NCBI RefSeq assembly: GCF_030551255.1
Contig: NZ_CP130630.1
Span: 3,391,501 to 3,455,500 of the forward strand
Length of the DNA: 64,000 nucleotides
Origin: Streptomyces sp. NL15-2K
Lineage (GTDB): Bacteria; Actinomycetota; Actinomycetes; Streptomycetales; Streptomycetaceae
Reading direction: 5' to 3'
Shown here: piece after piece, positions 1 through 64,000 of the stretch
Numbering within the stretch: position 1 is the first letter of the stretch
How the letters are laid out: the number at the start of each line of letters is the position of its first letter
Position numbers and translations under genes: made by a program
The notes under the pieces: model-generated
Told to the model about the DNA's origin: nothing
Databases searched by the model: none
Seen by the model: the letters and a program-made list of their open reading frames with translations, nothing else

Positions 1-2313
1 GCGTCCGACGCCCTGCGCGACGCGCGCACGGCGGAGGCGGCCGCGGCGGAGGACTTCGATCCGCTGCGGATACGGCCGTATGTCGAGCTGGCGGCGCCGG
101 TTGAGGGGGAGGAACGAGGGGTCGAGGGCCGCGGGAGCGAGGGGCACTCGGCTGGGCCGGGGGCCGGGGGGCGTGCGGGTGAGCCGGCGGTTGACGGGCG
201 TGCGGGTGAGCCGGCGGTTGACGGGCGTGCGGGTGACCGCGCGGCTGAGGGACGTGCGGCCGAGCCTGCGGCCGGCGGGCGATCGGCTGACGGACGCGCG
301 GCTGACCCGGCGGCCGGCGAGCGACCGCCTGACCGAACGGTTAACGGGCACGCGGCTCACCCGACGACTGACGGACGCACGGCAGAACCGGCGGCTGAGG
401 GACGTGCGACAGAACCGGCGGCTGAGGGACGTGCGACAGAACCGGCGGCTGAAGGACGTGCGACAGACCGCGCGGCTGGGCGACACGTGACCGAGCCGGC
501 GGCTGACGGACGCGCGGCAGAACCGGTGGCTGACGGACGCGCGGCTGGCCCGGCCGTCGGCGGGCGACCGGCTGGGCGACACCTGACCGACCCGGCGGCT
601 GGCGGGCGCGCGGCTGGCCCGGCGGTCGGCGGGCGACCGGCTGACCGAGCAATTAACGGGCACGCGGCTCACCCGACGACCGGCGGACGCACGCCAGAAC
701 CGGCGGCTGAAGGACCTGCGACAGACCGCGCGACTGGGCGGCACATGGCCGACCCGGCGGCTGGCGGACGCGCGGCTGACCCGGCGGCCGGCGGGCGATC
801 GGCTGACCGAGCAGAGAACGGGCACGCGGCTCACCCGACGGCCGACGGACGCACGGCAGAACCGGAGGCCGGGCGTGGAGGGGGCGATCCGGCGCCGAGG
901 GGCAACGGAAGCGGCCACGTGCCCGCAGGCAGCCGGCCCGGCCGGACGGCCGAGAGCCACCGGCCCGACCGGGTGCCCGAGGTCGGCGAGGCCCATCAGG
1001 GTCCGGGCGTGACCGGGGCGCCCGGTAGGACCGGGGTGCCCAGGATCGACGTGCCGGACGTGCCGGACGTGCCGGACGTGCCGGACGTGCCGGACGTGCC
1101 GCCGGCCGAGGCCACCATGCCGCTGCGCGTCGTCGATCCCGACGCACCGCGTATGCCATCGCCCTCCGCACTGCGGACCACCGCCCACACGACGCCGCCT
1201 GCCACACCGCCCACCGCATCGCCTGATGTGGACGCCACCGTCGTGCTCCCCCGCGTAGAGGACGACGACGCGCGTCCCGCCGTGGACGCCACCTCCACGC
1301 TTCCGGTGACGAACGGGGTCTTCCCGCGCCGCGCCAACGACCCCACCACCGCGCACCCCACCGTGGACACCACCGCCCCGCTTCCCACCCCAGACACGCG
1401 CCCCACACACCCCAACACGAGCGGCACACACCCCACCACCGACTCCACCACCGCGCTTCCGGTGACAAACGGACTCCCCCCGCGCCCCGGCACCAACGCC
1501 ACCACCGCGCACCCCGCCGTAGACGCCACCACCGACCTCCCCGCCACCGACGCGACCTCCGTGCTCCCGACCCCGTTGGCACCCCTGGCGGTAAGGCCCA
1601 ACGTCACCGACCTGCGGCTGTTCGAGGCGGGCGCCGGCAGCGGCCCCGCCGTCTCGGGACCCACGGGGAACGACTGGAACGACGAGCGGCCTCGGCGTCG
1701 GCGCCGTACCGCGATCGGCGTCGGGGGAGCCGTCGTCGCGGTGGTGGCGGCCGCCGGGCTGGCGAGCGGGCTGTTCGCCTACGAGACCCCGTCACGGGAG
1801 GGCGCACCCCCGAAGGACGTACGGGCGGCCGTCCCGGCGCCCTCGACCAGCGCGGCGTCCGTTTCCCCGTCCGAGGAGACACCGTCCACGCAGCCGACGT
1901 CCGCCTCACCGTCCCCGTCCGCCAGCACGAGCCCATCGCCCTCCGCGTCACCGTCGGCGTCCGCGACCAGCGCCTCGCCGACCCCGACCCGGTCGGCCGA
2001 GCCGACGCAGACCCCGACGAGCTCCGCAGGCGGCGGCTCCGAGGCAGGCGGCGGTTCCGCGGAGGGCGCCGAGGACAGCCGCCAGGGCAGTCCTGTCCTG
2101 CGCCGCGGCGACCAGGGACCCGAAGTCACCGAACTCCAGCAGCGCCTGCGCCAGCTGTACCTCTACAACGGCGAGATCGACGGCGACTTCAGCACCCAGG
2201 TCGAGGACGCGTTGCGCAACTTCCAGTGGTCGCGTGGCGTCGGCACCGACAACCTCGGGGTGTACGACCACCCGACACGGACCAGGCTCGAGTCGGAGAC
2301 GAAGGCGCCATAG
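1..2313 (+). CDS. Membrane-anchored peptidoglycan-binding protein, 5' end outside the window
   Basis: The frame is open from base 1 to the TAG at 2311-2313, so the first 770 visible codons belong to one gene whose start lies upstream; ATG/GTG codons inside (for example GTG 487) are internal. Seen: an acidic start (ASDALRDARTAEAAAAEDFD), a long low-complexity stretch of GRAxxPAxxGR-like repeats (about 170-880), a VPD tandem repeat (1051-1095), a Pro/Thr-rich spacer, an Arg cluster followed by one membrane segment (about 1705-1775), a Ser/Thr/Pro linker, and a C-terminal PG_binding_1 domain (about 2092-2300, LRRGDQGPEVTELQQRL). The topology implies a cytoplasmic N-terminal part and an extracellular domain that binds peptidoglycan. 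Related streptomycete proteins carry a short zinc-ribbon-like N-terminus, which would be outside the window. No enzymatic domain is visible. Confidence 0.85.
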   Translation, partial: ASDALRDARTAEAAAAEDFDPLRIRPYVELAAPVEGEERGVEGRGSEGHSAGPGAGGRAGEPAVDGRAGEPAVDGRAGDRAAEGRAAEPAAGGRSADGRAADPAAGERPPDRTVNGHAAHPTTDGRTAEPAAEGRATEPAAEGRATEPAAEGRATDRAAGRHVTEPAADGRAAEPVADGRAAGPAVGGRPAGRHLTDPAAGGRAAGPAVGGRPADRAINGHAAHPTTGGRTPEPAAEGPATDRATGRHMADPAAGGRAADPAAGGRSADRAENGHAAHPTADGRTAEPEAGRGGGDPAPRGNGSGHVPAGSRPGRTAESHRPDRVPEVGEAHQGPGVTGAPGRTGVPRIDVPDVPDVPDVPDVPDVPPAEATMPLRVVDPDAPRMPSPSALRTTAHTTPPATPPTASPDVDATVVLPRVEDDDARPAVDATSTLPVTNGVFPRRANDPTTAHPTVDTTAPLPTPDTRPTHPNTSGTHPTTDSTTALPVTNGLPPRPGTNATTAHPAVDATTDLPATDATSVLPTPLAPLAVRPNVTDLRLFEAGAGSGPAVSGPTGNDWNDERPRRRRRTAIGVGGAVVAVVAAAGLASGLFAYETPSREGAPPKDVRAAVPAPSTSAASVSPSEETPSTQPTSASPSPSASTSPSPSASPSASATSASPTPTRSAEPTQTPTSSAGGGSEAGGGSAEGAEDSRQGSPVLRRGDQGPEVTELQQRLRQLYLYNGEIDGDFSTQVEDALRNFQWSRGVGTDNLGVYDHPTRTRLESETKAP
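163..880. repeat. Degenerate tandem coding repeats (GRAxxPAxxGRxx)
   Basis: Inside the peptidoglycan-binding gene, units of roughly 27-42 nt encode variations on GRAAEPAADGRA, including three near-identical successive copies at about 385-460. The repeats keep the frame. They resemble expansion by slippage or unequal recombination in a spacer with no fixed fold. Confidence 0.75.
1051..1095 (+). repeat. Five perfect 9-nt tandem repeats (VPD)5
   Basis: Five exact copies of gtgccggac encode (VPD)5. The unit length is a multiple of three, so copy-number change would not break the gene. Confidence 0.95.
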
Positions 2314-2343
2314 CAGCAGCCAGCCGTAGAAAACCCGGCGGTC

Positions 2344-3003
2344 CTAGCCCACGTACAGCCGAATCGTCCCGTCCCCCAACGCCTCCACCCGCACCTGCCG
2401 CAGATCCTCCACCAGCAGGTCCGGCCGGTGGAACCCGGCCCTCGGCCCGACCCCCACCACCCGCATCCCCGCGGCGCGCCCCGCCTGGATACCGGCGCCC
2501 GAGTCCTCGAAGACCACGCAGTCGGCGGGCGCGACGCCCAGCTCGGCGGCGCCCTTGAGGAAGCCCTCGGGGTCGGGCTTGCTCGCGCCGACCGACTCGG
2601 CGGTGACGCGGACGTCGGGCAGGTCAAGGCCCGCGGCGGCCATCCGCGCCGTGGACAGCGCGACGTCGGCGGAGGTGACGAGCGCGTGCGGCAGCCCGCG
2701 CAGGGAGGCGAGGAACTCCGGGGCGCCGGGCACCGCGACCACGCCCTCCATGTCGGCCGTCTCCTCGGCCAGCATGCGCGCGTTGTCGGCGTGGTTCTGC
2801 TCCATGGGCCGGCCGGGCAGCAGCAGCGCCATCGAGGCGTACCCCTGCCGGCCGTGGATGACCTTCATGACCTCGCCGCTGTCCAGCCCGTGCTGCTCGG
2901 ACCAGCGCCGCCAGATCCGTTCGACCACGGCATCGGAATTGACGAGGGTGCCGTCCATGTCCAGCAGGAGGGCGCGGGCGGTGAGCACGGCGGTGGCCGT
3001 CAT
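2344..3003 (-). CDS. HAD-family (subfamily IA) phosphatase
   Basis: 219 residues, start ATG at 3003 chosen because GGAG sits a few bases upstream. All four HAD motifs are visible: motif I DMDGTL (D15, D17), motif II VTSAD (about 110-113), motif III KPDP (K142) and motif IV FEDSGAG (E166, D167). The cap between motifs I and II is helical as in the beta-phosphoglucomutase/glycerol-3-phosphatase/sugar-phosphatase group. The expected reaction is hydrolysis of a small phosphorylated metabolite through an aspartyl-phosphate; the substrate cannot be read from sequence. It is convergent with the peptidoglycan-binding gene, only 30 bp separating the two stops. Confidence 0.88.
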   Translation of the reverse strand: MTATAVLTARALLLDMDGTLVNSDAVVERIWRRWSEQHGLDSGEVMKVIHGRQGYASMALLLPGRPMEQNHADNARMLAEETADMEGVVAVPGAPEFLASLRGLPHALVTSADVALSTARMAAAGLDLPDVRVTAESVGASKPDPEGFLKGAAELGVAPADCVVFEDSGAGIQAGRAAGMRVVGVGPRAGFHRPDLLVEDLRQVRVEALGDGTIRLYVG

Positions 3004-3226
3004 CGGCAGCTCCAAGGCGCGAGAAGAACGCGAGAACAACGCGAGAACAAGGGGTACAGGTGGCCCTCGAAGGAACAAGGTGGTCCCGCCCGCCGGTCAG
3101 GGAAAACGGGCGGGAGCCACTTTGTTCCCTCACGGTACAAAACCGAGCCGCATTACGCCACCGTCTCCCGGAACAGTTCACACACAGTTCAGCTCGCCCG
3201 ACGGCCTCAGCCCCTGACGGCCGGCC

Positions 3227-3808
3227 TCAGCCACTGACCGCCTCCCACAGGCTCCACACCCCGAGCCCCAGCATCAACAGCGCCGCGACCTGGGTGACGA
3301 GCCGCAACGGCACCTTCTTCATCAGCGCCTTGCCACCGACGATGCCGAGCCCGGCCACCGCCCACAGCGCCAGCACCGCACCGAGGCCGACGGAGAGCGG
3401 ATCGTCGTAACGGGCCGCGAGGTTCGCCGTCATGATCTGCGTGAGGTCGCCGAACTCCGCGACCAGGATGAGCATGAACCCGGTCCCGGCGACCTTCCAG
3501 AAGGACTGGTCCTCCGGCTTGCGGACCTCCTCTTCGCTCTCGTCCTTCTTCATCAGCAGCACCGTGGCGCCACCCAGGAAGAGCACGCCGGTCAGCGCGC
3601 TCACGATCTGCTGCGGCAGCAACGTCAGCACACTGCCGGCCGCCACGGCGAGGGCGACGTGCAGTGCGAAGGCGGCGGCGACGCCGGCGAAGACGTACGA
3701 GGCACGGTAGCGAGTGCCGAGGACGAGCCCGGCGAGCGCGGTCTTGTCCGGCAGCTCGGCGAGGAAGACGACGCCGAAGACGAGCGCCGTCACGCTGAAG
3801 CTGATCAA
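3227..3808 (-). CDS. TMEM165/GDT1 (UPF0016) cation exporter
   Basis: 193 residues, nearly all hydrophobic, with two homologous halves separated by a charged cytoplasmic loop (about 87-103, KKDESEEEVRKPED). The family signature E-x-G-D-[KR]-[TS] appears as ELPDKT (E18-D21) and EFGDLT (E118-D121); these acidic residues bind the ion. Family members move Mn2+ and/or Ca2+ out of the cytoplasm, and the manganese-type riboswitch upstream argues for Mn2+ efflux here. The ATG at 3808 starts directly with the first membrane segment; the leader between riboswitch and start is about 100 nt. Confidence 0.88.
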   Translation of the reverse strand: MISFSVTALVFGVVFLAELPDKTALAGLVLGTRYRASYVFAGVAAAFALHVALAVAAGSVLTLLPQQIVSALTGVLFLGGATVLLMKKDESEEEVRKPEDQSFWKVAGTGFMLILVAEFGDLTQIMTANLAARYDDPLSVGLGAVLALWAVAGLGIVGGKALMKKVPLRLVTQVAALLMLGLGVWSLWEAVSG

Positions 3809-3904
3809 GGGTTCCTCAATCGGTAAGGGGCTGCCCCACCGAGAGTCTGCACAAAGTCGCTACGACTGCTTTCGCGACACCTCGGCACGACAGCACACAC
3901 GGCA

Positions 3905-4045
3905 CCCGTGCCGTACGGCACGGGCGTGCACTGCTTGCCGAAGGTCTCGCTGGCCGATCCGTAAAAGGATCCGCCTCCGGGCGCCGGCTCAGGCGAGCTG
4001 AGCAGTATGTCGACGGTCCGGCGAAGAGCTACTCCCCTTCTGCGC
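3905..4045 (-). promoter_or_regulatory. yybP-ykoY type Mn2+ riboswitch and expression platform
   Basis: On the minus strand the leader of the TMEM165/GDT1 gene contains the conserved elements of the yybP-ykoY aptamer in order: GGGGAGTAGC (4037-4028), CGTCGACATAC, and the second loop GGCCAGCGAGACCTTCGG ending near 3935. It is followed by a perfect 20-nt palindrome, cccgtgccgtacggcacggg (3905-3924), which could be the expression-platform hairpin. Such riboswitches sense Mn2+ and switch on exporters. The assignment rests on motif recognition, not on a covariance-model run; the limits are approximate. Confidence 0.85.
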
Positions 4046-4235
4046 CGTCCATGGTACGCGACGCCCCGCGCCGGCCCCCATGCCGGACCCCGCTCCGGAT
4101 CCCATGTCGCCCGAACCCTTGTCGTGTCATGCGCACGTCATTAACTTCTCACCGTACGCACACCTCCCCGCAACACGGCGCGGCGAGCATTCCCTCGCTC
4201 GCACCGCAACGCCCCCACACCCCAAGGGAGTTCGC

Positions 4236-4880
4236 ATGCCGAAGTTCTACGCGCGTCGACGGTTCAGCATACTCGCGGCGCTCACCGGAGTCATGGCCTC
4301 GATCGCGGTTTTCAACGGCCCGACCGCCTCCGCCGCCCTCCCGACCCCGGTCAGCGCCGCCACCGCCCGCACCTACCTCGCCTCGCTCACCGTCGCGACC
4401 GAGGACCGCACCGGCTACAACCGTGACCTCTTCCCGCACTGGATCACCCAGTCCGGCTCCTGCAACACCCGCGAGGTCGTCCTCAAGCGCGACGGCACGA
4501 ACGTCGTCCAGGACTCCTCCTGCGCCGCCACCAGCGGCAGCTGGTACTCCGTCTACGACGGCGCGACCTGGACCGCCGCCTCCGACGTCGACATCGACCA
4601 CCTCGTCCCGCTCGCCGAGGCCTGGGACTCCGGCGCCGACAGCTGGACCACCTCCCGCCGCCAGTCCTTCGCCAACGACCTGACCCGCCCGCAGCTCATC
4701 GCCGTCACGGACAACGTCAACCAGGCCAAGGGCGACCAGGACCCGGCCACCTGGATGCCCTCGCGCACCACCTACCGCTGCACCTACGTACGCGCCTGGG
4801 TCCAGGTGAAGTACTACTACGACCTCTCGGTCGACTCGGCCGAGAAGAGCGCGCTCACGAACTACCTCGCGAGCTGCTGA
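4236..4880 (+). CDS. Secreted HNH-type nuclease (DUF1524-like, DHxxP motif)
   Basis: 214 residues. The ATG at 4236 is preceded by AAGGGAG, which fixes the start over upstream in-frame codons. The N-terminus is a signal peptide (MPKFYARRR, hydrophobic core, cleavage near ASA-A around 33). The mature part carries the DIDHLVPLAEAW motif (D121-H122, the DHxxP variant of the His-Me/HNH fold) and the downstream metal-site segment TDNVNQAKGDQDP (N160-K165). Cysteines C76/C96 and two near the C-terminus could form disulfides. Proteins of this type include extracellular DNases of Streptomyces, thought to act on DNA in the medium or during hyphal death. No immunity gene is next to it. Confidence 0.85.
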   Translation: MPKFYARRRFSILAALTGVMASIAVFNGPTASAALPTPVSAATARTYLASLTVATEDRTGYNRDLFPHWITQSGSCNTREVVLKRDGTNVVQDSSCAATSGSWYSVYDGATWTAASDVDIDHLVPLAEAWDSGADSWTTSRRQSFANDLTRPQLIAVTDNVNQAKGDQDPATWMPSRTTYRCTYVRAWVQVKYYYDLSVDSAEKSALTNYLASC

Positions 4881-5003
4881 CCCAAGACGACACAGGCGAC
4901 ACAAGATCCGCACACGGGGATCCCCAAACCGTGATCCTCGGAACCTCCCCGCTCACCTCCGACGTTCCGTACCGTACGGGGCGACGGAGGAGGGCGAGCC
5001 GAA

Positions 5004-5089
5004 GGGGCGCGCCGGTGTCGAGACGGCGAACGCGCGGAGGCCCGAAGGGCTGAGCACGATCGCCGTCTCGACACCGGCTGAGGCGCCCC
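5004..5089. repeat. Long inverted repeat in the phoD-like leader
   Basis: A perfect 19-bp stem, GCCGGTGTCGAGACGGCGA (5011-5029) against its complement at 5060-5078, is extended outward by ggggcgc/gcgcccc (5004-5010 and 5083-5089) across a 4-nt bulge. The 30-nt loop holds a small hairpin. It lies 40 bp before the start of the phosphodiesterase gene, so it would be in its 5' leader, or it is a palindromic repeat element. Confidence 0.9.
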
Positions 5090-5127
5090 GGAGGCGAACC
5101 CGACCAGAGAAAAGGGCGGGCGATCAC

Positions 5128-6873
5128 GTGGCGGAACTGCGCCTGGGACCACTGCTGAGATACGCGGACGGCTCGTCCGCGACCGTCTGGGTCGAGACGA
5201 GCCGTCCGTGCGCCGCCGAGGTGCGCTGCGCGGACGGCGCCGGCGGTGAGAGCGGCACCTTCCAGGTCGAGGGCCATCACTACGCCCTCGTCCCGGTGAC
5301 CGGCCTCACCCCGGGCACGACACAGCCGTACGAGGTCTTCCTCGACGGCACGCGCGTGTGGCCGCTGCCCGACTCGCCGTTCCCCGACTCCGTCATCCGC
5401 ACCCCGGCCGACGGCGACCCCGTCCGCGTCGCCTTCGGCTCCTGCCGCTGGGCCGCCCCGCCGGCCGACGGGAAGGACACGGTCGGCCCCGACGCCCTGG
5501 ACACCCTCGCGGCGAGGATCGCCGACGACCCCGGCGGTGAACGCCCGGACGTCCTGCTGCTGTTGGGCGACCAGGTGTACGCCGACGAGACCTCCGACGA
5601 CACCCGCCGCTGGCTGGCCGCCCGCCGCGATCTGAGCGACCCGCCGGGCAGCGAGGTGGCGGACTACGAGGAGTACACCCGCCTCTATTACGAGTCCTGG
5701 CTCGACCCCGAGGTCCGCTGGCTGCTGTCCACCGTGCCCAGCTGCATGATCTTCGACGATCACGACGTCATAGACGACTGGAACACCTCCGCCGCCTGGC
5801 TCGCCGACATGCGGGCCACCGACTGGTGGCAGGAGCGGCTGCTGAGCGGCCTGATGTCGTACTGGGTGCACCAGCACCTGGGCAACCTCTCGCCGGACGA
5901 ACTGGCCGCCGACCCGCTCTACGCGGCCGTGCGCGAGACCCCCGACGGCACGGACCTACTACGTACCTTCGCCGCCGAGGCCGACGCCGACCCGGCCTCG
6001 GTGCGCTGGAGTTACCGGCGCGACTTCGGCCGCGTCCGCCTGCTGATGGTGGACACCCGGGCGGCCCGCGTACTGGACGAGGAGAGCCGCTCGATGCTCA
6101 ACCCGGGCGAGGCGCGGTGGCTGCGCGAGCAGGCGCTGGACCAGCCCGGCTCCTACGACCACCTCCTCATCGGCACCTCCCTGCCCTGGCTGCTGCCGCA
6201 CCTGGTGCACGACGCCGAGGCGTGGAACGCGGCGCTGTGCCGGGGCGAGAAGGGCGCCCGCTGGGCCCGCTTCGGGGAGGACCTGCGGCGGCGGGCCGAC
6301 CTGGAGCACTGGGCGGCCTTCCCGGCGTCCTTCGATGCCCTGGCGGCGCTGCTCGCCGAGGCCGGCACGGGACCGGACGCGCCGTCGACGGTGCTCGTGC
6401 TGTCCGGGGACGTGCACCACGCGTATGTGGCCGAGCCGAAGTGGCCTGCCGGTCCGCGGTCCGGTTCGCGGTCCGGTTCGCATTCGGCTTCCGGTTCGCC
6501 TTCCGGTTCGCGGTCCGGTTCGCATTCGGCTTCCGGTTCGCCTTCCGGTTCGCTTTCCGGTCCGCCTGACGCCCGCGTCCTCCAGCTGACCTGCTCCCCC
6601 GTCCACAACTCCATCCCCCTGTCGATCCGGCTCGGCTTCCGCTTCGGGTGGAGCGCGGTGGCCCGCGCCCTCGGCCGGCGCTTCGCCGGGCACGGCGGCT
6701 GCCCGAAGCCGCCGATCGACTGGCGCCGGACGGGCGGCCCCTGGTTCGGCAACCAGCTCATGACACTGACACTGCGGGGGCGTTCGGCCCGGCTGCGGCT
6801 GGATCAGGCGCGCGAGGTACGGGACGGGAAGCCGCGGCTGGTGACGGTCACGGAGTCCGATCTCGTCCCGTAA
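5128..6873 (+). CDS. PhoD-like alkaline phosphatase/phosphodiesterase
   Basis: 581 residues from GTG 5128; the ribosome site (AGGGCGGG) is weak. The N-terminal part (about 1-95) is the Ig-like PhoD N domain. The metallophosphoesterase core follows, with FGSCRW (about 105), LLLGDQVYADE (about 144-154), MIFDDHDVIDDWN (about 207-219) and SGDVHHAYVAEPK (about 426-438). These supply the metal-binding Asp, Asn and His residues. No Tat or Sec signal is seen, unlike secreted PhoD enzymes, so the product looks cytoplasmic; many streptomycetes have such leaderless paralogues. A Ser/Gly-rich insert made by a 42-nt duplication sits just after the last metal motif. Substrate is not determined; phosphate esters or diesters are likely. 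Confidence 0.85.
   Translation: MAELRLGPLLRYADGSSATVWVETSRPCAAEVRCADGAGGESGTFQVEGHHYALVPVTGLTPGTTQPYEVFLDGTRVWPLPDSPFPDSVIRTPADGDPVRVAFGSCRWAAPPADGKDTVGPDALDTLAARIADDPGGERPDVLLLLGDQVYADETSDDTRRWLAARRDLSDPPGSEVADYEEYTRLYYESWLDPEVRWLLSTVPSCMIFDDHDVIDDWNTSAAWLADMRATDWWQERLLSGLMSYWVHQHLGNLSPDELAADPLYAAVRETPDGTDLLRTFAAEADADPASVRWSYRRDFGRVRLLMVDTRAARVLDEESRSMLNPGEARWLREQALDQPGSYDHLLIGTSLPWLLPHLVHDAEAWNAALCRGEKGARWARFGEDLRRRADLEHWAAFPASFDALAALLAEAGTGPDAPSTVLVLSGDVHHAYVAEPKWPAGPRSGSRSGSHSASGSPSGSRSGSHSASGSPSGSLSGPPDARVLQLTCSPVHNSIPLSIRLGFRFGWSAVARALGRRFAGHGGCPKPPIDWRRTGGPWFGNQLMTLTLRGRSARLRLDQAREVRDGKPRLVTVTESDLVP
6469..6552 (+). repeat. Perfect 42-nt tandem duplication in the PhoD-like gene
   Basis: Bases 6469-6510 and 6511-6552 are identical. 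Each copy encodes 14 residues of Ser/Gly/His (SGSRSGSHSASGSPSG-like). The duplication keeps the frame and lies in a loop between the SGDVHH metal motif and the conserved LTCSPVHNS segment. Confidence 0.95.
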
Positions 6874-7072
6874 TCCGCCTGTTGCGTCCGTTTGTTGCAC
6901 CCGTGACACGAGATGCTCGTGACGCGCCCCACAGTCCTGGTCCCCCGGTCTCGGCTCCCCCCACTCCCGACGGCATGATGAGGCGGACCGTCCGCTTCCC
7001 GTGGGCGGTGTGCCGCCCCCTCGGCCACGAGCCGGCTCCGCCACGCGCCCCCCACGCCCGGGAGTAACACCC

Positions 7073-8977
7073 TTGCCCGCACCGACCATGGACCACGTGC
7101 CCGTCTCCGTCGCCCTGGTCGGCGCCGGTCCCCGAGGCACCAGCGTTCTGGAGCGTCTCTGCGCCTCCGCGCCGGAACTCCTCCCGCCCGGCGCACGACT
7201 GACGGTCCACGTCGTCGACCCGGCACCGCCCGGCCCCGGCCGCGTCTGGCGCACCGCGCAGTCGCCCGAGCTGCTGATGAACACCGTGTCCTCGCAGGTG
7301 ACCCTGTTCACCGACGACAGCGTGGACTGCTCGGGGCCGATCCGGCCGGGCCCGAGCCTGTACGAGTGGGCGGCAGGCGCGCTGGACCCGGACGCGTACC
7401 CGACGCGCGCGCACTACGGCCGGTACCTGGAGTGGGTGTTCGCGCGGACGGTGCGCGAGGCGCCGCCCGCCGTGCACGTCGAGACGCACGCGGCACGGGC
7501 GGTACGGCTCGACGACGGCCCCGACGGCCGCCAGTCACTCACCCTCGACGACGGCCGCACCCTGCCCGGCCTGTCCGCCGTCGTCCTCGCCCAGGGCCAT
7601 CTGCCGGTGGTCGCGGACACGACCGGGCGACGGCTCGCCGCGTACGCCGAACGCCACGGCCTGAGCTACACACCGCCCGCCAACCCGGCCGACGTCGACC
7701 TGTCCGCCGTACCACCGGGCGAATCGGTCCTGCTGCGCGGCCTGGGCCTCAACTTCTTCGACCACACGGCCCTGCTGACCACCGGCCGCGGCGGCCGTTT
7801 CATACCCGACGGCCAGGGGCTGCGCTACCTGCCCTCCGGCCGCGAGCCGCGCCTGTACGCCGGTTCGCGGCGCGGCATCCCGTACCAGGCACGCGGCGAC
7901 AACGCGAAGGGCCCCTACGGCCGTCACCTCCCGCTCGTCCTCACCGACGAGGTGATCGCCCGCTTCCGCAAGCGCGCCGACTCCGGCGAGGCCCCGGACT
8001 TCCTCGCGGAGATATGGCCGTTGGTGGCGAAGGAGGTGGAGACGGTCTACTACGAGGCGATGGTCGGAGCCACGGAGTTCGCGGCTCCCGACTTCAGGGA
8101 CCGGTTCCTGGCCACCGCGCACGGCAGCGCTCAAGAGGCCGCCGTACTGGACGAGTTCGGCGTGCCGCCGGCCGACCGCTGGTCGTGGGACCGGATGTGC
8201 CGCCCGTACGCGGGGCAGGACTTCGCCGGCCCGGACGCGTGGCGGGACTGGCTGCTGGCGCATCTGCGCGAGGACGCCGCCCAGGCCGCCCTCGGCAATG
8301 TCGCCGGCCCCCTGAAGGCGGCCCTGGACGTGCTGCGGGACCTGCGCAACGAGTTGCGGCAGATCGTCGACCACGGCGGGCTGGCGGGCGCCTCCCGCCG
8401 GGACCATCTGGACCGCTGGTACACCCCGCTCAACGCCTTCCTGTCCATCGGCCCGCCCCGGCGGCGCGTCGAGGAGCTGGTCGCGCTGGTGGAGGCGGGT
8501 GTGGTGGAGGTGCTCGGGCCCGGGCTGGAGGTCCGCGAGGAGGACGGGGCGTGGGTGGCGCACTCCCCCGACGTGCCGAGTTCCGCCGTACGCGTCACGA
8601 CGCTCATCGAGGCGCGGCTTCCGGAACCGGAACTGCGGCGGACGGCCGACGATCTGCTCGCCCGGCTCCTGAAGACCGGCCAGTGCCGACCGCACGTCGT
8701 GGACGGGTACGAAACGGGCGGACTGGACGTGACGGAGCGGCCGTACCGCCTGATGGACCGTCAAGGCCGCGCGCACCCAAGGCGGTTCGCCTTCGGGGTG
8801 CCCACGGAAGGCGTGCACTGGGTGACGGCGGCGGGGGCCAGGCCTGGCGTGGATTCGGTCACGCTTTCGGATGCGGACGCGGTGGCGAGAGCTGCTCTAC
8901 GCGCGGCGGCGGCTGAAACGCAAGGGCAAGAAGAGGCAAACCAATGTCCAAATGTTGAACTTGAAAGCGTCAGTTAG
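7073..8977 (+). CDS. FAD/NAD(P)-binding protein (NAD_binding_9 type), TTG start
   Basis: 634 residues if started at TTG 7073, which has GGGAG 8 nt upstream; the next in-frame ATG (7088) has no ribosome site, so I prefer TTG. The N-terminus is a Rossmann nucleotide site, VSVALVGAGPRGTSVLERL, followed by the VDPAPPGPGRVW and LLMNTVSSQVTLFTDD segments typical of the large FAD/NAD(P)-binding proteins of actinomycetes. These are related to ornithine/lysine N-monooxygenase-like flavoproteins but usually have no assigned reaction. A second conserved stretch, ADNAKGPYGRHLPLVLTDEVIARF-like, follows at about 280. The gene stands alone, 90 bp before doxX. Function is unknown beyond a likely flavin redox role. 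Confidence 0.8.
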   Translation: MPAPTMDHVPVSVALVGAGPRGTSVLERLCASAPELLPPGARLTVHVVDPAPPGPGRVWRTAQSPELLMNTVSSQVTLFTDDSVDCSGPIRPGPSLYEWAAGALDPDAYPTRAHYGRYLEWVFARTVREAPPAVHVETHAARAVRLDDGPDGRQSLTLDDGRTLPGLSAVVLAQGHLPVVADTTGRRLAAYAERHGLSYTPPANPADVDLSAVPPGESVLLRGLGLNFFDHTALLTTGRGGRFIPDGQGLRYLPSGREPRLYAGSRRGIPYQARGDNAKGPYGRHLPLVLTDEVIARFRKRADSGEAPDFLAEIWPLVAKEVETVYYEAMVGATEFAAPDFRDRFLATAHGSAQEAAVLDEFGVPPADRWSWDRMCRPYAGQDFAGPDAWRDWLLAHLREDAAQAALGNVAGPLKAALDVLRDLRNELRQIVDHGGLAGASRRDHLDRWYTPLNAFLSIGPPRRRVEELVALVEAGVVEVLGPGLEVREEDGAWVAHSPDVPSSAVRVTTLIEARLPEPELRRTADDLLARLLKTGQCRPHVVDGYETGGLDVTERPYRLMDRQGRAHPRRFAFGVPTEGVHWVTAAGARPGVDSVTLSDADAVARAALRAAAAETQGQEEANQCPNVELESVS

Positions 8978-9067
8978 GGACTCCTAACGTGGGTGACTCG
9001 CTCGGTTCCGTCCCCAGACCGGTCCACCACCTCACGGACCGGCTCAACCGAAGGAGTACCCCCCACC

Positions 9068-9520
9068 ATGACCGCACGTCTCAACAGCGCCCAGCCCTAC
9101 GCGCTCGGCCTGTTCCGGATCGTGGTCGGCCTGCTCTTCCTCTGCCACGGAGCCGCCAAGCTCTTCGGAGTCCTCGGAGGCGCCGACGGCAGCGGCGGCA
9201 CGGTCGACAGCGGCACCTGGCCCAGCTGGTACGCGGGCGTCATCGAGCTGGTCGGCGGCTCGTTAGTGCTGCTGGGTCTGGGCACGCGGGTCGCGGCGTT
9301 AATCTGCTCGGGTTCGATGGCGTACGCGTACTTCAAGATGCACCAGCCCAACGCGCTGTGGCCCATGGAGAACAGCGGCGAGGCCGCGGCGATGTTCTGC
9401 TGGGCCTTCCTGCTGCTGGTCTTCACCGGCTCCGGCGCCCTGGGCCTGGACCGGCTGCTCGCCAAGCGCTCCACGGCGACGGAGAAGCCGGCGGCGGACC
9501 ACAGGCCGGTGGCCGCCTGA
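9068..9520 (+). CDS. DoxX family membrane protein
   Basis: 150 residues, four membrane segments. Start ATG 9068 has AAGGAG at 9051-9056. The first helix carries the DoxX signature ALGLFRIVVGLLFLCHGAAKLFG, and the C-terminal tail is charged and cytoplasmic. DoxX proteins are small quinone- or thiol-redox-associated membrane subunits of uncertain function, in mycobacteria linked to resistance to oxidative stress. A GC-rich hairpin follows the stop. Confidence 0.85.
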   Translation: MTARLNSAQPYALGLFRIVVGLLFLCHGAAKLFGVLGGADGSGGTVDSGTWPSWYAGVIELVGGSLVLLGLGTRVAALICSGSMAYAYFKMHQPNALWPMENSGEAAAMFCWAFLLLVFTGSGALGLDRLLAKRSTATEKPAADHRPVAA

Positions 9521-9529
9521 TCCTCTCGC

Positions 9530-9551
9530 ATGACCGCTTCGGCGCGGTCAT
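9530..9551 (+). terminator. Hairpin after doxX
   Basis: atgaccgc (9530-9537) pairs with gcggtcat (9544-9551) across a 6-nt loop, 9 bp after the doxX stop. There is no T-run, as is usual in Streptomyces terminators. Confidence 0.5.
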
Positions 9552-9734
9552 CGGCCTGGCCATCGGCCTGCCGGGCCGGGTGAACATGCCGTGCCGAACA
9601 CACGAGCCCCCCGTGAACCTCCTGTCACACCCCCGGCGTACGCTGTATGGCTGTTATGGGCCGCCCCTGCCGCTCTCCCGCGACACCGCGGCACGGCCTG
9701 GGTCTGTGCCACGGGGGATCACGGGGAGCTTGCG

Positions 9735-10364
9735 GTGCTTGAAAGTCTGGCAAATATGGAGAGTGTGGGGCTGCTGACCGGCAGCCCCTGGATCTACGCG
9801 GCGGTGGCCCTCTCGGTCCTCCTCGACGTTTTCGTGCCGGTCCTGCCCAGCGGCGTCCTGGTCATCACGGCCGCGACGGCCGCCGCCGCGGGTTCCGGCG
9901 CGGCGACGGGCGGTGTCCCGCACGAGGTGCCCGACATCCTGGCCCTCATCCTCTGCGCCACCACCGCGTCCGTGCTGGGCGACCTGGTGGCGTACCGCCT
10001 GGCCTGGCGCGGCGGGGACCGCCTGGACCGCGCGATCGCCCGTTCCCGCCGGCTGACCACCGCGCAGGAACGTCTCGGCACAGCCCTCGCCCGCGGCGGC
10101 GGCGCGCTGGTCGTCCTCGCCCGCTTCGCCCCGGCCGGCCGCTCGGTCGTCTCCCTCGGCGCCGGCGCCGCCCACCGCCGAGCCCGCGACTTCCTCCCCT
10201 GGTCCGCCCTGGCAGGCCTCTCCTGGGCCGCCTACAGCGTCGCCCTCGGCTACTTCGGCGCCCAATGGCTGGGCACGACGTGGCTGGCGACGGGGGTGTC
10301 GGTACTGGCGCTGTTCGGAGCGGGGGCAGGGGCGGCGTATGTAATGCGCCGCCAGCCCGCCTAA
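9735..10364 (+). CDS. VTT-domain (DedA/SNARE-associated) membrane protein
   Basis: 209 residues from GTG 9735, chosen because GGGGAG (9723-9728) lies 6 nt upstream; codons before it have no family similarity. The protein begins VLESLANMESVGLLTGSPWIY and has four to five membrane segments. The VTT-type re-entrant region contains the conserved GDLVAYRLAWRGGDRLDRAIARS stretch and the F-x-R-x-x-P-x-x-R motif, here ARFAPAGRSVVSL. Members act as phospholipid scramblases or undecaprenyl-phosphate flippases in other bacteria; the substrate here is not known. A second VTT protein is encoded at 25199. Confidence 0.82.
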   Translation: MLESLANMESVGLLTGSPWIYAAVALSVLLDVFVPVLPSGVLVITAATAAAAGSGAATGGVPHEVPDILALILCATTASVLGDLVAYRLAWRGGDRLDRAIARSRRLTTAQERLGTALARGGGALVVLARFAPAGRSVVSLGAGAAHRRARDFLPWSALAGLSWAAYSVALGYFGAQWLGTTWLATGVSVLALFGAGAGAAYVMRRQPA

Positions 10365-10657
10365 CCCTGCGGGCAGCCACTCCGAGTTAGCCGCAGGCAG
10401 CCTTCCGCGTTGGCCGCGGGCAGCCACTGCCCGTCAGCTGCGGGCATTCGTGCCGCCTAGGGCGGCACGGGTGGGCGCAGGCGGCACCCCGTCAGCGCCG
10501 GGTTGCGCGACCCGCCCCCGCCCAGCACCCACGCCTGGGGGCTGGGAAGGAGGCGCCCCTGCGATCCGGCCCAGCCGACGCCGTCATCCCGCGCCGGGTT
10601 GCGCGACCCGCCCCCGCCCAGCACCCACGCCGGGCCACCGCGAAACCCCGGCCCGCG
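10365..10657. repeat. Intergenic region with direct and inverted repeats
   Basis: 293 bp between convergent genes. It holds three loose copies of a GCGGGCAGCCACT-like unit (10368-10440), a hairpin gtgccgcc-tag-ggcggcac (10451-10469), and a perfect 41-bp direct repeat at 10495-10535 and 10591-10631, starting gcgccgggttgcgcgacccg. No credible gene is seen. Repeats like these are common between convergent genes in Streptomyces and may help termination. Confidence 0.8.
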
Positions 10658-10888
10658 CTACCCAGCCTTACGCGCAGCCACCCCCCGCACCTCCAGCCCG
10701 GCCAACAACTCAGCCGTAGCCTCCGCGATCACATCCACGGCCCGATCGAACACCTCCTGGTTGTGCGCGGCCGGCGCCCGAAACCCGGACACCTTCCGCA
10801 CGTACTGCAGGGCAGCGGCCCGAATCTCTTCCTCCGTCGCCTCTTCGGGCAACACAGGCGGACGAAGCGTCTTGATACTGCGGCACAT
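10658..10888 (-). CDS. DUF2277 family protein
   Basis: 76 residues starting MCRSIKTLRPP at ATG 10888. The body EEIRAAALQYVRKVSGFRAPAAHNQEVFDRAVDVI matches the DUF2277 family, small predicted all-helical soluble proteins with no known role. There is no ribosome site upstream, so translation may be leaderless. It is divergent from the MBL-fold gene, with a 139-bp shared promoter region. Confidence 0.88.
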   Translation of the reverse strand: MCRSIKTLRPPVLPEEATEEEIRAAALQYVRKVSGFRAPAAHNQEVFDRAVDVIAEATAELLAGLEVRGVAARKAG

Positions 10889-11027
10889 ACGACCAGTCTC
10901 GCCCCCAACGGCGAAGACCGCCGGGGAATACCCCCAACCATCCGCACAATTGTTCCGACAATGACCACGACCACCGCCAAGACCACCGCCAAGACCACCA
11001 CGACCAACACGACCACCGGGACCCCCC

Positions 11028-11834
11028 ATGACCACCGCACCCCTGGAGATCACGTACATAGGCGGCCCCACCGCCCTCCTCACCCTCCCCGACCTCCGCC
11101 TCCTCACCGACCCCACCTTCGACGCCCCCGGCGACTACCCCATCGGCTCCCGCAAGCTGACAAAGACCACCGGCCCAACACTCCCCCGCCCCGGCCCTGA
11201 CCCCAGCCCCAGCCCCACCCACGACCTCGGCCCGGTCGACGCCGTCCTCCTCTCCCACGACCACCACCCGGACAACCTCGACACCAGCGGCCGTACCTAC
11301 GTCACCCAGGCCCCCCTCACCCTCTCCACCGCCTCCGCCCACGACCGCATGGGCGCCCCCGTCCGCCCCCTCCCCACCTGGACCCACATCGACCTCCCCC
11401 GCCCCACCGGCGGAGCCCTCCGCGTCACCGCCGTCCCCGCCCTGCACGGCCCCAAGGGCTCCGAACCCCTCGTCGGCGAGGTCACCGGCTTCGTCCTGTC
11501 CGGCGAGAACCTGCCCAAGATCTACGTCAGCGGCGACAACGCCTCCCTGGACCTGGTCCGCGAAATCGCCGACCGCGAGGGCCCGTTCGACGTGGCGCTC
11601 CTCTTCGCGGGAGCGGCCCGCACCCCTCTCGTCCCGGACGCCCCGCTCACCCTCACCAGCGCGCAGGCGGCCGAGGCCGCGACGATCCTGGGCGCCCGGC
11701 ACGTCGTACCGCTGCACTTCGAGCACTGGGCCCACTTCACCGAGGACGGCACCACCCTGACGAGGGCCTTCGCCGACGCGGGCCTCTCCGAGCGCCTGCA
11801 CCTGCTCGCTCCCGGGGCTTCCGTGACCCTGTGA
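11028..11834 (+). CDS. MBL-fold metallo-hydrolase
   Basis: 268 residues from ATG 11028. The metallo-beta-lactamase fold is shown by the N-terminal strand pattern LEITYIGGPTALL, LLTDPTFD, the metal motif SHDHHPDNLD (about 67-76), an H at PALHGP (about 139), VSGDNAS (D at about 169) and a C-terminal VVPLHFEHW. This is the UlaG/YtnP-like or romA-like branch that hydrolyses small esters, lactones or phosphodiesters; the substrate is unknown. A Pro-rich insert (about 52-64) lies before the metal motif. The upstream sequence is a run of acc/gac repeats with only a weak ribosome site. Confidence 0.82.
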   Translation: MTTAPLEITYIGGPTALLTLPDLRLLTDPTFDAPGDYPIGSRKLTKTTGPTLPRPGPDPSPSPTHDLGPVDAVLLSHDHHPDNLDTSGRTYVTQAPLTLSTASAHDRMGAPVRPLPTWTHIDLPRPTGGALRVTAVPALHGPKGSEPLVGEVTGFVLSGENLPKIYVSGDNASLDLVREIADREGPFDVALLFAGAARTPLVPDAPLTLTSAQAAEAATILGARHVVPLHFEHWAHFTEDGTTLTRAFADAGLSERLHLLAPGASVTL

Positions 11835-11917
11835 CCTTGTAACCGTGTGACCCCTGCGATGATCTTCCCCGAGGCGGCCACCGTCCTGGGGCCGACCGAC
11901 GAGAGGAACCCCGCATC

Positions 11918-12829
11918 ATGGCGTACGACGCGCACGACGAACTCACCGTGGCCGTCCTCGGCCCCGGCGGCACCGGCGGCCTGCTCGCCGCACTGCTGTC
12001 CCGGGCCGGGCACCGGGTGATCTGCCTGGCCGGCGAGAAGACGGCCCAGACCCTGCGCACGGACGGAATCCGGGTCCACAGCGGGCAGTTCGGCGACTTC
12101 ACGGCCCGTGTCGAGGCGGACACCACGCTGCGCGAGCCGGTGGACGCCTGCCTGGTCGCGGTCAAGCACACCTCCCTCGACGCCGCGCTCGACCGACTCC
12201 CGCCCGAGCCCCTCGGCGACGGCCTGGTCGTACCGCTCCTCAACGGCGTCGAACACCCGGCGACCCTGCGCGCCTGCTACCGCCCGGACCGCGTCGCCCC
12301 CGCCGTCATCCGCGTCGAGTCGACGCGTGTCGCACCGGGGGTGATCGAGCACGGCAGCCCCTTCACCGAGGTCGACCTGACCGGTGACGAGGTACCCAAG
12401 GAGCGCCTCGACGCCCTGGCGCAGGCGCTCACGGCCGCCGGTCCGACCACCCGCGTGCTGGCCGACGAGTCGGCGGCGCTGTGGGCGAAGATGTCGTTCC
12501 TGGCACCGTTCGCGCTGCTCACGACCCGTCACGGTCTCCCGCTGGGCGAGGTACGCACGCACCACCGCGAGGAGTTGACGGCCCTGGTGGAGGAGACGGC
12601 GGCGGTGAGCGCCGCGTGCGGCGGCCCGGCGGACCCGGCCCAGGCCCTGGCCCGCTACGACGCCTTCCCCCCGCAGATGAAGTCGTCGATGCAGCGCGAC
12701 GCGGAAGCCGGCCGCCCGCTCGAACTCGACGCGATCGGCGGCGCGTTGCTGCGCGCGGCGGAGCGGCACGGGGTGGATGTGCCCGTAACGGAGCGTGTCG
12801 TAAGGGAGTTGAGGGGCGCCGGTCACTGA
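11918..12829 (+). CDS. Ketopantoate reductase-like oxidoreductase (ApbA/PanE family)
   Basis: 303 residues; ATG 11918 is preceded by GAGAGGAA. N-terminal Rossmann domain: VAVLGPGGTGGLLAALLSRAGHRV (about 10-33) with the GxGGxGG pattern, then VAVKHTSLDAAL and PLLNGVEH, the latter matching the family's Q/LNG-V loop (about 108-115). The C-terminal helical domain carries the conserved KMSFLAPFALLTT (Lys about 190) and the Ser/Arg-containing KSSMQRDAEAGRPLELDAIGG. Members reduce 2-dehydropantoate to pantoate with NADPH, but streptomycetes have several paralogues with other substrates and there is no pantothenate gene nearby, so no symbol is given. Confidence 0.82.
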   Translation: MAYDAHDELTVAVLGPGGTGGLLAALLSRAGHRVICLAGEKTAQTLRTDGIRVHSGQFGDFTARVEADTTLREPVDACLVAVKHTSLDAALDRLPPEPLGDGLVVPLLNGVEHPATLRACYRPDRVAPAVIRVESTRVAPGVIEHGSPFTEVDLTGDEVPKERLDALAQALTAAGPTTRVLADESAALWAKMSFLAPFALLTTRHGLPLGEVRTHHREELTALVEETAAVSAACGGPADPAQALARYDAFPPQMKSSMQRDAEAGRPLELDAIGGALLRAAERHGVDVPVTERVVRELRGAGH

Positions 12830-13058
12830 CCGGTCGCTGGTCGGTGGGCGAGGGCGCTGACGGCCTCGGAACAGTCTGACCATGCCCGGCTTCACGCGGG
12901 AGCGGTTTGCCGAACCGGCAACAACGCTCGCCCCCGTCGCGCCCCTGCCCGCAGGATCGCCGTACGAGCCGCAGCACCGGCGCCCGCGCGCGTAGCGGTG
13001 CCCTCGACGCCCGTACGACGCCCGCAGGAAGCTCGCAAGACGCCCGCACGGAGGACGC

Positions 13059-14054
13059 ATGCCGCACCCCGCCCAGCTCACCGATGTCACCCACCACCTG
13101 CTCCCCGGCCCGGCTGGCCGTATCCACGCCGTGGAGCAGGGAAGCGGGCCGCTGGTCCTGCTGCTGCACGGATTCCCGGAGTCCTGGTACTCCTGGCGTC
13201 ACCAGCTCCCCGTCCTGGCCGCCGCCGGCCACCGCGCGGTCGCCGTCGACGTGCGCGGCTACGGGCGCTCCTCGAAGCCGGACGCGGTGGACGCGTACCG
13301 GATGCTCGACCTGGTGGCGGACAACGTCGCCGTGGTCGAGGCCCTGGGCGAGACTTCCGCGGTGGTCGTCGGACACGACTGGGGCGCGACCGTCGCCGCG
13401 CACTCCGCGCTGCTCCGGCCCGACGTCTTCCGCGCGGTCGGCCTGCTGAGCGTCCCCTACACCCCACCCGGCGGCCCTCGGCCCACCGAGGTCTTCGCCC
13501 AACTGGGCGGCGGTCAGGAGGAGTTCTACGTCTCCTACTTCCAGGAGCCCGGCCGGGCCGAGCGCGAGATCGAACCCGACGTACGCGGCTGGCTCGCCGG
13601 TTTCTACGCCGCCCTGTCCGCCGACACCCTGCCCGCGCCCGGCGCCCCCGACCCCCACTTCGTGAGCCCCGGCGCCACCCTGCGCGACCGCTTCCCGACC
13701 GGCCGCCGCCCCTCCTGGCTCGGCGAGGACGATCTCGACGTCTACGCCGGGGAGTTCGAGCGCACGGGCCTCACCGGCGCCCTGAACCGCTATCGCGCCA
13801 TGGACCGCGACTGGAAGGACCTCGCCGGTTTCGCCGGAGCCCCCGTCACCCAGCCGTCCCTGTTCCTGGGCGGAGCCCTGGACGCCTCGACGACCTGGCT
13901 GTCGGACGCGATCGCCGCCTTTCCCACGACCCTGCCCGCACTGCACGCCTCGCACATCCTCGAAGGCTGCGGCCACTGGATCCAGCAGGAACGCCCCGAG
14001 GAGGTCAACCGCCACCTGCTCGACTGGCTGGCCTCCCTGCCGACCCGGCCTTGA
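13059..14054 (+). CDS. Alpha/beta hydrolase, epoxide-hydrolase-like
   Basis: 331 residues; ATG 13059 with GGAGG 6-7 nt upstream. Motifs: oxyanion-hole HGFPESWYSWRHQ (about 37-49), nucleophile elbow GHDWGAT with Asp (about 108) in place of Ser, which marks epoxide hydrolases and haloalkane dehalogenases, a cap domain with Tyr residues (about 150-240), and the catalytic His in EGCGHWIQQERPEEVN (about 308). The HGFPE motif favours soluble epoxide hydrolase over dehalogenase. The substrate is not known and the gene stands alone. Confidence 0.85.
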   Translation: MPHPAQLTDVTHHLLPGPAGRIHAVEQGSGPLVLLLHGFPESWYSWRHQLPVLAAAGHRAVAVDVRGYGRSSKPDAVDAYRMLDLVADNVAVVEALGETSAVVVGHDWGATVAAHSALLRPDVFRAVGLLSVPYTPPGGPRPTEVFAQLGGGQEEFYVSYFQEPGRAEREIEPDVRGWLAGFYAALSADTLPAPGAPDPHFVSPGATLRDRFPTGRRPSWLGEDDLDVYAGEFERTGLTGALNRYRAMDRDWKDLAGFAGAPVTQPSLFLGGALDASTTWLSDAIAAFPTTLPALHASHILEGCGHWIQQERPEEVNRHLLDWLASLPTRP

Positions 14055-14066
14055 GGGCGCGAACTC

Positions 14067-14438
14067 TCAGTACTTGGTGGGGAACAGGGCGAGCCTGGCC
14101 TTACTTCCGGAGACCGACTTCACCCAGATCTTCAGGTTGTTGAACTTGACGGTACCGCCCGGACTGGTGCTGCCGCTCAGGTACCCGCCGCCCGTGGTGG
14201 TGGCCGACATCTTCACCGATCGGGAGCTGATGTGCGTGATCTTCAGCTTCCCGAACCCGAACTTCTTGCTGTTGACCTTGATGGTCTTGGGCGCCGACAC
14301 GGTGCCCTCGCACCGCCCGTCGTAGCAGGGTCCCGGGGCGGCATACGCCGCCGGCGTCATCAGGCCGAACCCCAGCGTGCCCGCCATGGTCAGCGTCACG
14401 GCGGTCGTCGCGGCTCGCCTGCGCATACCCGTACTCAT
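14067..14438 (-). CDS. Small secreted protein, unknown function
   Basis: 123 residues; ATG 14438 with AGGAGGT upstream. A classical signal peptide (MSTGMRRRAATT, hydrophobic core, cleavage about AYA-A at 33) precedes a mature part of about 90 residues that is rich in Lys, Ser, Thr and Gly and predicted to be beta-strand rich. Two cysteines (CYDGRC) lie right after cleavage. I do not recognise a family. It is convergent with the epoxide-hydrolase gene, 12 bp apart. Confidence 0.75.
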   Translation of the reverse strand: MSTGMRRRAATTAVTLTMAGTLGFGLMTPAAYAAPGPCYDGRCEGTVSAPKTIKVNSKKFGFGKLKITHISSRSVKMSATTTGGGYLSGSTSPGGTVKFNNLKIWVKSVSGSKARLALFPTKY

Positions 14439-14541
14439 CAGTTGGACCTCCTGTGTGGGGGGATTCCGGCCCGGCATTGGTAACCCGCCGGTCCCGGGAC
14501 CCCTCCCGGGGAGGCGTGCGCACCCGTTGTGGCTGAGCGCG

Positions 14542-15786
14542 CTAAGTCCGTTCGGTCCTGCTCTGCCGTCGGCAGACGGCCGCTCCCACGGTCGCCAGCG
14601 CCAGGAAAGCGCCCATCACCAGCGCCATGGGAGCGGCGCTGCCGGTGCCGGACAGGCCGACGAGCGGGGAGGCGGCGGCGCCGAAAGCGAACTGTGCCGC
14701 GCCCAGCAACGCGGACGTGGCTCCCGGGGCATCCCGCCCGCGGCTCTGCCCCACCGTGGTCAGGGACGGAAAGAGGAACCCGAAAGACGAGACCGACACC
14801 AGCAGGCACGCCCACGTGGTCCACAGACCGCTGCCCACCGTCGAGGCGAGGGTCAGTAGGACCAGCTGGCCTGCCAGGCCCGTCGCCGCGCCGACGACCA
14901 TCAGCGTCTCCGGGCGGCGCCGACGGGCCAGTCGCCCGTAGAGCAGCGAACCGCCCAGATTACCGAGCGCGTTCACCCCGTACACGACGCTGCTCATCGT
15001 GGGCGACAGGTGCAGCAGGTCGTGCAGGACGAACGTCGCCCCGGCGATGTAGGCGAAGGTCGCGGCGCCGGTGCAGCCCATCGTCAGCACCGGCACGAGC
15101 ACGCCGGGCCGCGCCGCCATCCTCCCGGTGGCCCGCAGCGCCCCGCCGACGCCGCCTCCTGTGCGCCGCTCGGCCGTGAGCGACTCCGGCACACCCCGCG
15201 CGATTCCCACGGCCAGGACGGCTCCGGCGAGCGCCAGCGCTACGAACACGAACCTCCACGGCGCCACGGCCAGCAGGCCCCCGCCCAACACCGGCGCCAG
15301 CACCGGGCCCAGAGCCCCGATACCCGACAGGGCCGCGTACACCCGGGACAGTTCGGGCCCATGGAAGAGGTCGACGACCACGGCCCGTCCGACCACGATG
15401 CCCGCCGCCCCGGCGAAGCCCTGCCCGAAGCGCAGGACCGTCATCGCCTCGATCGTCGGCGCGAGAGCACATCCCAGACCGAACAGGGCGAACGCGGACG
15501 TGCCCACCAGGAGAACGGGCCGCCGGCCGACCATGTCGCTCATGGGCCCCAGGACGAGCTGCCCGGCGATGACGCCCAGCAGAAACGCGGTGAGGGACAG
15601 TTGCGTCCCAGCACTCGTGGTCCCCAACGAACTTGCCATGTCCGGCAGTCCGGGCACATACATGTCCGTGGCCAACGGACTGGCCGCCCCCAGACCGGCC
15701 AGAACCGCCAGGAGCAGCCCGTGGGACGCCACGGAGCGATCCTCACCGAGGTGTTGCCGCGTCTGCCGCACCCGGCGCGTGGTCAC
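14542..15786 (-). CDS. MFS drug efflux transporter (Bcr/CflA type)
   Basis: 414 residues, twelve membrane segments. The loop 2-3 signature GPMSDMVGRRPVLLVG and motif C-like GALGPVLAPVLGG mark a drug:H+ antiporter of the DHA1/Bcr-CflA subfamily; ATDMYVPGLPDM after helix 1 is typical of Bcr. Translation starts at GTG 15786, which overlaps the stop of the MarR gene by 4 nt (GTGA), so the two are coupled. The likely role is export of a drug or toxic metabolite under MarR control. Confidence 0.88.
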   Translation of the reverse strand: MTTRRVRQTRQHLGEDRSVASHGLLLAVLAGLGAASPLATDMYVPGLPDMASSLGTTSAGTQLSLTAFLLGVIAGQLVLGPMSDMVGRRPVLLVGTSAFALFGLGCALAPTIEAMTVLRFGQGFAGAAGIVVGRAVVVDLFHGPELSRVYAALSGIGALGPVLAPVLGGGLLAVAPWRFVFVALALAGAVLAVGIARGVPESLTAERRTGGGVGGALRATGRMAARPGVLVPVLTMGCTGAATFAYIAGATFVLHDLLHLSPTMSSVVYGVNALGNLGGSLLYGRLARRRRPETLMVVGAATGLAGQLVLLTLASTVGSGLWTTWACLLVSVSSFGFLFPSLTTVGQSRGRDAPGATSALLGAAQFAFGAAASPLVGLSGTGSAAPMALVMGAFLALATVGAAVCRRQSRTERT

Positions 15787-16295
15787 AAGGGCCCCGCCGT
15801 TCCGCGCTGCACCGCCGCCCCGCCGTCGGCCCGTTCCCGGTCCGCCGACTCGGCGTCCACGCCGGCCAGTTGCTGCATGAGCTGACCGGCCAGCCGCAGC
15901 AACCCACGCTCGGCAGGCGACAGGTGCTGTGCCAGCGCCGCCGCCAACCAGGCATTGCCGTCCCGCACATGGTCACGCAACGCCTGCTCGCCCGCAGCGG
16001 TCAGCGCGATGTCCTGGCGGCGCTTGTCGGCGCTGCTCCGGCTCCGCGTCACCCTGCCCTGATGCTCCAGGTCCTGCAACACCCGGGTCAGCGACTGAGC
16101 CTGCACCCCCTCGATCGCGGCCAGCTCACTGACCGCCAAAGGACCGCTGTGCTTGAGATGCGACAGCAGCGAGGCGGACAGACGGGTCAGCGGCTGAGCG
16201 CTTCCCGGCTGCTCCGCCCGCAGCCGGGAGGCCAGTCGCGAAATGCCCCACCGGAGTTGCTCGGCGGTGTACAGATCCTCGTCACTCACACCCAT
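15783..16295 (-). CDS. MarR family transcriptional regulator
   Basis: 170 residues. Winged-helix core: PLTRLSASLLSHLKHSGPLAVSELAAIEGVQAQSLTRVLQDLEHQGRVTRSRSSADKR-like segment, where the wing SSADKRRQDIALTAAGEQAL is characteristic of MarR. It is the first gene of a two-gene operon with the overlapping MFS pump. A perfect palindrome lies 4 bp upstream of its start codon, suggesting autorepression relieved by a ligand. The C-terminal 20 residues are low in complexity. Confidence 0.9.
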   Translation of the reverse strand: MGVSDEDLYTAEQLRWGISRLASRLRAEQPGSAQPLTRLSASLLSHLKHSGPLAVSELAAIEGVQAQSLTRVLQDLEHQGRVTRSRSSADKRRQDIALTAAGEQALRDHVRDGNAWLAAALAQHLSPAERGLLRLAGQLMQQLAGVDAESADRERADGGAAVQRGTAGPL

Positions 16296-16299
16296 GAGA

Positions 16300-16315
16300 C
16301 CAAGCTAAAGCTTGG
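16300..16315. promoter_or_regulatory. Candidate MarR operator palindrome
   Basis: ccaagct-aa-agcttgg is a perfect inverted repeat immediately before the MarR start codon (ATG at 16295). The position is right for blocking transcription or leader access of the marR-MFS operon. Confidence 0.6.
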
Positions 16316-16395
16316 GTGTTTGCTGTGGAAAGCCAGCAGGCCCCGAAAATTGCCACGGTCTTACTTACTTTTACGACCCGTGTTCGGTGGCCTGA

Positions 16396-16878
16396 TCAGC
16401 CTCGCAGCATGCGGCGCCAAGGGCCGAGTGCGGTGGGCGCGGGTCCCGAGTGTCCGGTCGCGCCATCGACGATGAGGGAGATGCCGACGCCCAGCATCCA
16501 GATGTCCTTGGCCAGCGCGATTCCCTGCTCAGTCGGGCGCAGACTGCCTTCCTGACGCATGCCCGGCGTATGCAGGTAAAGCCCGAGAGTGCCGCAAGAG
16601 AATGCGGTGAGCGCAGCCCCAGCGACAGTGGCAGGGATGACCGGCAGGAGCAGCGCGGTGGCAACGGCGATCTCCCCGGTGGAGAGCAGCCGGGTGAATT
16701 TCTGGGCGTCGAGCTTGCCGAGGAAGGGGTAGGTGGCGCTGGCGAACTGCTGGAGTCGCTGAGCGGCGGCTTCGTCCGCGTCGCGTTTCGACAGTCCGGA
16801 GTTGAGGAAGAACGCACCGACAGTGAGCCTGAGTGGCAGTTGCCGTGCTGCGGAACGCCATGCCGAACCGGATGCCAC
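16396..16878 (-). CDS. DoxX-like small membrane protein
   Basis: 160 residues from GTG 16878, which has GGAGG 6 nt upstream. LPLRLTVGAFFLNSGLSKRD resembles the first DoxX helix, followed by a soluble stretch (DADEAAAQRLQQFASATYPFLG), then three membrane segments including EIAVATALLLPVIPATVAGAAL and DIWMLGVGISLIVDG. The function is unknown. It faces away from the MarR operon, its stop about 80 bp beyond the operator. Confidence 0.72.
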   Translation of the reverse strand: MASGSAWRSAARQLPLRLTVGAFFLNSGLSKRDADEAAAQRLQQFASATYPFLGKLDAQKFTRLLSTGEIAVATALLLPVIPATVAGAALTAFSCGTLGLYLHTPGMRQEGSLRPTEQGIALAKDIWMLGVGISLIVDGATGHSGPAPTALGPWRRMLRG

Positions 16879-17070
16879 ACCGAGCCTCCTAACTCTCACC
16901 CCCGCCTTCCACCATGCCACCGGTCCGAACCGTGTCAAACGGGGAGTAGTCGCTGCCCGTGGCACGCATCCCGGCGGGTGACGGCACCGCAACCGCGCCT
17001 TCTGCACCTCCTGGACCGCCCTGGCTCAGATCCTGCCTCCGGCGCGTGAGAGGGCAAGGCGCTCGTACCG

Positions 17071-17205
17071 GTGGTCCAGCACCTGGTCCGCCTCCGCCGC
17101 AAGGGCGGGCTCGGCAAGGACCCCCTGCGCGCGGAGACCCGAGCCGCGCAGTTGACGGCGATCGCCCCGGACTGGAACCGCCCCACCGCCGCCCCCGGCC
17201 GGTGA
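17071..17205 (+). pseudogene. Remnant of a helicase-associated-domain protein
   Basis: This 44-codon open stretch reads VVQHLVRLRRKGGLGKDPLR followed by AETRAAQLTAIAPDWNRP. The LRRKGGLGKDP...RAAQLTAIDPDWN pattern is familiar to me from helicase-associated repeats in large streptomycete helicase-like proteins. No start, upstream domain or continuation is present, so it is a decayed fragment. It fills most of the 328-bp gap between two minus-strand genes. Confidence 0.5.
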
Positions 17206-17206
17206 C

Positions 17207-18004
17207 CTACCGGGCGTGCGAGACGGCCCAGTCGAGGGCGTAGTCCGCGACCTCCTCCCAGCCGGGTGCTGCGGGCAGCAGGTGCGGACGCCCCGGGAAC
17301 ACCTTGTGCTCGGTGACCGTGTCCGATTTGTAGTGCCGGGCGTTGGACTGCTGCACCTTCGGTGGCATCAGATGGTCATTCTCGCCGGAGACGAACAGCA
17401 GCGGTGCGCGGTCGTCATTGTGGTAGTCGACGTACGTGCTCTGGCGGCCGGGGCGCAGGGTGGCCAGGGCGCTGTCCCAGAAGATGCCGCCGGAGGCCGG
17501 GACGGCATAGCGCTCGTACAGCACCCGGGACTCCTCCTCGGAGAGCGTGTTGGTGAAGGCGTAGTGCCACTGCTCGGCGTTCAGGCCGACCGCCCGGTGC
17601 CGGTTGGCCGGGTTCTTCAACACCGGGAAGGCCGACTTGATCTGGGTCAGCGGCACCACGGCGACCCCTTCGGTGGGCGCGGAGTTGATCGCCACCCCGG
17701 CCGCGCCCAGACCGTGGTCGAGCAGGAGCTGCAGGAAGACGCCGCCGGCGGAGTGGCCGATCAGGATCGGCGGCTTGTCCAGGCCGCGGACCAGGGTCTC
17801 CAGGCTCTCGACGATCTGCGCGACGGTGACCTGCTCGACGGGCGTCGGGTCGGCGTTGAGCGACTCGACCTCCACCTCGAAGCCCGGGTAAGCGGGCGCG
17901 AGAACGCGGTAGCCGCGCTTTTCGTAGTGGGGGATCCAGTGCTCCCAGCTCCGGGGTGTGACCCAGAAGCCGTGGATCAGGACGATGGTGTCCGGAGTGC
18001 TCAT
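17207..18004 (-). CDS. Alpha/beta hydrolase
   Basis: 265 residues; ATG 18004 with AGGAGC upstream. Motifs: IVLIHGFWVTPRSWEHWIP (oxyanion loop), nucleophile GHSAGGVF (Ser about 102), acid in FVSGENDHLMPP (Asp about 213), and His in KVFPGRPHLLPAAPGW (about 245). These form a complete Ser-Asp-His triad. Close relatives are unassigned esterase/lipase-like hydrolases of actinomycetes. The gene is next to the remnant of a different alpha/beta hydrolase. Confidence 0.85.
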   Translation of the reverse strand: MSTPDTIVLIHGFWVTPRSWEHWIPHYEKRGYRVLAPAYPGFEVEVESLNADPTPVEQVTVAQIVESLETLVRGLDKPPILIGHSAGGVFLQLLLDHGLGAAGVAINSAPTEGVAVVPLTQIKSAFPVLKNPANRHRAVGLNAEQWHYAFTNTLSEEESRVLYERYAVPASGGIFWDSALATLRPGRQSTYVDYHNDDRAPLLFVSGENDHLMPPKVQQSNARHYKSDTVTEHKVFPGRPHLLPAAPGWEEVADYALDWAVSHAR

Positions 18005-18032
18005 GACTGCTCCTTCCAGGAGCTCCGTCGGA

Positions 18033-18190
18033 TCAGCGGGTGGCGCGGTACGCGGCCTCGATCTGGCGGACCACGGCGCCCGGGCGGGGCATCACCACGA
18101 CGTGCGAGGCGCCCTTGACCGCGACGGTCGCGCTGCGGGACCGGCGGGATGACGTTGTCGGCGGTGGCGGGATACGAGCACTGCCGACCG
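18033..18190 (-). pseudogene. Decayed alpha/beta hydrolase C-terminus
   Basis: Read on the minus strand, the end encodes SATVAVKGASHVVVMPRPGA then VVRQIEAAYRATR and a stop, a typical hydrolase C-terminus with the catalytic His (GASHVV). The preceding PATADNVIPPVPQ, the usual Asp-loop of the same enzymes, is in another frame about 20 nt upstream. The two match one family broken by a frameshift with loss of the rest. The remaining sequence up to 18424 holds only short open stretches (one, 18234-18318, ends HETMRETIGIAALQ) with no credible gene. Confidence 0.55.
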
Positions 18191-18424
18191 AAGAGCCGGG
18201 CTACGTAGGTCGGGAACCAGCGAAGGCATCGCGTTACTGGAGAGCCGCGATCCCGATGGTCTCCCTCATTGTCTCGTGGTCGGCGGTGATCCGCACGGCC
18301 CGGCTCGGTCGGTAGCCATGAGCGCTCACTGACCAACTGAAGCGCTCAATGTGCGCCACACCCGTTCGCATGAACCACCGGAAGAAACTCGCCACCCAAA
18401 ATCGAACAGGCGTACCATTGCGCC

Positions 18425-18793
18425 GTGGCTACGACCTATGACTTTCCAAGTGACCTCCTCGCCGGTCAGGAGGAGCTGCATCAGGTCCGGGCCGAGCTGT
18501 CGGCCCTGCTCAAGCGGCTCCCCTGGTCGGTCGAGCCGCTGGACGGTTTCAGTGACACGGGCGGCTGGCGCAAGGTGGAGCGCCCCGCCTCCCCCGGCTG
18601 GACGGCCGACGAACAGGCCGAGGTGGAGAAGCTGCGGCAGCGCGAACACGAACTCGCGGTCTTCGTCAGCGGCCACCGCTTCTGGACGGAGGTCGCGACG
18701 GCGGAGCGCGTGCACACCCGCATGCGGCTGAAGCACGCGCACGAGGCTCCGGAGAAGCCGGAGGAAGAGGGGGCGTCAACTACCCGTCACTAA
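18425..18793 (+). CDS. Conserved hypothetical protein, C-terminus rewritten by an IS end
   Basis: 122 residues from GTG 18425. The sequence is hydrophilic and helical (FPSDLLAGQEELHQVRAELSALLKRLPWSVEPLDG) with a Trp-rich middle and a RFWTEVATAERVHTRMRLKHAHE segment. I recognise it as a conserved streptomycete protein of unknown function. Its last codons (about TTRH) and the TAA stop come from the terminal hairpin of the adjacent tnpB element, and it overlaps the tnpB stop by 4 nt, so the native C-terminus was probably different. Confidence 0.72.
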   Translation: MATTYDFPSDLLAGQEELHQVRAELSALLKRLPWSVEPLDGFSDTGGWRKVERPASPGWTADEQAEVEKLRQREHELAVFVSGHRFWTEVATAERVHTRMRLKHAHEAPEKPEEEGASTTRH

Positions 18794-18802
18794 AGTGACG
18801 GG
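18775..18802. mobile_element. Right-end hairpin of the IS605-type tnpB element
   Basis: cccgtcact-aa-agtgacggg (18783-18802) is a perfect hairpin at the 3' end of tnpB (minus strand), followed on that strand by tagttgac. Subterminal hairpins of this kind are recognised by the TnpA transposase, and in TnpB systems the transcript that runs through this end forms the omega (reRNA) scaffold with the guide just beyond it. The exact end is inferred. Confidence 0.6.
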
Positions 18803-20065
18803 CTTGCACAACGGGCATCACTGGGTGTGGTGCTGCGTTTGCGTCCAGCCCCACCCCGGCGCGTGCGCTCCGGTGGTGGGACGGGGGCCGTTGACTGGGC
18901 CCCGCGTCGCCACAACTCCCAGGCACGGGCCTGGATGTTGCGGGAGCCGTTCCGGTCCGCGTGATCAACGAATCCGCAGTTCCGGCACGCGAACCAGGCC
19001 TGCGAGACCCGGTTCGCCTTGTCGATGTGCCCGCACTCGGCGCAGGTGCGGGAGGTGTACGCCGGATCGACGTACACCACCGGCACACCGGCCTTACGGG
19101 CCTTGTACGCGATGAACGCCCCCAGCTGAGCGAACGACCAGCTGGAGTGGGCGGCCCTCCCCCACTGCCTTAAGGGCGTGGGAGGTACCCCCAGGCTTGC
19201 GAAGCCGTACCCGCTCGCGGATGCCCGTCAGATCCTCCAGGGCAATACCGCGACCGGTGCGTTCTGCCTCGGCCACCACACGTTTCGCGATCTTGTGGTT
19301 GATGTCCTTGGCCCGTCGCGCCTCCTTGCGCCTGCGCTTCTTCAGACGCCGCTTGGCGGACGGGGTGTTCTTCTTCTGCAGCTTGCCGCGCAGCTGCCGT
19401 TCACGGACCCGGCCGCGGTTGAGCTCGCGCCCGGCCATGATCTCCCCGTCGGACGTGGTGGCGATGTTCACGACGCCCAGGTCGATACCGAGGAAGTCCA
19501 CCGGATCGGTGTCCAGCGGCGCCTCGGGCACCTCACAGGTGGCATTGAGAAACCACATGCCGTCCCGGCACACCAGATCGGACTCACCCTTCCGGTACAG
19601 AGCCAGGGTGGCCAGATACTCCGGGGACGCGGTGAACGCCACGTCCTTCATCCGCCCGGCCGTCGTCCAGATCGAGACCCGCCGCTCGGCGATCTGCCAG
19701 GACAGCATCCGGTCGTCATACGGCTGCGCCCCCACCGGCCGGAAAACGACCGGCTTCTCCGTAGCCCTGCGGTACCGCTTCGAGCCGGGTTTCCCAAGGT
19801 TGCCGGCCTTCAGGTTCGCCTTCAGCGTCGCGTACGCGTCACACGTCCTCTTGATCACATGCTGGGCCGCCTGCGCACCCAGCCCCCACCGCGCCTTCGC
19901 CTCGGCGTAGGCGAGCCTGCGCAGCGCGAAGTTGCTCTTCACATCCTCCTCGAAGGCGACCTGACCGGCCCAGGTCGCAGCCTCATTGCAGGCGCGCAGC
20001 GTCGCCTCAAGTGCCGCCGCCTGTACGGGCGTCGGCAAAAGCTTCACCTGCACGACCAGCTTCAT
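18790..20065 (-). pseudogene. tnpB: IS200/IS605-family TnpB, frame broken by a 37-bp repeat
   Basis: TnpB is the RNA-guided nuclease of IS605 elements. The first frame runs from ATG 20065 (MKLVVQVKLLPTPVQAAAL) to a stop at 19094; the second frame, ending at TAG 18790, continues with SSWSFAQLGAFIAYKARKAG then VPVVYVDPAYTSRTCAECGH. The RuvC Asp (FLGIDLGVVN), Glu (IALEDLTGIRER) and final Asp (HADRNGSRN) and the four zinc-ribbon cysteines (CAEC...CRNC) are all intact. Removing the 37-bp insert at 19157-19193 restores a single frame reading RLRKPAAHSSWSF. No tnpA is present. The product is therefore two fragments unless the ribosome shifts; the gene is most likely inactive. Confidence 0.88.
19157..19193. 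mobile_element. 37-bp palindromic mini-repeat inserted in tnpB
   Basis: The block begins CTCCCCCACTGCCTTAAGGG and ends GTGGGAGGTACCCCCA. It is partly self-complementary, and its ends (CTCCCCCACT and [G/T]ACCCCCA) match the block inside fabH at 51891-51930. Its length is 1 mod 3, which accounts for the tnpB frameshift. I recognise such blocks as dispersed, non-coding elements in Streptomyces genomes. Confidence 0.8.
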
Positions 20066-20104
20066 GATCCCGACCGTACACGCCAGTGCGAGACACCCCC
20101 ACAC

Positions 20105-20320
20105 GTTCGTAGCCGTTCATCCCATCGAGCGAATCCGGTCACATTTCGGGATACTCCCGCGACCCTCAACCCGGAACCGAAGACTCGGCACCCGGCCGCT
20201 CCTCGGCCAGTCAACCGCAGTGATACCGCGGCGCTCCGCGCCGCGGCCGCCAGGATGCGATTCCTTAGGAATCCTCCCAGGGCTGAAGCCCCGGGGTTCC
20301 TCGCAAGAATCCGCTGAAAC
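20105..20320. mobile_element. Left-flank region of the tnpB element with hairpins
   Basis: Between tnpB and the tRNA there is no gene. Three hairpins are visible: ccgcggcgc-tcc-gcgccgcgg (20226-20246), gattcc-tta-ggaatc (20259-20273), and an imperfect cccagggct-ga-agccccggg (20276-20297). Read on the minus strand the last one resembles ends of IS605-type elements, so it is either the left end of this element or the right end of a second, lost one. Confidence 0.45.
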
Positions 20321-20356
20321 GAGAAGACCCCGGCCGCGATCGGCCGAGGTCTTCTC
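20321..20356 (-). terminator. tRNA-Val terminator hairpin
   Basis: gagaagacc...ggtcttctc with inner cggccg/cggccg arms around cgat forms a long stem ending 7 bp after the tRNA, followed on the minus strand by gtttcag. It is a good intrinsic terminator candidate. Confidence 0.8.
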
Positions 20357-20362
20357 CTGGTG

Positions 20363-20434
<72 letters not shown>

Positions 20435-20662
20435 GAGACGAGTCGACAGCCTACCTTGCCCGGGGCAGTGCCCCGCAAACCCGTATCGCGGCCCGTAATC
20501 GCGGCCCGTATCGCGGGCCGAGTGCGGGGGGTTATCCCCACCTCGGATCCGGGAGTGCTCCGGATCCCCCGGCCGGGCCGGGATCCGTACGGTCGAAGCA
20601 GCGTCGAGGGGCGCAGTGGCGGGCCGCAGCGGCTTCGCCGTCCATCCCAGGGGGAGATCGTC

Positions 20663-21445
20663 ATGGCCCGTACCGTTCCCGTCCGCGCCGTCGCCGCCGC
20701 GGGTGTCGTCGCGGTCCTCGTCGCGGGTGCCACCGCCTGCGGTGCCTCTGCTGGGGCCTCCGCCGGGGACGACACAGACCCCGAGCAGCGGTCCTTCGCC
20801 CTCCAGGGCCGCACGCTGACCGTCGACTCCGACGACTCCGCGCTGGAGATCGTCGCCGCGGACGCGCACAAGGCGGGCGCGGTCCAGGTCACCCGGTGGT
20901 TCCAGGGGTCGGTCGCCGTCGGCAAGGACCCGAAGGTGACCTGGTCCATGAAGGACGACCGGCTCGTCCTGCGGATGACGTGCTCCGGCGTGGTCGCCGA
21001 CTGCGCGGCCAAGCACCGGATCGAGGTGCCGCGCGGAGTCGCCGTGAAGGTCGAGGACGGCGACGGCAGCGTGCGCGCGCGGGGCTTCGAGTCGCCGCTG
21101 AGCATCCGTACGGGCGACGGCTCCGTCCGCGTCACCGACACCACCGGCCCGCTGGAGCTGCGTACCGGCGACGGGTCCGTGCGCGCCGACGTCTCCTCGC
21201 GCCGGGTCCGCACCCACACCGGGGACGGGTCGGTGCACCTCGAACTCGGCGCCGTACCGGACCTGGTGGAGTCCCGCACCGGCGACGGCTCGGTGACCAT
21301 CGAGCTGCCCCGGGCCACCTACCGCGTGACGACCAAGACAGGCGACGGCGCGCAGGACGTGTCCGTGCCCCGGGACGACTCCAGCTCCCACGTGGTGTCC
21401 GCCCGGACCGGCGACGGCAAAGTCACGGTCCGAACAGCGAACTGA
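20663..21445 (+). CDS. Lipoprotein with DUF4097 repeat domain
   Basis: 260 residues; ATG 20663 with GGGGGAG upstream. Signal sequence with lipobox VAGATAC (Cys about 26) predicts a lipoprotein on the outer face of the membrane. The mature part has five to six repeats of a beta-strand unit with the motif TGDGSV (about 133, 153, 172, 193, 214 and a final TGDGKV), the pattern of DUF4097 adhesin-like beta-helix proteins. No catalytic residues are evident. The role is unknown; an envelope-stress or scaffold function is only a guess. Confidence 0.82.
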   Translation: MARTVPVRAVAAAGVVAVLVAGATACGASAGASAGDDTDPEQRSFALQGRTLTVDSDDSALEIVAADAHKAGAVQVTRWFQGSVAVGKDPKVTWSMKDDRLVLRMTCSGVVADCAAKHRIEVPRGVAVKVEDGDGSVRARGFESPLSIRTGDGSVRVTDTTGPLELRTGDGSVRADVSSRRVRTHTGDGSVHLELGAVPDLVESRTGDGSVTIELPRATYRVTTKTGDGAQDVSVPRDDSSSHVVSARTGDGKVTVRTAN

Positions 21446-21520
21446 CCGGCCCGTGTGTTCGTCCTTAACCGGTGGGAGAATGACAACCGGGCAAGACGAA
21501 CCACAGCACGGGAGAGGGAT

Positions 21521-22903
21521 GTGACGGCGACACCATCGCAGCCGTACTCGCCGTTGGTGCCGCGCGCACCCCGTTCCGTGCGCCCCGCTCTCCGCGACAC
21601 CCTCACCCTGATCGGACTGCCGCTCGTCGTCGCGCTCGCGCTGCCCGCCGCCTTCGCCGGCGGCGGCACCCGGCGCTGGTTCGGCGGGCGCGCGGAGAGC
21701 CAGCGGGCCGAGGCACAGGCCGCGAAGGACGCCGCCGCGGCCGCCTTCTACGAGCTCGACACCGCCCAGCGGGATCTGCGGATCTCCATAGAGACCATCA
21801 CGGCCGTCGACGACTCCCCCGCCGCCCGGCGCGCGGTCGCCGACTTCCAGGCGCTGGGGCAGCGGATCGACGAGGCCAGTCACCGCTACATCCAGGCCGT
21901 CGACGCGCACGACCTCGACCGGGACGACCTGGAGGCCTCGGCCGCCGCGCAGGCGCGCACCGCCCTCACCGGGGCCAAGGACGAGCTGGGGCGGGTCAAG
22001 CAGGACCTGGACCGGTTCACGGCCGGGCTCGGGCCGCTGCTGGGCAAGGCCGAGACCCAGCTGGCCCGGCTCGCCCCCGCGGTCGAACGGGCCCGGCAGG
22101 GTCTGCTCGCCGCGTCGAACGCCCTCGATGCCGTACGAGGCTCGGGGCTGAAGGCGGACGACCTCGCCGCCCGTCTCGCCGCCCTGGCGCCCGAACTGAC
22201 CAAGCTGAACCAGGGCGCCGGAGCGCACGGCGTGCCCCAGACGCTGGAGCGTGCCGAGCGGGTCGCACGGGAGGCCGAGGCGGTCCGCGTGGAGGCCGAA
22301 CGGCTGCCGGAGCGGGCCGCCGAGATCGACCACCGGCTCGTCTCCCTGCGCACCCGCGCCCAGGCGCTCACCACCCGCGCCGGCCAGGTGGAGCCGGTGC
22401 TGAGCGAGCTGCGGCGACGGTTCACGGTGGCCTGCTGGCAGGACCTCCAGCATGTGCCGGAGCAGGCCGCGGAGAACGTCGCGCAGGCCGAGGTGAAACT
22501 GCGCGAGGCACAGGCGGCACGCGACGAGCAGCGCTGGCCGGACGCGACCGCCCTGCTGTCGACGGTACGGGCGCTGCTGAACACGACCGACGAGTCCGTC
22601 TCCGCCGCCGGTGACCGGCTGCGCCGGCTCAACGCCGTGCAGAAGGACCCCCAGCAGGAGGTCGACCGCACCCGCTTCGCCATCCGGGACGCCCAGCGAC
22701 TGGCCATGGCCGGCCGCAACACCCCTGACCCCCGCCACGCCCGCCCGCTGGACGACGCGGTCGCCCGCCTCGACCGCGCGATCGCCACGCTGGAAGGCCG
22801 CCACCCCGACTACTGGCACTTCCTGACGGAGACGGAAGCGGTACGGCAGACGGTGGCCCGGGTCGTCACCCAGATCCGCGAGGAGCGCGGCGCCGGACAC
22901 TGA
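21521..22903 (+). CDS. Membrane-anchored coiled-coil protein, unknown function
   Basis: 460 residues from GTG 21521, chosen for GGGAGAGGGAT just upstream. A short cytoplasmic N-terminus with prolines leads to one membrane segment (DTLTLIGLPLVVALALPAAF, about 28-47). About 350 residues of heptad-rich, charged helix follow (e.g. RVKQDLDRFTAGLGPLLGKA and ERAERVAREAEAVRVEAER), ending in DYWHFLTETEAVRQTVARVV. It follows the DUF4097 lipoprotein by 75 bp in the same direction and may be cotranscribed. I do not recognise a named family. Confidence 0.75.
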   Translation: MTATPSQPYSPLVPRAPRSVRPALRDTLTLIGLPLVVALALPAAFAGGGTRRWFGGRAESQRAEAQAAKDAAAAAFYELDTAQRDLRISIETITAVDDSPAARRAVADFQALGQRIDEASHRYIQAVDAHDLDRDDLEASAAAQARTALTGAKDELGRVKQDLDRFTAGLGPLLGKAETQLARLAPAVERARQGLLAASNALDAVRGSGLKADDLAARLAALAPELTKLNQGAGAHGVPQTLERAERVAREAEAVRVEAERLPERAAEIDHRLVSLRTRAQALTTRAGQVEPVLSELRRRFTVACWQDLQHVPEQAAENVAQAEVKLREAQAARDEQRWPDATALLSTVRALLNTTDESVSAAGDRLRRLNAVQKDPQQEVDRTRFAIRDAQRLAMAGRNTPDPRHARPLDDAVARLDRAIATLEGRHPDYWHFLTETEAVRQTVARVVTQIREERGAGH

Positions 22904-22964
<61 letters not shown>

Positions 22965-23021
22965 ACGTCCTACGGCGCCGCCGGCCTACGACGGACCGCG
23001 CACGCCGGTTAACCTGTGCGC

Positions 23022-23249
23022 ATGCCTCGCTACGAGTACCGCTGCCGGACCTGCGGCGACACCTTCGAACTGAGCCGTCCGATGGCGCAGTCCTCCGCTC
23101 CCGCCGCCTGCCCCTCGGGCCACGACGACACGGTGAAGCTCCTGTCGACGGTGGCCGTCGGCGGCTCGGCCTCCGCGTCCGCCCCGGCACCGGCGCCCCG
23201 GGCGGGTGGCGGCGGGGGCGGCTGCTGTGGCGGGGGTTGCTGCGGCTGA
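23022..23249 (+). CDS. FmdB-family zinc-ribbon protein
   Basis: 75 residues starting MPRYEYRCRTCGDTFEL. Cysteines C8/C11 and C31 with H34 form an FmdB/CxxC-CxxC-type zinc ribbon. The C-terminus is a Ser/Ala/Pro linker ending in a glycine-cysteine tail (GGGGGGCCGGGCCG). The tail is common in actinobacterial members and might bind metal. There is no ribosome site; a ttaacct box 10 nt upstream of the ATG suggests a leaderless transcript. Function is unknown, possibly regulatory. Confidence 0.82.
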   Translation: MPRYEYRCRTCGDTFELSRPMAQSSAPAACPSGHDDTVKLLSTVAVGGSASASAPAPAPRAGGGGGGCCGGGCCG

Positions 23250-23288
23250 CGGCCGACGGCCGCCCGCGCCGCGTCGCCGCCTCAGGGT

Positions 23289-23933
23289 TCAACTGCCCAG
23301 ATAGCGCAGCACGGCCAGCACCCTGCGCGAATAGCCCTCACCCCCTGCCAGCTCCAGCTTGTCGAAGATCGCGTTGATGTGTTTCTCGACCCCGCTCTGC
23401 GAGATGTGCAGCCGCCGCGCGATCGCCGCGTTCGTGTGCCCTTGAGCCATCTCGGCCAGCACGTCCCGCTCCCGCGCGGTGAGCCGGCCGAGCAGGTCGG
23501 TGTGGGTGGTGCGGCCGAGCAGCTGCCGTACGACCTCGGGGTCGAAGGCGGCGCGCCCGCGGGCGACCCGCTCCAACGCGTCCAGGAACTCGTCGACCTG
23601 GACCACCCGGTCCTTGAGCAGATAGCCCACCCCTTCCGAGTCGCCGGTCAGCAACTCCGTCGTGTACCGCTTCTCGACGTACTGCGACAGCACCAGCACG
23701 CCCACCCCCGGCCAGCGCTCGCGGATCTCCAGGGCCGCCCGCAGTCCCTCGTCGCTGTGCGTGGGCGGCATCCGCACATCGGCCACCACCACGTCCGGCC
23801 GGTCCTCGGCTACGGCCTTCAGCAGCAGCTCGGCGTTGCCGACGGCGGCGATCACCTCGTGTCCCTCCTCGGCGAGCAGACGTACGAGGCCCTCTCGCAG
23901 CAGGGTCGAGTCCTCGGCCAGGATCACGCGCAT
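23289..23933 (-). CDS. Response regulator, NarL/LuxR type
   Basis: 214 residues from ATG 23933. The receiver domain (1-120) has the acidic pair E8-D9, phosphoacceptor in VVVADVRMPP (D about 52), T/S in VLVLSQY (about 83) and K in YLLKDRV (about 107). The C-terminal LuxR HTH is LTARERDVLAEMAQGHTNAAIARRLHISQSGVEKHINAIFDKL. The start lies inside the end of the kinase gene (10-nt overlap), so expression is coupled to the kinase. Targets are unknown. Confidence 0.93.
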   Translation of the reverse strand: MRVILAEDSTLLREGLVRLLAEEGHEVIAAVGNAELLLKAVAEDRPDVVVADVRMPPTHSDEGLRAALEIRERWPGVGVLVLSQYVEKRYTTELLTGDSEGVGYLLKDRVVQVDEFLDALERVARGRAAFDPEVVRQLLGRTTHTDLLGRLTARERDVLAEMAQGHTNAAIARRLHISQSGVEKHINAIFDKLELAGGEGYSRRVLAVLRYLGS

Positions 23934-25066
23934 GGCAGCTCCGCGGTCACTACGGTGGGCCCGCCCGGCGGGCTGATGACATCGAGGCGGCCGTCGAGGG
24001 CGGCGACGCGCCGGGCGAGCCCGAACAGCCCGCTGCCTCCGGCGTTCGCCCCGCCGTGGCCGTCGTCCTCGACACACACGTACACGAACCCGTCCTCCGC
24101 TCCCACGGCCACGGTTATCCGGTTCGGCGCCGCGTGCTTGACCGCGTTCGTGACGGCCTCGCAGACGACGAAGTAGGCGACCGTGGCGACGGCCCGCTCC
24201 GGCTCCGTGGTGATGTCGTACTCCACCCGCACCGGCACCGACGTCCGCTCGGCGACCGTCTCCAGCGCCGCCCGCAGCCCCGCCTCGTCCAGCGTCGTCG
24301 GATAGATCCGCCAGGCCACCTCGCGCAGTTCGTCCAGGGCCCGGCCGCTCTCCTCGTGCGCCTGTCTCAGCAGCCGGTCCAGTCGGTCGGGGTCCTGACT
24401 GCGCCGGGCGCGGCCGATCAGCATGCCGAGGGCTACGAGACGCTGCTGCACGCCGTCGTGCAGGTCCCGCTCGATGCGGCGCCGCTCGTCGTGCACGGCG
24501 TCGACCACCGCCGCGCGGCTCGCGGACAGCTCCTCGATCCTCCGCTCCAGCTCCTCCTGGTGGCGGGGGCCGAGGAGACGGCGCGCCAACCGCCCCTCCA
24601 GTTCGGCGACCGCGTATATCCCCTGCACGGCGAGGAACAGCAGGAAGAGCCCGCCGAGGTTGGTGAGGGTGATGGCCCAGGGGTACCGGACGTCACCCGG
24701 CAGCAGCCATGCGTACGTCCACAGCGTGCCGTACGCGACGCCGACCGCCACCGACAGCATCACGACCGCGCCCAGCAGGCCCAGCGCCCAGCGACAGGCC
24801 ACGTACCTCAGCGCCTGCACGTCCCGGTACGGGGGCGTGACGTGGACCCCCAGCCAGATTCTCAGCCGGGCGCGCTCCAGCTCCGCCAGTCTTCGCGCGC
24901 CCGCGAGAAAGAGAGGCAGCACGGCGCGACGGCCGGACGGCCAGGCCGCGACGGGCGCCAGGGCCAGGCCGGCCAGGACAGTGAAGGGCAGCTCGACGGC
25001 CGCCGTGGCGGCTCCCGCGATGAGCCCCACAGCGCACCGCGTCCCCCGTCGCACCATGTCTCGCAT
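23924..25066 (-). CDS. Sensor histidine kinase, HisKA_3 family
   Basis: 380 residues from ATG 25066 (a second ATG lies 9 nt inside); no clear ribosome site. The N-terminal half is a membrane sensor domain with four segments in two pairs (about 10-55 and 105-165). The dimerisation/phosphoacceptor motif is ERRRIERDLHDGVQQRLVAL (His about 202) and the HATPase_c domain has the N-box CEAVTNAVKHA and G-box DDGHGGANAGGSGLFGLARRV. There is no extracellular domain of any size, so it probably senses membrane or intramembrane signals, like many actinobacterial kinases of this class. It pairs with the overlapping NarL-type regulator. Confidence 0.92.
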   Translation of the reverse strand: MRDMVRRGTRCAVGLIAGAATAAVELPFTVLAGLALAPVAAWPSGRRAVLPLFLAGARRLAELERARLRIWLGVHVTPPYRDVQALRYVACRWALGLLGAVVMLSVAVGVAYGTLWTYAWLLPGDVRYPWAITLTNLGGLFLLFLAVQGIYAVAELEGRLARRLLGPRHQEELERRIEELSASRAAVVDAVHDERRRIERDLHDGVQQRLVALGMLIGRARRSQDPDRLDRLLRQAHEESGRALDELREVAWRIYPTTLDEAGLRAALETVAERTSVPVRVEYDITTEPERAVATVAYFVVCEAVTNAVKHAAPNRITVAVGAEDGFVYVCVEDDGHGGANAGGSGLFGLARRVAALDGRLDVISPPGGPTVVTAELPCA

Positions 25067-25198
25067 GATCGCGAGGCTAGCCGGGCGGGAGGTGCGTGCA
25101 CACTGCGGAAAACCGCAATTCCCCACTGCGGTGGACCGCAACGGACCGTGCGGTTTTCCTCAGGGATTCTTCAGCTGCGATTTTCTACCGTGATCGAC

Positions 25199-25879
25199 AT
25201 GACAGCCATCGCAGCGCGGACGGCCGCGGCAGGGGATGCGGCACCGCAGTGGATCAACTCCCTCATGGACACGCTGGGCGCGCCCGGCGCCGGTATCGCC
25301 ATCGCCCTCGAGAACCTCTTCCCTCCCCTGCCCAGCGAGGTGATCCTCCCGCTCGCGGGATTCGCCGCGAGCACGGGGCAGATGAGCCTGCTCGCCGCCC
25401 TGCTGTGGACGACCGCCGGTTCGGTGATCGGCGCACTCGCGCTGTACGGGGTCGGTGCGCTGCTCGGCCGTGACCGTACGGTGGCGATAGCGGGCCGGCT
25501 GCCGCTGGTGAAGGTCTCGGACATAGAGAAGACGGAGGCGTGGTTCCTGCGGCACGGGACCAAGGCGGTGTTCTTCGGCCGGATGATCCCCATCTTCCGC
25601 AGCCTGATATCGGTGCCGGCGGGCGTGGAGCGCATGCGCCTGAGCGTGTTCCTCGGCCTGACGACGCTGGGCAGCGCGATCTGGAACACCGCGTTCGTGC
25701 TCGCGGGGTACGCGCTGGGCGACAACTGGCCCGAGGTCACGCACATCGTCTCCACCTACTCGAAGGTGGTCCTCGTCGTGGCCGCCCTGGCGGTCCTGGC
25801 ATTCGTCCTGATACGGGTGCTGCGGCGGCCGGGGGCGGGCCGCCGCAGGAAGGAACGGGACATGAGCCCGCACGCTTAG
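25199..25879 (+). CDS. DedA/VTT-domain membrane protein
   Basis: 226 residues from ATG 25199 (GTG 25190 is an in-frame alternative; neither has a ribosome site). The DedA signature regions are visible: ALENLFPPLPSEVILPLAGF (the conserved E-x-x-x-P-x-P-x-E motif), GALLGRDRT, and the F-G-R-M-I-P-I-F-R-S motif FFGRMIPIFRSLISVPAG typical of true DedA proteins. Family members act in membrane potential maintenance and polyprenyl-phosphate recycling. It is divergent from the kinase gene, 132 bp between starts. Confidence 0.88.
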   Translation: MTAIAARTAAAGDAAPQWINSLMDTLGAPGAGIAIALENLFPPLPSEVILPLAGFAASTGQMSLLAALLWTTAGSVIGALALYGVGALLGRDRTVAIAGRLPLVKVSDIEKTEAWFLRHGTKAVFFGRMIPIFRSLISVPAGVERMRLSVFLGLTTLGSAIWNTAFVLAGYALGDNWPEVTHIVSTYSKVVLVVAALAVLAFVLIRVLRRPGAGRRRKERDMSPHA

Positions 25880-25880
25880 A

Positions 25881-25945
25881 CCGATCCCTCAGACCGATCC
25901 CTCAGGCCGATCCCTCAGGCCGGTTGCTCAGGCCGATCCCTCAAG
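25881..25945. repeat. Five 13-bp tandem repeats after the DedA gene
   Basis: Exactly five 13-nt units (ccgatccctcaga/g, one variant ccggttgctcagg) run from just after the DedA stop to just before the HAD stop at 25950. The convergent genes leave no other space. Confidence 0.92.
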
Positions 25946-25949
25946 CCGG

Positions 25950-26765
25950 TCAGGCCGCCCCCTGCCGCACCACCCTCAAGAACTCCCGCAGGATCCGCTC
26001 CCCCGCCAGCACCCCTCGCTCCGGCAGCGCGCTGATCGCCGGAGCGGCCCAGTCGGCGTCGGCCAGTTCTCCGTGGCCCGGGCGCCAGCCCTGGTCCGCG
26101 GCGAGGAGCAGGTCGGCGTCGAGGAGGGAGTCGCCGGCGGCCAGGGTGAGGTCGGCGCCGGTGCGGCGGGCGACCTCGTGCACGGCAGCGCTCTTGGTGA
26201 GCGGCTTGGGGACGGCGTAGATCTTGCGGCCCTGGAGGGAGACCGTCCAGCCCCGGTTCTCCGCCCAGACCGCGAGTTCCTTCACCCAGTCCTCGGGGAG
26301 CAGTTCGCGTTCGACGACCAGGTAGGCGAAGAGGTCCTCGGCGATCCGGTGCTTGCGCACCCAGAGCGGGTCTGCCGACGTCATCAGGTGCTCGCGCACC
26401 TCGTCCAGCGGTGCGCACTCGTCGGCCAGCCGGGCCGTCACCCCTGCGTGCCACGCGGGGTCGGACACTCCATCCACCAAGAGGTGACCGCCGTTGGCGC
26501 AGATCGCGTACTTGGGCGCGGGGCCGGGGAGGTTGATGCGCTGGTACTGCTTGCGGGTCCGGGTCGTCGTCGGCACGAAGACCGCCGCGTCGCCGAGGTC
26601 CGTGAGCAGTCCGGCCGCCGTCTCCGTGAGGTACGAAAGGGGCTTGCTCTCGTGCACCTCGACGCACAGCAGCCGGGGCGCCCGCGCGTCCGGCATGGTC
26701 AGCGCGAGGGCCGCGGCGGAGTAGATGAGCGTACGGTCGAGGTCGCTCGCCACCAGCACCGGCAT
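25950..26765 (-). CDS. HAD phosphatase of the Ter cluster
   Basis: 271 residues. Motif I is VASDLDRTLIYS (D8, D10) at the very N-terminus, motif II is in VPTTTRT (about 64-70), the type-C2 cap includes YAICANGGHLLVDG, and the C-terminal Asp motif is LAAGDSLLDADLL (about 214-226). This resembles Cof/SPP-type HADs that remove phosphate from sugars or nucleotides. ATG 26765 shares one base with the TGA of the phosphoribosyltransferase gene (TGATG), so the two are translationally coupled. In Ter clusters of other bacteria a HAD phosphatase accompanies the PRTases and the citrate-lyase-like enzyme, so it probably dephosphorylates their product. Confidence 0.85.
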   Translation of the reverse strand: MPVLVASDLDRTLIYSAAALALTMPDARAPRLLCVEVHESKPLSYLTETAAGLLTDLGDAAVFVPTTTRTRKQYQRINLPGPAPKYAICANGGHLLVDGVSDPAWHAGVTARLADECAPLDEVREHLMTSADPLWVRKHRIAEDLFAYLVVERELLPEDWVKELAVWAENRGWTVSLQGRKIYAVPKPLTKSAAVHEVARRTGADLTLAAGDSLLDADLLLAADQGWRPGHGELADADWAAPAISALPERGVLAGERILREFLRVVRQGAA

Positions 26766-29236
26766 CAGAGGGTCACCGCCTTGCCGTCGGCGCCGGTCGC
26801 GCCCCGGGTGTACTTGGGGTGGATCAACCCGACGCAGGTGTAGGGGAGTTCGGTGACCTCTTCCACCGGGACACCTCTCTGTTCGGCCAGCAGGCGGACG
26901 TGGTCCAGGTCGGCTCCCGCTCCGGCGCGGGCCAGGATCTTCCACGGCACGCGGCGCAGCAGCACGCGCGTGGTCTCGCCGACGCCGGGCTTGACGAGGT
27001 TGACGTCGTGGATGCCGTACTCCTCGCTGATGCGTTCGACGGCCGCCCAGCCCTCCCAGATCGGGGCGCGCTCGCCGGACAGCAGTTCCTTGGCCTGCGC
27101 GTCGACCGCGTCCTCAACCTCCGGGAAGCGGGCGGACACCGCGTCCAGGAAGGCCACGGACACGTCCGCGCCGGCGAGTTCGCGGTAGAACTTCGCGCCG
27201 TGGAAGTCGTGGGGCCCCACCAGGTCGGCGCGGAGCACCGTGCGCGATATCAGGCCGGAGACCGTCGAGTTGAGGCAGGCGGAGGGGATGAGGAAGTCCT
27301 CGCGGGTGCCGTACGTGCGGACGCAGGAGCCCGGGTCGGCCAGGACCGCGATCTCCGGGTCGAAGCCGGTGATGCCGTCGGAGGTCTCGAACTCCTTGAG
27401 GGCGTCGGCGAGTTCGCGGGTGATGGCTCCCTTGCCGGTCCAGCCGTCGACGAAGACGACGTCCCGCGGGTCGTGGTGCGCGGCCAGCCAGCGCAGCGCG
27501 TTGGCGTCGATGCCGCGGCCGCGCACGATCGACACGGCGTAGTGCGGCAGGTCGAGGCCGTGGCGGTACTGGGCCCAGCGGCGCATCAGGATGCCGATGG
27601 GTGTGCCCGCGCGGGCCAGCGACACCAGGACGGGCCGGGGAGAGCGCTCGGCGAGCAGGAGCTCGGTGACCGCGCCGGCCGCCTGCGCCAGCCTCGCCGC
27701 CGACTCCTCCAGTGCCGTGTGGAAGAGCTGCTGGTACTGCTCGGTGGGCTGGTACTCCACCGGCAGCGACTCCGCGTAGTGCGCGCCGCCGCTCTGGATG
27801 GCCTCCTCGCGCTCCTCGGTCGGCGCCTCCAGCGTCACGTCCGAGAGGTCCTGGAGCAGCCAGCCGACCTCGTCGGGCGCGTACGAGGAGAAGGCGGGGC
27901 CGCGGAGGGGCTCGGGCAGCATGGGCAGGGGCCTTTCGGGGACGTACAGCGGCTCGGGGACGTACGACGGGACGACCGCGAGGACGACGTGCGGGGTGTG
28001 GGCGGCCAGTTGGGCCAGCAGGCCGTCGGGCGCGTGCAGGGCGGGGGTGTCGGCGGCCGAGTCGACGACGGCGATCACGGCGTCGAAGCCGCCGCCCGCG
28101 ACGTTGTAGGCGTAGCGCTCGCCGGGGCCGTCGGCCGGGTCGTCGTGCGCGGGGAAGACGAGGCGGCTGCGTATCGCGTAGCCGGGGTCGTCGACCGCGA
28201 GGACCGGTGAGCGGGTGGTGGTGGAGTAGCGCACCTCGGCGCCGACGGTGTCAGCGATGTCTGCGAGCTGCTCCAGCTCGTGGGCCAGCCGCAGCGGGGC
28301 GTACATCAGCTCCTCGAAGCCGAGGACGAGCACGCGCCGGGCGCCCGGAGGCAGCGCCTCGGCGAGCCGGGCGGCCATGGCGGGCAGGGCGCCGTCCAGG
28401 CGCTCGCGGTGCGCGGGGGTGAAGCCGTGCCGCCCGCCGTCGGGCAGCCCACGGGGCCAGCGCAGCTCGACGCGCGCGACACGGCCGTACGTCTGCCGCG
28501 CGGAAGCGGGAACCGCCGGGGACTCGTGCCGGGCGACCAGCTCCTGCCCCTTCTCCAGCACCCCCTCCGGGAGCCGTACGGTCCCCGAGGCGGCCGCGAC
28601 GAGGTCCACGCGGGCGCCGATCTCGCGGGCGAAGTCCGCCAGCCGGTCCGCGTCCGCCGCCGAGCGCATGTCGACCAGGGCGACCACGACGTACCGCCTG
28701 CGCGGATAGCGTTCGTGCAGGTCGCGGATGGTGTTCAGGATCGTGTTGCCGGTGGAGAACTCGTCGTCGACCAGGACCAGCGGCCCGTCGCCGGCCAGCA
28801 GGGCCGGGTCCTGCGGCAGCAGCAGGTGGGAGGTGGCGTGCGAGTGGGACTCCTCGAAGCCGCCCGCCGGGGCGACGCCCGGGACGAGGCGGCGGGTGGA
28901 GTGCAGGTAGGGGGCGAGGCCCAGGCCGTCGGCGACGGAGTGGCCGAGGCCGGTGGCGGTCTCGGCATAGCCGAGGACCACCGCCGTACGGGCCTCGTCG
29001 GTCCCGAGCAGGTCGCGGACGCGGCGGCCGAGGGCGAGGCCGTAGCCGTACACCACCGAGGGCGACTGCGGGACGTGCTTGCCGAGGACGTTCGAGACGA
29101 GCAGGTGCGCCCGCTTGGGGTTGCGGCGCAGCGCGAGCCCCAGCAGGTCGGTCAGCTCGTCGTCGCCCACCAGCTCGACGCCGAGCCGTTCGGCGACCCA
29201 GCTGCCGGACCAGACCACGTTGTTCACTGCGTTCAT
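26765..29236 (-). CDS. Fused Ter-cluster phosphoribosyltransferase (PRTase_2-TRSP plus StiP/PRTase_1)
   Basis: 823 residues; ATG 29236 with AAGGGA upstream. The first half (about 30-230) is a PRTase with the PRPP loop LVLVDDEFSTGNTILNTI (about 153-170), followed by a TRSP-like domain (about 240-450) with FGxEELMYAPLRLAHELE. The second half (about 480-823) matches the StiP/PRTase_1 family: YHQ-like QYQQLFHTALEESA, VSLARAGTPIGILMRRW, and a second phosphate-binding loop VVFVDGWTGKGAITREL (about 595). These two enzymes are often separate genes; here they are one chain. The reaction is inferred to be transfer of phosphoribosyl groups onto an unknown base in making a nucleoside-like compound; this is a genome-context proposal in the literature, not a demonstrated activity. 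Confidence 0.85.
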   Translation of the reverse strand: MNAVNNVVWSGSWVAERLGVELVGDDELTDLLGLALRRNPKRAHLLVSNVLGKHVPQSPSVVYGYGLALGRRVRDLLGTDEARTAVVLGYAETATGLGHSVADGLGLAPYLHSTRRLVPGVAPAGGFEESHSHATSHLLLPQDPALLAGDGPLVLVDDEFSTGNTILNTIRDLHERYPRRRYVVVALVDMRSAADADRLADFAREIGARVDLVAAASGTVRLPEGVLEKGQELVARHESPAVPASARQTYGRVARVELRWPRGLPDGGRHGFTPAHRERLDGALPAMAARLAEALPPGARRVLVLGFEELMYAPLRLAHELEQLADIADTVGAEVRYSTTTRSPVLAVDDPGYAIRSRLVFPAHDDPADGPGERYAYNVAGGGFDAVIAVVDSAADTPALHAPDGLLAQLAAHTPHVVLAVVPSYVPEPLYVPERPLPMLPEPLRGPAFSSYAPDEVGWLLQDLSDVTLEAPTEEREEAIQSGGAHYAESLPVEYQPTEQYQQLFHTALEESAARLAQAAGAVTELLLAERSPRPVLVSLARAGTPIGILMRRWAQYRHGLDLPHYAVSIVRGRGIDANALRWLAAHHDPRDVVFVDGWTGKGAITRELADALKEFETSDGITGFDPEIAVLADPGSCVRTYGTREDFLIPSACLNSTVSGLISRTVLRADLVGPHDFHGAKFYRELAGADVSVAFLDAVSARFPEVEDAVDAQAKELLSGERAPIWEGWAAVERISEEYGIHDVNLVKPGVGETTRVLLRRVPWKILARAGAGADLDHVRLLAEQRGVPVEEVTELPYTCVGLIHPKYTRGATGADGKAVTL

Positions 29237-29312
29237 GCGTCCCTTGGTATTCAGCGGGCATTCAGCGGGTATTCAGCGCCATTCGGCGACGGTCGCCCAT
29301 GTTCGGCGACAT

Positions 29313-30506
29313 TCACTCGGAGATTCCGGCGGCGAGCAGCTCCACGAAGCCGATGTCCTCGTTCGCCACGCCGAAAACCTCGGCGCGCAGCATGGTCCGC
29401 TCGGCCCACGCGCGATGCGGCTTCACTTCATTCATTTTGTTCGTGTACGCCGACCTGAGCACACCCCCGCCGCAGAGTTCGGGCCGCAGGATGTCCTGGG
29501 CGTCGCTGAACTCTTCGTGACTGACCACCGACAGCGCGTGCACCGGCAGCACGTGGGAGGGGTGGATGCAGGTCTTGCCGAGCAGGCCGTTGGCCTGGTC
29601 GAGGGTGATCTCGCGCAGCAGCCCGTCCATGGAGTGCTCGATGAGCGCCTCGCGCAGCTCCTCGGCCTGCCCCTCCAGGAAGGGGCTGCGGCGCAGCTGC
29701 GGCTTGAACATACGTTCCTGCACGCGGAAGTACTCCCAGACCGGCCCGGTCACCGTGAAGCCGGTGCCGTCGGCCCGCCCCAGCATGTTCACCACGTCGG
29801 CGATCACGGAGGCGACGATCTGGACGTCGTAGGCGGTCATGTCGGGGGCTCTGCGCAGGCCGTACGAGGAGCAGAAGTCGGTCACGCCGAGGCGCAGCGC
29901 CAGCACCCGGTCCCGGTACTTGTCGACGGCGCGGAAGATGCCCTCCAGGGTCTCCACGCGCGACTCGCGGTACAGCAGCTCGGGCGACTCCAGCACCGGC
30001 ATGGCGAACAGCCGCCGCCCGCTCTCGGCCTCCGCCGTCGCGAGCGCCTCCAGGAAGGGGATGCCGCGCTCCTCGGTGAACTTCGGCATCACGAATCCGG
30101 ACAGCAGCCGGGCGGCGGGGCCGAGGCGTCGTACGAGGTCGGGAATCTGCTCGGGGACGCGGACCCGGATGAACAGCAGCGGCAGGTCCAGACCGGCCGC
30201 CGCGCCGGGCCCGCCCGGCGCGTCGCGTCCGGCGAGATCCGTGAACTGTCGCACGAGGTTCTCCTCGGCGTCCGCGACGTCCTCGTCGCCGATCGAGTCC
30301 TCCAGGCACAGCACCATCGAGACCACGCCGCGTCCGGTCTGCTTGACGATGTCGTCGGCGAGCCGCGGCCGCGTGGCCGGACTGTAGAGCGTGGCGCCCA
30401 GGGCCACGGAGAGCAGCCGGGCCGGGGAATCAGCAGTGAACCGGCAGGGCTCCTGGTGGAAAAGGCGCTGCCGCACCTCAGGGGCGATATGCCCGAAATG
30501 ACGCAT
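29313..30506 (-). CDS. HpcH/HpaI aldolase/citrate lyase-like enzyme of the Ter cluster
   Basis: 397 residues from ATG 30506, which has GGGGGAG upstream (more upstream codons lack similarity). Visible: SVALGATLYSPATRP, MVLCLEDSIGDEDV (the acidic metal-binding segment), PLLFIRVRVPEQIPDLV, GFVMPKFT, FAMPVLESPELLY (Glu metal ligand), RLGVTDFCSSYGLRR and GKTCIHPSHV. These are the TIM-barrel features of the citrate-lyase beta/HpcH family, in which a divalent metal supports C-C bond cleavage or formation. It is 76 bp upstream of the PRTase in the same direction, separated by short attcagcggg repeats, and is probably the first gene of the HpcH-PRTase-HAD unit. Confidence 0.85.
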   Translation of the reverse strand: MRHFGHIAPEVRQRLFHQEPCRFTADSPARLLSVALGATLYSPATRPRLADDIVKQTGRGVVSMVLCLEDSIGDEDVADAEENLVRQFTDLAGRDAPGGPGAAAGLDLPLLFIRVRVPEQIPDLVRRLGPAARLLSGFVMPKFTEERGIPFLEALATAEAESGRRLFAMPVLESPELLYRESRVETLEGIFRAVDKYRDRVLALRLGVTDFCSSYGLRRAPDMTAYDVQIVASVIADVVNMLGRADGTGFTVTGPVWEYFRVQERMFKPQLRRSPFLEGQAEELREALIEHSMDGLLREITLDQANGLLGKTCIHPSHVLPVHALSVVSHEEFSDAQDILRPELCGGGVLRSAYTNKMNEVKPHRAWAERTMLRAEVFGVANEDIGFVELLAAGISE

Positions 30507-30622
30507 AGAACTCCCCCGTGGTGGCTGAACAACCCCTGTGATCCGTTCACAGGTGGCCGGTAATAGTACGTAGGGATCCATGTCCGGGGTTCCCGCTGGG
30601 CATGAATTTCAGGTAACGCGGA

Positions 30623-30696
30623 CAAGCACTTCCAAGCACAGCCAAGCAGTCCAAGCACTCCCAAGCACAGTCAAGCGTAGACAAGCACGGCCAAAC
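30623..30696. promoter_or_regulatory. Phased CAAGC iterons in the terD/aldolase promoter region
   Basis: CAAGC begins at 30623, 30633, 30643, 30652, 30662, 30672 and 30682, with CAAAC at 30692: eight units at 10-bp (once 9-bp) spacing, that is on one face of the helix. They lie in the 248-bp region between the divergent aldolase and terD starts. This looks like a cooperative binding array or a bent/flexible segment. Confidence 0.75.
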
Positions 30697-30754
30697 ACGC
30701 GGATCCGCGTCCCCCGCATTGTCGTGACCAGGACTGACAGGGCAGGATGACCGC

Positions 30755-31618
30755 ATGACGCACGCGATGCTGAAGGGGTCGAACGTCCCGCTCGAAGCCA
30801 AGACGGTACGCGCCGTGCTGCGCTGGGCGCCCGGGCAGGGCGGCCCGGACGTGGACGCCTCGGCGCTGCTCCTGGGCCCCGACGGCCGTGTGCGGTCCGA
30901 CGAGGACTTCGTCTTCTACAACCAGCCCCGGCACCCCTCCGGTAAGTGCTGGCGGCTCGGCAAGAAGCGCGTCGCTGAAGGTCCCACCGACACGATCCAG
31001 ACAGATCTGGCCGGTGTCGAGCCCGACGTCACTCAGATTCTGCTGGTCGCTTCGGCGGAGGGCGTCACCTTCGACCGCGTCCAGGGACTGCGCATTCTGC
31101 TGTACGACGCGACGGTCGCCGACGGTGAGCCGCTGGCCTACTTCGACATCAAGCCGGAGACGGGCCAGGAGACAGCGCTGATCTGCGGTGAGCTGTACCG
31201 GCGCGGGGAGGGCTGGAAGTTCCGGGCCCTGGGCGAGGGCTACTCGAACGGACTGCAGGGCCTGGCCACCGACTACGGCATCTCGGTGGACGAGTCGGAC
31301 CCCGCCGATGAGCCCGCGCAGAGCCCGCCCCCCACCTCGGTCCAGACCACGCCCGCCCAGCCGCTGCCCCCGGAGCAGCCGACGGGGGTCCCGGCGCAGC
31401 CCGAGTACGGCTACCCGCAGCAGACGCCGGCGACGCAGCCGGCGTACGGCTATCCGCATCCCACCAGCCAGCCCGCATACGGCTATCCACAGGCGCCTGC
31501 CGCGGCGGCCGCCGCCGCGGGGGCGCCGGGCGGCTACGGCTATCCGCCGCCTGTCACGGCCGTACCGGACCAGGAGTTCCGGATGCCGCCGCAGGGTCCG
31601 CAGTTCATCGGGCGTTAG
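30755..31618 (+). CDS. TerD-domain protein with Pro/Tyr/Gln-rich tail
   Basis: 287 residues from ATG 30755. Residues 1-180 form a TerD domain ([88 protein letters not shown]). The C-terminal 100 residues are disordered, with repeats of YGYPQ/HP type ([30 protein letters not shown]). TerD domains bind Ca2+; the tail may mediate assembly. The domain lacks the [13 protein letters not shown] loop of the two other TerD proteins in the cluster, so its metal binding may differ. It is the divergent partner of the aldolase gene. Confidence 0.86.
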
Positions 31619-31647
31619 AGAAATCAGGCGTCACAGGCGCCGCGACC

Positions 31648-32385
31648 TCAACGCTCGGCCTTCGCCTTGTAACCCCGCCCCCACTGCAACCCCCACCCGT
31701 ACAACCGATCCAGCTCCGCCTGGAACCCGTACACGAACTTCACTTCCCGGCGGACCATCATCTCCCCCTTGACGTTCTCGATCATCACGACCGCGCAGGA
31801 GCGGGCCTGGGGGTGCCGCTCGTCGAGATGTATCTCGATGCGCGGGCCGTTGCTGGGGTACAGCGTGACGATGGCGTGGGTACGGTCGAACGCGGGGGTC
31901 TGGTCGTAGATGTAGACGAAGACCAGCAGCCGTTTGATGGCGTCCCGGTGGTCGAGGTTGACGTAGAGCGTCTCACCGGACGCCGAACCGAACCGGTCGT
32001 CCCCGCTGAGCTTCACGTACGGCGGCGCGTTGACGTCGCCGAGGTAGCCGCCGAGCGGCTGGACCACGCCCTTGGTGCCGTCCTGGAGCTCGTACAGGAC
32101 GCCCAGGTCGAGGTCGACGTTGACCATGCTCTGGCTGTGCCCGAGGACCTCCGGCGGCTTGAGCGCCTTGAAGGGGTGCCGCAGCAGGCTCTCGCGCTGG
32201 GAGCCGCCGATGTCGGACGTCCGCATACGCCAAGCCAGGTTGACGCGCAGATGTCCGGTGGCCGCGCCCTGTTTGGTGAGGGAGACCTGGCTGTGCCGTT
32301 TGGTCAGCTCGATGGAGTTCGTCGCCGCGTTGCCGGAGTCGAACTCGGCCGCCTTGCCAGGTCGGAGTCCGTCCAAGAAGCCCAT
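31648..32385 (-). CDS. TerA-like tellurium resistance family protein
   Basis: 245 residues from ATG 32385 (MGFLDGLRPGKAAEFDSG), with GGGGGCGGGA just before it; an in-frame GTG 18 nt upstream is the alternative. ELTKRHSQVSLTKQG and VNLAWRMRTSD are typical of the TerA branch of the TerD superfamily. The middle contains VNVDLDLGVLYEL, the acidic loop SGDDRFGSASGETLYVNLD, and VFVYIYDQTPAFDRTHAIVTLYP. These stress proteins are thought to form membrane-associated complexes with TerC and TerD. Its stop is convergent with terD, 30 bp apart. Confidence 0.83.
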   Translation of the reverse strand: MGFLDGLRPGKAAEFDSGNAATNSIELTKRHSQVSLTKQGAATGHLRVNLAWRMRTSDIGGSQRESLLRHPFKALKPPEVLGHSQSMVNVDLDLGVLYELQDGTKGVVQPLGGYLGDVNAPPYVKLSGDDRFGSASGETLYVNLDHRDAIKRLLVFVYIYDQTPAFDRTHAIVTLYPSNGPRIEIHLDERHPQARSCAVVMIENVKGEMMVRREVKFVYGFQAELDRLYGWGLQWGRGYKAKAER

Positions 32386-32414
32386 TCCCGCCCCCACGTT
32401 CACTCGTCAGACCG

Positions 32415-32452
32415 GCGGGGCGGCCGGAGGACATGTCCTCCGGCCGCCCCGC
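32415..32452. terminator. Perfect 38-bp palindrome between the DUF475/TerC and TerA-like genes
   Basis: GCGGGGCGGCCGGAGGACA (32415-32433) is followed immediately by its exact complement (32434-32452). It lies 27 bp past the stop of the TerC-related gene and 30 bp before the TerA-like start, on the same strand. It probably acts as a terminator or mRNA stabiliser between them. Confidence 0.75.
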
Positions 32453-32479
32453 ACAGAGCGTTCCTCACTCGGAGGGTTG

Positions 32480-33625
32480 TCACACCCCGGACGAGACCTC
32501 AGTCTTCTCGTCCGTGCCCGACGCTTTTCCCTCGGCCGCCGCCAAGGCCCGGTTGCGGCGCACGGAGGACCAGAAGGACCAGGCGATCAGGATGACACCG
32601 ATGCTGCCGGTGATGAGCTCGTGGATCTCGTACTGGATGGTGACCAGGAGGATCACGGCGAGGGCGCCGATGGCGTAGTGCGCGCCGTGCTCCAGGTACA
32701 CGTAGTCGTCGAGGGTGCCCTGGCGGACCAGGTAGACCGTGAGCGACCGGACGTACATGGCGCCGATGCCGAGGCCGAGGGCCATCAGGATGATGTCGTT
32801 GGTGATGGCGAAGGCGCCGATGACGCCGTCGAAGGAGAAGGACGCGTCCAGGACCTCGAGGTAGAGGAACATGAAGAACGCGGCCTGGCCGGCCAGGACG
32901 ACCGCCGAGCGTGGCTTGCCCTCGCGTACCGCCGCTTCCTCCGCCTCGTGCTCGCGTTCCTCCTCTTCTTCGAGCTTGCCCTCGAAGAAGCCGGAGAGAC
33001 CGCCGACGATCATGTACGTGATGAGACCGCCAATACCGGCTAGCAGCACCGTCTCCGCCTTGTCCGCGCTCCCGGCGTGCAGGTGGGCATGGGTCGCGAA
33101 GGTCATCGAGGAGATCAGCAGCACGATCAGCGCGATGCAGACCGACAGCATGTCGACCTTGCCGAGCTTGGCCAGCGGCCGCTCGATCCAACCGAGCCAT
33201 TTGATGTCCCGGTCCTCGAAGATGAAGTCGAGGAAGATCATCAGCAGGAACATGCCACCGAAGGCCGCGATCGCCGGGTGGGCGTCGGTGACGAGCTGCT
33301 CGTAACGGTCCTTGTCGGTCAGCGCGAGGTCGACGGCCTCGATGGGCCCCATCGAGGCGCTGACGGCGACGATGACGACAGGAAAGACCAGCCGCATACC
33401 GAATACGGCGATCAGAATGCCGATCGTGAGGAAGATCTTCTGCCAGAAGGCGGACATCTTCTTCAGGATTCCGGCGTTGATCACTGCGTTGTCGAAGGAC
33501 AGCGAGATCTCAAGGACGGAGAGGATCGCCACGATACCGAAGGCGGTCCACCCCCCGATGAAGACCGCCGCGACGAGGCCGAGCGCGGTGACCGCGAACG
33601 ACCAGCCGAAGGTTTTCAGAACCAC
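32480..33625 (-). CDS. TerC-related integral membrane protein (DUF475)
   Basis: 381 residues from GTG 33625, with at least nine membrane segments. EISLSFDNAVINAGILKKM (about 39-57) and DASFSFDGVIGAFAITNDII (about 264-283) are the paired FDNA/FDG acidic motifs of TerC/DUF475 proteins, the probable metal sites. A charged cytoplasmic loop (EGKLEEEEEREHEAEEAAVREG, about 214-235) separates the halves. The protein is the likely membrane anchor or metal transporter of the Ter complex; related TerC proteins export Mn2+ or help metalate exoenzymes. It follows terD (33686) by 60 bp. Confidence 0.88.
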   Translation of the reverse strand: MVLKTFGWSFAVTALGLVAAVFIGGWTAFGIVAILSVLEISLSFDNAVINAGILKKMSAFWQKIFLTIGILIAVFGMRLVFPVVIVAVSASMGPIEAVDLALTDKDRYEQLVTDAHPAIAAFGGMFLLMIFLDFIFEDRDIKWLGWIERPLAKLGKVDMLSVCIALIVLLISSMTFATHAHLHAGSADKAETVLLAGIGGLITYMIVGGLSGFFEGKLEEEEEREHEAEEAAVREGKPRSAVVLAGQAAFFMFLYLEVLDASFSFDGVIGAFAITNDIILMALGLGIGAMYVRSLTVYLVRQGTLDDYVYLEHGAHYAIGALAVILLVTIQYEIHELITGSIGVILIAWSFWSSVRRNRALAAAEGKASGTDEKTEVSSGV

Positions 33626-33685
33626 TGGCTACCCAATCCCTTGTGTACGGGGTGTACGGGTTTCCCCCGCGCGCCGTACCCGGCT

Positions 33686-34261
33686 TTACGAAACGTTGAC
33701 TCCGAAGTCTAGAGCGATGCCTCGCAGCCCCGACGCGTACCCCTGTCCCACGGCCCTGAACTTCCATTCGGCCTGGTAGCGGTAGACCTCACCGAAGATC
33801 ATCGCGGTCTCCGTGGAGGCGTCCTCACTCAGGTCGTAGCGGGCGAGTTCCTGGCCGTCGGCCTGGTTGACCACGCGGATGAAGGCGTTGCTGACCTGGC
33901 CGAAGGTCTGGCCGCGCTCGTCGGCCAGGTGGATCGAGACAGGGAAGACGATCTTGTCGCACTGGGGTGGCACCTTGGACAGGTCGATCAGGATCGACTC
34001 GTCGTCGCCCTCGCCCTCACCGGTGAGGTTGTCACCGGTGTGCTCCACCGAGCCGTCCGGGCTCTTGAGCTGGTTGTAGAAGACGAACCACTCGTCCCCC
34101 AGCACCCGCCCGTTGCTGCACATCAGTGCGCTGGCGTCGAGGTCGAAGGGGGCTCCGGTGGTGGAGCGCGCGTCCCAGCCGAGCCCGATCATCACCTGGG
34201 TGAGGTCGGGTGCGGCCTTGGACAGGGAGACGTTGCCTCCCTTGGCGAGCGTGACGCCCAT
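33686..34261 (-). CDS. TerD family protein (stress/tellurium), copy 1
   Basis: 191 residues; ATG 34261 with GGGGAGGGA upstream. It is a complete single TerD domain: [71 protein letters not shown] (the acidic Ca2+-binding loop), and a C-terminal [27 protein letters not shown]. It is about 70 percent similar by eye to the neighbour at 34377, so the two arose by tandem duplication. Members are cytoplasmic or membrane-associated Ca2+-binding stress proteins; in Streptomyces loss of a tdd-type gene has been reported to affect differentiation. Confidence 0.92.
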
Positions 34262-34376
34262 GTTGCTGGTCCCTCCCCGAGACGGTGCTTTCTCTGGTTG
34301 TCCTGCACGTCCGGCGCCACACCCAAACAGTGCGGCGCCGGACAATGAGACCCTTCGGACGTCGGTCGACGTCGGC

Positions 34377-34952
34377 TCAGACGTTCACACCGAAGTCCTG
34401 CGCGATGCCGCGCAGGCCCGAGGCGTAGCCCTGGCCGATGGCGCGGAACTTCCACTCCGCGCCGTGCCGGTAGAGCTCACCGAAGACCATGGCGGTCTCG
34501 GTGGAAGCGTCCTCGGAGAGGTCGTACCGGGCGATCTCGGCGCCGCCGGCCTGGTTGGCGACGCGGATGAACGCGTTGCGCACCTGGCCGAAGGACTGCT
34601 GGCGGTTCTCGGCGTCGTAGATCGACACCGGGAAGACGATCTTCTCGACGTCCGCCGGGACGTTCGCGAGGTCGACCTTGATCTGCTCGTCGTCGCCCTC
34701 GCCCTCACCGGTGAGGTTGTCACCGGTGTGCTCCACCGAGCCGTCGGGGCTCTTGAGGTTGTTGAAGAAGATGAAGTGCGCGTCACTTGCGACCTTGCCG
34801 GACGGGTTCAGCAGCAGAGCGCTGGCGTCCAGGTCGAAGTCGGTGCCGGTCGTGGTGCGGATGTCCCACCCCAGACCGACGATGACCGCGGTCAGGCCCG
34901 GGGCCTCCTTGGTCAGTGATACGTTGCCGCCCTTGCTGAGGCTGACTCCCAC
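34377..34952 (-). CDS. TerD family protein (stress/tellurium), copy 2
   Basis: 191 residues from GTG 34952 with GGAGGA upstream. The TerD domain has the same landmarks as copy 1: [80 protein letters not shown]. The Ca2+-binding acidic loop is fully conserved. It is first in the minus-strand order terD-terD-DUF475, with a separate promoter likely in the 113-bp gap that also contains ggcgggg-ag-ccccgcc. Confidence 0.93.
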
Positions 34953-35065
34953 GAGTCCTCCATTGGTGTCCAGGGGCGGGGAGCCCCGCCGTGCGTTCGA
35001 TGTCGGATCAACGAGTCGATCCTAGTGAGGGGTTCCCGAACCACGCAGGCCCTGGAACCGAACAA

Positions 35066-35524
35066 TCACAGGGTGTCGAGCGCCTTGACGTACTCGTTCA
35101 GGTCACGCGCGTCCGGCAGACCGTTGACGACGGTCCAGCGCACGACGCCCTCCTTGTCGATGACGAAGGTGCCGCGCACCGCGCAGCCCTTGTCCTCGTC
35201 GAAGACGCCGTAGGCACGCGAGGTCTCGCCGTGCGGCCAGAAGTCGCTCAGCAGGGGGTACTCGAAGCCCTCCTGCTCGGCGAAGACGCGCAGGGTGTGG
35301 ATGGAGTCGTTCGACACGGCGAGCAGCTGGGTGTCGCGGTCGGAGAACTGCGGCAGGTTGTCGCGCAGCTCGCACAGCTCGCCCGTGCACACGCCGGTGA
35401 AGGCGAAGGGGTAGAAGAGCAGCACGACGTTCTGGCGGCCGCGGAAATCGGACAGCTTCACGGCCCTGCCGTGGTTGTCCTTGAGCTCGAAGTCCGGGGC
35501 TTTCTCGCCGACCTGGATCGCCAT
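35066..35524 (-). CDS. Peroxiredoxin (AhpE/BCP type)
   Basis: 152 residues; ATG 35524 with AAGGGAC upstream. Thioredoxin-fold peroxidase with the P-x-x-x-T-x-x-C motif as [15 protein letters not shown]: peroxidatic Cys46 and a second Cys51, the C-x4-C spacing seen in E. coli-type BCP. The overall sequence ([34 protein letters not shown]) is closest to actinobacterial AhpE-like enzymes. It reduces peroxides using thioredoxin or mycoredoxin. It lies between the Ter genes and DUF3052/aceE in the order I remember from S. coelicolor. Confidence 0.9.
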
Positions 35525-35593
35525 CTCGTGGATGTCCCTTCGGGTGGGGCTGTTCGGGTGAGACCACCCTACGCAGCGATCACCGGGGACCAT

Positions 35594-35640
35594 CGGACGG
35601 GCTGGGTGAGGCGACCGAGGCCGCGCACCCGGCCCGTCCG
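35594..35640. terminator. Terminator hairpin after the DUF3052 gene
   Basis: cggacgggc/gcccgtccg with an inner tgggtg/cacccg pairing forms a strong stem 12 bp past the DUF3052 stop (minus strand), before the peroxiredoxin promoter. Confidence 0.65.
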
Positions 35641-35651
35641 GCGTTCGGTGG

Positions 35652-36092
35652 CTACTTCTTCTTGGTGGCTGCGGCCTTCGGCGTCACCAGCCGGCTGCCG
35701 CTCCAGTCCTTGCCGACGCTGACGCTCTTCGACGCGGAGAGCCCGGCCGTCGTCGCGGCTTCGGAGATGTCGCTCGGCTCCACGTAGCCGTCCCGGCCTG
35801 TCTTCGGCGTCAGCAGCAGGATCGAACCGCCCTCTTCGATGTACGTGGTGGCATCCACCAGCGCATCCGTCAGGTCGCCGTCCTCGTCGCGGAACCACAG
35901 CACCACGGCATCGGCTACGTCGTCGTAGTCCTCATCCACCAGGTCGCTGCCGATGACTTCTTCAATGGCCTCGCGGAGTTCCTGGTCTACGTCGTCGTCG
36001 TAGCCGATCTCCTGGACCACCTGCTCGGGCTGGAACCCCAGCCTGACGGCAGGGTTCGTCCGCTCCTCCGCGTGGTCCGCGGTCGCGCTCAC
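35652..36092 (-). CDS. DUF3052 family protein
   Basis: 146 residues from GTG 36092 with AGGAGG 6 nt upstream. The sequence is acidic ([49 protein letters not shown]) with a Rossmann-like [28 protein letters not shown] and a basic end (AAATKKK). This small family is restricted to actinobacteria and usually sits beside the peroxiredoxin and aceE. A mycobacterial member is known as a PhoPR-region or FHA-binding candidate, but I cannot name a function. Confidence 0.88.
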
Positions 36093-36301
36093 GGGTTGCC
36101 TCCTGATCATGTCTTGGTGAATAACTCAGCCACGCGCGTGCGCGAAGCATTGGCCGTAGTCCACACGGGCGGGGCGGATCGCGCAAGTACCCGGCCGTGC
36201 AGACCGCCGAAACGGTGACGTTCCGGGCCGTGTCGCCGCAACTTACGGCACGCCACCACGACCCGAAGTGATGCACACCACACCCTTCTGCCCCGTTTGT
36301 A

Positions 36302-36331
36302 CGTTTGGGAACCTTCCGTGGGTCCCAAACG
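36302..36331. promoter_or_regulatory. Inverted repeat in the aceE/DUF3052 divergent region
   Basis: cgtttgggaacc and ggtcccaaacg are complementary arms (one bulged A) around ttccgtg, at the centre of the 374-bp gap between DUF3052 and aceE and about 135 bp before the aceE start. It is suitable for a regulator of either gene. The rest of the gap shows no gene. Confidence 0.6.
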
Positions 36332-36466
36332 CTTTACGAAGGACGGGTTACCTCACAGTAGAGATGACGTTTACGCCCCCGAGGTACACGATGGGGAACG
36401 GTGCAGGCACAGCGCAAACCCCCGAGAAAACCTCGAACAGCAGCCCTCTGACAGGTAAGGAACAGC

Positions 36467-39214
36467 GTGGCTTCCGGATCCGATCGCAACCCGATCATCA
36501 TTGGCGGCCTTCCGAGTCAGGTTCCTGACTTCGATCCCGAGGAAACCCAGGAGTGGCTCGACTCCCTCGACGCCGCCGTGGACGAGCGCGGCCGGGAGCG
36601 GGCCCGCTACCTGATGCTCCGGCTGATCGAGCGGGCCCGCGAGAAGCGCGTGGCCGTGCCCGAGATGCGCAGCACGGACTACATCAACACCATCCCCACC
36701 AAGAGCGAGCCGTTCTTCCCGGGCAACGAGGAGATCGAGCGGAAGATCCTCAACGCGACCCGTTGGAACGCCGCGGTGATGGTCTCGCGTGCCCAGCGGC
36801 CCGGCATCGGCGTAGGCGGCCACATCGCCACCTTCGCCTCCTCCGCGTCGCTCTACGACGTGGGCTTCAACCACTTCTTCCGCGGCAAGGACGAGGGCGA
36901 CGGCGGCGACCAGGTCTTCTTCCAGGGCCACGCCTCGCCGGGCATCTACGCACGCGCGTACATGCTGGACCGGCTCAGCGAGCAGAACCTGGACGGTTTC
37001 CGCCAGGAGAAGTCGAAGGCTCCGTACGGGCTGTCCAGCTACCCGCACCCGCGGCTGATGCCGGACTTCTGGGAGTTCCCGACCGTGTCGATGGGCCTGG
37101 GCCCGATCGGCGCGATCTACCAGGCCCGGATGAACCGGTACATGCAGGCGCGCGGGATCGCGGACACCTCGAAGTCGCACGTATGGGCGTTCCTGGGTGA
37201 CGGCGAGATGGACGAGCCCGAGTCGCTCGGCCAGCTGTCCATCGCCGCCCGTGAGGGCCTGGACAACCTCACCTTCGTCGTCAACTGCAACCTCCAACGG
37301 CTCGACGGACCGGTGCGCGGCAACGGCAAGATCATCCAGGAGCTGGAGTCGGTCTTCCGGGGCGCCGGCTGGAACGTGATCAAGCTGGTGTGGGACCGCA
37401 CCTGGGACCCGCTGCTGGCGCAGGACCGTGACGGCGTTCTGGTCAACAAGATGAACACCACGCCGGACGGGCAGTTCCAGACGTACGCCACCGAGACCGG
37501 CGCCTACATCCGCGACCACTTCTTCGGCGACGACCAGCGGCTGCGCGCGATGGTCGAGGGCATGACCGACGACCAGATCCTGCACCTGGGGCGCGGCGGT
37601 CACGACCACCGGAAGATCTTCGCCGCGTACAAGGCGGCCGTCGAGCACAAGGGCCAGCCGACGGTGATCCTGGCCAAGACCATCAAGGGCTGGACGCTGG
37701 GTCCGAACTTCGAGGGCCGCAACGCCACGCACCAGATGAAGAAGCTGACGGTCGACGACCTCAAGCACTTCCGCGACCGTCTGCACCTGCCCATCTCCGA
37801 CAAGGAGCTGGAGAGCGGCCCGCCGCCGTACTACCACCCGGGCCGCAGCTCCGAAGAGATCCAGTACATGCACGACCGCCGCAAGGGCCTGGGCGGATAC
37901 GTCCCCACGCGCGTCGTACGCTCCGAGCCGCTGGCGCTGCCGGACGACAAGACGTACGCGACCGTGAAGAAGGGCTCGGGCCAGCAGTCCATCGCCACGA
38001 CCATGGCGTTCGTACGGCTGCTCAAGGACCTGATGCGGGACAAGGAGATCGGCAAGCGGTTCGTGCTGATCGCGCCGGACGAGTACCGCACGTTCGGCAT
38101 GGACTCCTTCTTCCCGAGCGCGAAGATCTACAACCCGCTCGGCCAGCAGTACGAGGCCGTGGACCGGGACCTGCTGCTCGCCTACAAGGAGTCGCCGACC
38201 GGGCAGATGCTGCACGACGGCATCTCCGAGGCGGGCTGTACGGCCTCGCTGATCGCCGCGGGCTCGGCGTACGCCACGCACGGCGAACCGCTGATCCCGG
38301 TCTACGTCTTCTACTCGATGTTCGGTTTCCAGCGCACCGGCGACCAGTTCTGGCAGATGTCGGACCAGCTGGCGCGCGGATTCGTACTGGGCGCGACCGC
38401 GGGCCGCACGACACTGACCGGTGAGGGTCTGCAGCACGCCGACGGCCACTCGCAGCTGCTCGCCTCGACGAACCCGGGCTGTGTGGCCTACGACCCGGCG
38501 TTCGGGTTCGAGATCGCGCACATCGTGCAGGACGGTCTGCGCCGGATGTACGGCGGCTCCGAGGAGCACCCGCACGGCGAGGACGTCTTCTACTACCTCA
38601 CCGTCTACAACGAGCCGATCCAGCATCCGGCCGAGCCTGCGAGCGTGGACGTCGAGGGCATCGTCAAGGGCATCCACCGCTTCTCGGCGGGCACCTCGGG
38701 GTCGATTCCGGCGCAGATCATGGCGTCGGGTGTCGCGGTTCCGTGGGCGATCGAGGCGCAGCGGATCCTCGCCGAGGAGTGGAACGTCCGGGCCGACGTC
38801 TGGTCGGCGACGTCCTGGAACGAGCTGCGGCGCGAGGCCGTGCGGTGCGAGGAGTACAACCTGCTGCATCCCGAGGAGGAGCAGCGCGTGCCGTACGTGA
38901 CGCGCAAGCTGGCCGACGCTGAGGGACCGTTCGTGGCCGTGTCCGACTGGATGCGGTCGGTTCCGGACCAGATCGCGCGGTGGGTGCCGGGGACGTACCA
39001 GTCGCTGGGCGCGGACGGCTTCGGCTTCGCCGACACCCGTGGGGCGGCCCGTCGCTTCTTCCACATCGACGCGCAGTCGATCGTGGTGGGGGTGCTGACC
39101 GAGCTGGCGAGGGAGGGCAAGGTGGACCGCTCGGCGCTGAAGCAGGCGATCGACCGGTACCAGTTGCTCGACGTCTCGGCGGCGGACCCGGGGGCGGCGG
39201 GCGGCGACGCGTAG
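36467..39214 (+). CDS. aceE: Pyruvate dehydrogenase E1 component, homodimeric
   Basis: 915 residues from GTG 36467 ([20 protein letters not shown]), with AAGGA upstream. It is the large single-chain AceE type, about the usual 880-920 residues. Landmarks: [20 protein letters not shown], thiamine-diphosphate/Mg site [20 protein letters not shown] ending [10 protein letters not shown] (GDG...N about 244-273), EKTIKGW-like [27 protein letters not shown], and [17 protein letters not shown]. It decarboxylates pyruvate and passes the acetyl group to the E2 lipoyl domain. The operon-less location is usual in actinobacteria, where E2/E3 lie elsewhere. Confidence 0.97.
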
Positions 39215-39220
39215 CGCTGC

Positions 39221-39250
39221 TGAGCACTGCTGAGCACTGCTGAGCGCTGC
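39221..39250. repeat. 10-bp tandem repeat after aceE
   Basis: tgagcactgc, tgagcactgc, tgagcgctgc follow each other directly, with a partial copy overlapping the aceE stop. Confidence 0.9.
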
Positions 39251-39266
39251 GCGGCTTGAGCGGCGA

Positions 39267-39299
39267 AGGGTGGTGGGGCCCCTGCGGCCCCACCACCCT
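39267..39299 (+). terminator. aceE terminator
   Basis: AGGGTGGTGGGGCC (39267-39280) pairs perfectly with GGCCCCACCACCCT (39286-39299) around a 5-nt loop, followed by ctcactgtttcttt. It is a strong intrinsic terminator. Confidence 0.9.
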
Positions 39300-39322
39300 C
39301 ACTGTTTCTTTACGATGCGGTC

Positions 39323-40060
39323 ATGAAAGAGCAATCGGCGCAGGTGCGTTGGGAGAGGCGCACCCAACGGCCCCTGCTGGCGCTGGCCGTGGTGTTCGCC
39401 GTCGCGTATGCCCTGCCCATAGTGGACAGTTCGGCGAGCCATTCCCTGACCCGTGCGTGCACGGTGGTCGAGTGGGTGGTGTGGGGGGCGTTCGCCGTCG
39501 ACTATGTGATGCGGCTGGGGTTGACGCACGATCGCAAGCTGTTCGTACGGACGCATCTGCTGGACCTGGGCGCGGTGGTGCTGCCGCTGATCCAGCCGCT
39601 CAGGCTGCTGCGGCTGGTGTCGACGCTGGTGCTGGTGCAGCGGCGGGCGCGGATGGCCTCGCAGATCCGGCTGACGACGTACGTCGCGGGGGCCGTGGTC
39701 GGGCTGCTGATGTTCGGGTCGCTGGCCGTGCTGTCGGTGGAGCGGGAGTCGCCGGACGGGAACATCCATACGCTGGGTGACGCGGTGTGGTGGTCGTTCA
39801 CGACGATGACGACCGTGGGGTACGGGGACCATGCGCCGACCACCGGGCTGGGGCGGGTGATCGCGGTGGGGCTGATGCTGTCCGGGATCGCGTTGCTGGG
39901 TGTGGTGACCGCGAACATCGCCGCGTGGTTCATCGCGCGGTTCGAGAAGGACGATGTGGAGGAGCGGCGGCAGACGGAGGCGATCCGGATGCTGACCGAT
40001 GAGGTCCGGGCGCTTCGGGCCGAGGTGGCGGCGTTGCAGGAGCGGCCGGCTCGGCGCTGA
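39323..40060 (+). CDS. Two-pore-domain-like/voltage-sensor potassium channel
   Basis: 245 residues from ATG 39323; no ribosome site is visible. Helices S1-S4 (LLALAVVFAVAYALPIV, VVEWVVWGAFAVDYVMRL, LLDLGAVVLPLIQPLRLLRLV with arginines) are followed by a pore helix and the K+ selectivity filter in WWSFTTMTTVGYGDHAPTT (TVGYGD about 170). Then comes an inner helix (VGLMLSGIALLGVVTANIAAWFI) and a C-terminal coiled coil (VEERRQTEAIRMLTDEVRAL) that probably tetramerises. It is a six-helix Kv-like channel with a short S4. Confidence 0.9.
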   Translation: MKEQSAQVRWERRTQRPLLALAVVFAVAYALPIVDSSASHSLTRACTVVEWVVWGAFAVDYVMRLGLTHDRKLFVRTHLLDLGAVVLPLIQPLRLLRLVSTLVLVQRRARMASQIRLTTYVAGAVVGLLMFGSLAVLSVERESPDGNIHTLGDAVWWSFTTMTTVGYGDHAPTTGLGRVIAVGLMLSGIALLGVVTANIAAWFIARFEKDDVEERRQTEAIRMLTDEVRALRAEVAALQERPARR

Positions 40061-40088
40061 CGGAGTCGGACACGCCGGACACGAAGGT

Positions 40089-40116
40089 GGGCCCCCGGTC
40101 GTCCCACCGGGGGCCC
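40089..40116. terminator. Bidirectional terminator
   Basis: GGGCCCCCGGT (40089-40099) and ACCGGGGGCCC (40106-40116) form a perfect stem between the convergent channel gene and the small membrane protein gene. Confidence 0.85.
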
Positions 40117-40135
40117 TTCCCTCACTCCCCCCGGG

Positions 40136-40429
40136 TCAGAACATGCCGTTGCCCGGGGTTGCCGCTCCGGCCAGCCAGATGACCGCCAGGAGCGTGTCGA
40201 TGACGCCCAGTACGAGGGCGACCAGGGCCGGTACGGGGCGGTTGCCCGCCCAGGTGCGGCCCATGGCGAGCCAGCCGCAGACGATCGCCACGGGGCCGAG
40301 GATGATCCCCAGCACGAAGAATCCGGCGACCGCGCAGATACTGCTCTTTCTGGGGGATACCCCCAGACCCCCGGGCGATGATTCCGAGCGTCGCGCGATC
40401 CGGCCCGGTCCGTGACCACGTCCGGCCAC
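40136..40429 (-). CDS. Small two-helix membrane protein (DUF4190-like), 5' end possibly damaged
   Basis: Up to 97 residues if started at GTG 40429. From about residue 33 it reads SSICAVAGFFVLGIILGPVA then IVCGWLAMGRTWAG and a second helix ALVALVLGVIDTLLAVIWLAG, the pattern of small DUF4190-type membrane proteins. The first 30 residues (MAGRGHGPGRIARRSESSPG) do not look like the family. The mini-repeat block ctgggggatacccccag (40350-40366) falls exactly at the junction. The native start was probably lost or moved by the insertion; the gene may be non-functional. Confidence 0.5.
   Translation of the reverse strand: MAGRGHGPGRIARRSESSPGGLGVSPRKSSICAVAGFFVLGIILGPVAIVCGWLAMGRTWAGNRPVPALVALVLGVIDTLLAVIWLAGAATPGNGMF
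40347..40373. repeat. GGGGG-ata-CCCCC mini-repeat at the 5' end of the small membrane gene
   Basis: ctgggggatacccccag is a perfect 7-bp stem with a 3-nt loop, followed by acccccggg. It resembles the GGGGG..ACCCCCA ends of the blocks in tnpB and fabH. Confidence 0.6.
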
Positions 40430-40765
40430 GTGAGCGGGGGTACCTGCGCGTTCCTTGTCCGAAGCCCGCCATCATCAACTCCCTGAACCCCTTGGTCGAT
40501 TCGGGTCGTTCCGGGTTCGACGTGGCGAGTACCCCCGCTGCGATTCCCAATCCTCCGGCCTTGCGGCGCGCCGCCCCCCTCCGGCAGCGCGCCGCAGCAC
40601 CGGCCGCCCTCCATCTCCTGGACCCGTTCCCGAACTTGCCCGGGGAACATGCCGTGCGGAGGGCTTGGCCCACTCTGACCCGCGAGGCGTACCGAGCGGG
40701 AGGGAACCTTTAGCTTTGTCACCCGGATAGGGGAACTCCGCGCCCCCCTCCCGGAGTTCGGTGCC
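40430..40765. other. Intergenic region, no supported gene
   Basis: 336 bp between the small membrane protein and the DHA2 transporter stop. Minus-strand open stretches exist (one reading GGLGIAAGVLATSNPERPES then TKGFRELMMAGFG) but without a family match, start signal or full length. They may be worn coding sequence. Confidence 0.5.
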
Positions 40766-42385
40766 TCAGATGTGCCCGACGCCCGCGCCCGCCTCCGCGT
40801 TCGCGCCGCGCTTGGTGAGCATGGCGACCAGGACGGCGACGACGGCGACTCCGGCGGCGACCAGGGACGCCAGGCTCATGCCGGAGATGAAGGTTTCGTG
40901 GGCGACATCGGTGATCTTCGTGACGACCGCCTCCGGCGTGCCCGGCGCGATCGGCGCCACGCCGACCTGGACCGCCTCGGAGGCCTGGTGCTCCTGGGCC
41001 GCCGTGAGCGGCGGGAGTCCCGCGTCCTTCCAGTTGCCCGCGAGGTCGCTGTCGACCTTGGAGGCCATCACGGCACCGAGGACGGCCGTACCGAGGCTGC
41101 CGCCGATCTGCATCGCGGCCTGCTGGAGACCGCCGGCCACGCCGGACAGCTCCATCGGCGCGTTGCCGACGATGACCTCGGTGGCGCCGACCATGACGGG
41201 CGCGAGGCCGAGACCCAGCAGGGCGAACCAGACCGACATGATGCCGCTGCCGGTGTCCGTCTCCAGGGTGGACATGCCGTACATGGCGAGCGCGGTGCAC
41301 GCCATGCCGCCGGCCAGCGGGATGCGCGGGCCGACCTTGCTGATCATCGCGCCCGCGAGCGGGGAGCCGACGATCATCATGCCGGTGAGGGGCAGCAGGT
41401 GCAGACCGGCGTCGATCGGGCTCATCCCGTGCACGTTCTGGAGGTAGAACGTCACGAAGAACAGGCCGCCCATGAAGGCGATGGCCATCAGGACCATCAG
41501 CACGACACCCGCCGACAGCGGGACCGAGCGGAACAGCGCCAGCGGGATCAGCGGCTCCTTCACCTTCGTCTCCCAGAAGGAGAAGAGCGCGAAGCCGGCG
41601 ACCGACACGGCTATGAACGTCCACGTCTTGCCGTCGCCCCAGCCCCACTCGGGGGCCTTGATGAGGGCCCAGACGAGGCAGAACATCGCGGCCGACAGCA
41701 GGGCGATGCCCAGGATGTCGAAGGAGCGCGGGGCGTTCTCCGCGCGGTGGTCGAGCAGGATCATGACGCCGAGGACGACGGCGAGGATGCCGACCGGCAC
41801 GTTGATGAAGAACACCGACTGCCAGTTGACGTGCTCGACGAGGACGCCGCCGAGGATCGGGCCGCCCGCGGTGGAGGCGCCGATGACCATGCCCCAGATA
41901 CCGATGGCCATGTTGAGCTTGTCGGCCGGGAAAGTGGCCCGCAGCAGGCCGAGCGCGGCCGGCATCAGCAGCGCGCCGAACAGGCCCTGAAGGACGCGGA
42001 AGGCGACGACCAGCCCGATGCTGCTGGACAGGCCGATGGCGCCGGACGCGACCGCGAAGCCGACCACGCCGATCAGGAAGGTCTGCCGGTGGCCGAAGCG
42101 GTCACCGAGCTTGCCCGCGGTGATCAGGGAGACCGCGAGAGCGAGGAAGTAGCCGTTGGTGATCCACTGGACCTGGGCGAAGGTCGCGCCCAGGTCCTTC
42201 TGGATGGCCGGGTTGGCGATGGCCACGATGGTGCCGTCGAGGGCCACCATCATGACCCCGACCGCCACGGTGATGAGAGTGAACCAAGGGTGGCCGCGCA
42301 GCCCGGTGGCCGGCGAGCCGTCCGACGGGGGTGCTGGTGCCTTGTCCCCCGACCCCGTCGTGTCGATGGTGGTCTGACTAGTCAT
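40766..42385 (-). CDS. MFS multidrug efflux transporter (DHA2, 14 helices)
   Basis: 539 residues from ATG 42385 (MTSQTTIDTTGSGDKAPAPP). Fourteen membrane segments with the DHA2 signatures: VMMVALDGTIVAIANPAIQKDL (motif D1, helix 1), GKLGDRFGHRQTFLIGVVGF (motif A), RVLQGLFGALLMPAALGLLR (motif B) and GPILGGVLVEHVNWQSVFFINVP (motif C). It is an EmrB/QacA-like drug:H+ antiporter. It is divergent from the TetR gene and probably repressed by it. Confidence 0.92.
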   Translation of the reverse strand: MTSQTTIDTTGSGDKAPAPPSDGSPATGLRGHPWFTLITVAVGVMMVALDGTIVAIANPAIQKDLGATFAQVQWITNGYFLALAVSLITAGKLGDRFGHRQTFLIGVVGFAVASGAIGLSSSIGLVVAFRVLQGLFGALLMPAALGLLRATFPADKLNMAIGIWGMVIGASTAGGPILGGVLVEHVNWQSVFFINVPVGILAVVLGVMILLDHRAENAPRSFDILGIALLSAAMFCLVWALIKAPEWGWGDGKTWTFIAVSVAGFALFSFWETKVKEPLIPLALFRSVPLSAGVVLMVLMAIAFMGGLFFVTFYLQNVHGMSPIDAGLHLLPLTGMMIVGSPLAGAMISKVGPRIPLAGGMACTALAMYGMSTLETDTGSGIMSVWFALLGLGLAPVMVGATEVIVGNAPMELSGVAGGLQQAAMQIGGSLGTAVLGAVMASKVDSDLAGNWKDAGLPPLTAAQEHQASEAVQVGVAPIAPGTPEAVVTKITDVAHETFISGMSLASLVAAGVAVVAVLVAMLTKRGANAEAGAGVGHI

Positions 42386-42409
42386 GCGGTCGAGGCTAAT
42401 GACAGCCAC

Positions 42410-42448
42410 TGACAGTTGACAAACCAATTCACAAGTCGGTAACTGTCA
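42410..42448. promoter_or_regulatory. TetR/MFS shared promoter with inverted repeat
   Basis: tgacagtt (42410-42417) and aactgtca (42441-42448) are perfect inverted arms. Between and over them lie TTGACA (42416-42421) and, 18 bp on, TAACTG (42440-42445), a plausible -35/-10 pair for tetR. Binding there would control both divergent genes. Confidence 0.6.
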
Positions 42449-42499
42449 CGTCACTCACAGATAGTCTGAACTGGGCAAACAGTTCGAAGGAGAGGAACC

Positions 42500-43141
42500 A
42501 TGGACACCGCATCGCCACCGGGGCTGCGCGAGCGCAAGAAGCAGCGCACCCAGGACGCGCTGCTGCGGGCCGCCATCGAACTGTTCGCCACCCGCGGCTA
42601 CGAACAGACCACCGTCGACGACATCGCCGCGGCCGTCGACGTCTCGCAGCGCACCTTCTTCCGTTACTTCGCGAGCAAAGAGGATGTGGCGTTCTTCGTG
42701 CCGCGGATCGCGGAGTCGCACTTCGTCGAGGCCGTGCGCGGCCGCCCGCCGCACGAGGCCCCGCTGGAGGCGATGCGCTGGGCCGTCCTGGAGAGCTGGG
42801 ACACCATCGGCGAAGCCATCGAGCGAGTGGTGCCGCTCGAACTCCACATGCGCACCTACCGGATGATCGAGTCGTCGCCCGCCCTGCTCGCCGCCCACCT
42901 GCGCCGCGCGGCGCAGCTGGAGGAGGACACCGCGCGCATCATCGCCGAGCGCGAGGGGCTCGACGTGGACGCGGACCCGCGGCCGCGCCTCGTCGTGGCA
43001 GTCTTCAGCGGCGTGATCCGGGTGACCGAGCGGATGTGGTCCGTGGGGAACGACTTCAGCATGGAGGCCATGCGCGCGCTGACCGCGTCGTACCTCGATC
43101 AGGTGGGTCCGCCGCTCCTGGGGAACTGGCGTACGACGTGA
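42500..43141 (+). CDS. TetR family transcriptional regulator
   Basis: 213 residues; ATG 42500 with AAGGAGAGG upstream. HTH: RTQDALLRAAIELFATRGYEQTTVDDIAAAVDVSQRTFFRYFASKED (about 16-62). The ligand-binding domain (about 65-200) is helical with no recognisable signature. It is divergent from the DHA2 pump with a dyad in the shared promoter, the usual repressor-pump arrangement. Confidence 0.92.
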   Translation: MDTASPPGLRERKKQRTQDALLRAAIELFATRGYEQTTVDDIAAAVDVSQRTFFRYFASKEDVAFFVPRIAESHFVEAVRGRPPHEAPLEAMRWAVLESWDTIGEAIERVVPLELHMRTYRMIESSPALLAAHLRRAAQLEEDTARIIAEREGLDVDADPRPRLVVAVFSGVIRVTERMWSVGNDFSMEAMRALTASYLDQVGPPLLGNWRTT

Positions 43142-43223
43142 GATCCGCGTCACCGATATCGAAACGTGATCCGCGCCACTCGGTTAACGCGAGACCCTCT
43201 CGTTCTCCTAGTGTGTCCTTTCA

Positions 43224-44441
43224 GTGACTTCCTTCGATACTTCTCCCCAACTGAACGTCTGGCGCGCGATGCTCGCGCTGGCCGTCGTGTTCGTGATGCT
43301 GGCGACCACCGGCTGGACCGCACTGCGCACCCAGCGGAGCACCACAGCCCTGCAGTCCTCGCTCAGCGAGTGGGAGGACGGTCACCTCCACGGACACCGG
43401 CTGCCGGACCCGGAAGCGGCCCCCGGCCAGCTCTCCCGGTTCTTCGCCTCGCTCACCGCACACGAGCGCACCAGACTCGCCCGGCGCTACCCGCTCGCGG
43501 TCGGCAACATGAACGGCGCCCCCGTCGAGTTGCGCTACCACGCCAACCGCATCGCGCTCGGGCAGGCCCGCAAGGTCGAGCTGAAACGCATGCACGACAC
43601 CCGGCTCACCCCGGACGGGCAGCGGGAGGCGGGCCGCCGTATGCACCGCTACGAGGCGCTGTTGAGCAACGGCCGCCACATCCTCGCCTTCGACCCCGCC
43701 GGCACGGGCCGGGTCGCCGAGGTCTTCGGCAGCCTGGACAAGGCAGAGCGGGTCTCCGTCGTCGTCCCCGGCGTCGACACCGACCTGCTCACCTTCCAGC
43801 GCACGTCCCGCAAGTACTCCGCGCCCGTCGGCATGGCCGAGTCCCTGTACGCCGCCGAGCGCGCCGCGAGCCCCACGACGCGTACGGCCGTGATCGCCTG
43901 GGCCGACTACACCGCGCCCGACGGGCTCGGCATCGACTCGGCCACCGCGATGCGCGCGGCGGACGGTGCCCTCCGGCTGAACGCACTGCTGCGCGGGCTG
44001 CCCGGCAGCTCCCCGGTCTCCCTGTTCTGCCACAGCTACGGCTCCGTGGTGTGCGGCCTCGCCGCGCGCACGCTGCCGGACCGGGTGGCCGACATAGCGG
44101 TGGCCGGCAGCCCCGGGATGCGGGCCGCGACGGCCTCCCACCTGCACACCTCCGCCCGAGTGTGGGCGATGCGGGACCCCGGCGACTGGGTCCAGGACGT
44201 GCCGTACCTGGAGGTCGGCGGGTTCGGTCACGGGGCCGACCCGATGTCCTCGGCGTTCGGCGCGCGGGTGCTGTCGGCGCACGGCGCGAAAGGGCACAGC
44301 GGCTATTTCGAACCGGGCACTCAGAGCCTGCTGAACTTCGCGGAGATCGGCATTGGCGCATACCGCTCGGTGCACTGCGCGGGCGATACCGCGGCCTGCC
44401 GGGATGGTTTGTCCGACACGACGACGGCCGGACGCGCGTAG
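43224..44441 (+). CDS. DUF1023 alpha/beta hydrolase, membrane-anchored
   Basis: 405 residues from GTG 43224; no ribosome site, with tagtgt 15 nt upstream as a possible -10 for leaderless translation. One N-terminal membrane segment (MLALAVVFVMLATTGWTAL, about 16-34). The DUF1023 domain spans about 160-380: VSVVVPGVDTDL, VIAWADYTAPDGLGIDSATA, nucleophile motif LFCHSYGSVVCG (Ser about 274), ADIAVAGSPGM and a late His in GAKGHSGYFE. It is a secreted-face or periplasmic-like esterase of unknown substrate. Confidence 0.85.
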   Translation: MTSFDTSPQLNVWRAMLALAVVFVMLATTGWTALRTQRSTTALQSSLSEWEDGHLHGHRLPDPEAAPGQLSRFFASLTAHERTRLARRYPLAVGNMNGAPVELRYHANRIALGQARKVELKRMHDTRLTPDGQREAGRRMHRYEALLSNGRHILAFDPAGTGRVAEVFGSLDKAERVSVVVPGVDTDLLTFQRTSRKYSAPVGMAESLYAAERAASPTTRTAVIAWADYTAPDGLGIDSATAMRAADGALRLNALLRGLPGSSPVSLFCHSYGSVVCGLAARTLPDRVADIAVAGSPGMRAATASHLHTSARVWAMRDPGDWVQDVPYLEVGGFGHGADPMSSAFGARVLSAHGAKGHSGYFEPGTQSLLNFAEIGIGAYRSVHCAGDTAACRDGLSDTTTAGRA

Positions 44442-44477
44442 AGGCACAGGAATTGCGGTCCGTACGGGGAGGGGACG

Positions 44478-45356
44478 ATGGAGCTCGTGCCGCATACGAT
44501 GAGCCGCATGGGTGACGTACTGGCCGGATTTCATGCCGCCTGGGAGTTCGAGTCCGACTCCGTGCTCATCCGCTACGAACGGGGGATGCGAACGCCCAAG
44601 CTGTTCCAGGCGCTCGGCGAGCGCCGTGTCCCGCTGTCGGCGCTCTCGGGGGTGACGCTCACCCCGGGCAGACGCGGGACCGTGGTGCTGCGCGCCGAGC
44701 CGAGGCCCGGCGCCGATCCGCTGATGGAGGCGGCCGCGGGGCAGCTCAAGGAAAACTGCGATCCGTATCGGCTGGTGCTGCCGGCCGAGCGGGACGCTCT
44801 CGCGGAGTACTACGCCGACGAGTTGCGGGCGCGGCTGACCGAGACCGGCCCGGCCGAGCGGTTCCTGGTGCCGGCGCCTGACGTGCCGTTGCAGTTCAAG
44901 GCGTACGACGGGAAGGCGTCCTTCGACGGGCGGACCGTGCACTTCCGGTGGTTCTGGACGGGAGCCTCGTCGGCGAAGTGGAAGGCCGGCGACCAGAGTT
45001 TCCCGGTCGCCGACCTGACGGGCGTCGAATGGCGGTCCCCCGAGGTCTTCGAGGGACATCTGCGGTTACTGCGCCGGGACGCGGCCGAGCCTCCCGCGCA
45101 GGCCGATCAGGATCCGGCGGCTGTGGTGTTCGGGCTCGGGTACGGGCCGGTGCACGAGTCGCTGCCGTTCGCTGCCGCTGTGCTCGCGGCCGTACGCGAA
45201 TCCGGGGCCGTTCCCGCACTGCCCTCCGGAGGGCCGCGCCGCGACCCCGCCGACATCGCCGAGCGGATCCGTCACCTGGGCGAGCTGCATCAGGCCGGGC
45301 TGGTGACGGACGAGGAGTTCTCGGTGAAGAAGGCGGAGTTGCTGGCGGAGCTTTAG
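44478..45356 (+). CDS. DUF4429 protein with C-terminal SHOCT domain
   Basis: 292 residues. ATG 44478 has a very strong GGGGAGGGG; the conserved family start MGDVLAGFHAAWEFESDSVL is at 44508, 30 nt inside, and could be the true start. Two DUF4429 domains (about 20-130 and 135-235) with the Trp-rich HFRWFWTGASSAKWKAGDQ segment precede a SHOCT motif at the C-terminus (ADIAERIRHLGELHQAGLVTDEEF). SHOCT modules bind nucleic acid or act in oligomerisation; no function is established. Confidence 0.85.
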   Translation: MELVPHTMSRMGDVLAGFHAAWEFESDSVLIRYERGMRTPKLFQALGERRVPLSALSGVTLTPGRRGTVVLRAEPRPGADPLMEAAAGQLKENCDPYRLVLPAERDALAEYYADELRARLTETGPAERFLVPAPDVPLQFKAYDGKASFDGRTVHFRWFWTGASSAKWKAGDQSFPVADLTGVEWRSPEVFEGHLRLLRRDAAEPPAQADQDPAAVVFGLGYGPVHESLPFAAAVLAAVRESGAVPALPSGGPRRDPADIAERIRHLGELHQAGLVTDEEFSVKKAELLAEL

Positions 45357-45405
45357 CGTCTGCCGGGTGCGGTGCGTTTTCGGCCCCGGCGCCTGGCAGG
45401 TGCTC

Positions 45406-46422
45406 CTACTCGCGGCCCGCCGACGTGAACGTCATGTCCGCGTACCGGTCGCCCGCCACCTTCGCGGCGATCGGCTCCAGCAGGGACAGTTCCTCCTCCG
45501 TCAGGACGATGCGCGTCGCCCCCACGTTCTCCTCCACCCTGCCCGGCTTGCGGGTGCCCGGGATCGGGATGATCGCGAGGTTGTGGACCGCCGCCCGCTG
45601 CTGGACCCACGCCAGGGCGATCTGGCCCAGGGTGGCGCCGTGGGACTCGGCGATCGTGCGGATCGGGTCCAGGAGCGCCGCGTTGGCCGTCGCGTTGTCT
45701 CCCGTGAAGCGGGGCTGCTGGCGGCGGAAGTCTCCGGACGTCAGGTCCTTGTCGGCGTTGACGAAGGAGCCCGTGAGGAAGCCCCGGCCCAGCGGCGAGT
45801 ACGGCACCAGGGCCACGCCCAGGTCACGGGCGGCCGGCACCACGTACGCCTCGATGTCCCGGCTGAACAGGGACCACTCCGACTGCACGGCGGCGATCGG
45901 GTGCACGGCCTGCGCGCCGCGCAGCTCGTCGGCCGTGACCTCGCTCAGCCCGAGGTGCTTGACCTTGCCCTCGCGCACCAGCTCGGCCATCGCGCCGACG
46001 GTCTCCTCGATCGGCACGTTCACATCGCGCCGGTGCATGTAGTAGAGGTCGATCACATCGACGTCCAGGCGCTTCAGGCTGGCCTCGACGCTCTGCCGGA
46101 TGTACGGCCGGTCGTTGCGGATGACCCGTGTCGTCGGATCGTCCGGCGGGATCGACAGGGCGAACTTCGTGGCGATGACGACCTCGTCCCGGTGCGCCTG
46201 GAAGAAGGGGGAGAGGAACTTCTCGTTCTCGCCCGCGCCGTAGGCGTCCGCCGTGTCGTAGAGCGTGACGCCGAGTTCCAGGGCGCGCTCCAGGGTGGCC
46301 CGCGACTCGCCCGCGTCCGTGGGGCCGTACGCGAAGCTCATTCCCATGCAGCCGAGGCCTTGTACGCCGACCTCGGGGCCGCCGTCGCCGAGCTGGACCG
46401 CGGGGATCTTGCTGTCCGTCAT
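45406..46422 (-). CDS. Aldo/keto reductase
   Basis: 338 residues; ATG 46422 shares a base with the TGA of the merR gene (TGATG). The catalytic tetrad is present: D56 and Y61 (TLYDTADAYGAGENE), K86 (IATKFALS), H130 (LYYMHRRD). The NADPH-binding IPIPGTRKPGRVEENVGA is near the C-terminus. Closest to AKR13-like/YajO-type enzymes that reduce aldehydes. MerR-AKR pairs of this kind respond to aldehydes or oxidants. Confidence 0.93.
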   Translation of the reverse strand: MTDSKIPAVQLGDGGPEVGVQGLGCMGMSFAYGPTDAGESRATLERALELGVTLYDTADAYGAGENEKFLSPFFQAHRDEVVIATKFALSIPPDDPTTRVIRNDRPYIRQSVEASLKRLDVDVIDLYYMHRRDVNVPIEETVGAMAELVREGKVKHLGLSEVTADELRGAQAVHPIAAVQSEWSLFSRDIEAYVVPAARDLGVALVPYSPLGRGFLTGSFVNADKDLTSGDFRRQQPRFTGDNATANAALLDPIRTIAESHGATLGQIALAWVQQRAAVHNLAIIPIPGTRKPGRVEENVGATRIVLTEEELSLLEPIAAKVAGDRYADMTFTSAGRE

Positions 46423-46883
46423 CAGGACCTTTCCGACGCCAGGGCCCGCCCGGCGTCCGCGTAGAAACTGATCTTCCGGTCGAGGAACGCGAGCGTGTCC
46501 TGAAGTTCCGCGATCCGGGCCAGGACGTCCTGACGGGTCGCCTTCAGCAGCTCGAAACGGTCGCCGTAGGTGTGGTCGCCCTCGCGCACCAGATCCGCGT
46601 AGCGCACCATGTCGGCGACCGGCATGCCGGTCAGCCGCAACTTGCCGACGAGGTCGAGCCAGTCGAGGTCGCGGTTGCTGTAGCGGCGCTGCCCGGTGTG
46701 CGAGCGGTCTATGTGCGGCATCAGGCCGATGCGCTCGTACCAGCGCAGGGTGTGCGCGGTCAGACCGGTGATCGCGACGACCTCGCTGATCGTGTAGCTG
46801 TCCTGGCCTTCCGGACGCCGCCCGGTCTGCCGCGGGGCGGCGCAGCTGTCGGTCCTGGTACCCGTGGTCTCCATCACCGTCAT
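46422..46883 (-). CDS. MerR family transcriptional regulator
   Basis: 153 residues from ATG 46883 (an ATG 9 nt inside is also possible). HTH: SYTISEVVAITGLTAHTLRWYERIGLMPHIDRSHTGQRRYSNRDLDWLDLVGKLRLTGM (about 29-87), then a coiled-coil dimerisation helix. It has no cysteine-rich effector loop, so it is not a metal sensor; it belongs with aldehyde/redox-responsive MerR proteins beside AKR genes. It is encoded directly upstream of the AKR with overlapping codons, behind a classic MerR promoter. Confidence 0.92.
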   Translation of the reverse strand: MTVMETTGTRTDSCAAPRQTGRRPEGQDSYTISEVVAITGLTAHTLRWYERIGLMPHIDRSHTGQRRYSNRDLDWLDLVGKLRLTGMPVADMVRYADLVREGDHTYGDRFELLKATRQDVLARIAELQDTLAFLDRKISFYADAGRALASERS

Positions 46884-46889
46884 GGCCCC

Positions 46890-46930
46890 AACGCTAGGAC
46901 CTTGGAGTGCACTCCAAGCAAGCGGAATCG
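46890..46930 (-). promoter_or_regulatory. MerR-type promoter with 18-bp palindrome
   Basis: CTTGGAGTGCACTCCAAG (46901-46918) is a perfect palindrome. On the minus strand it lies between TTGCTT (-35) and TAGCGT (-10) with a 19-bp spacer, the over-long spacing typical of MerR-activated promoters. The merR start is about 7-12 nt after the -10, so the mRNA is probably leaderless. Confidence 0.8.
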
Positions 46931-46979
46931 GTAAGAAATCGGCAGGACGCGTCACAGGGGGGCTGGCTAGCGTACAGGC

Positions 46980-47453
46980 ATGATTCTTGTACGGCGTGCC
47001 GCGGCCGAGGACGCGGAGGAAGTGCTGCGTCTGCGGCAGGTGATGATCGATTCGATGGAGCGACCGGACGCCGCGGACACGGGGTGGCACGCGGAGTCCC
47101 TGCCGGCCCTGCGGGCCCGACTGGCGGAGGCCGACGGTGACTTCGCGGCGTTCGTCGTCGACCATCCGGAGCGGCCGGGGTCGCTCGCGGCGCTGGTGGT
47201 CGGGACGGTCGACTACCGGATCGGGAAGGCGGGCAATCCGCGCGGGCTGTCCGGGTACGTGTTCAGCGTGGCCACCGACCCGGACGCGCGGCGCCGCGGG
47301 TACGCGCGCGCGTGCATGGAGGAACTGCTCGCGTGGTTCCGCGCGCGGGGAGCCGGGCAGGTCCTCCTCACCGCCTCCAAGGAGGCCGAGCCCCTGTACG
47401 CGGCTCTCGGCTTCGTCCGCAAGCCGGACCCCGCGATGGGGCTGAGGCTCTGA
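46980..47453 (+). CDS. GNAT family N-acetyltransferase
   Basis: 157 residues from ATG 46980. The acetyl-CoA binding region is VFSVATDPDARRRGYARACMEELLAWF, with the R-x-x-G-Y-A motif, and the C-terminal strand has TASKEAEPLYAALGFVRKP. The acceptor substrate is unknown. A tagcgt box 9 nt upstream suggests leaderless expression. It faces away from merR across a 97-bp gap. Confidence 0.87.
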   Translation: MILVRRAAAEDAEEVLRLRQVMIDSMERPDAADTGWHAESLPALRARLAEADGDFAAFVVDHPERPGSLAALVVGTVDYRIGKAGNPRGLSGYVFSVATDPDARRRGYARACMEELLAWFRARGAGQVLLTASKEAEPLYAALGFVRKPDPAMGLRL

Positions 47454-47482
47454 GCCGCTCAAGGACCCCTTAGGCTCGACGC

Positions 47483-48304
47483 ATGTCCTTGCAGAGCCTG
47501 GCGTTGATCGAAAGCTGGCCGGTTCCCACCGCCGCGGCGGGTGTGGTGCGGGCCGACGGGACCGTCCTGGGGACCCACGGTCCGCTCGGGCGGCGTGTTC
47601 CGCTGGCCTCGGTCACCAAGCCGCTCGCCGCGTACGCCGCTCTCGTCGCGTACGAGGAGGGGGCGATCGAGCTCGACGAGCCGGCCGGGCCGCCCGGAGC
47701 GACGGTGCGTCATCTGCTGGCGCACACCTCGGGGCTGGCCTTCGACGAGCACCGGGTGACGGCGGCGCCCGGGGAGCGGCGGCTGTACTCCAACGCCGGG
47801 TTCGAGCAGCTCGGGGACCACATCGCGAAGGCGACGGACATTCCGTTCGGCGAGTATCTGCGGCAGGCGGTGCTGGAGCCGCTGGGCATGGGCTCCACGA
47901 CGCTGGAGGGCTCCCCGGCGAAGGACGGGGTGTCGAGCGTGGAGGACCTCGTGCGGTTCGCGGCGGAGGTGCAGGCGCCGCGGTTGCTCGATCCCCGTAC
48001 GGTCGCGGAGGCGATGTCGGTGCAGTACCCGGGGACCAAGGGGGTGCTGCCGGGGTACGGGCACCAGAGCCCGAACGACTGGGGGCTGGGCTTCGAGATC
48101 CGGGACTCCAAGTCGCCGCACTGGACGGGCTCTTCGTCCTCGCCGCGCACGTTCGGACACTTCGGACAGTCCGGTACGTTTCTGTGGATCGACCCCGATG
48201 CGGGGGTGGCGTGCGTGGCGCTGACCGACCGTGCCTTCGGGCCGTGGGCGGTCGAGGTGTGGCCGGTGTTCACGGACGCTGTGCTGGCGGAGTTGCGGGG
48301 CTGA
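47483..48304 (+). CDS. Serine hydrolase, class C beta-lactamase/DD-peptidase fold
   Basis: 273 residues from ATG 47483. Active-site motifs: SxxK as ASVTKPLA (Ser about 43), YxN as LYSNAGF (about 100) and HxG as FGHFGQSGTF (about 229), the last replacing KTG as in esterase-type members (EstB-like). No signal peptide is present, so it is cytoplasmic and probably an esterase or amidase rather than a penicillin-binding protein. It follows the GNAT gene by 29 bp and may share its transcript. Confidence 0.85.
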   Translation: MSLQSLALIESWPVPTAAAGVVRADGTVLGTHGPLGRRVPLASVTKPLAAYAALVAYEEGAIELDEPAGPPGATVRHLLAHTSGLAFDEHRVTAAPGERRLYSNAGFEQLGDHIAKATDIPFGEYLRQAVLEPLGMGSTTLEGSPAKDGVSSVEDLVRFAAEVQAPRLLDPRTVAEAMSVQYPGTKGVLPGYGHQSPNDWGLGFEIRDSKSPHWTGSSSSPRTFGHFGQSGTFLWIDPDAGVACVALTDRAFGPWAVEVWPVFTDAVLAELRG

Positions 48305-48313
48305 GCGAGACTG

Positions 48314-48967
48314 CTACGGCTGCATCTCCCATATCAGCAGCTCCGCGCCCGTCACCCCCACTGCCTCCAGATCCTTCGCGTCCGTGATGCGTGCCGCGTC
48401 GCCCGGGGTCAGTTGTTCGTCGTCCAGCCGCACCTCACCCCGCACCACGTGCACGTACACGTACGCCCCGTCCGGCACCGCCGTCCGCTCCCCCGCCGCC
48501 AGGCGCCGTACGTGGAGCATCGCGCCCGCCTCGGGGACGGCGTACGGCGTCGAGTCCGCGATGCCGTGGACGATCTCGTAGGAAGGGTCACCGCCGGGCT
48601 TCAGCGGGGTCAGCCACATCTGGACGAAGGTCAGGAGGGCCGGGCCGTCGTTGCGTTCGATGTGGCGGACGCCCGCCGCCGAGCTCAGCCTCTGCACATC
48701 CCCGGCGCGGACCACCGTCTCGTGGCCCGTGGAGTCGCGGTGGGTCAGTTCGCCCTCGACCACCCACGTCACGATCTCGGTGTGGCTGTGCGGGTGCTCG
48801 TCGAAGCCGGCGCAGGGGGCGAGCCGCTCCTCGTTGCAGGCGATCAGCGCGCCGAAGCGGAGGTTGTCGGGGTCGTAGTGCGGACCGAAGGAGAAGGCGT
48901 GCAGCGACTCGATTCCGGCCTCCGGGTCGCCGCCTCGGTAGCGCTGCGTGGCGCGCCGTACGTCCAT
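48314..48967 (-). CDS. Pirin family protein
   Basis: 217 residues from ATG 48967. Bicupin with the N-terminal metal/His motif HPHSHTEIVTWVVEGELTHRDSTG (about 58-80), LTFVQMWLTPLKPGGDPSYE (about 112) and a C-terminal cupin (ADGAYVYVHVVRGEV). Pirins are iron-binding redox sensors or quercetin-dioxygenase-like enzymes. The gene is convergent with the serine hydrolase and divergent from fasR. Confidence 0.9.
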   Translation of the reverse strand: MDVRRATQRYRGGDPEAGIESLHAFSFGPHYDPDNLRFGALIACNEERLAPCAGFDEHPHSHTEIVTWVVEGELTHRDSTGHETVVRAGDVQRLSSAAGVRHIERNDGPALLTFVQMWLTPLKPGGDPSYEIVHGIADSTPYAVPEAGAMLHVRRLAAGERTAVPDGAYVYVHVVRGEVRLDDEQLTPGDAARITDAKDLEAVGVTGAELLIWEMQP

Positions 48968-49040
48968 CACGGGCACCACCGTAGCCCTCACCCGGCACCC
49001 GGCGACGCGCACTCCCGTCCGGATAAGGCAGTCTTGTCCC

Positions 49041-50246
49041 GTGCCCGAACCCGAAACCCGCCGCAACGGCTCCACCGCGCCCGACGTCCACGCACACACC
49101 GCGACCCTGAAGCGGCTGGAGAAGTCGTCCGGCAGTCTCGCCGCGCAGGCCATCGCGCGCATGGACGAGACGCTGCCGTGGTACCGGGCCATGCCCCCGG
49201 AGAACCGTTCCTGGATCGGGCTCGTCGCGCAGGCCGGTATCGCCGCCTTCACCGAGTGGTTCCGGCACCCGGACGCCCCGCAGGCCATCTCCACCGACGT
49301 CTTCGGGACCGCGCCGCGCGAGCTGACCAGGGCCATCACGCTGCGCCAGACCGTCGAGATGGTACGCACCACCATCGAGGTCATGGAGTCCGCCATCGAC
49401 GAGGTGGCGGCTCCGGGAGACGAGGGCCTCTTGCGCGAGGCGCTGCTCGTGTACGCCCGCGAGATCGCCTTCGCCACCGCCCAGGTGTACGCGCAGGCCG
49501 CCGAGGCACGCGGTGCCTGGGACGCGCGGCTGGAGTCGCTCGTCGTGAACGCCGTGCTCAGCGGCGAGGCCGACGAGGGAGCCGTCAGCCGGGCCGCCGC
49601 ACTCGGCTGGAACTCGCCCGAGCATGTGTGCGTGGTGTTGGGCGCCGCTCCCGACGGTGACAGCGAGCTCACCGTCGAGGCCATCCGGCGGGCCGCCCGG
49701 CACGCCAAGCTCCAGGTCCTCACCGGCGTGCTCGGGGCCCGGCTCGTGGTCATCGCGGGCGGCAGCGACAACCCGCTCGCCGTCGCCAAGTCGCTGATCG
49801 GGCCGTTCGCCGCCGGGCCGGTGGTGGCGGGTCCCGTCGTACCCGATCTGCTCGCCGCGACCCGCTCCGCGCAGGCCGCGGCCGCCGGGCTGAAGGCGTG
49901 TTCTGCCTGGCAGGACGCCCCGCGGCCGGTGCTGGCGGACGATCTGCTGCCGGAGCGCGCGATCGCCGGTGACCCCTCGGCACGCGAGCAGCTGGTGGAG
50001 GAGATCTACAGACCGCTGGAGGAGGCCGGCTCCGCGCTGCTGGAAACGCTCGCCGTCTATCTCGAACAGGCGAGCAGTCTCGAGGGCGCCGCCCGTATGC
50101 TCTTCGTCCATCCCAACACCGTGCGCTACCGGCTTCGACGTGTGACTGACGTCACCGGCTGGTCACCGTCCGATGTTCGTTCGGCGTTCACGCTGCGGAT
50201 CGCACTGATCCTGGGACGTCTGGTCGACAGCGATCTCCAACTCTAG
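49041..50246 (+). CDS. fasR: PucR-type regulator of fatty acid synthesis (FasR)
   Basis: 401 residues from GTG 49041. The middle (about 150-280) is a GGDEF-like degenerate domain of the CdaR/PucR class, and the C-terminal HTH_30 is SLEGAARMLFVHPNTVRYRLRRVTDVTGW (about 352-380). The position directly before fabD-fabH-acpP-fabF is that of FasR, shown in S. coelicolor to bind upstream of fabD and activate the operon. The 83-bp gap to fabD carries an inverted repeat that may be its operator. Confidence 0.88.
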   Translation: MPEPETRRNGSTAPDVHAHTATLKRLEKSSGSLAAQAIARMDETLPWYRAMPPENRSWIGLVAQAGIAAFTEWFRHPDAPQAISTDVFGTAPRELTRAITLRQTVEMVRTTIEVMESAIDEVAAPGDEGLLREALLVYAREIAFATAQVYAQAAEARGAWDARLESLVVNAVLSGEADEGAVSRAAALGWNSPEHVCVVLGAAPDGDSELTVEAIRRAARHAKLQVLTGVLGARLVVIAGGSDNPLAVAKSLIGPFAAGPVVAGPVVPDLLAATRSAQAAAAGLKACSAWQDAPRPVLADDLLPERAIAGDPSAREQLVEEIYRPLEEAGSALLETLAVYLEQASSLEGAARMLFVHPNTVRYRLRRVTDVTGWSPSDVRSAFTLRIALILGRLVDSDLQL

Positions 50247-50248
50247 GC

Positions 50249-50269
50249 TTTTGTCGAGGATCCACAAAA
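50249..50269. promoter_or_regulatory. Candidate FasR operator upstream of fabD
   Basis: TTTTGT (50249-50254), nine bases, then ACAAAA (50264-50269): a perfect inverted repeat right after fasR and about 60 bp before the fabD start. It is the only AT-rich dyad in the region. Confidence 0.55.
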
Positions 50270-50329
50270 CCCCTTCGTGTTCTTCGTCCTTGTCCCCACG
50301 GGCGGCCGTGCCCGTCCCCAAGAGAGAGT

Positions 50330-51250
50330 GTGAGAGTGCTCGTACTCGTCGCTCCCGGCCAGGGCGCCCAGACGCCCGGCTTCCTGACTCCCTGGCTCGA
50401 ACTCCCCGGTGCCGCGGACCGCGTCGCCGCATGGTCGGACGCCATCGGACTGGACCTCGTCCACTACGGCACGCAGGCCGACGCGGACGAGATCCGCGAC
50501 ACCTCCGTGGCCCAGCCGCTCCTGGTCGCGGCCGGTCTGCTGTCGGCCTCGGCACTCGGTGACATCAAGCCCGGCGCCGTCGCGGGGCACAGCGTCGGCG
50601 AGATCACCGCCGCCGTCTTCGCGGGTGTCCTGGACGACGCCGCCGCGCTGCCCCTCGTCCGCACCCGCGGGCTCGCCATGGCCGACGCCGCCGCGGTCAC
50701 CGAGACCGGCATGTCGGCGCTGCTCGGCGGCGACCCCGAGGTGAGCGTCGCGCACCTGGAGCGGCTGGGCCTGACCCCGGCCAACGTCAACGGCGCCGGT
50801 CAGATCGTGGCCGCGGGCACGCTGGAGCAGCTCGCCGCGCTGAACGAGGACAAGCCCGAGGGCGTGCGCAAGATCGTCGCCCTGAAGGTGGCCGGCGCCT
50901 TCCACACGCACCACATGGCCCCCGCGGTCGACGCCCTGGCCAAGGCCGCCGAGGCGTTCGCGCCCGCCGACCCGAAGATCACGTACGTCTCGAACAAGGA
51001 CGGCCGGACCGTCGCCACCGGGGACGAAGTCGTCTCGCGCCTTGTCGGCCAGGTCGCCAACCCGGTCCGCTGGGACCTGTGCATGGAGACCTTCAAGGAG
51101 CTCGGTGCCACCGCTGTGCTGGAGGTGTGCCCCGGCGGCACCCTGACCGGTCTCGCCAAGCGCGCGCTGCCCGGCGTGAAGACCCTCGCCCTGAAAACCC
51201 CCGACGACCTCGACGCGGCCCGCGAGCTCATCGCCGAGCACAGTGCCTGA
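50330..51250 (+). CDS. fabD: Malonyl-CoA:ACP transacylase
   Basis: 306 residues from GTG 50330. AT fold with QGAQ (about 11-14), nucleophile GHSVGEITAAVFAG (Ser88), Arg in the malonate site, and His192 in GAFHTHHMAP. It loads malonyl groups from CoA onto AcpP for both fatty acid and polyketide synthesis. It is the first gene of the fab operon, 16 bp before fabH. Confidence 0.96.
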   Translation: MRVLVLVAPGQGAQTPGFLTPWLELPGAADRVAAWSDAIGLDLVHYGTQADADEIRDTSVAQPLLVAAGLLSASALGDIKPGAVAGHSVGEITAAVFAGVLDDAAALPLVRTRGLAMADAAAVTETGMSALLGGDPEVSVAHLERLGLTPANVNGAGQIVAAGTLEQLAALNEDKPEGVRKIVALKVAGAFHTHHMAPAVDALAKAAEAFAPADPKITYVSNKDGRTVATGDEVVSRLVGQVANPVRWDLCMETFKELGATAVLEVCPGGTLTGLAKRALPGVKTLALKTPDDLDAARELIAEHSA

Positions 51251-51266
51251 CAAGGAGCCCGAGAGC

Positions 51267-52334
51267 ATGTCGAAGATCAAGCCCAGCAAGGGCGCCCCGT
51301 ACGCGCGCATCCTCGGCGTGGGCGGCTACCGTCCCACCCGGGTCGTGCCGAACGAGGTGATCCTCGAGAAGATCGACTCGTCCGACGAGTGGATCCGCTC
51401 GCGCTCCGGTATCGAGACCCGCCACTGGGCGAACGACGAGGAGACCGTCGCCGCGATGTCCATCGAGGCGTCCGGCAAGGCGATCGCGGACGCGGGGATC
51501 TCCGCCGAGCAGATCGGCGGCGTGATCGTCTCGACCGTCTCGCACTTCAGCCAGACCCCGGCCGTGGCCACCGAGATCGCCGACAAGCTCGGCACGGCGA
51601 AGGCCGCCGCGTTCGACATCTCGGCGGGCTGCGCCGGCTTCGGCTACGGCCTCACCCTCGCCAAGGGCATGATCGTCGAGGGTTCGGCGCAGTACGTCCT
51701 GGTCATCGGCGTCGAGCGGCTGAGCGATCTGACCGACCTGGAGGACCGGGCGACGGCCTTCCTGTTCGGCGACGGCGCCGGCGCGGTCGTGGTCGGCCCG
51801 TCCGAGGAACCGCACATCGGTCCGACGGTGTGGGGTTCGGAGGGCGACAAGGCCGGAACGATCAAGCAGACCGTACCGTGGGACGAGTACCTCCCCCACT
51901 CTCGACTTCGCTCGAGCGGGGGGACCCCCACGGGGGACGTCGACAAGCTTCCGCTGGACAGCGAGGGCAACGTCAAGTTCCCCGCGATCACGCAGGAGGG
52001 CCAGGCGGTCTTCCGCTGGGCCGTGTTCGAGATGGCGAAGGTCGCGCAGCAGGCGCTGGACGCGGCCGGAATCACCCCGGGCGACCTGGATGTCTTCATC
52101 CCTCACCAGGCCAACGAGCGGATCATCGACTCGATGGTGAAGACTCTCAAACTGCCGGAGCACGTCACGGTCGCCCGCGATGTGCGCACCACCGGCAACA
52201 CCTCGGCCGCCTCGATCCCGCTCGCGATGGAGCGGCTCCTGGCGACCGGCGAGGCGAAGAGCGGCGACACCGCGCTCGTCATCGGATTCGGGGCGGGTCT
52301 CGTGTACGCCGCGACGGTCGTTACCCTCCCCTAG
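51267..52334 (+). CDS. fabH: Beta-ketoacyl-ACP synthase III, with mini-repeat insertion
   Basis: 355 residues from ATG 51267, with AAGGAG upstream. The catalytic triad is intact: Cys122 (DISAGCAGFGYGL), His280 (VFIPHQANERIID) and Asn311 (TTGNTSAASIP). It starts fatty acid chains by condensing an acyl-CoA (branched in Streptomyces) with malonyl-AcpP. Residues 209-222, LPHSRLRSSGGTPT, are extra: they are encoded by a palindromic element inserted between WDEY and GDVDKLPLD, in frame. The enzyme is essential in Streptomyces, so the insert must be tolerated, probably on a surface loop. Confidence 0.95.
   Translation: MSKIKPSKGAPYARILGVGGYRPTRVVPNEVILEKIDSSDEWIRSRSGIETRHWANDEETVAAMSIEASGKAIADAGISAEQIGGVIVSTVSHFSQTPAVATEIADKLGTAKAAAFDISAGCAGFGYGLTLAKGMIVEGSAQYVLVIGVERLSDLTDLEDRATAFLFGDGAGAVVVGPSEEPHIGPTVWGSEGDKAGTIKQTVPWDEYLPHSRLRSSGGTPTGDVDKLPLDSEGNVKFPAITQEGQAVFRWAVFEMAKVAQQALDAAGITPGDLDVFIPHQANERIIDSMVKTLKLPEHVTVARDVRTTGNTSAASIPLAMERLLATGEAKSGDTALVIGFGAGLVYAATVVTLP
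51891..51930. mobile_element. 40-bp palindromic mini-repeat inside fabH
   Basis: CTCCCCCACTCTCGACTTCG followed by CTCGAGCGGGGGGACCCCCA. It contains the hairpin CTCGA..TCGAG and shares its ends with the block in tnpB at 19157. With the two following bases the added length is 42 nt, keeping the frame. Confidence 0.85.
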
Positions 52335-52415
52335 GCACTCCGTGCCGGATCATCGGATCCGGTGCGGTGAAGCACCTGCCAACACCCTCTGGATATCTAC
52401 GAAGGAGCGCCCGAC

Positions 52416-52664
52416 ATGGCCGCCACTCAGGAAGAGATCGTCGCCGGTCTCGCCGACATCGTGAACGAGATCGCCGGCATCCCGGTTGAGGACGTCCAGC
52501 TGGACAAGTCCTTCACCGACGACCTGGACGTCGACTCGCTGTCCATGGTCGAGGTCGTCGTCGCCGCCGAGGAGCGCTTCGACGTCAAGATCCCCGACGA
52601 GGACGTCAAGGAACTCAAGACCGTCGGCGACGCGACCAACTACATCCTCAAGCACCAGGCCTGA
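52416..52664 (+). CDS. acpP: Acyl carrier protein
   Basis: 82 residues; ATG 52416 with GAAGGAG upstream. The phosphopantetheine attachment motif is DDLDVDSLSMVEVV with Ser41. The protein is acidic and helical, of normal AcpP length, and sits between fabH and fabF as in other streptomycetes. Confidence 0.97.
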   Translation: MAATQEEIVAGLADIVNEIAGIPVEDVQLDKSFTDDLDVDSLSMVEVVVAAEERFDVKIPDEDVKELKTVGDATNYILKHQA

Positions 52665-52740
52665 TCCTCAAGCAGGCTGCCTGGCCCCGCCACCCGGCGG
52701 TGGCGCCGCTGAATCCCGATCCGTTGGAGAAAGAATTCCC

Positions 52741-54012
52741 GTGAGCTCGACCAATCGCACCGTGGTCGTCACCGGTATCGGCGCAACCACACCGCTGGGT
52801 GGCGACGCAGCCTCTACCTGGGAGGGCCTGGTCGCCGGACGTTCCGGCGTCAAGGCCCTGGAGCAGGAGTGGGCCGCCGAGCAGGCGGTCCGCATCGCCG
52901 CACCTGTCGCCGTGGAGCCGACCGAGGTCATCCCGCGGCCGCAGGCCCGCCGACTGGACCGTTCGGCGCAGTTCGCGCTGATCGCCGCTCAGGAGGCGTG
53001 GAAGGACGCCGGCTTCGAAGCCAAGGCCGGGGAAGACACGAGCGTCGACCCCGACCGGCTCGGTGCGGTGATCGCCTCCGGAATCGGTGGCGTGACGACC
53101 CTCCTCGACCAGTACGACGTGCTGAAGGAGAAGGGCGTCCGCCGCGTCTCCCCGCACACCGTCCCCATGCTGATGCCGAACAGCCCCTCCGCGAACGTGG
53201 GTCTGGCCGTGGGCGCCCGTGCGGGCGTGCACACGCCGGTCTCCGCGTGCGCGTCGGGTGCCGAGGCCATCGGCTACGCCATCGAGATGATCCGCACCGG
53301 CCGCGCCGACATCGTCGTCGCGGGTGGCACGGAGGCGGCCATCCACCCGCTGCCGATCGCCGCGTTCGGCAACATGATGGCGATGTCCAAGAACAACGAC
53401 GACCCGCAGGGCGCCTCGCGTCCCTACGACGTCGCGCGCGACGGCTTCGTCCTCGGCGAGGGCGCCGGTGTGATCGTCCTGGAGTCCGCCGAGCACGCCG
53501 CCAAGCGCGGTGCCCGCGTGTACGCCGAGGCGGTCGGGCAGGGCATCTCCGCCGACAGCCACGACATCGTGCAGCCGGAGCCGGAGGGGCGGGGCATCTC
53601 GCACGCCCTGCAGAACCTGCTGGACCGCACGGATCTGGACCCGGCCGAGATCATGCACGTCAACGCGCACGCGACCTCGACGCCGGCCGGTGACGTGGCC
53701 GAGCTGAAGGCGCTGCGCAAGGTGTTCGGCGACGACGCCGACCATATGGCGGTGTCGGCCACCAAGTCGATGACCGGGCATCTGCTGGGTGGTGCCGGGG
53801 GTGTCGAGACGGTCGCGACCGTGCTCGCCCTGTACCACCGGGTGGCTCCGCCGACCATCAACGTGGAGAACCTCGATCCGGAGGCCGAGGCCAACGCGGA
53901 CGTGGTGCGGGGTGAGGCCCGGAAGCTGCCCGTCGAGGGGCGGATCGCCGCGCTGAACGACTCGTTCGGGTTCGGTGGGCACAACGTGGTGCTGGCGTTC
54001 CGTACGGTCTGA
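52741..54012 (+). CDS. fabF: Beta-ketoacyl-ACP synthase II
   Basis: 423 residues from GTG 52741, with GGAGAAAG upstream. Thiolase fold with Cys170 (VSACASGAEAIG), His310 (HVNAHATSTPAGD) and His347 (SMTGHLLGGAGG), the C-H-H triad of elongating synthases. It elongates acyl-AcpP with malonyl-AcpP. Last gene of the fab operon, followed by a strong terminator. Confidence 0.97.
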   Translation: MSSTNRTVVVTGIGATTPLGGDAASTWEGLVAGRSGVKALEQEWAAEQAVRIAAPVAVEPTEVIPRPQARRLDRSAQFALIAAQEAWKDAGFEAKAGEDTSVDPDRLGAVIASGIGGVTTLLDQYDVLKEKGVRRVSPHTVPMLMPNSPSANVGLAVGARAGVHTPVSACASGAEAIGYAIEMIRTGRADIVVAGGTEAAIHPLPIAAFGNMMAMSKNNDDPQGASRPYDVARDGFVLGEGAGVIVLESAEHAAKRGARVYAEAVGQGISADSHDIVQPEPEGRGISHALQNLLDRTDLDPAEIMHVNAHATSTPAGDVAELKALRKVFGDDADHMAVSATKSMTGHLLGGAGGVETVATVLALYHRVAPPTINVENLDPEAEANADVVRGEARKLPVEGRIAALNDSFGFGGHNVVLAFRTV

Positions 54013-54030
54013 TTCAAGCCGTGGACGGAG

Positions 54031-54065
54031 TGTGGCCCGAACCCCCGGGTGGGGTTCGGGCCACA
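54031..54065. terminator. fab operon terminator
   Basis: TGTGGCCCGAACCCC (54031-54045) pairs perfectly with its complement at 54051-54065 around cgggt, 19 bp after the fabF stop. It can work in both directions. Confidence 0.9.
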
Positions 54066-54077
54066 TTGCGTTCGTGG

Positions 54078-54150
54078 TTCGCTGCGGGCCGGTGGGGGCT
54101 TGTCGCGCCCACGCGGCGGAGCCGCACATGGATACAGCCCCGCGCCCCTG
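54078..54150. repeat. Streptomyces dispersed intergenic repeat
   Basis: The stretch ggcttgtcgcgcccacgcgg, then cggagccgcacatggatacag, then ccccgcgcccctgaaag, is familiar to me as a repeat found between convergent genes in many Streptomyces genomes. It lies between fabF and the DUF3145 stop. Confidence 0.6.
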
Positions 54151-54156
54151 AAAGCC

Positions 54157-54651
54157 TCACACCACCTGGTGGAGCCAGCGCACCGGCGCTCCCTCACCCG
54201 CGTACCTGAAGGGCTCCAGTTCGTCGTCCCACGGCTTCCCCAGGAGCTTCGCCAACTCCGCCTCCAGGTCCGTCTCTCCCCGCTGGGAGCGGACCAGGGC
54301 GGCGCGCAGGCGGTCCTCGGGGATGAGGATGTCGCCGTGGATGCCGGTGACGGCGTGGAAGATGCCGAGGTCGGGGGTGCAGCTGTAGCGCTCGCCCTCG
54401 GCGGTGGCGCAGGGCTCGGCGGTGACCTCGAAGCGGAGGAGGTGCCAGCCTCTCAGTGCGGAGGCCAGCTTGGAGGCGGTGCCGACCTGGCCCTGCCAGG
54501 AGAACTCCGAGCGCCAGGTGCCGGGCGCGGCGGGCTGCCGGATCCAGTCGAGGTTGACGCGCGTACCGAGCACCCCGGCGACGGCCCACTCGACGTGCGG
54601 GCACATCGCGCGCGGCGCGGAGTGCACGTACAGAACTCCACGTGTCGTCAC
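54157..54651 (-). CDS. DUF3145 family protein
   Basis: 164 residues from GTG 54651 with GGAGGTC upstream. The sequence (TTRGVLYVHSAPRAMCPHVE, WAVAGVLGTRVNLDWIRQPA, FSWQGQVGTASKLASALRGW, DGDILIPEDRLRAAL-like) is the actinobacterial DUF3145 family, soluble proteins of unknown function that are commonly next to the fab operon. The linkage suggests a lipid-metabolism role, not shown. Confidence 0.9.
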   Translation of the reverse strand: MTTRGVLYVHSAPRAMCPHVEWAVAGVLGTRVNLDWIRQPAAPGTWRSEFSWQGQVGTASKLASALRGWHLLRFEVTAEPCATAEGERYSCTPDLGIFHAVTGIHGDILIPEDRLRAALVRSQRGETDLEAELAKLLGKPWDDELEPFRYAGEGAPVRWLHQVV

Positions 54652-54936
54652 CGGGACCTCCGGGCAGAGCGGGACATGTTGCGAACTGTCGGACGGCAGT
54701 GGCCGGGCAGCCACGTTGATGGCGAGGCTACCGTGCGGCGGCGCAAGGAGTGTGACGTACCGTCGGTCCCAGTGCCGTGAAACGCTCGCCATTCACCCGG
54801 CAGGACGCTTGTACGGGTGCGATCCGTTGCACGGTGATCCATATGATCGGTCGGGAACCCTCGCGCGTTGTTATGAACGGATGACGTTTTCCGTTCACCA
54901 CGTCGCACGCACCACGACCGAGGGGACCACCACCCG

Positions 54937-55836
54937 ATGCCGAACCCAAGCCGCCGCTCGCGGGCCGCGCTCGCCGTCCTGGCGGCGGCCGTCCTGGGCG
55001 TCGCCGGCTGTGACGCCGTCGGTGGTGACTCGCCGGGGCCGAACGGCACTCAGGCGCAGAAGACCAAGCCGTCACCGAAGCCGACTCCGCTCTGGGACAG
55101 CAGCCCGGACTCGATCGCCGCCGTGGGCGACTCCATCACCCGTGGTTTCGACGCGTGCTCGGTGCTGGCGGACTGCCCCGAGGTCTCCTGGGCCACGGGC
55201 GACAGCGCCGAGGTCGACAGTCTCGCCGTACGACTGCTGGGGAAGGCGAAGGCCGCCGAGCGCAGCTGGAACTACGCGGTCACCGGGGCGCGGATGGCGG
55301 ACCTGCCCGGCCAGATGGCGCAGGCGGCGACACGGAAGCCCGGGCTGGTGGCGGTGATGGTGGGGGCCAACGACGCGTGCCGGGACAGCACCGCGGCGAT
55401 GACCTCGGTGGCCGACTTCCGCTCCGACTTCGAGGACGCGCTGAGCACGCTGCGCAAGGGGGCGCCCAAGGCGCAGGTGTTCGTGGCGAGTGTGCCGAAC
55501 CTGAAGCGGCTGTGGTCCGAGGGCCGTACGAATCCGATGGGCAAGCAGGTGTGGAAGCTGGGCATCTGCCCGTCCATGCTGGGCGACGCGGATGCCGTGG
55601 ACGCGGCGGCGACCGCGCGCCGGGACACCGTGCAGAAGCGGGTGGAGGACTACAACGAGGTGCTGGAGGAGGTCTGCGCGAAGGACCGCCGCTGCCGCTT
55701 CGACGGGGGCGCGGTGTACGAGTACCGCTTCGGCACGGGCCAGCTGAGCCAGTGGGACTGGTTCCATCCGAGTGTGAACGGACAGGCGCGGCTGGCGGAG
55801 ATCGCGTATCGCACGGTGACGGGGAAGAAGGCGTGA
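54937..55836 (+). CDS. SGNH/GDSL hydrolase lipoprotein
   Basis: 299 residues; ATG 54937. A signal sequence with lipobox VAGC (Cys25) predicts a lipoprotein. The SGNH blocks are AAVGDSITRGFD (Ser66), VAVMVGANDAC (block III, Asn) and WDWFHPSVNGQARLA (block V, Asp-x-x-His). Four or more cysteines in the mature chain suggest disulfides. It is likely an extracellular esterase or lipase acting on acyl groups of envelope polymers or lipids. Confidence 0.9.
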   Translation: MPNPSRRSRAALAVLAAAVLGVAGCDAVGGDSPGPNGTQAQKTKPSPKPTPLWDSSPDSIAAVGDSITRGFDACSVLADCPEVSWATGDSAEVDSLAVRLLGKAKAAERSWNYAVTGARMADLPGQMAQAATRKPGLVAVMVGANDACRDSTAAMTSVADFRSDFEDALSTLRKGAPKAQVFVASVPNLKRLWSEGRTNPMGKQVWKLGICPSMLGDADAVDAAATARRDTVQKRVEDYNEVLEEVCAKDRRCRFDGGAVYEYRFGTGQLSQWDWFHPSVNGQARLAEIAYRTVTGKKA

Positions 55837-55865
55837 CGCAGGAGCCGTGACCTAAAGTTCCGCAC

Positions 55866-56837
55866 ATGAACGAACTCTTCGCGACACTTTCCGACGGCAC
55901 TCCCGTCCACCGCTGGACCCTGCAGCGGGCGGGGGTCCGCGTACGGATTCTGTCGTACGGCGGGATCGTGCAGTCGGCGGAGGTCCCGGACCGGGACGGG
56001 CGTGCGGGGAACGTGGTGCTGGGGTTCGCGGACCTGGACGGGTACCTCACGCACCCGGAGCCGTACTTCGGTGCGCTGATCGGGCGGTACGCGAACCGGA
56101 TCGCGGGCGGCCGCTTCCCGCTGGACGGCCTGACGTACGCGCTCGCGCTCAACAACCCGCCCAACTCCCTGCACGGCGGCGAGCGCGGATTCGACAAGCG
56201 GGTGTGGGACGGGGAGCCGGTCGAGCACGGCGTACGCCTGAGCAGGGTGAGCCCGCACGGCGAGGAGGGCTTCCCGGGCCGGCTGGAGGTCTCGGCGACG
56301 TACACGCTGACGGATTCGGGCGCGCTGCGGATCGCGTACGAGGCCGTCACCGACGCGCCGACGGTCGTGAACCTCACCAACCACAGCTACTTCAACCTGG
56401 GCGGGTCAGGGAACGCGGGCGGGCACGAGCTGCGGGTCGCCGCCTCGCGCCGCACCCCGGTCGACGCGGACCTGATCCCGACGGGTGACCTGGAGGAGGT
56501 TGCGGGCACGCGCTTCGACTTCCGCGAGGGGCGGAAGGTCGGTGCCGGGTACGACCACAACTTCGTGCTCGACAAGGGCGTGACCGAGGCGCCCGTCGAG
56601 GTCGCCGAGCTGTACGACCCCGCGTCCGGCCGCGTCCTGACCGTGGCGACCACCGAGCCCGGCCTCCAGCTGTACACCGCCGACCACCTGGGCGAGCCCT
56701 TCGCGCCGGGTGACGGCATCGCGCTGGAGACCCAGCACTTCCCGGACTCCCCGAACCGGCCGGAGTTCCCGAGCACGGTGCTGCGGCCGGGCGAGGTGTT
56801 CCGGTCGGAGACCGTATACGGGTTCTCGGTTCGCTAG
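55866..56837 (+). CDS. galM: Aldose 1-epimerase
   Basis: 323 residues from ATG 55866, 30 bp after the SGNH gene. Beta-sandwich mutarotase with NRIAGGRFPLDG, NSLHGGERGFDKRVW (His), NLTNHSYFNLGG (catalytic acid His about 178) and GIALETQHFPDSPNRPEFP (catalytic base Glu about 292). It interconverts alpha and beta anomers of galactose or glucose. The GH3 glucosidase gene is convergent with it, so both may serve sugar uptake. Confidence 0.93.
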   Translation: MNELFATLSDGTPVHRWTLQRAGVRVRILSYGGIVQSAEVPDRDGRAGNVVLGFADLDGYLTHPEPYFGALIGRYANRIAGGRFPLDGLTYALALNNPPNSLHGGERGFDKRVWDGEPVEHGVRLSRVSPHGEEGFPGRLEVSATYTLTDSGALRIAYEAVTDAPTVVNLTNHSYFNLGGSGNAGGHELRVAASRRTPVDADLIPTGDLEEVAGTRFDFREGRKVGAGYDHNFVLDKGVTEAPVEVAELYDPASGRVLTVATTEPGLQLYTADHLGEPFAPGDGIALETQHFPDSPNRPEFPSTVLRPGEVFRSETVYGFSVR

Positions 56838-56848
56838 CCCCGGTACGA

Positions 56849-56895
56849 CACGAGCCCCGGCCCAGGTGTCAGGTCCCGGGCCGGGGCTGCTCGTG
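56849..56895. terminator. Bidirectional terminator between galM and the GH3 gene
   Basis: agccccggccc (56853-56863) pairs with gggccggggct (56878-56888); cacg/cgtg extends the stem across a small bulge. It lies between two convergent stops. Confidence 0.8.
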
Positions 56896-56909
56896 GGACG
56901 TGTCCCGAA

Positions 56910-59348
56910 TCAGACGTTAATCGTCGCGGTGAGCCGGCGGTCGGAGATCGAGCGCCCGATCTGGATCTCGTACGAACCCTTCACATGCGACCACGCGTTG
57001 GTCTTCTCGTCCCAGATCTCGAACGCCCGGCGGGGCAGTTCCACGGTGGCCTCGACGACCTCGCCGGGGCCGGCCGCCACGCCCGCGAACCCGGCCAGCC
57101 GGCGCGCCGGGCGTTCGGCGTCGGGTTCGGCGGGCGCCAGGTAGACCTGGACGACCTCGCGGCCCGCGCGGGCACCGGAGTTGCGGAGGCGGACCCGGAC
57201 GGTGGTGCCTCGCACCTCGGCCGATTCGTACGTCCAGTCGGTGTAGCCGAGGCCGTGGCCGAAGGGGTACGAGGGGGTCCTGCCCTCCTTCTCCCAGGCG
57301 CTGTAGCCGATGAACACGCCTTCGCGGTACGGGAGTTCGCCGCCCTCCGGGGCGACCTGGGTGACCGGGGCGGCGGCCAGTGAGCCCCAGGTGGTCGGCA
57401 GCCGGCCGCCGGGCTCGTGGGCCCCGGTCAGTACGTCCGCCAGGGCCGCGCCGCCCTCCTGGCCGGGGAACCAGCCGAGCAGGACGGCGGCGACCTCGTC
57501 GCGCCAGGGCAGTTCCACCGGGGAGCCGGAGTTGACGACCACGACGGTGTTCGGGTTGGCGGCGGCGACCGCGCGGACCAGGTCGTCCTGGTGGCCGGGA
57601 AGCGCGAGGTCGGCGCGGTCGAAGCCCTCGGACTCGACGCGTTCGGTGGTGGCGACCACGACGACGGCGGTATCGGCGTTCCGGGCGGCCTCGACGGCCT
57701 CGGCGATCAGGCCGTCGGCGTCGCGCCGGGGATCCCGGTGGGCGAGGGCGAAGATGATCGCCTTCAACGGGACGTCCTCGGGGACTTCGACGACGTAGGT
57801 GAGGGAGACCTCGACCGGTTCGCCGGCGGTGAGTTCGGCCTCCGCACGGGGCACGGGTGCGCCGAAGAAGGTGACGAAGGGGTCGTCCTCGGCGGGGCGC
57901 TGGACGTCGTCGAAGTACGTCGTGCCGCCGATGGCGAGCGTGAAGGTGCCGATGCCCTGGATGCCGAAGGCGTGGGGGCCGCTCTCGCGCGGGGTGAAGG
58001 TGCCGGTCAGCTCCACGGTGTGCAGCCGGTCATGAGTGACGCCGTCGGGCAGGGCCGGACCCATCCACTTGATCTGGCCGCCCGGCGCGGAGTCGGAGCC
58101 GATGACGTTCCCGTCGGCGTCCCGGCACACGGCGCGCAGCTCGAAGCCCTGGTCGAAGACAGCGAGTTCGGTGTCCGGGTCGGCGCCCACGGCATAGGTG
58201 ACCGTGCCCTCGGGCAGGGCGGCGGTGAGGCCGTCGAGCGGGGAGACGACGTGGGACGGGAAGACGGTGGCGGAGCCGCCGCCGAGGATCCGGGCGTCGC
58301 GGGCGGCAGCGCCGATCAGCGCCACCTTGCGGCCGGGGTTCAGGGGGAGGGCACTGTTCTCATTGCGTACGAGGACGAAGGAGCGGCGGGCGATCTCGCG
58401 GGCCAGAGCCTCGCCGTGGACGGTGGCGGGCGGTTCGGTGACGGCCGGTTCGGCGCCCTGGAGGATGCCGACGCGGGCGGCGAGCCGCAGGACGTTGCGT
58501 ACGGCCCGGTCGACCTCGGCTTCCTCGACCAGCCCGTCCCGCACGGCCTGCGCGAGGGCCTCGCCGTACACGGTGCGCGGGCCGGGCATCGCCACGTCCA
58601 GGCCGCCCTTGACGGCCCCGACGGTGGAGCGGGCGGCCGTCCAGTCGGAGACGTTGAAGCCGTCGAAGCCCCACTCGCCGCGCAGGACCTCGTTGACGAG
58701 GTGGTGGTGCTCGGTCATCGTCGTGCCGTTGACCGTGTTGTAGGCCGTCATGATGCCCCAGGGGTGGGCGTTCTCGACGATCGTCTCGAAGGGGGCGAGG
58801 TAGAGCTCGCGCAGGGCGCGTTCGGAGATCAGGTTGTTCACGGTGAAGCGGTCGGTCTCGGCGTCGTTGGCGACGAAGTGCTTCACGGTGGTGCCGACAC
58901 CGCCGGACTGCACGCCCTGGACATAGCCGGTGCCGATGACGCCGGTCAGGTACGGGTCCTCGCTGTAGGCCTCGAAGTGGCGGCCGCCGAGCGGGGAGCG
59001 GTGCAGGTTGACGGTGGGGGCGAGCAGGACGTGGACGCCCTTGCGGCGGGCCTCCTGGGCCAGCAGCACCCCTGCCCTGCGGGCGAGTTCGGGGTCCCAG
59101 GTGGCGGCGAGGGCGGTCGGCGAGGGCAGCGCGATGGACGGGTCGTCGGCGGTCCAGCGCACGCCCCGGACGCCGATCGGGCCGTCGGACATGACGAGGG
59201 ACTTCAGGCCGATCTCCGGCAGCGCGGGCAGGGACCACATGTCCTGGCCGGCCAGCAGCCGGGCCTTGGCGTCCAGGTCCAGCTTGCGAAGGGCGGCCTC
59301 GACGGCTGCCTCCCGGGTCTCGTCGGCCGTCTCCTGCGGTGCCGCCAT
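56910..59348 (-). CDS. GH3 beta-glucosidase with PA14 domain
   Basis: 812 residues; ATG 59348 with GGAGG upstream. GH3 N-domain (about 20-300) with KHFVANDAETDR and the catalytic nucleophile Asp in GFNVSDWTAARST (about 240). GH3 C-domain is split by a PA14 insertion (about 390-530), then GSPVELPWRDEVAAVLLGWFPGQEGG and a C-terminal Fn3-like domain (about 715-795). No signal peptide, so it is cytoplasmic and acts on imported beta-glucosides or xylosides. The divergent TetR-type gene probably regulates it. Confidence 0.93.
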   Translation of the reverse strand: MAAPQETADETREAAVEAALRKLDLDAKARLLAGQDMWSLPALPEIGLKSLVMSDGPIGVRGVRWTADDPSIALPSPTALAATWDPELARRAGVLLAQEARRKGVHVLLAPTVNLHRSPLGGRHFEAYSEDPYLTGVIGTGYVQGVQSGGVGTTVKHFVANDAETDRFTVNNLISERALRELYLAPFETIVENAHPWGIMTAYNTVNGTTMTEHHHLVNEVLRGEWGFDGFNVSDWTAARSTVGAVKGGLDVAMPGPRTVYGEALAQAVRDGLVEEAEVDRAVRNVLRLAARVGILQGAEPAVTEPPATVHGEALAREIARRSFVLVRNENSALPLNPGRKVALIGAAARDARILGGGSATVFPSHVVSPLDGLTAALPEGTVTYAVGADPDTELAVFDQGFELRAVCRDADGNVIGSDSAPGGQIKWMGPALPDGVTHDRLHTVELTGTFTPRESGPHAFGIQGIGTFTLAIGGTTYFDDVQRPAEDDPFVTFFGAPVPRAEAELTAGEPVEVSLTYVVEVPEDVPLKAIIFALAHRDPRRDADGLIAEAVEAARNADTAVVVVATTERVESEGFDRADLALPGHQDDLVRAVAAANPNTVVVVNSGSPVELPWRDEVAAVLLGWFPGQEGGAALADVLTGAHEPGGRLPTTWGSLAAAPVTQVAPEGGELPYREGVFIGYSAWEKEGRTPSYPFGHGLGYTDWTYESAEVRGTTVRVRLRNSGARAGREVVQVYLAPAEPDAERPARRLAGFAGVAAGPGEVVEATVELPRRAFEIWDEKTNAWSHVKGSYEIQIGRSISDRRLTATINV

Positions 59349-59379
59349 CGCGGTGCCTCCTCATTGAAGTCCGTTCGGT

Positions 59380-59441
59380 GCCTACCCATCGTGCACCTGC
59401 CGCCTGTAGGTCGGTAGGTTTCGTTACACTGGCGTTATATT
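59380..59441. promoter_or_regulatory. GH3/TetR shared promoter with GTAGGT repeats
   Basis: cctacc (59381-59386) is inverted relative to ggtagg (59413-59418), with a further gtaggt at 59406, and TATATT (59436-59441) is a good -10 for the TetR gene. It is a plausible operator. Confidence 0.45.
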
Positions 59442-59453
59442 CCGCTGTTCGGG

Positions 59454-60029
59454 ATGCCGTACGGTGACGCCATGAACGCCAGGACCAGGAGCACGGAACG
59501 ACGCGCCGAGATCGTCGGGGCCGCCCTGGAGGTCATCGCCGAGCGCGGCTACCGGGGGGCGAGCCTGGCCGCCGTGGCGGAGCGGGTCGGGCTGACCCAG
59601 CAGGGTTTGCTGCACTACTTCCCGACGAAGGGCGCGCTGCTCGTGGCCGTCCTGGAGGAGCGGGACAAGTGGGACGCGGTGCCGGTGCGGGAGTGGCGGA
59701 CCGATCTACTGGCCTCCCTCGTCGAGTACAACGCGATGCGGCCCGGCATCATCCAGACCTTCTCGGCGCTGCTCGGCGAGAGCGTGACGGAGGGGCATCC
59801 GGCGCGGGCGTACTTCACCGAGCGGTACGGACGGGTGCGCGAGTCGATGGCGGCGGTCCTGCGCACCGAGTACGGCGACCGGCTGCCGAGCGGGCTCACG
59901 CCCGAGCGCGCGGCTCCCCTGCTGGTCGCGGTGATGGACGGACTGCAGTACCAGTGGCTGCTGGACCCGGAGTCGGTGGACATGGCGGGGGCGTTCCGGG
60001 ACTTTCTGGCGTTGCTGGGCGAGGGGTGA
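59454..60029 (+). CDS. TetR family transcriptional regulator
   Basis: 191 residues if started at ATG 59454; ATG 59472 is the alternative and neither has a ribosome site. HTH: RRAEIVGAALEVIAERGYRGASLAAVAERVGLTQQGLLHYFPTKGALL (about 15-62). The C-terminal domain is the TetR_C_6/BetI-like type with GLTPERAAPLLVAVMDGLQYQWLLDPE. This class often represses glycosidase genes, matching the divergent GH3 gene. Confidence 0.9.
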   Translation: MPYGDAMNARTRSTERRAEIVGAALEVIAERGYRGASLAAVAERVGLTQQGLLHYFPTKGALLVAVLEERDKWDAVPVREWRTDLLASLVEYNAMRPGIIQTFSALLGESVTEGHPARAYFTERYGRVRESMAAVLRTEYGDRLPSGLTPERAAPLLVAVMDGLQYQWLLDPESVDMAGAFRDFLALLGEG

Positions 60030-60060
60030 ACGGGCCTCGCCCAGCCGTCCGCCGAGGTTG

Positions 60061-61710
60061 TCAGGAGCCGAAGTCGTCGGTCACTTCGCTCATGTCGTAG
60101 CTGTACAACTCCCGTTCGCAGGGCCCGCAGACACTCGGGGCGTGCTCACTGAGCGACCACAGCCGGGGAGCGAAGCCGTCGCCCCGGCCGTGTGCCAGGT
60201 ACAGGTCCTCGGGGCCGATGGAGGTCTGGAGCGCCTTCGGGTTGCCGACCAGTTGCCTGTTCCCGTCGACCGTCTGCGGGGTGGCCTGGAGCAGGCGGCC
60301 GTTGTTGTCCGCGTTGCTGCGGTGGAAGTACCACTTGCCTTCGTGCCGCAGCACGCCCTGGATCTTGTGCCACAACGGTTCACCGTCGAACGACCCGCCG
60401 GTCGGCAGTCCGTACGCCTGGTCGGCGTCCGCGATCGTGCCGGGCGCGCCCTCCACGGCGGCGGTGAGCGCCGCCATGGGGTAAGTGCCCACCCGTCCGC
60501 GACTGGTCCCGCCATTGTTGGAGTTGCAGTACTCACCGAGCACCATGTGGTCCGCGCCGGCCCGGTCGAGCGAGATGTACGAAGCCTTGGGCCGGCCGGT
60601 CTTGTAGCACCGGTTTTTCCTCGTGTCGCCGTCGTTATTGTCCGTGGTGAACTTCAGCGTCGCGACCTGTGGCATGACATGGCGGTAGCCGTAGCCGTAC
60701 CAGACGTTGTTCTGCCGGCCGATGCGCTTCTTGTCCCGCACATTGCTTGCCAGTCCGTCCGGCGTGGGGTCGTCGGACCCGGTGTCGCCGTCCGGGTTCA
60801 GGTCCATGATCCGGCGCAGGTCGAAGACGCGCAGACCGTTGGCCGTGTCCGCGACGTACAGGTAGTTGCCGTACCAGACGATGCCGCCCGAGTGGATACC
60901 CTTCTGCGCCTTGCACTTCCGGGTCACCTGCTTCTTGCATTTTCCCTCGCGGGCGTGCAGTGCGTCGAAGGAGATGTGCTCCTTGGAGTTCACGTACGGC
61001 CAGACCAGCAGGACGTGCCGGTACTTCTTGGTGGCTTGGTTGAAGAAGGTGACCCGGACGCCCTTCTCGTTGCAGGCGTCGGACGCGCCCGCCTTGACGC
61101 AGTTCTTCCACTTCGAGAGATAGTTGCTGCGGCCGGGGTTTGGCTTGTCGTACGAACCGACCGCGATCGGCTCGGCGTTCGACGTTCCCCAGTCCTCGTC
61201 CTCCTGTGCGTCCGAGACGCCGGAGATCGCCTGCGGGATCCACTCCTTGGATGTGGCGTCGTCGTTCTTCCAGCACACTCGGTTGCCGGCCACCAGGTCG
61301 GGGCCATAGATACCGGTGGCGCCGCAATCGCCGGCGCCCCAGCCGGCGGACCGATTGGCCTGCTCCATCAGCTCGGTGAGGCCCTGCTTGGGCAGCGCGG
61401 CGTCCAGCCGGTTCACCAGCCGTGTGAGGCCGGAGCCCGCGGCGAGCTGGAAGTCGCCCCGCCGGCCCGGTACCGGGGCGGCCGCCGCGGAGCCGGTGCC
61501 AGAAGGCGGGCTGCCGGGTTCGACCGTGTCGTCCTGTTCGTCTTCGTGCTCGTCGGCGAAGCCGTCGTCGGGCATGCCTTCGTGCGGCGGTACGGGATCG
61601 TCCGCGGCCATCGCCGGGGCCATGCCGCCGACGGGGAGGGACGCGGACAACAGCGCTCCGGCCAGCGCGGCGCCTGCCGCTAATCGTATTCGGGGGAACA
61701 GCCTGCCCAT
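60061..61710 (-). CDS. Cys-rich secreted protein, unknown function
   Basis: 549 residues; ATG 61710 with AGGAAAGGA upstream. Signal peptide MGRLFPRIRLAAGAALAGAL to AMA-A (about 36), then an acidic linker (HEDEQDDTVEP) and a folded part of about 470 residues with ten cysteines (five possible disulfides). Motifs such as GIHSGGIVWYGNYLYVADTA, GLRVFDLRRIMDL, YGYGYRHVMPQV and LGEYCNSNNGG suggest a beta-propeller-like fold with YVADT blades. No catalytic motif is recognised. It is divergent from an ArsR-type regulator, 232 bp apart. Confidence 0.82.
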   Translation of the reverse strand: MGRLFPRIRLAAGAALAGALLSASLPVGGMAPAMAADDPVPPHEGMPDDGFADEHEDEQDDTVEPGSPPSGTGSAAAAPVPGRRGDFQLAAGSGLTRLVNRLDAALPKQGLTELMEQANRSAGWGAGDCGATGIYGPDLVAGNRVCWKNDDATSKEWIPQAISGVSDAQEDEDWGTSNAEPIAVGSYDKPNPGRSNYLSKWKNCVKAGASDACNEKGVRVTFFNQATKKYRHVLLVWPYVNSKEHISFDALHAREGKCKKQVTRKCKAQKGIHSGGIVWYGNYLYVADTANGLRVFDLRRIMDLNPDGDTGSDDPTPDGLASNVRDKKRIGRQNNVWYGYGYRHVMPQVATLKFTTDNNDGDTRKNRCYKTGRPKASYISLDRAGADHMVLGEYCNSNNGGTSRGRVGTYPMAALTAAVEGAPGTIADADQAYGLPTGGSFDGEPLWHKIQGVLRHEGKWYFHRSNADNNGRLLQATPQTVDGNRQLVGNPKALQTSIGPEDLYLAHGRGDGFAPRLWSLSEHAPSVCGPCERELYSYDMSEVTDDFGS

Positions 61711-61844
61711 GGTGCTGAATCCTTTCCTCGACTCCTCTGCACGGTCAGCCAAGGGCTGTTGGAGAGATGTGAGTCTGGCCGCGACGAGCCGGCGGACCAA
61801 CAGATTCGAGCTGAGGCGAATCGTCCGCATGGGCCGATGGCCAA

Positions 61845-61863
61845 GGCATGGCATGGCATGGCA
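61845..61863. repeat. GGCAT pentanucleotide tandem repeat
   Basis: Three and four-fifths copies of ggcat lie in the divergent region between the secreted protein and the ArsR-type gene, about 80 bp before the latter. No gene fits in this 232-bp gap. Confidence 0.85.
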
Positions 61864-61942
61864 GACGGATGGCGAGGCATGACACACGAAGGTTCGGGTA
61901 GCAGCCCTGCGCCCGGGTGCACATTGGTCTTGGGGGAAGATC

Positions 61943-62920
61943 ATGGCGACGCGCTTGCACTTCGACGAGAACGACTTACTCAACTGCCGTTTCGCCATCT
62001 CTCCGCTGTGGGAGGCGGCGGAGGCGGTGCAGATGCTCAAACGCCCTGATCGTCAGGCCTATCAACGGCCATGGCTGCGCCGGAACCGGGGAACGGTCAC
62101 CACCCTCGAACTGACGCCCCTGTGGCTGCTGATGCCCGAGTGCGGTCCGACACCCGGCTGGCTCTGTCCACCTCTGAACAGCATGGCGGCGACCTTCGAG
62201 GAAGAGATCGCCGCCGTACGCGCGACCGACCCGGACATCGCCCGGGAAGACGCCCTCCACTCACTGTCGGCCACCCCCGGCGCACTCGACGCCGCCCGCG
62301 ACCGAGCCTGGCTGAAGAACCCCGCACGCATGATCCGGCAACTGACCGACCTGCTGGAAAAGGTCTGGCACCACCTCATCGAACCGGACTGGCCGCAGCT
62401 GCGCGCCCTGCTGGAAGCGGACATCTCCTTCCACTTGCGACGGCTCGCCGAGAACGGTCTGGGGGGACTGTTCTCCGAGATCAGCAGCAACTGCGTCTGG
62501 CACGCCGGAACGCTGACCGTCGAAGCACGGATCGAGTACGAGCGGCACCTTCATGGACAGGGACTGGTCCTCATGCCCAGCGTCTTCATATGGCCCCAGG
62601 TGATCGGCGCCTTCAAACCACCCGGGCAGCCGACTCTCGCCTACCCGGCCCGCGGCATCGTCGACTTATGGGACCCCGCCCAACGAACCCCCGACAACCT
62701 CACGCGCCTGCTGGGACGCGGCCGGGCCGCCGTACTCGCCGCGCTCGACGCACCCGACACCACGGCCTCTCTCGCCAAGCGGCTCAAGCTCGCGCCCTCT
62801 TCCGTCTCCTCACACCTCACCGTTCTCCGCGAAGCCGGACTGCTCACCGCTCGGCGTTACGGACGGCACGTGATGTACGAGCAGACTTCCCTCGGGGGAG
62901 CACTGACAGCAGGCGGATGA
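61943..62920 (+). CDS. ArsR-type winged-helix regulator with DUF5937-like domain
   Basis: 325 residues; ATG 61943 with GGGGGAAG upstream. The N-terminal 220 residues (LHFDENDLLNCRFAISPLWE, EIAAVRATDPDIARED) form the helical domain usual in large actinobacterial ArsR-like proteins. The C-terminal winged helix is LLGRGRAAVLAALDAPDTTASLAKRLKLAPSSVSSHLTVLREAGLLTARRYGRHVMYE (about 260-315). No cysteine metal site is seen, so it is not a classical metal sensor. It may control the divergent secreted protein gene. Confidence 0.87.
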   Translation: MATRLHFDENDLLNCRFAISPLWEAAEAVQMLKRPDRQAYQRPWLRRNRGTVTTLELTPLWLLMPECGPTPGWLCPPLNSMAATFEEEIAAVRATDPDIAREDALHSLSATPGALDAARDRAWLKNPARMIRQLTDLLEKVWHHLIEPDWPQLRALLEADISFHLRRLAENGLGGLFSEISSNCVWHAGTLTVEARIEYERHLHGQGLVLMPSVFIWPQVIGAFKPPGQPTLAYPARGIVDLWDPAQRTPDNLTRLLGRGRAAVLAALDAPDTTASLAKRLKLAPSSVSSHLTVLREAGLLTARRYGRHVMYEQTSLGGALTAGG

Positions 62921-62936
62921 CTTCCGGAACCGGTCG

Positions 62937-63326
62937 TCACTCCCTGAGGGACACCGCCGCCACGATTTCCACCTCGACCCGGGCGTCCGGCCGGAACAGC
63001 CGAGGCACCTCGAAGGTCATGCTGGTGGGCGGCGTTCCGGTGAGGAACTGCTGTCGTACGGCGCCGTACTCCTCCCGCGCGTCGATGTCCGTGAGGTACG
63101 TGCGGATGCTGATGACATCGGCCAGGCTCGCCCCGTGGGCCCTCAGCAGGGCGTCCAGCGTCTCGAAGATCCCCCGGCTCTGCTCGGCGACGGTGACGCC
63201 CTCGGCGATCTGCCCCGAGACGAACAGCAGGGCGCTGCCGTCGGCGTGTTCGACGCGGGCGACCTGAGAGTAGAAGTCGTTGAGGGGCTGGGGGGCGGAG
63301 GCGGGGTTGTCCAGCGTGATCTGCAT
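62937..63326 (-). CDS. RidA family (YjgF/UK114) protein
   Basis: 129 residues from ATG 63326. The trimeric RidA fold is shown by FYSQVARVEHADGSALLFVSGQ, ETLDALLRAHGASLADVISIRTYL and FRPDARVEVEIVAAV with the conserved Arg. Family members hydrolyse reactive enamines/imines (2-aminoacrylate); this divergent type may instead be a catabolic paralogue. It is divergent from the LysR gene, 49 bp apart, the classic LysR-target layout. Confidence 0.88.
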   Translation of the reverse strand: MQITLDNPASAPQPLNDFYSQVARVEHADGSALLFVSGQIAEGVTVAEQSRGIFETLDALLRAHGASLADVISIRTYLTDIDAREEYGAVRQQFLTGTPPTSMTFEVPRLFRPDARVEVEIVAAVSLRE

Positions 63327-63375
63327 GCCGTCGACGTTAGGCGGGGCCCCGGAATGCGACAAGCGAATGTCTAGC

Positions 63376-64000
63376 ATGGCAGTCATGCCGAACTCGCATC
63401 TGTCACCTGGGGTTCCGGATGTCTCCACCGTCTGGCTGCGGGTGTTCCTGGAAGTCGCCCGGCACGGTTCGTTCACGGTGGCCGCGCGGACCCTCGGGTG
63501 GACGCAGTCCGCCGTGTCGCGGCAGGTCTCCTCGCTGGAGGAGGCGCTGGGCGGGGCCCCGCTGTTCGACCGGCTGCCCAGGGGCGTGCGGCTGACCGAG
63601 GCCGGGCGGTTGCTCGTGCCGCACGCGCAGGCGGTCGTCGAGGCGTTGCACGGAGCCGGGCGCGAATTGGCGGCGCTGCGCGAAGCGGCCGGTGGGCGGC
63701 TGCGGTTCGGGGCGTTCGCCTCGGCCGACGCGGCGCTGGTGCCGCAGGCTCTCGCCACGTTCCGCGCGCGTCACCCCCGGGTCCGTGTCTCCCGCGAGGA
63801 GGGCTTCACGCCCGTGCTGCTGGAACGGCTGACCGCCGGGCATCTCGATCTGGCGGTCGTCTCGTCGACGGGCGGCGCCCCGCCGTCGACGTACGCACTC
63901 CATCACCTCCTCGACGAGTCGCTGTACGTCGCCGTCCCCGCCGATCACCCGCTGGCGGACGGCGGCCCCGTCCGGCTCGGCCAACTGGCCGACGCCGACT
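63376..64000 (+). CDS. LysR family transcriptional regulator, 3' end outside the window
   Basis: 208 codons are visible from ATG 63376 (an ATG 9 nt inside is possible; neither has a ribosome site). N-terminal HTH: VSTVWLRVFLEVARHGSFTVAARTLGWTQSAVSRQVSSLEEALGGAPLFDRLPRGVRLTEAGRLL (about 16-80). The substrate-binding domain begins at about 103 (GRLRFGAFASADAALVPQAL) and is cut by the window end. It probably controls the divergent ridA-type gene. Confidence 0.93.
   Translation, partial: MAVMPNSHLSPGVPDVSTVWLRVFLEVARHGSFTVAARTLGWTQSAVSRQVSSLEEALGGAPLFDRLPRGVRLTEAGRLLVPHAQAVVEALHGAGRELAALREAAGGRLRFGAFASADAALVPQALATFRARHPRVRVSREEGFTPVLLERLTAGHLDLAVVSSTGGAPPSTYALHHLLDESLYVAVPADHPLADGGPVRLGQLADAD

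Follow-up and report, generated by a model that had tools for sequence, protein, structure and literature searches.

A small palindromic element of Streptomyces and its probable repeated insertion at one codon of fabH

Small palindromes that stand inside genes are already known, both as REPs in genes and as the in-frame elements of Rickettsia. The Rickettsia palindromic elements (RPE), ~150 bp long according to available passages of PMC10969869, are described there and in available passages of PMC3733652 as small palindromes that occur, in frame, in a wide range of unrelated protein genes. The GTAG/CGTC REPs are palindromes of 20-40 bp, most of which are intergenic and some intragenic; the intragenic REPs include those of O. 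terrae, R. conorii, Xanthomonas recB and others, and in two Xanthomonas species recB has different REPs at nearly the same position (excerpts of PMC3733652). The REPs of E. coli are dealt with in PMC4681348, as far as its available part goes. MITEs and the hairpins derived from IS200/IS605 are a further class of non-autonomous hairpins. Here, a GC-rich palindrome in the fabH gene of a Streptomyces genome is compared with these systems. Probably, it is a REP-like, non-autonomous mobile palindrome of Streptomyces, which has been inserted repeatedly in situ at one codon of fabH, its copies there drifting almost neutrally afterwards.

The palindrome in fabH and its genomic family

The whole stretch of DNA that was analysed, called the window, has 64,000 nucleotides (C1:3391501-3455500), belongs to a genome of 12.4 Mb and contains fabH (Table 1). 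The product of this gene has 4ewp as its best match among the PDB FabHs (E 1.4e-102), and Pfam PF08545/PF08541 are listed for it (P0001). An earlier note on this DNA had reported an in-frame palindrome in fabH, which is real: the 40 bp and two further bases make up 42 nt, coding for L209-T222 of a FabH of 355 amino acids, and the bracket pattern of the palindrome was matched by none of 100 shuffles of the window. The same note had spoken of 14 residues being added; the 14 residues are present, but they replace two (R-V, R-I, R-T and the like in empty FabHs), for a net increase of 12 residues (36 nt). The triad C122/H280/N311, presumably catalytic judging by the family, is intact, as had been proposed.

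Table 1. Positions of features in the window
Feature	Position	Strand	Remarks
fabH (beta-ketoacyl-ACP synthase III)	51267..52334	+	ORF; 355 aa, ATG 51267, stop included
Codon of C122	51630..51632	+	invariant in 33/33 aligned FabHs
Type A palindromic element in fabH (C + TCCCCC...ACCCCCA)	51891..51930	+	40 bp, CTCCCCCACTCTCGACTTCGCTCGAGCGGGGGGACCCCCA
In-frame 42 nt in fabH, coding for LPHSRLRSSGGTPT	51891..51932	+	residues 209-222; empty orthologues have 6 nt
Hairpin 5' arm TCCCCC	51892..51897	+	family consensus folded as single-stranded DNA
Hairpin 3' arm GGGGGA	51919..51924	+	family consensus folded as single-stranded DNA
Unpaired 3' tail CCCCCA	51925..51930	+	common to type A and subfamily C
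Codon of H280	52104..52106	+	invariant in 33/33 aligned FabHs
Codon of N311	52197..52199	+	invariant in 33/33 aligned FabHs
Subfamily C member in tnpB-like gene (minus strand)	19157..19193	+	gene's two parts open in different frames

That the palindrome is a mobile-looking, dispersed repeat was borne out by a genome-wide search for other copies, which gave 70 places (32 forward, 38 reverse) for type A, the type present in this fabH, at ≤3 mismatches from TCCCCCACTCTCGNCTTCGCTCGAGCGGGGGGACCCCCA; 48 of these have no mismatch to the pattern, and the control with the reversed pattern gave 0. The ends of the type A consensus are CTCCCCCA / CCCCCATC, with GTAG and CGTC tags at neither end. Type B is a sister type, 3 nt longer than type A. 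Subfamily C, which has the same ends and a different hairpin, occupies 85 places in the genome at ≤3 mismatches (reversed-pattern control 0). Folded as single-stranded DNA, types A and C form a hairpin and then an unpaired CCCCCA tail, modestly better than shuffles do: the consensus hairpin has a z of -1.55, with 18/200 shuffles as good, and on the other strand a z of -2.24, with 6/200 as good. All six frames are free of stops in types A and B, and subfamily C has stops in two of six; as a special property of type A, six open frames were rejected, because 1507/5000 shuffles are also open in six. A primer holding CTCCCCCAC, in the available part of PMC7480387, is unrelated to the repeat.

The block that breaks the tnpB-like gene had been said to share its ends with the one in fabH. 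It does so (CTCCCCCACT and ACCCCCA), but the hairpins differ, and the two are members of two subfamilies. Near-identical flanks of this subfamily C copy occur at two other places (L272 and L274), and the IS carrying it has therefore probably multiplied with the insert on board. At several places, the starts of type A and type C lie ~130 bp apart, like a composite mosaic element. A search of the genome with PF01797 gave one match to a Y1 transposase, in an IS200/IS605 element with tnpB beside it and ~11 kb from the nearest listed copy of the palindrome; no RAYT flanked by these repeats was found in this search, and no autonomous partner was identified by it, PF01797 being the one transposase family covered. 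Within this IS200/IS605 element (L039), tnpB lies at 104-1426 on the minus strand (a frame of 440 aa), and tnpA is open, with the PF01797 match at ~1501-1863 on the plus strand.

Positions of the copies and the bases they replace

The surroundings of type A were sampled in 60 regions other than fabH; 8/70 places, fabH included, are not among them. Grouped by their flanks, the 60 copies fall into one group of 27, another of 9, and 24 singletons. The two groups (within L087-L146; 36/60 copies) are longer interspersed repeats, to the larger of which L104 was linked by a match judged to be probably due to chance. By open frame and third-position GC, 12/60 copies lie in frame in a CDS-like open frame, namely 10 of the 24 singletons, L104 (CopA-like), and L122, a doubtful case from the large group. 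Among the copies with unique flanks (24 singletons, L104 and fabH), 12/26 are in frame in coding-like regions, a rate not far under that of the control, in which 341/600 positions were CDS-like by the same criterion. Against this control, the idea that subfamily C is just as coding-friendly was discarded, 40 copies sampled from its 85 places giving 1 weak case. The coding share varies with the test, as the strict coding test scored 6/60 copies, 4 in frame and 2 shifted, and 149/600 control positions, 146 in frame and 3 shifted. The two that look frame-shifted (L115, L128) were counted against frame-preserving insertion.

All 8 of the 8 forward copies (fabH, L095, L100, L106, L110, L136, L138, L142) use the frame LPH(S/A)RLRS(S/R)GGTP; the reversed copies L105, L120 and L125 read WGSPRSSE(A/V)ESGG, and the reversed copy L104 reads MGVPPLERSREWG. 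Pfam identified four of five host proteins as a sigma factor (region 4), a MerR regulator, a GDSL hydrolase and an ABC ATPase, the fifth having no match; the names CopA, GNAT, GH2 and TnpB (for L104, L120, L125 and L136) come from reading the sequence, not from a family scan. A G follows CCCCCAT in L105, L125, L139 and L141, so that the right end makes ATG, which in L141 may start the next gene.

Comparison of filled genes with empty orthologues or best matches gave +36 nt at 6/6 coding sites (fabH and the genes for an ABC ATPase, a GDSL hydrolase, a CopA-like ATPase, a sigma factor and a GNAT-like protein), ~40 nt standing where ~4 stood; for type B in fabH, the figure is +39 nt. Since the net length is a multiple of three, the reading frame is kept wherever the element lands. 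No target-site duplication was seen in the six empty/filled comparisons, ~4 bp being lost instead. In the orientation of the element, the commonest empty site is C[GNNN]C and the filled site is C[T...T]C, with a core of 40 nt, and the swap would best be described as C[GNNN]C to C[core]C. The empty-site GNNN is, in the above order of genes, GGAT, GGGA, GCCC, GCTC, GCTA and GCTG; the GCTC site of the CopA-like gene needs one further C-to-T change in the filled gene, and the last T of the core is C in fabH, where this genome's copy ends in ACG, and in this genome's own sigma copy. As judged from these alignments, the replacement rule is not strict, because the fabH codon of empty genes is CGN in 17/24 and AGG, CAC, GCC or AAG in 7/24, the nearest empty relatives of type-B carriers (L051, L053) have His at the insert codon, and four type-B rows (three distinct) retain CAC at the left end.

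The codon occupied in the ABC-ATPase gene is a second recurrent one, being filled in 3/23 rows shown from other genomes (L148 in G026, L149 in G022, L162 in G021), one of them B-like and decayed. The site in region 4 of the sigma factor is filled in 2/15 rows shown at ≥60% identity (L223 in G009, L224 in G014), one of which has a codon fewer, and the codon in the GNAT-like gene in 3/24 rows shown, all decayed; the corresponding figures are 0/24 rows shown for the GDSL gene and 0/24 for the CopA-like gene. The hexamer CGNNNC was rejected as the sole cause of the hot codon, as it occurs much too often (91 times in fabH, counting both strands). The frequent targeting of the fabH codon may reflect a longer or structural target, or there may be few sites at which insertion is tolerated. 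The element could also be protein-safe, in that its machinery would swap ~4 bp of CGNNNC for a core that has a net length of a multiple of three and is open in six frames, would home repeatedly, throughout the genus, on particular conserved sites in coding sequence (the fabH loop, for example), and would thereby supply loop peptides to core enzymes; this is a doubtful possibility.

The fabH loop and the history of its inserts

From the sequence alignment with PDB FabHs, by which the loop was placed, the insert appears to lie in a loop of variable length: FabH of M. tuberculosis (1m1m) aligns on both sides of the loop with 8 residues between, versus 30 here. Streptomyces FabHs have short loops (8-11 residues after Trp), loops of 20 residues and longer ones (L055-L063; P0115). 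Active-site loops of FabH can be disordered, according to excerpts of PMC9979976. The structure that AlphaFold2 predicted from FabH and 33 close homologues was poor (mean pLDDT 54).

Of 149 other genomes drawn evenly, all 149 have FabH, and the loop is longer in at least 5 (G144, G080, G092, G143 and G087, the last strongly diverged), a lower bound, since loops were read in the 29 best and 18 more matches and otherwise taken from match lengths, and many matches break at the loop. A loop-directed search gave 49 FabHs, 32 with an insert, and a whole-protein search gave the best 120 of 7998, both favouring carriers; in the 122 FabHs pooled from these two carrier-biased searches, the loop has 28-33 residues in 61, 20 in 54, 21 in 6 and 9 in 1, and most of the 61 long loops are recognisably the element. 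When one genome of each species was scanned for the pattern, 17 named Streptomyces carriers of type A or type B were found. Two FabHs that are both labelled S. tendae (the species labels of FabH proteins being the sources' own), the carrier P0021 and the empty P0094, differ in one residue outside the insert. The suggestion that the 14 residues are unique to this lineage does not hold, for the insert also occupies this codon in other Streptomyces, and the carriers are not a single clade; nor is the segment present in all related FabHs, carriers being a minority.

A tree was built from the DNA of 65 fabH genes without their loops (43 empty, 14 type A and 8 type B, carriers having been over-sampled by design). 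The state of the insert changes no fewer than 12 times on this tree, and for 10 of these changes well-supported branches leave no alternative; such counts do not separate gain from loss, and gain is the reading adopted here. A single clade is rejected by AU tests for type A (p-AU 3.3e-6), type B (5.6e-35), A and B together (7e-97), and seven near-pristine type A rows (5.4e-133, with 6 changes; two of these rows are identical). The inserts have between 1 and 15 mismatches to the family consensus. Position, frame and orientation are common to the carriers, strongly diverged forms (L012, L016) exist, and so do shorter loops (e.g. P0059-P0061, P0065-P0067, P0074, P0078-P0081), as might be expected of one old insertion in an ancestral fabH that was inherited vertically and lost in most lineages. 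Such a history is very unlikely, given the rejection of one clade and the number of changes on the tree, the presence of near-pristine copies on 6 tree changes when others have 14-15 mismatches, and the sisters L082 and L085, which bear type A and type B, respectively; moreover, losses would need to restore an ordinary two-codon sequence, e.g. CGC ATC.

The scatter of carriers on the tree could also have arisen if short fabH tracts with the insert had spread through lateral transfer and homologous recombination. Streptomyces recombine, which favours this explanation, as does the comparison of whole flanks (~480 nt upstream, up to ~420 nt downstream), in which the nearest gene is that of another carrier for 14/22 carriers (4 in identical pairs), that of an empty relative for 7, and a tie for 1, a pattern that counts against insertion in situ. 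In addition, L084 and its empty sister L019 have 5 differences in the 60 nt upstream, and no bin at a greater distance has as many. Close to the insert, the picture is a different one: within 60 nt on each side of the 18 carriers without an identical twin, the empty gene is nearer in 10 and equally near in 6 (together 16/18), and a carrier is nearer in 2, and the carrier/empty pairs L076/L035 and L079/L053 have 0 differences in the upstream 60 nt. As five other genes have the same kind of insertion, insertion in situ happens anyway, and short-tract transfer is considered unlikely.

Copies of type B are present elsewhere in 6/7 type-B hosts (≤3 mismatches), G175 having one match in all. Counting type B only, B hosts have 1 to 15 copies, and the A hosts G174 and G144 have 22 and 18; as A hosts also hold type B, the type in fabH does not follow from the type resident in the genome.

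The tree and the near flanks point to repeated insertion in situ at one codon of fabH. In the proposed mechanism, a REP-like, non-autonomous mobile palindrome, made up of a hairpin TCCCCC...GGGGGA and a tail CCCCCAT, would insert in situ again and again at the same codon; copies in fabH would persist owing to a variable, permissive loop and to a net length that leaves the frame intact, and each insert would then drift as a nearly neutral loop.

Constraint on the insert and comparison with known elements

The earlier note had regarded the repeat as exapted into a core enzyme, with a possible change of a surface loop or of acyl-CoA preference. Under true exaptation, the loop, or a hairpin in the fabH mRNA, would have been selected for a function (acyl-CoA choice, partner binding or mRNA control). 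Recurrence at one codon is in keeping with this. In type A inserts, first and second positions vary by 0.332 per codon versus 0.240 for third positions (per site 0.166 versus 0.240), so that third positions still vary more per site, as exaptation would have it; the type A flanks (80 codons) have 0.151 versus 0.226 per codon. Type B is near its consensus (1-5 mismatches/45), with 0.187 versus 0.057 per codon in the inserts and 0.054 versus 0.155 in the flanks, and G143 has no copy within 1 mismatch other than that in fabH. The per-site ratio of first and second to third positions is, however, 0.69 (A) and 1.6 (B) in the inserts, compared with 0.33 and 0.17 in the flanks, carriers are a minority, and positions 51700-52150 had no match in Rfam up to E = 1. 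By these ratios, the flanks are under far stronger constraint at the protein level than the insert, where such constraint need not be nil, least of all in type A. Exaptation is thus not supported and is rated as quite unlikely; the loop is drifting or shrinking in some FabHs, and FabH seems to tolerate the insert rather than to use it. That third positions of type B are less diverged than the flanks fits recent insertion, constraint on the hairpin being less likely.

In many lineages, the fabH genes form a natural series at a single codon of a core enzyme, from empty through a pristine insert to a drifted loop. With this series, the frequency at which selfish DNA turns into protein sequence can be measured, and the targeting of small palindromes can be tested. 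The fixed net length and the replacement of a few bases constitute a testable fingerprint of the mobilising enzyme. For annotation, the series is a warning that length differences of 12 residues among Streptomyces FabHs need not be functional.

No published account of this repeat in Streptomyces, or among in-frame palindromes, was found in a search of papers open without subscription, supplements aside, and the main text of PMC12306157 and of PMC3733652 does not mention Streptomyces. In-frame insertion in unrelated genes is shared with the RPE, as 12/60 sampled copies and fabH show (L122 doubtful), whereas the Streptomyces element differs from them in having 40 bp, a GC-rich sequence, a net +36/+39, and one codon filled in many lineages. 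With the GTAG/CGTC REPs, it shares the form of a 20-40 bp palindrome in high copy (70 places), with modest hairpin z-scores, but it has neither of their tags, and no REP-flanked RAYT was found in the PF01797 search. Like MITEs and IS200/IS605-derived hairpins, it is a non-autonomous hairpin, in a genome with one IS200/IS605 element; unlike in MITEs, no target duplication is seen, ~4 bp being lost at six sites. Compared with all of these, what seems to be new is that two types of element repeatedly fill, in frame, the same codon in a core gene, and that a few bases are replaced with a fixed net length.
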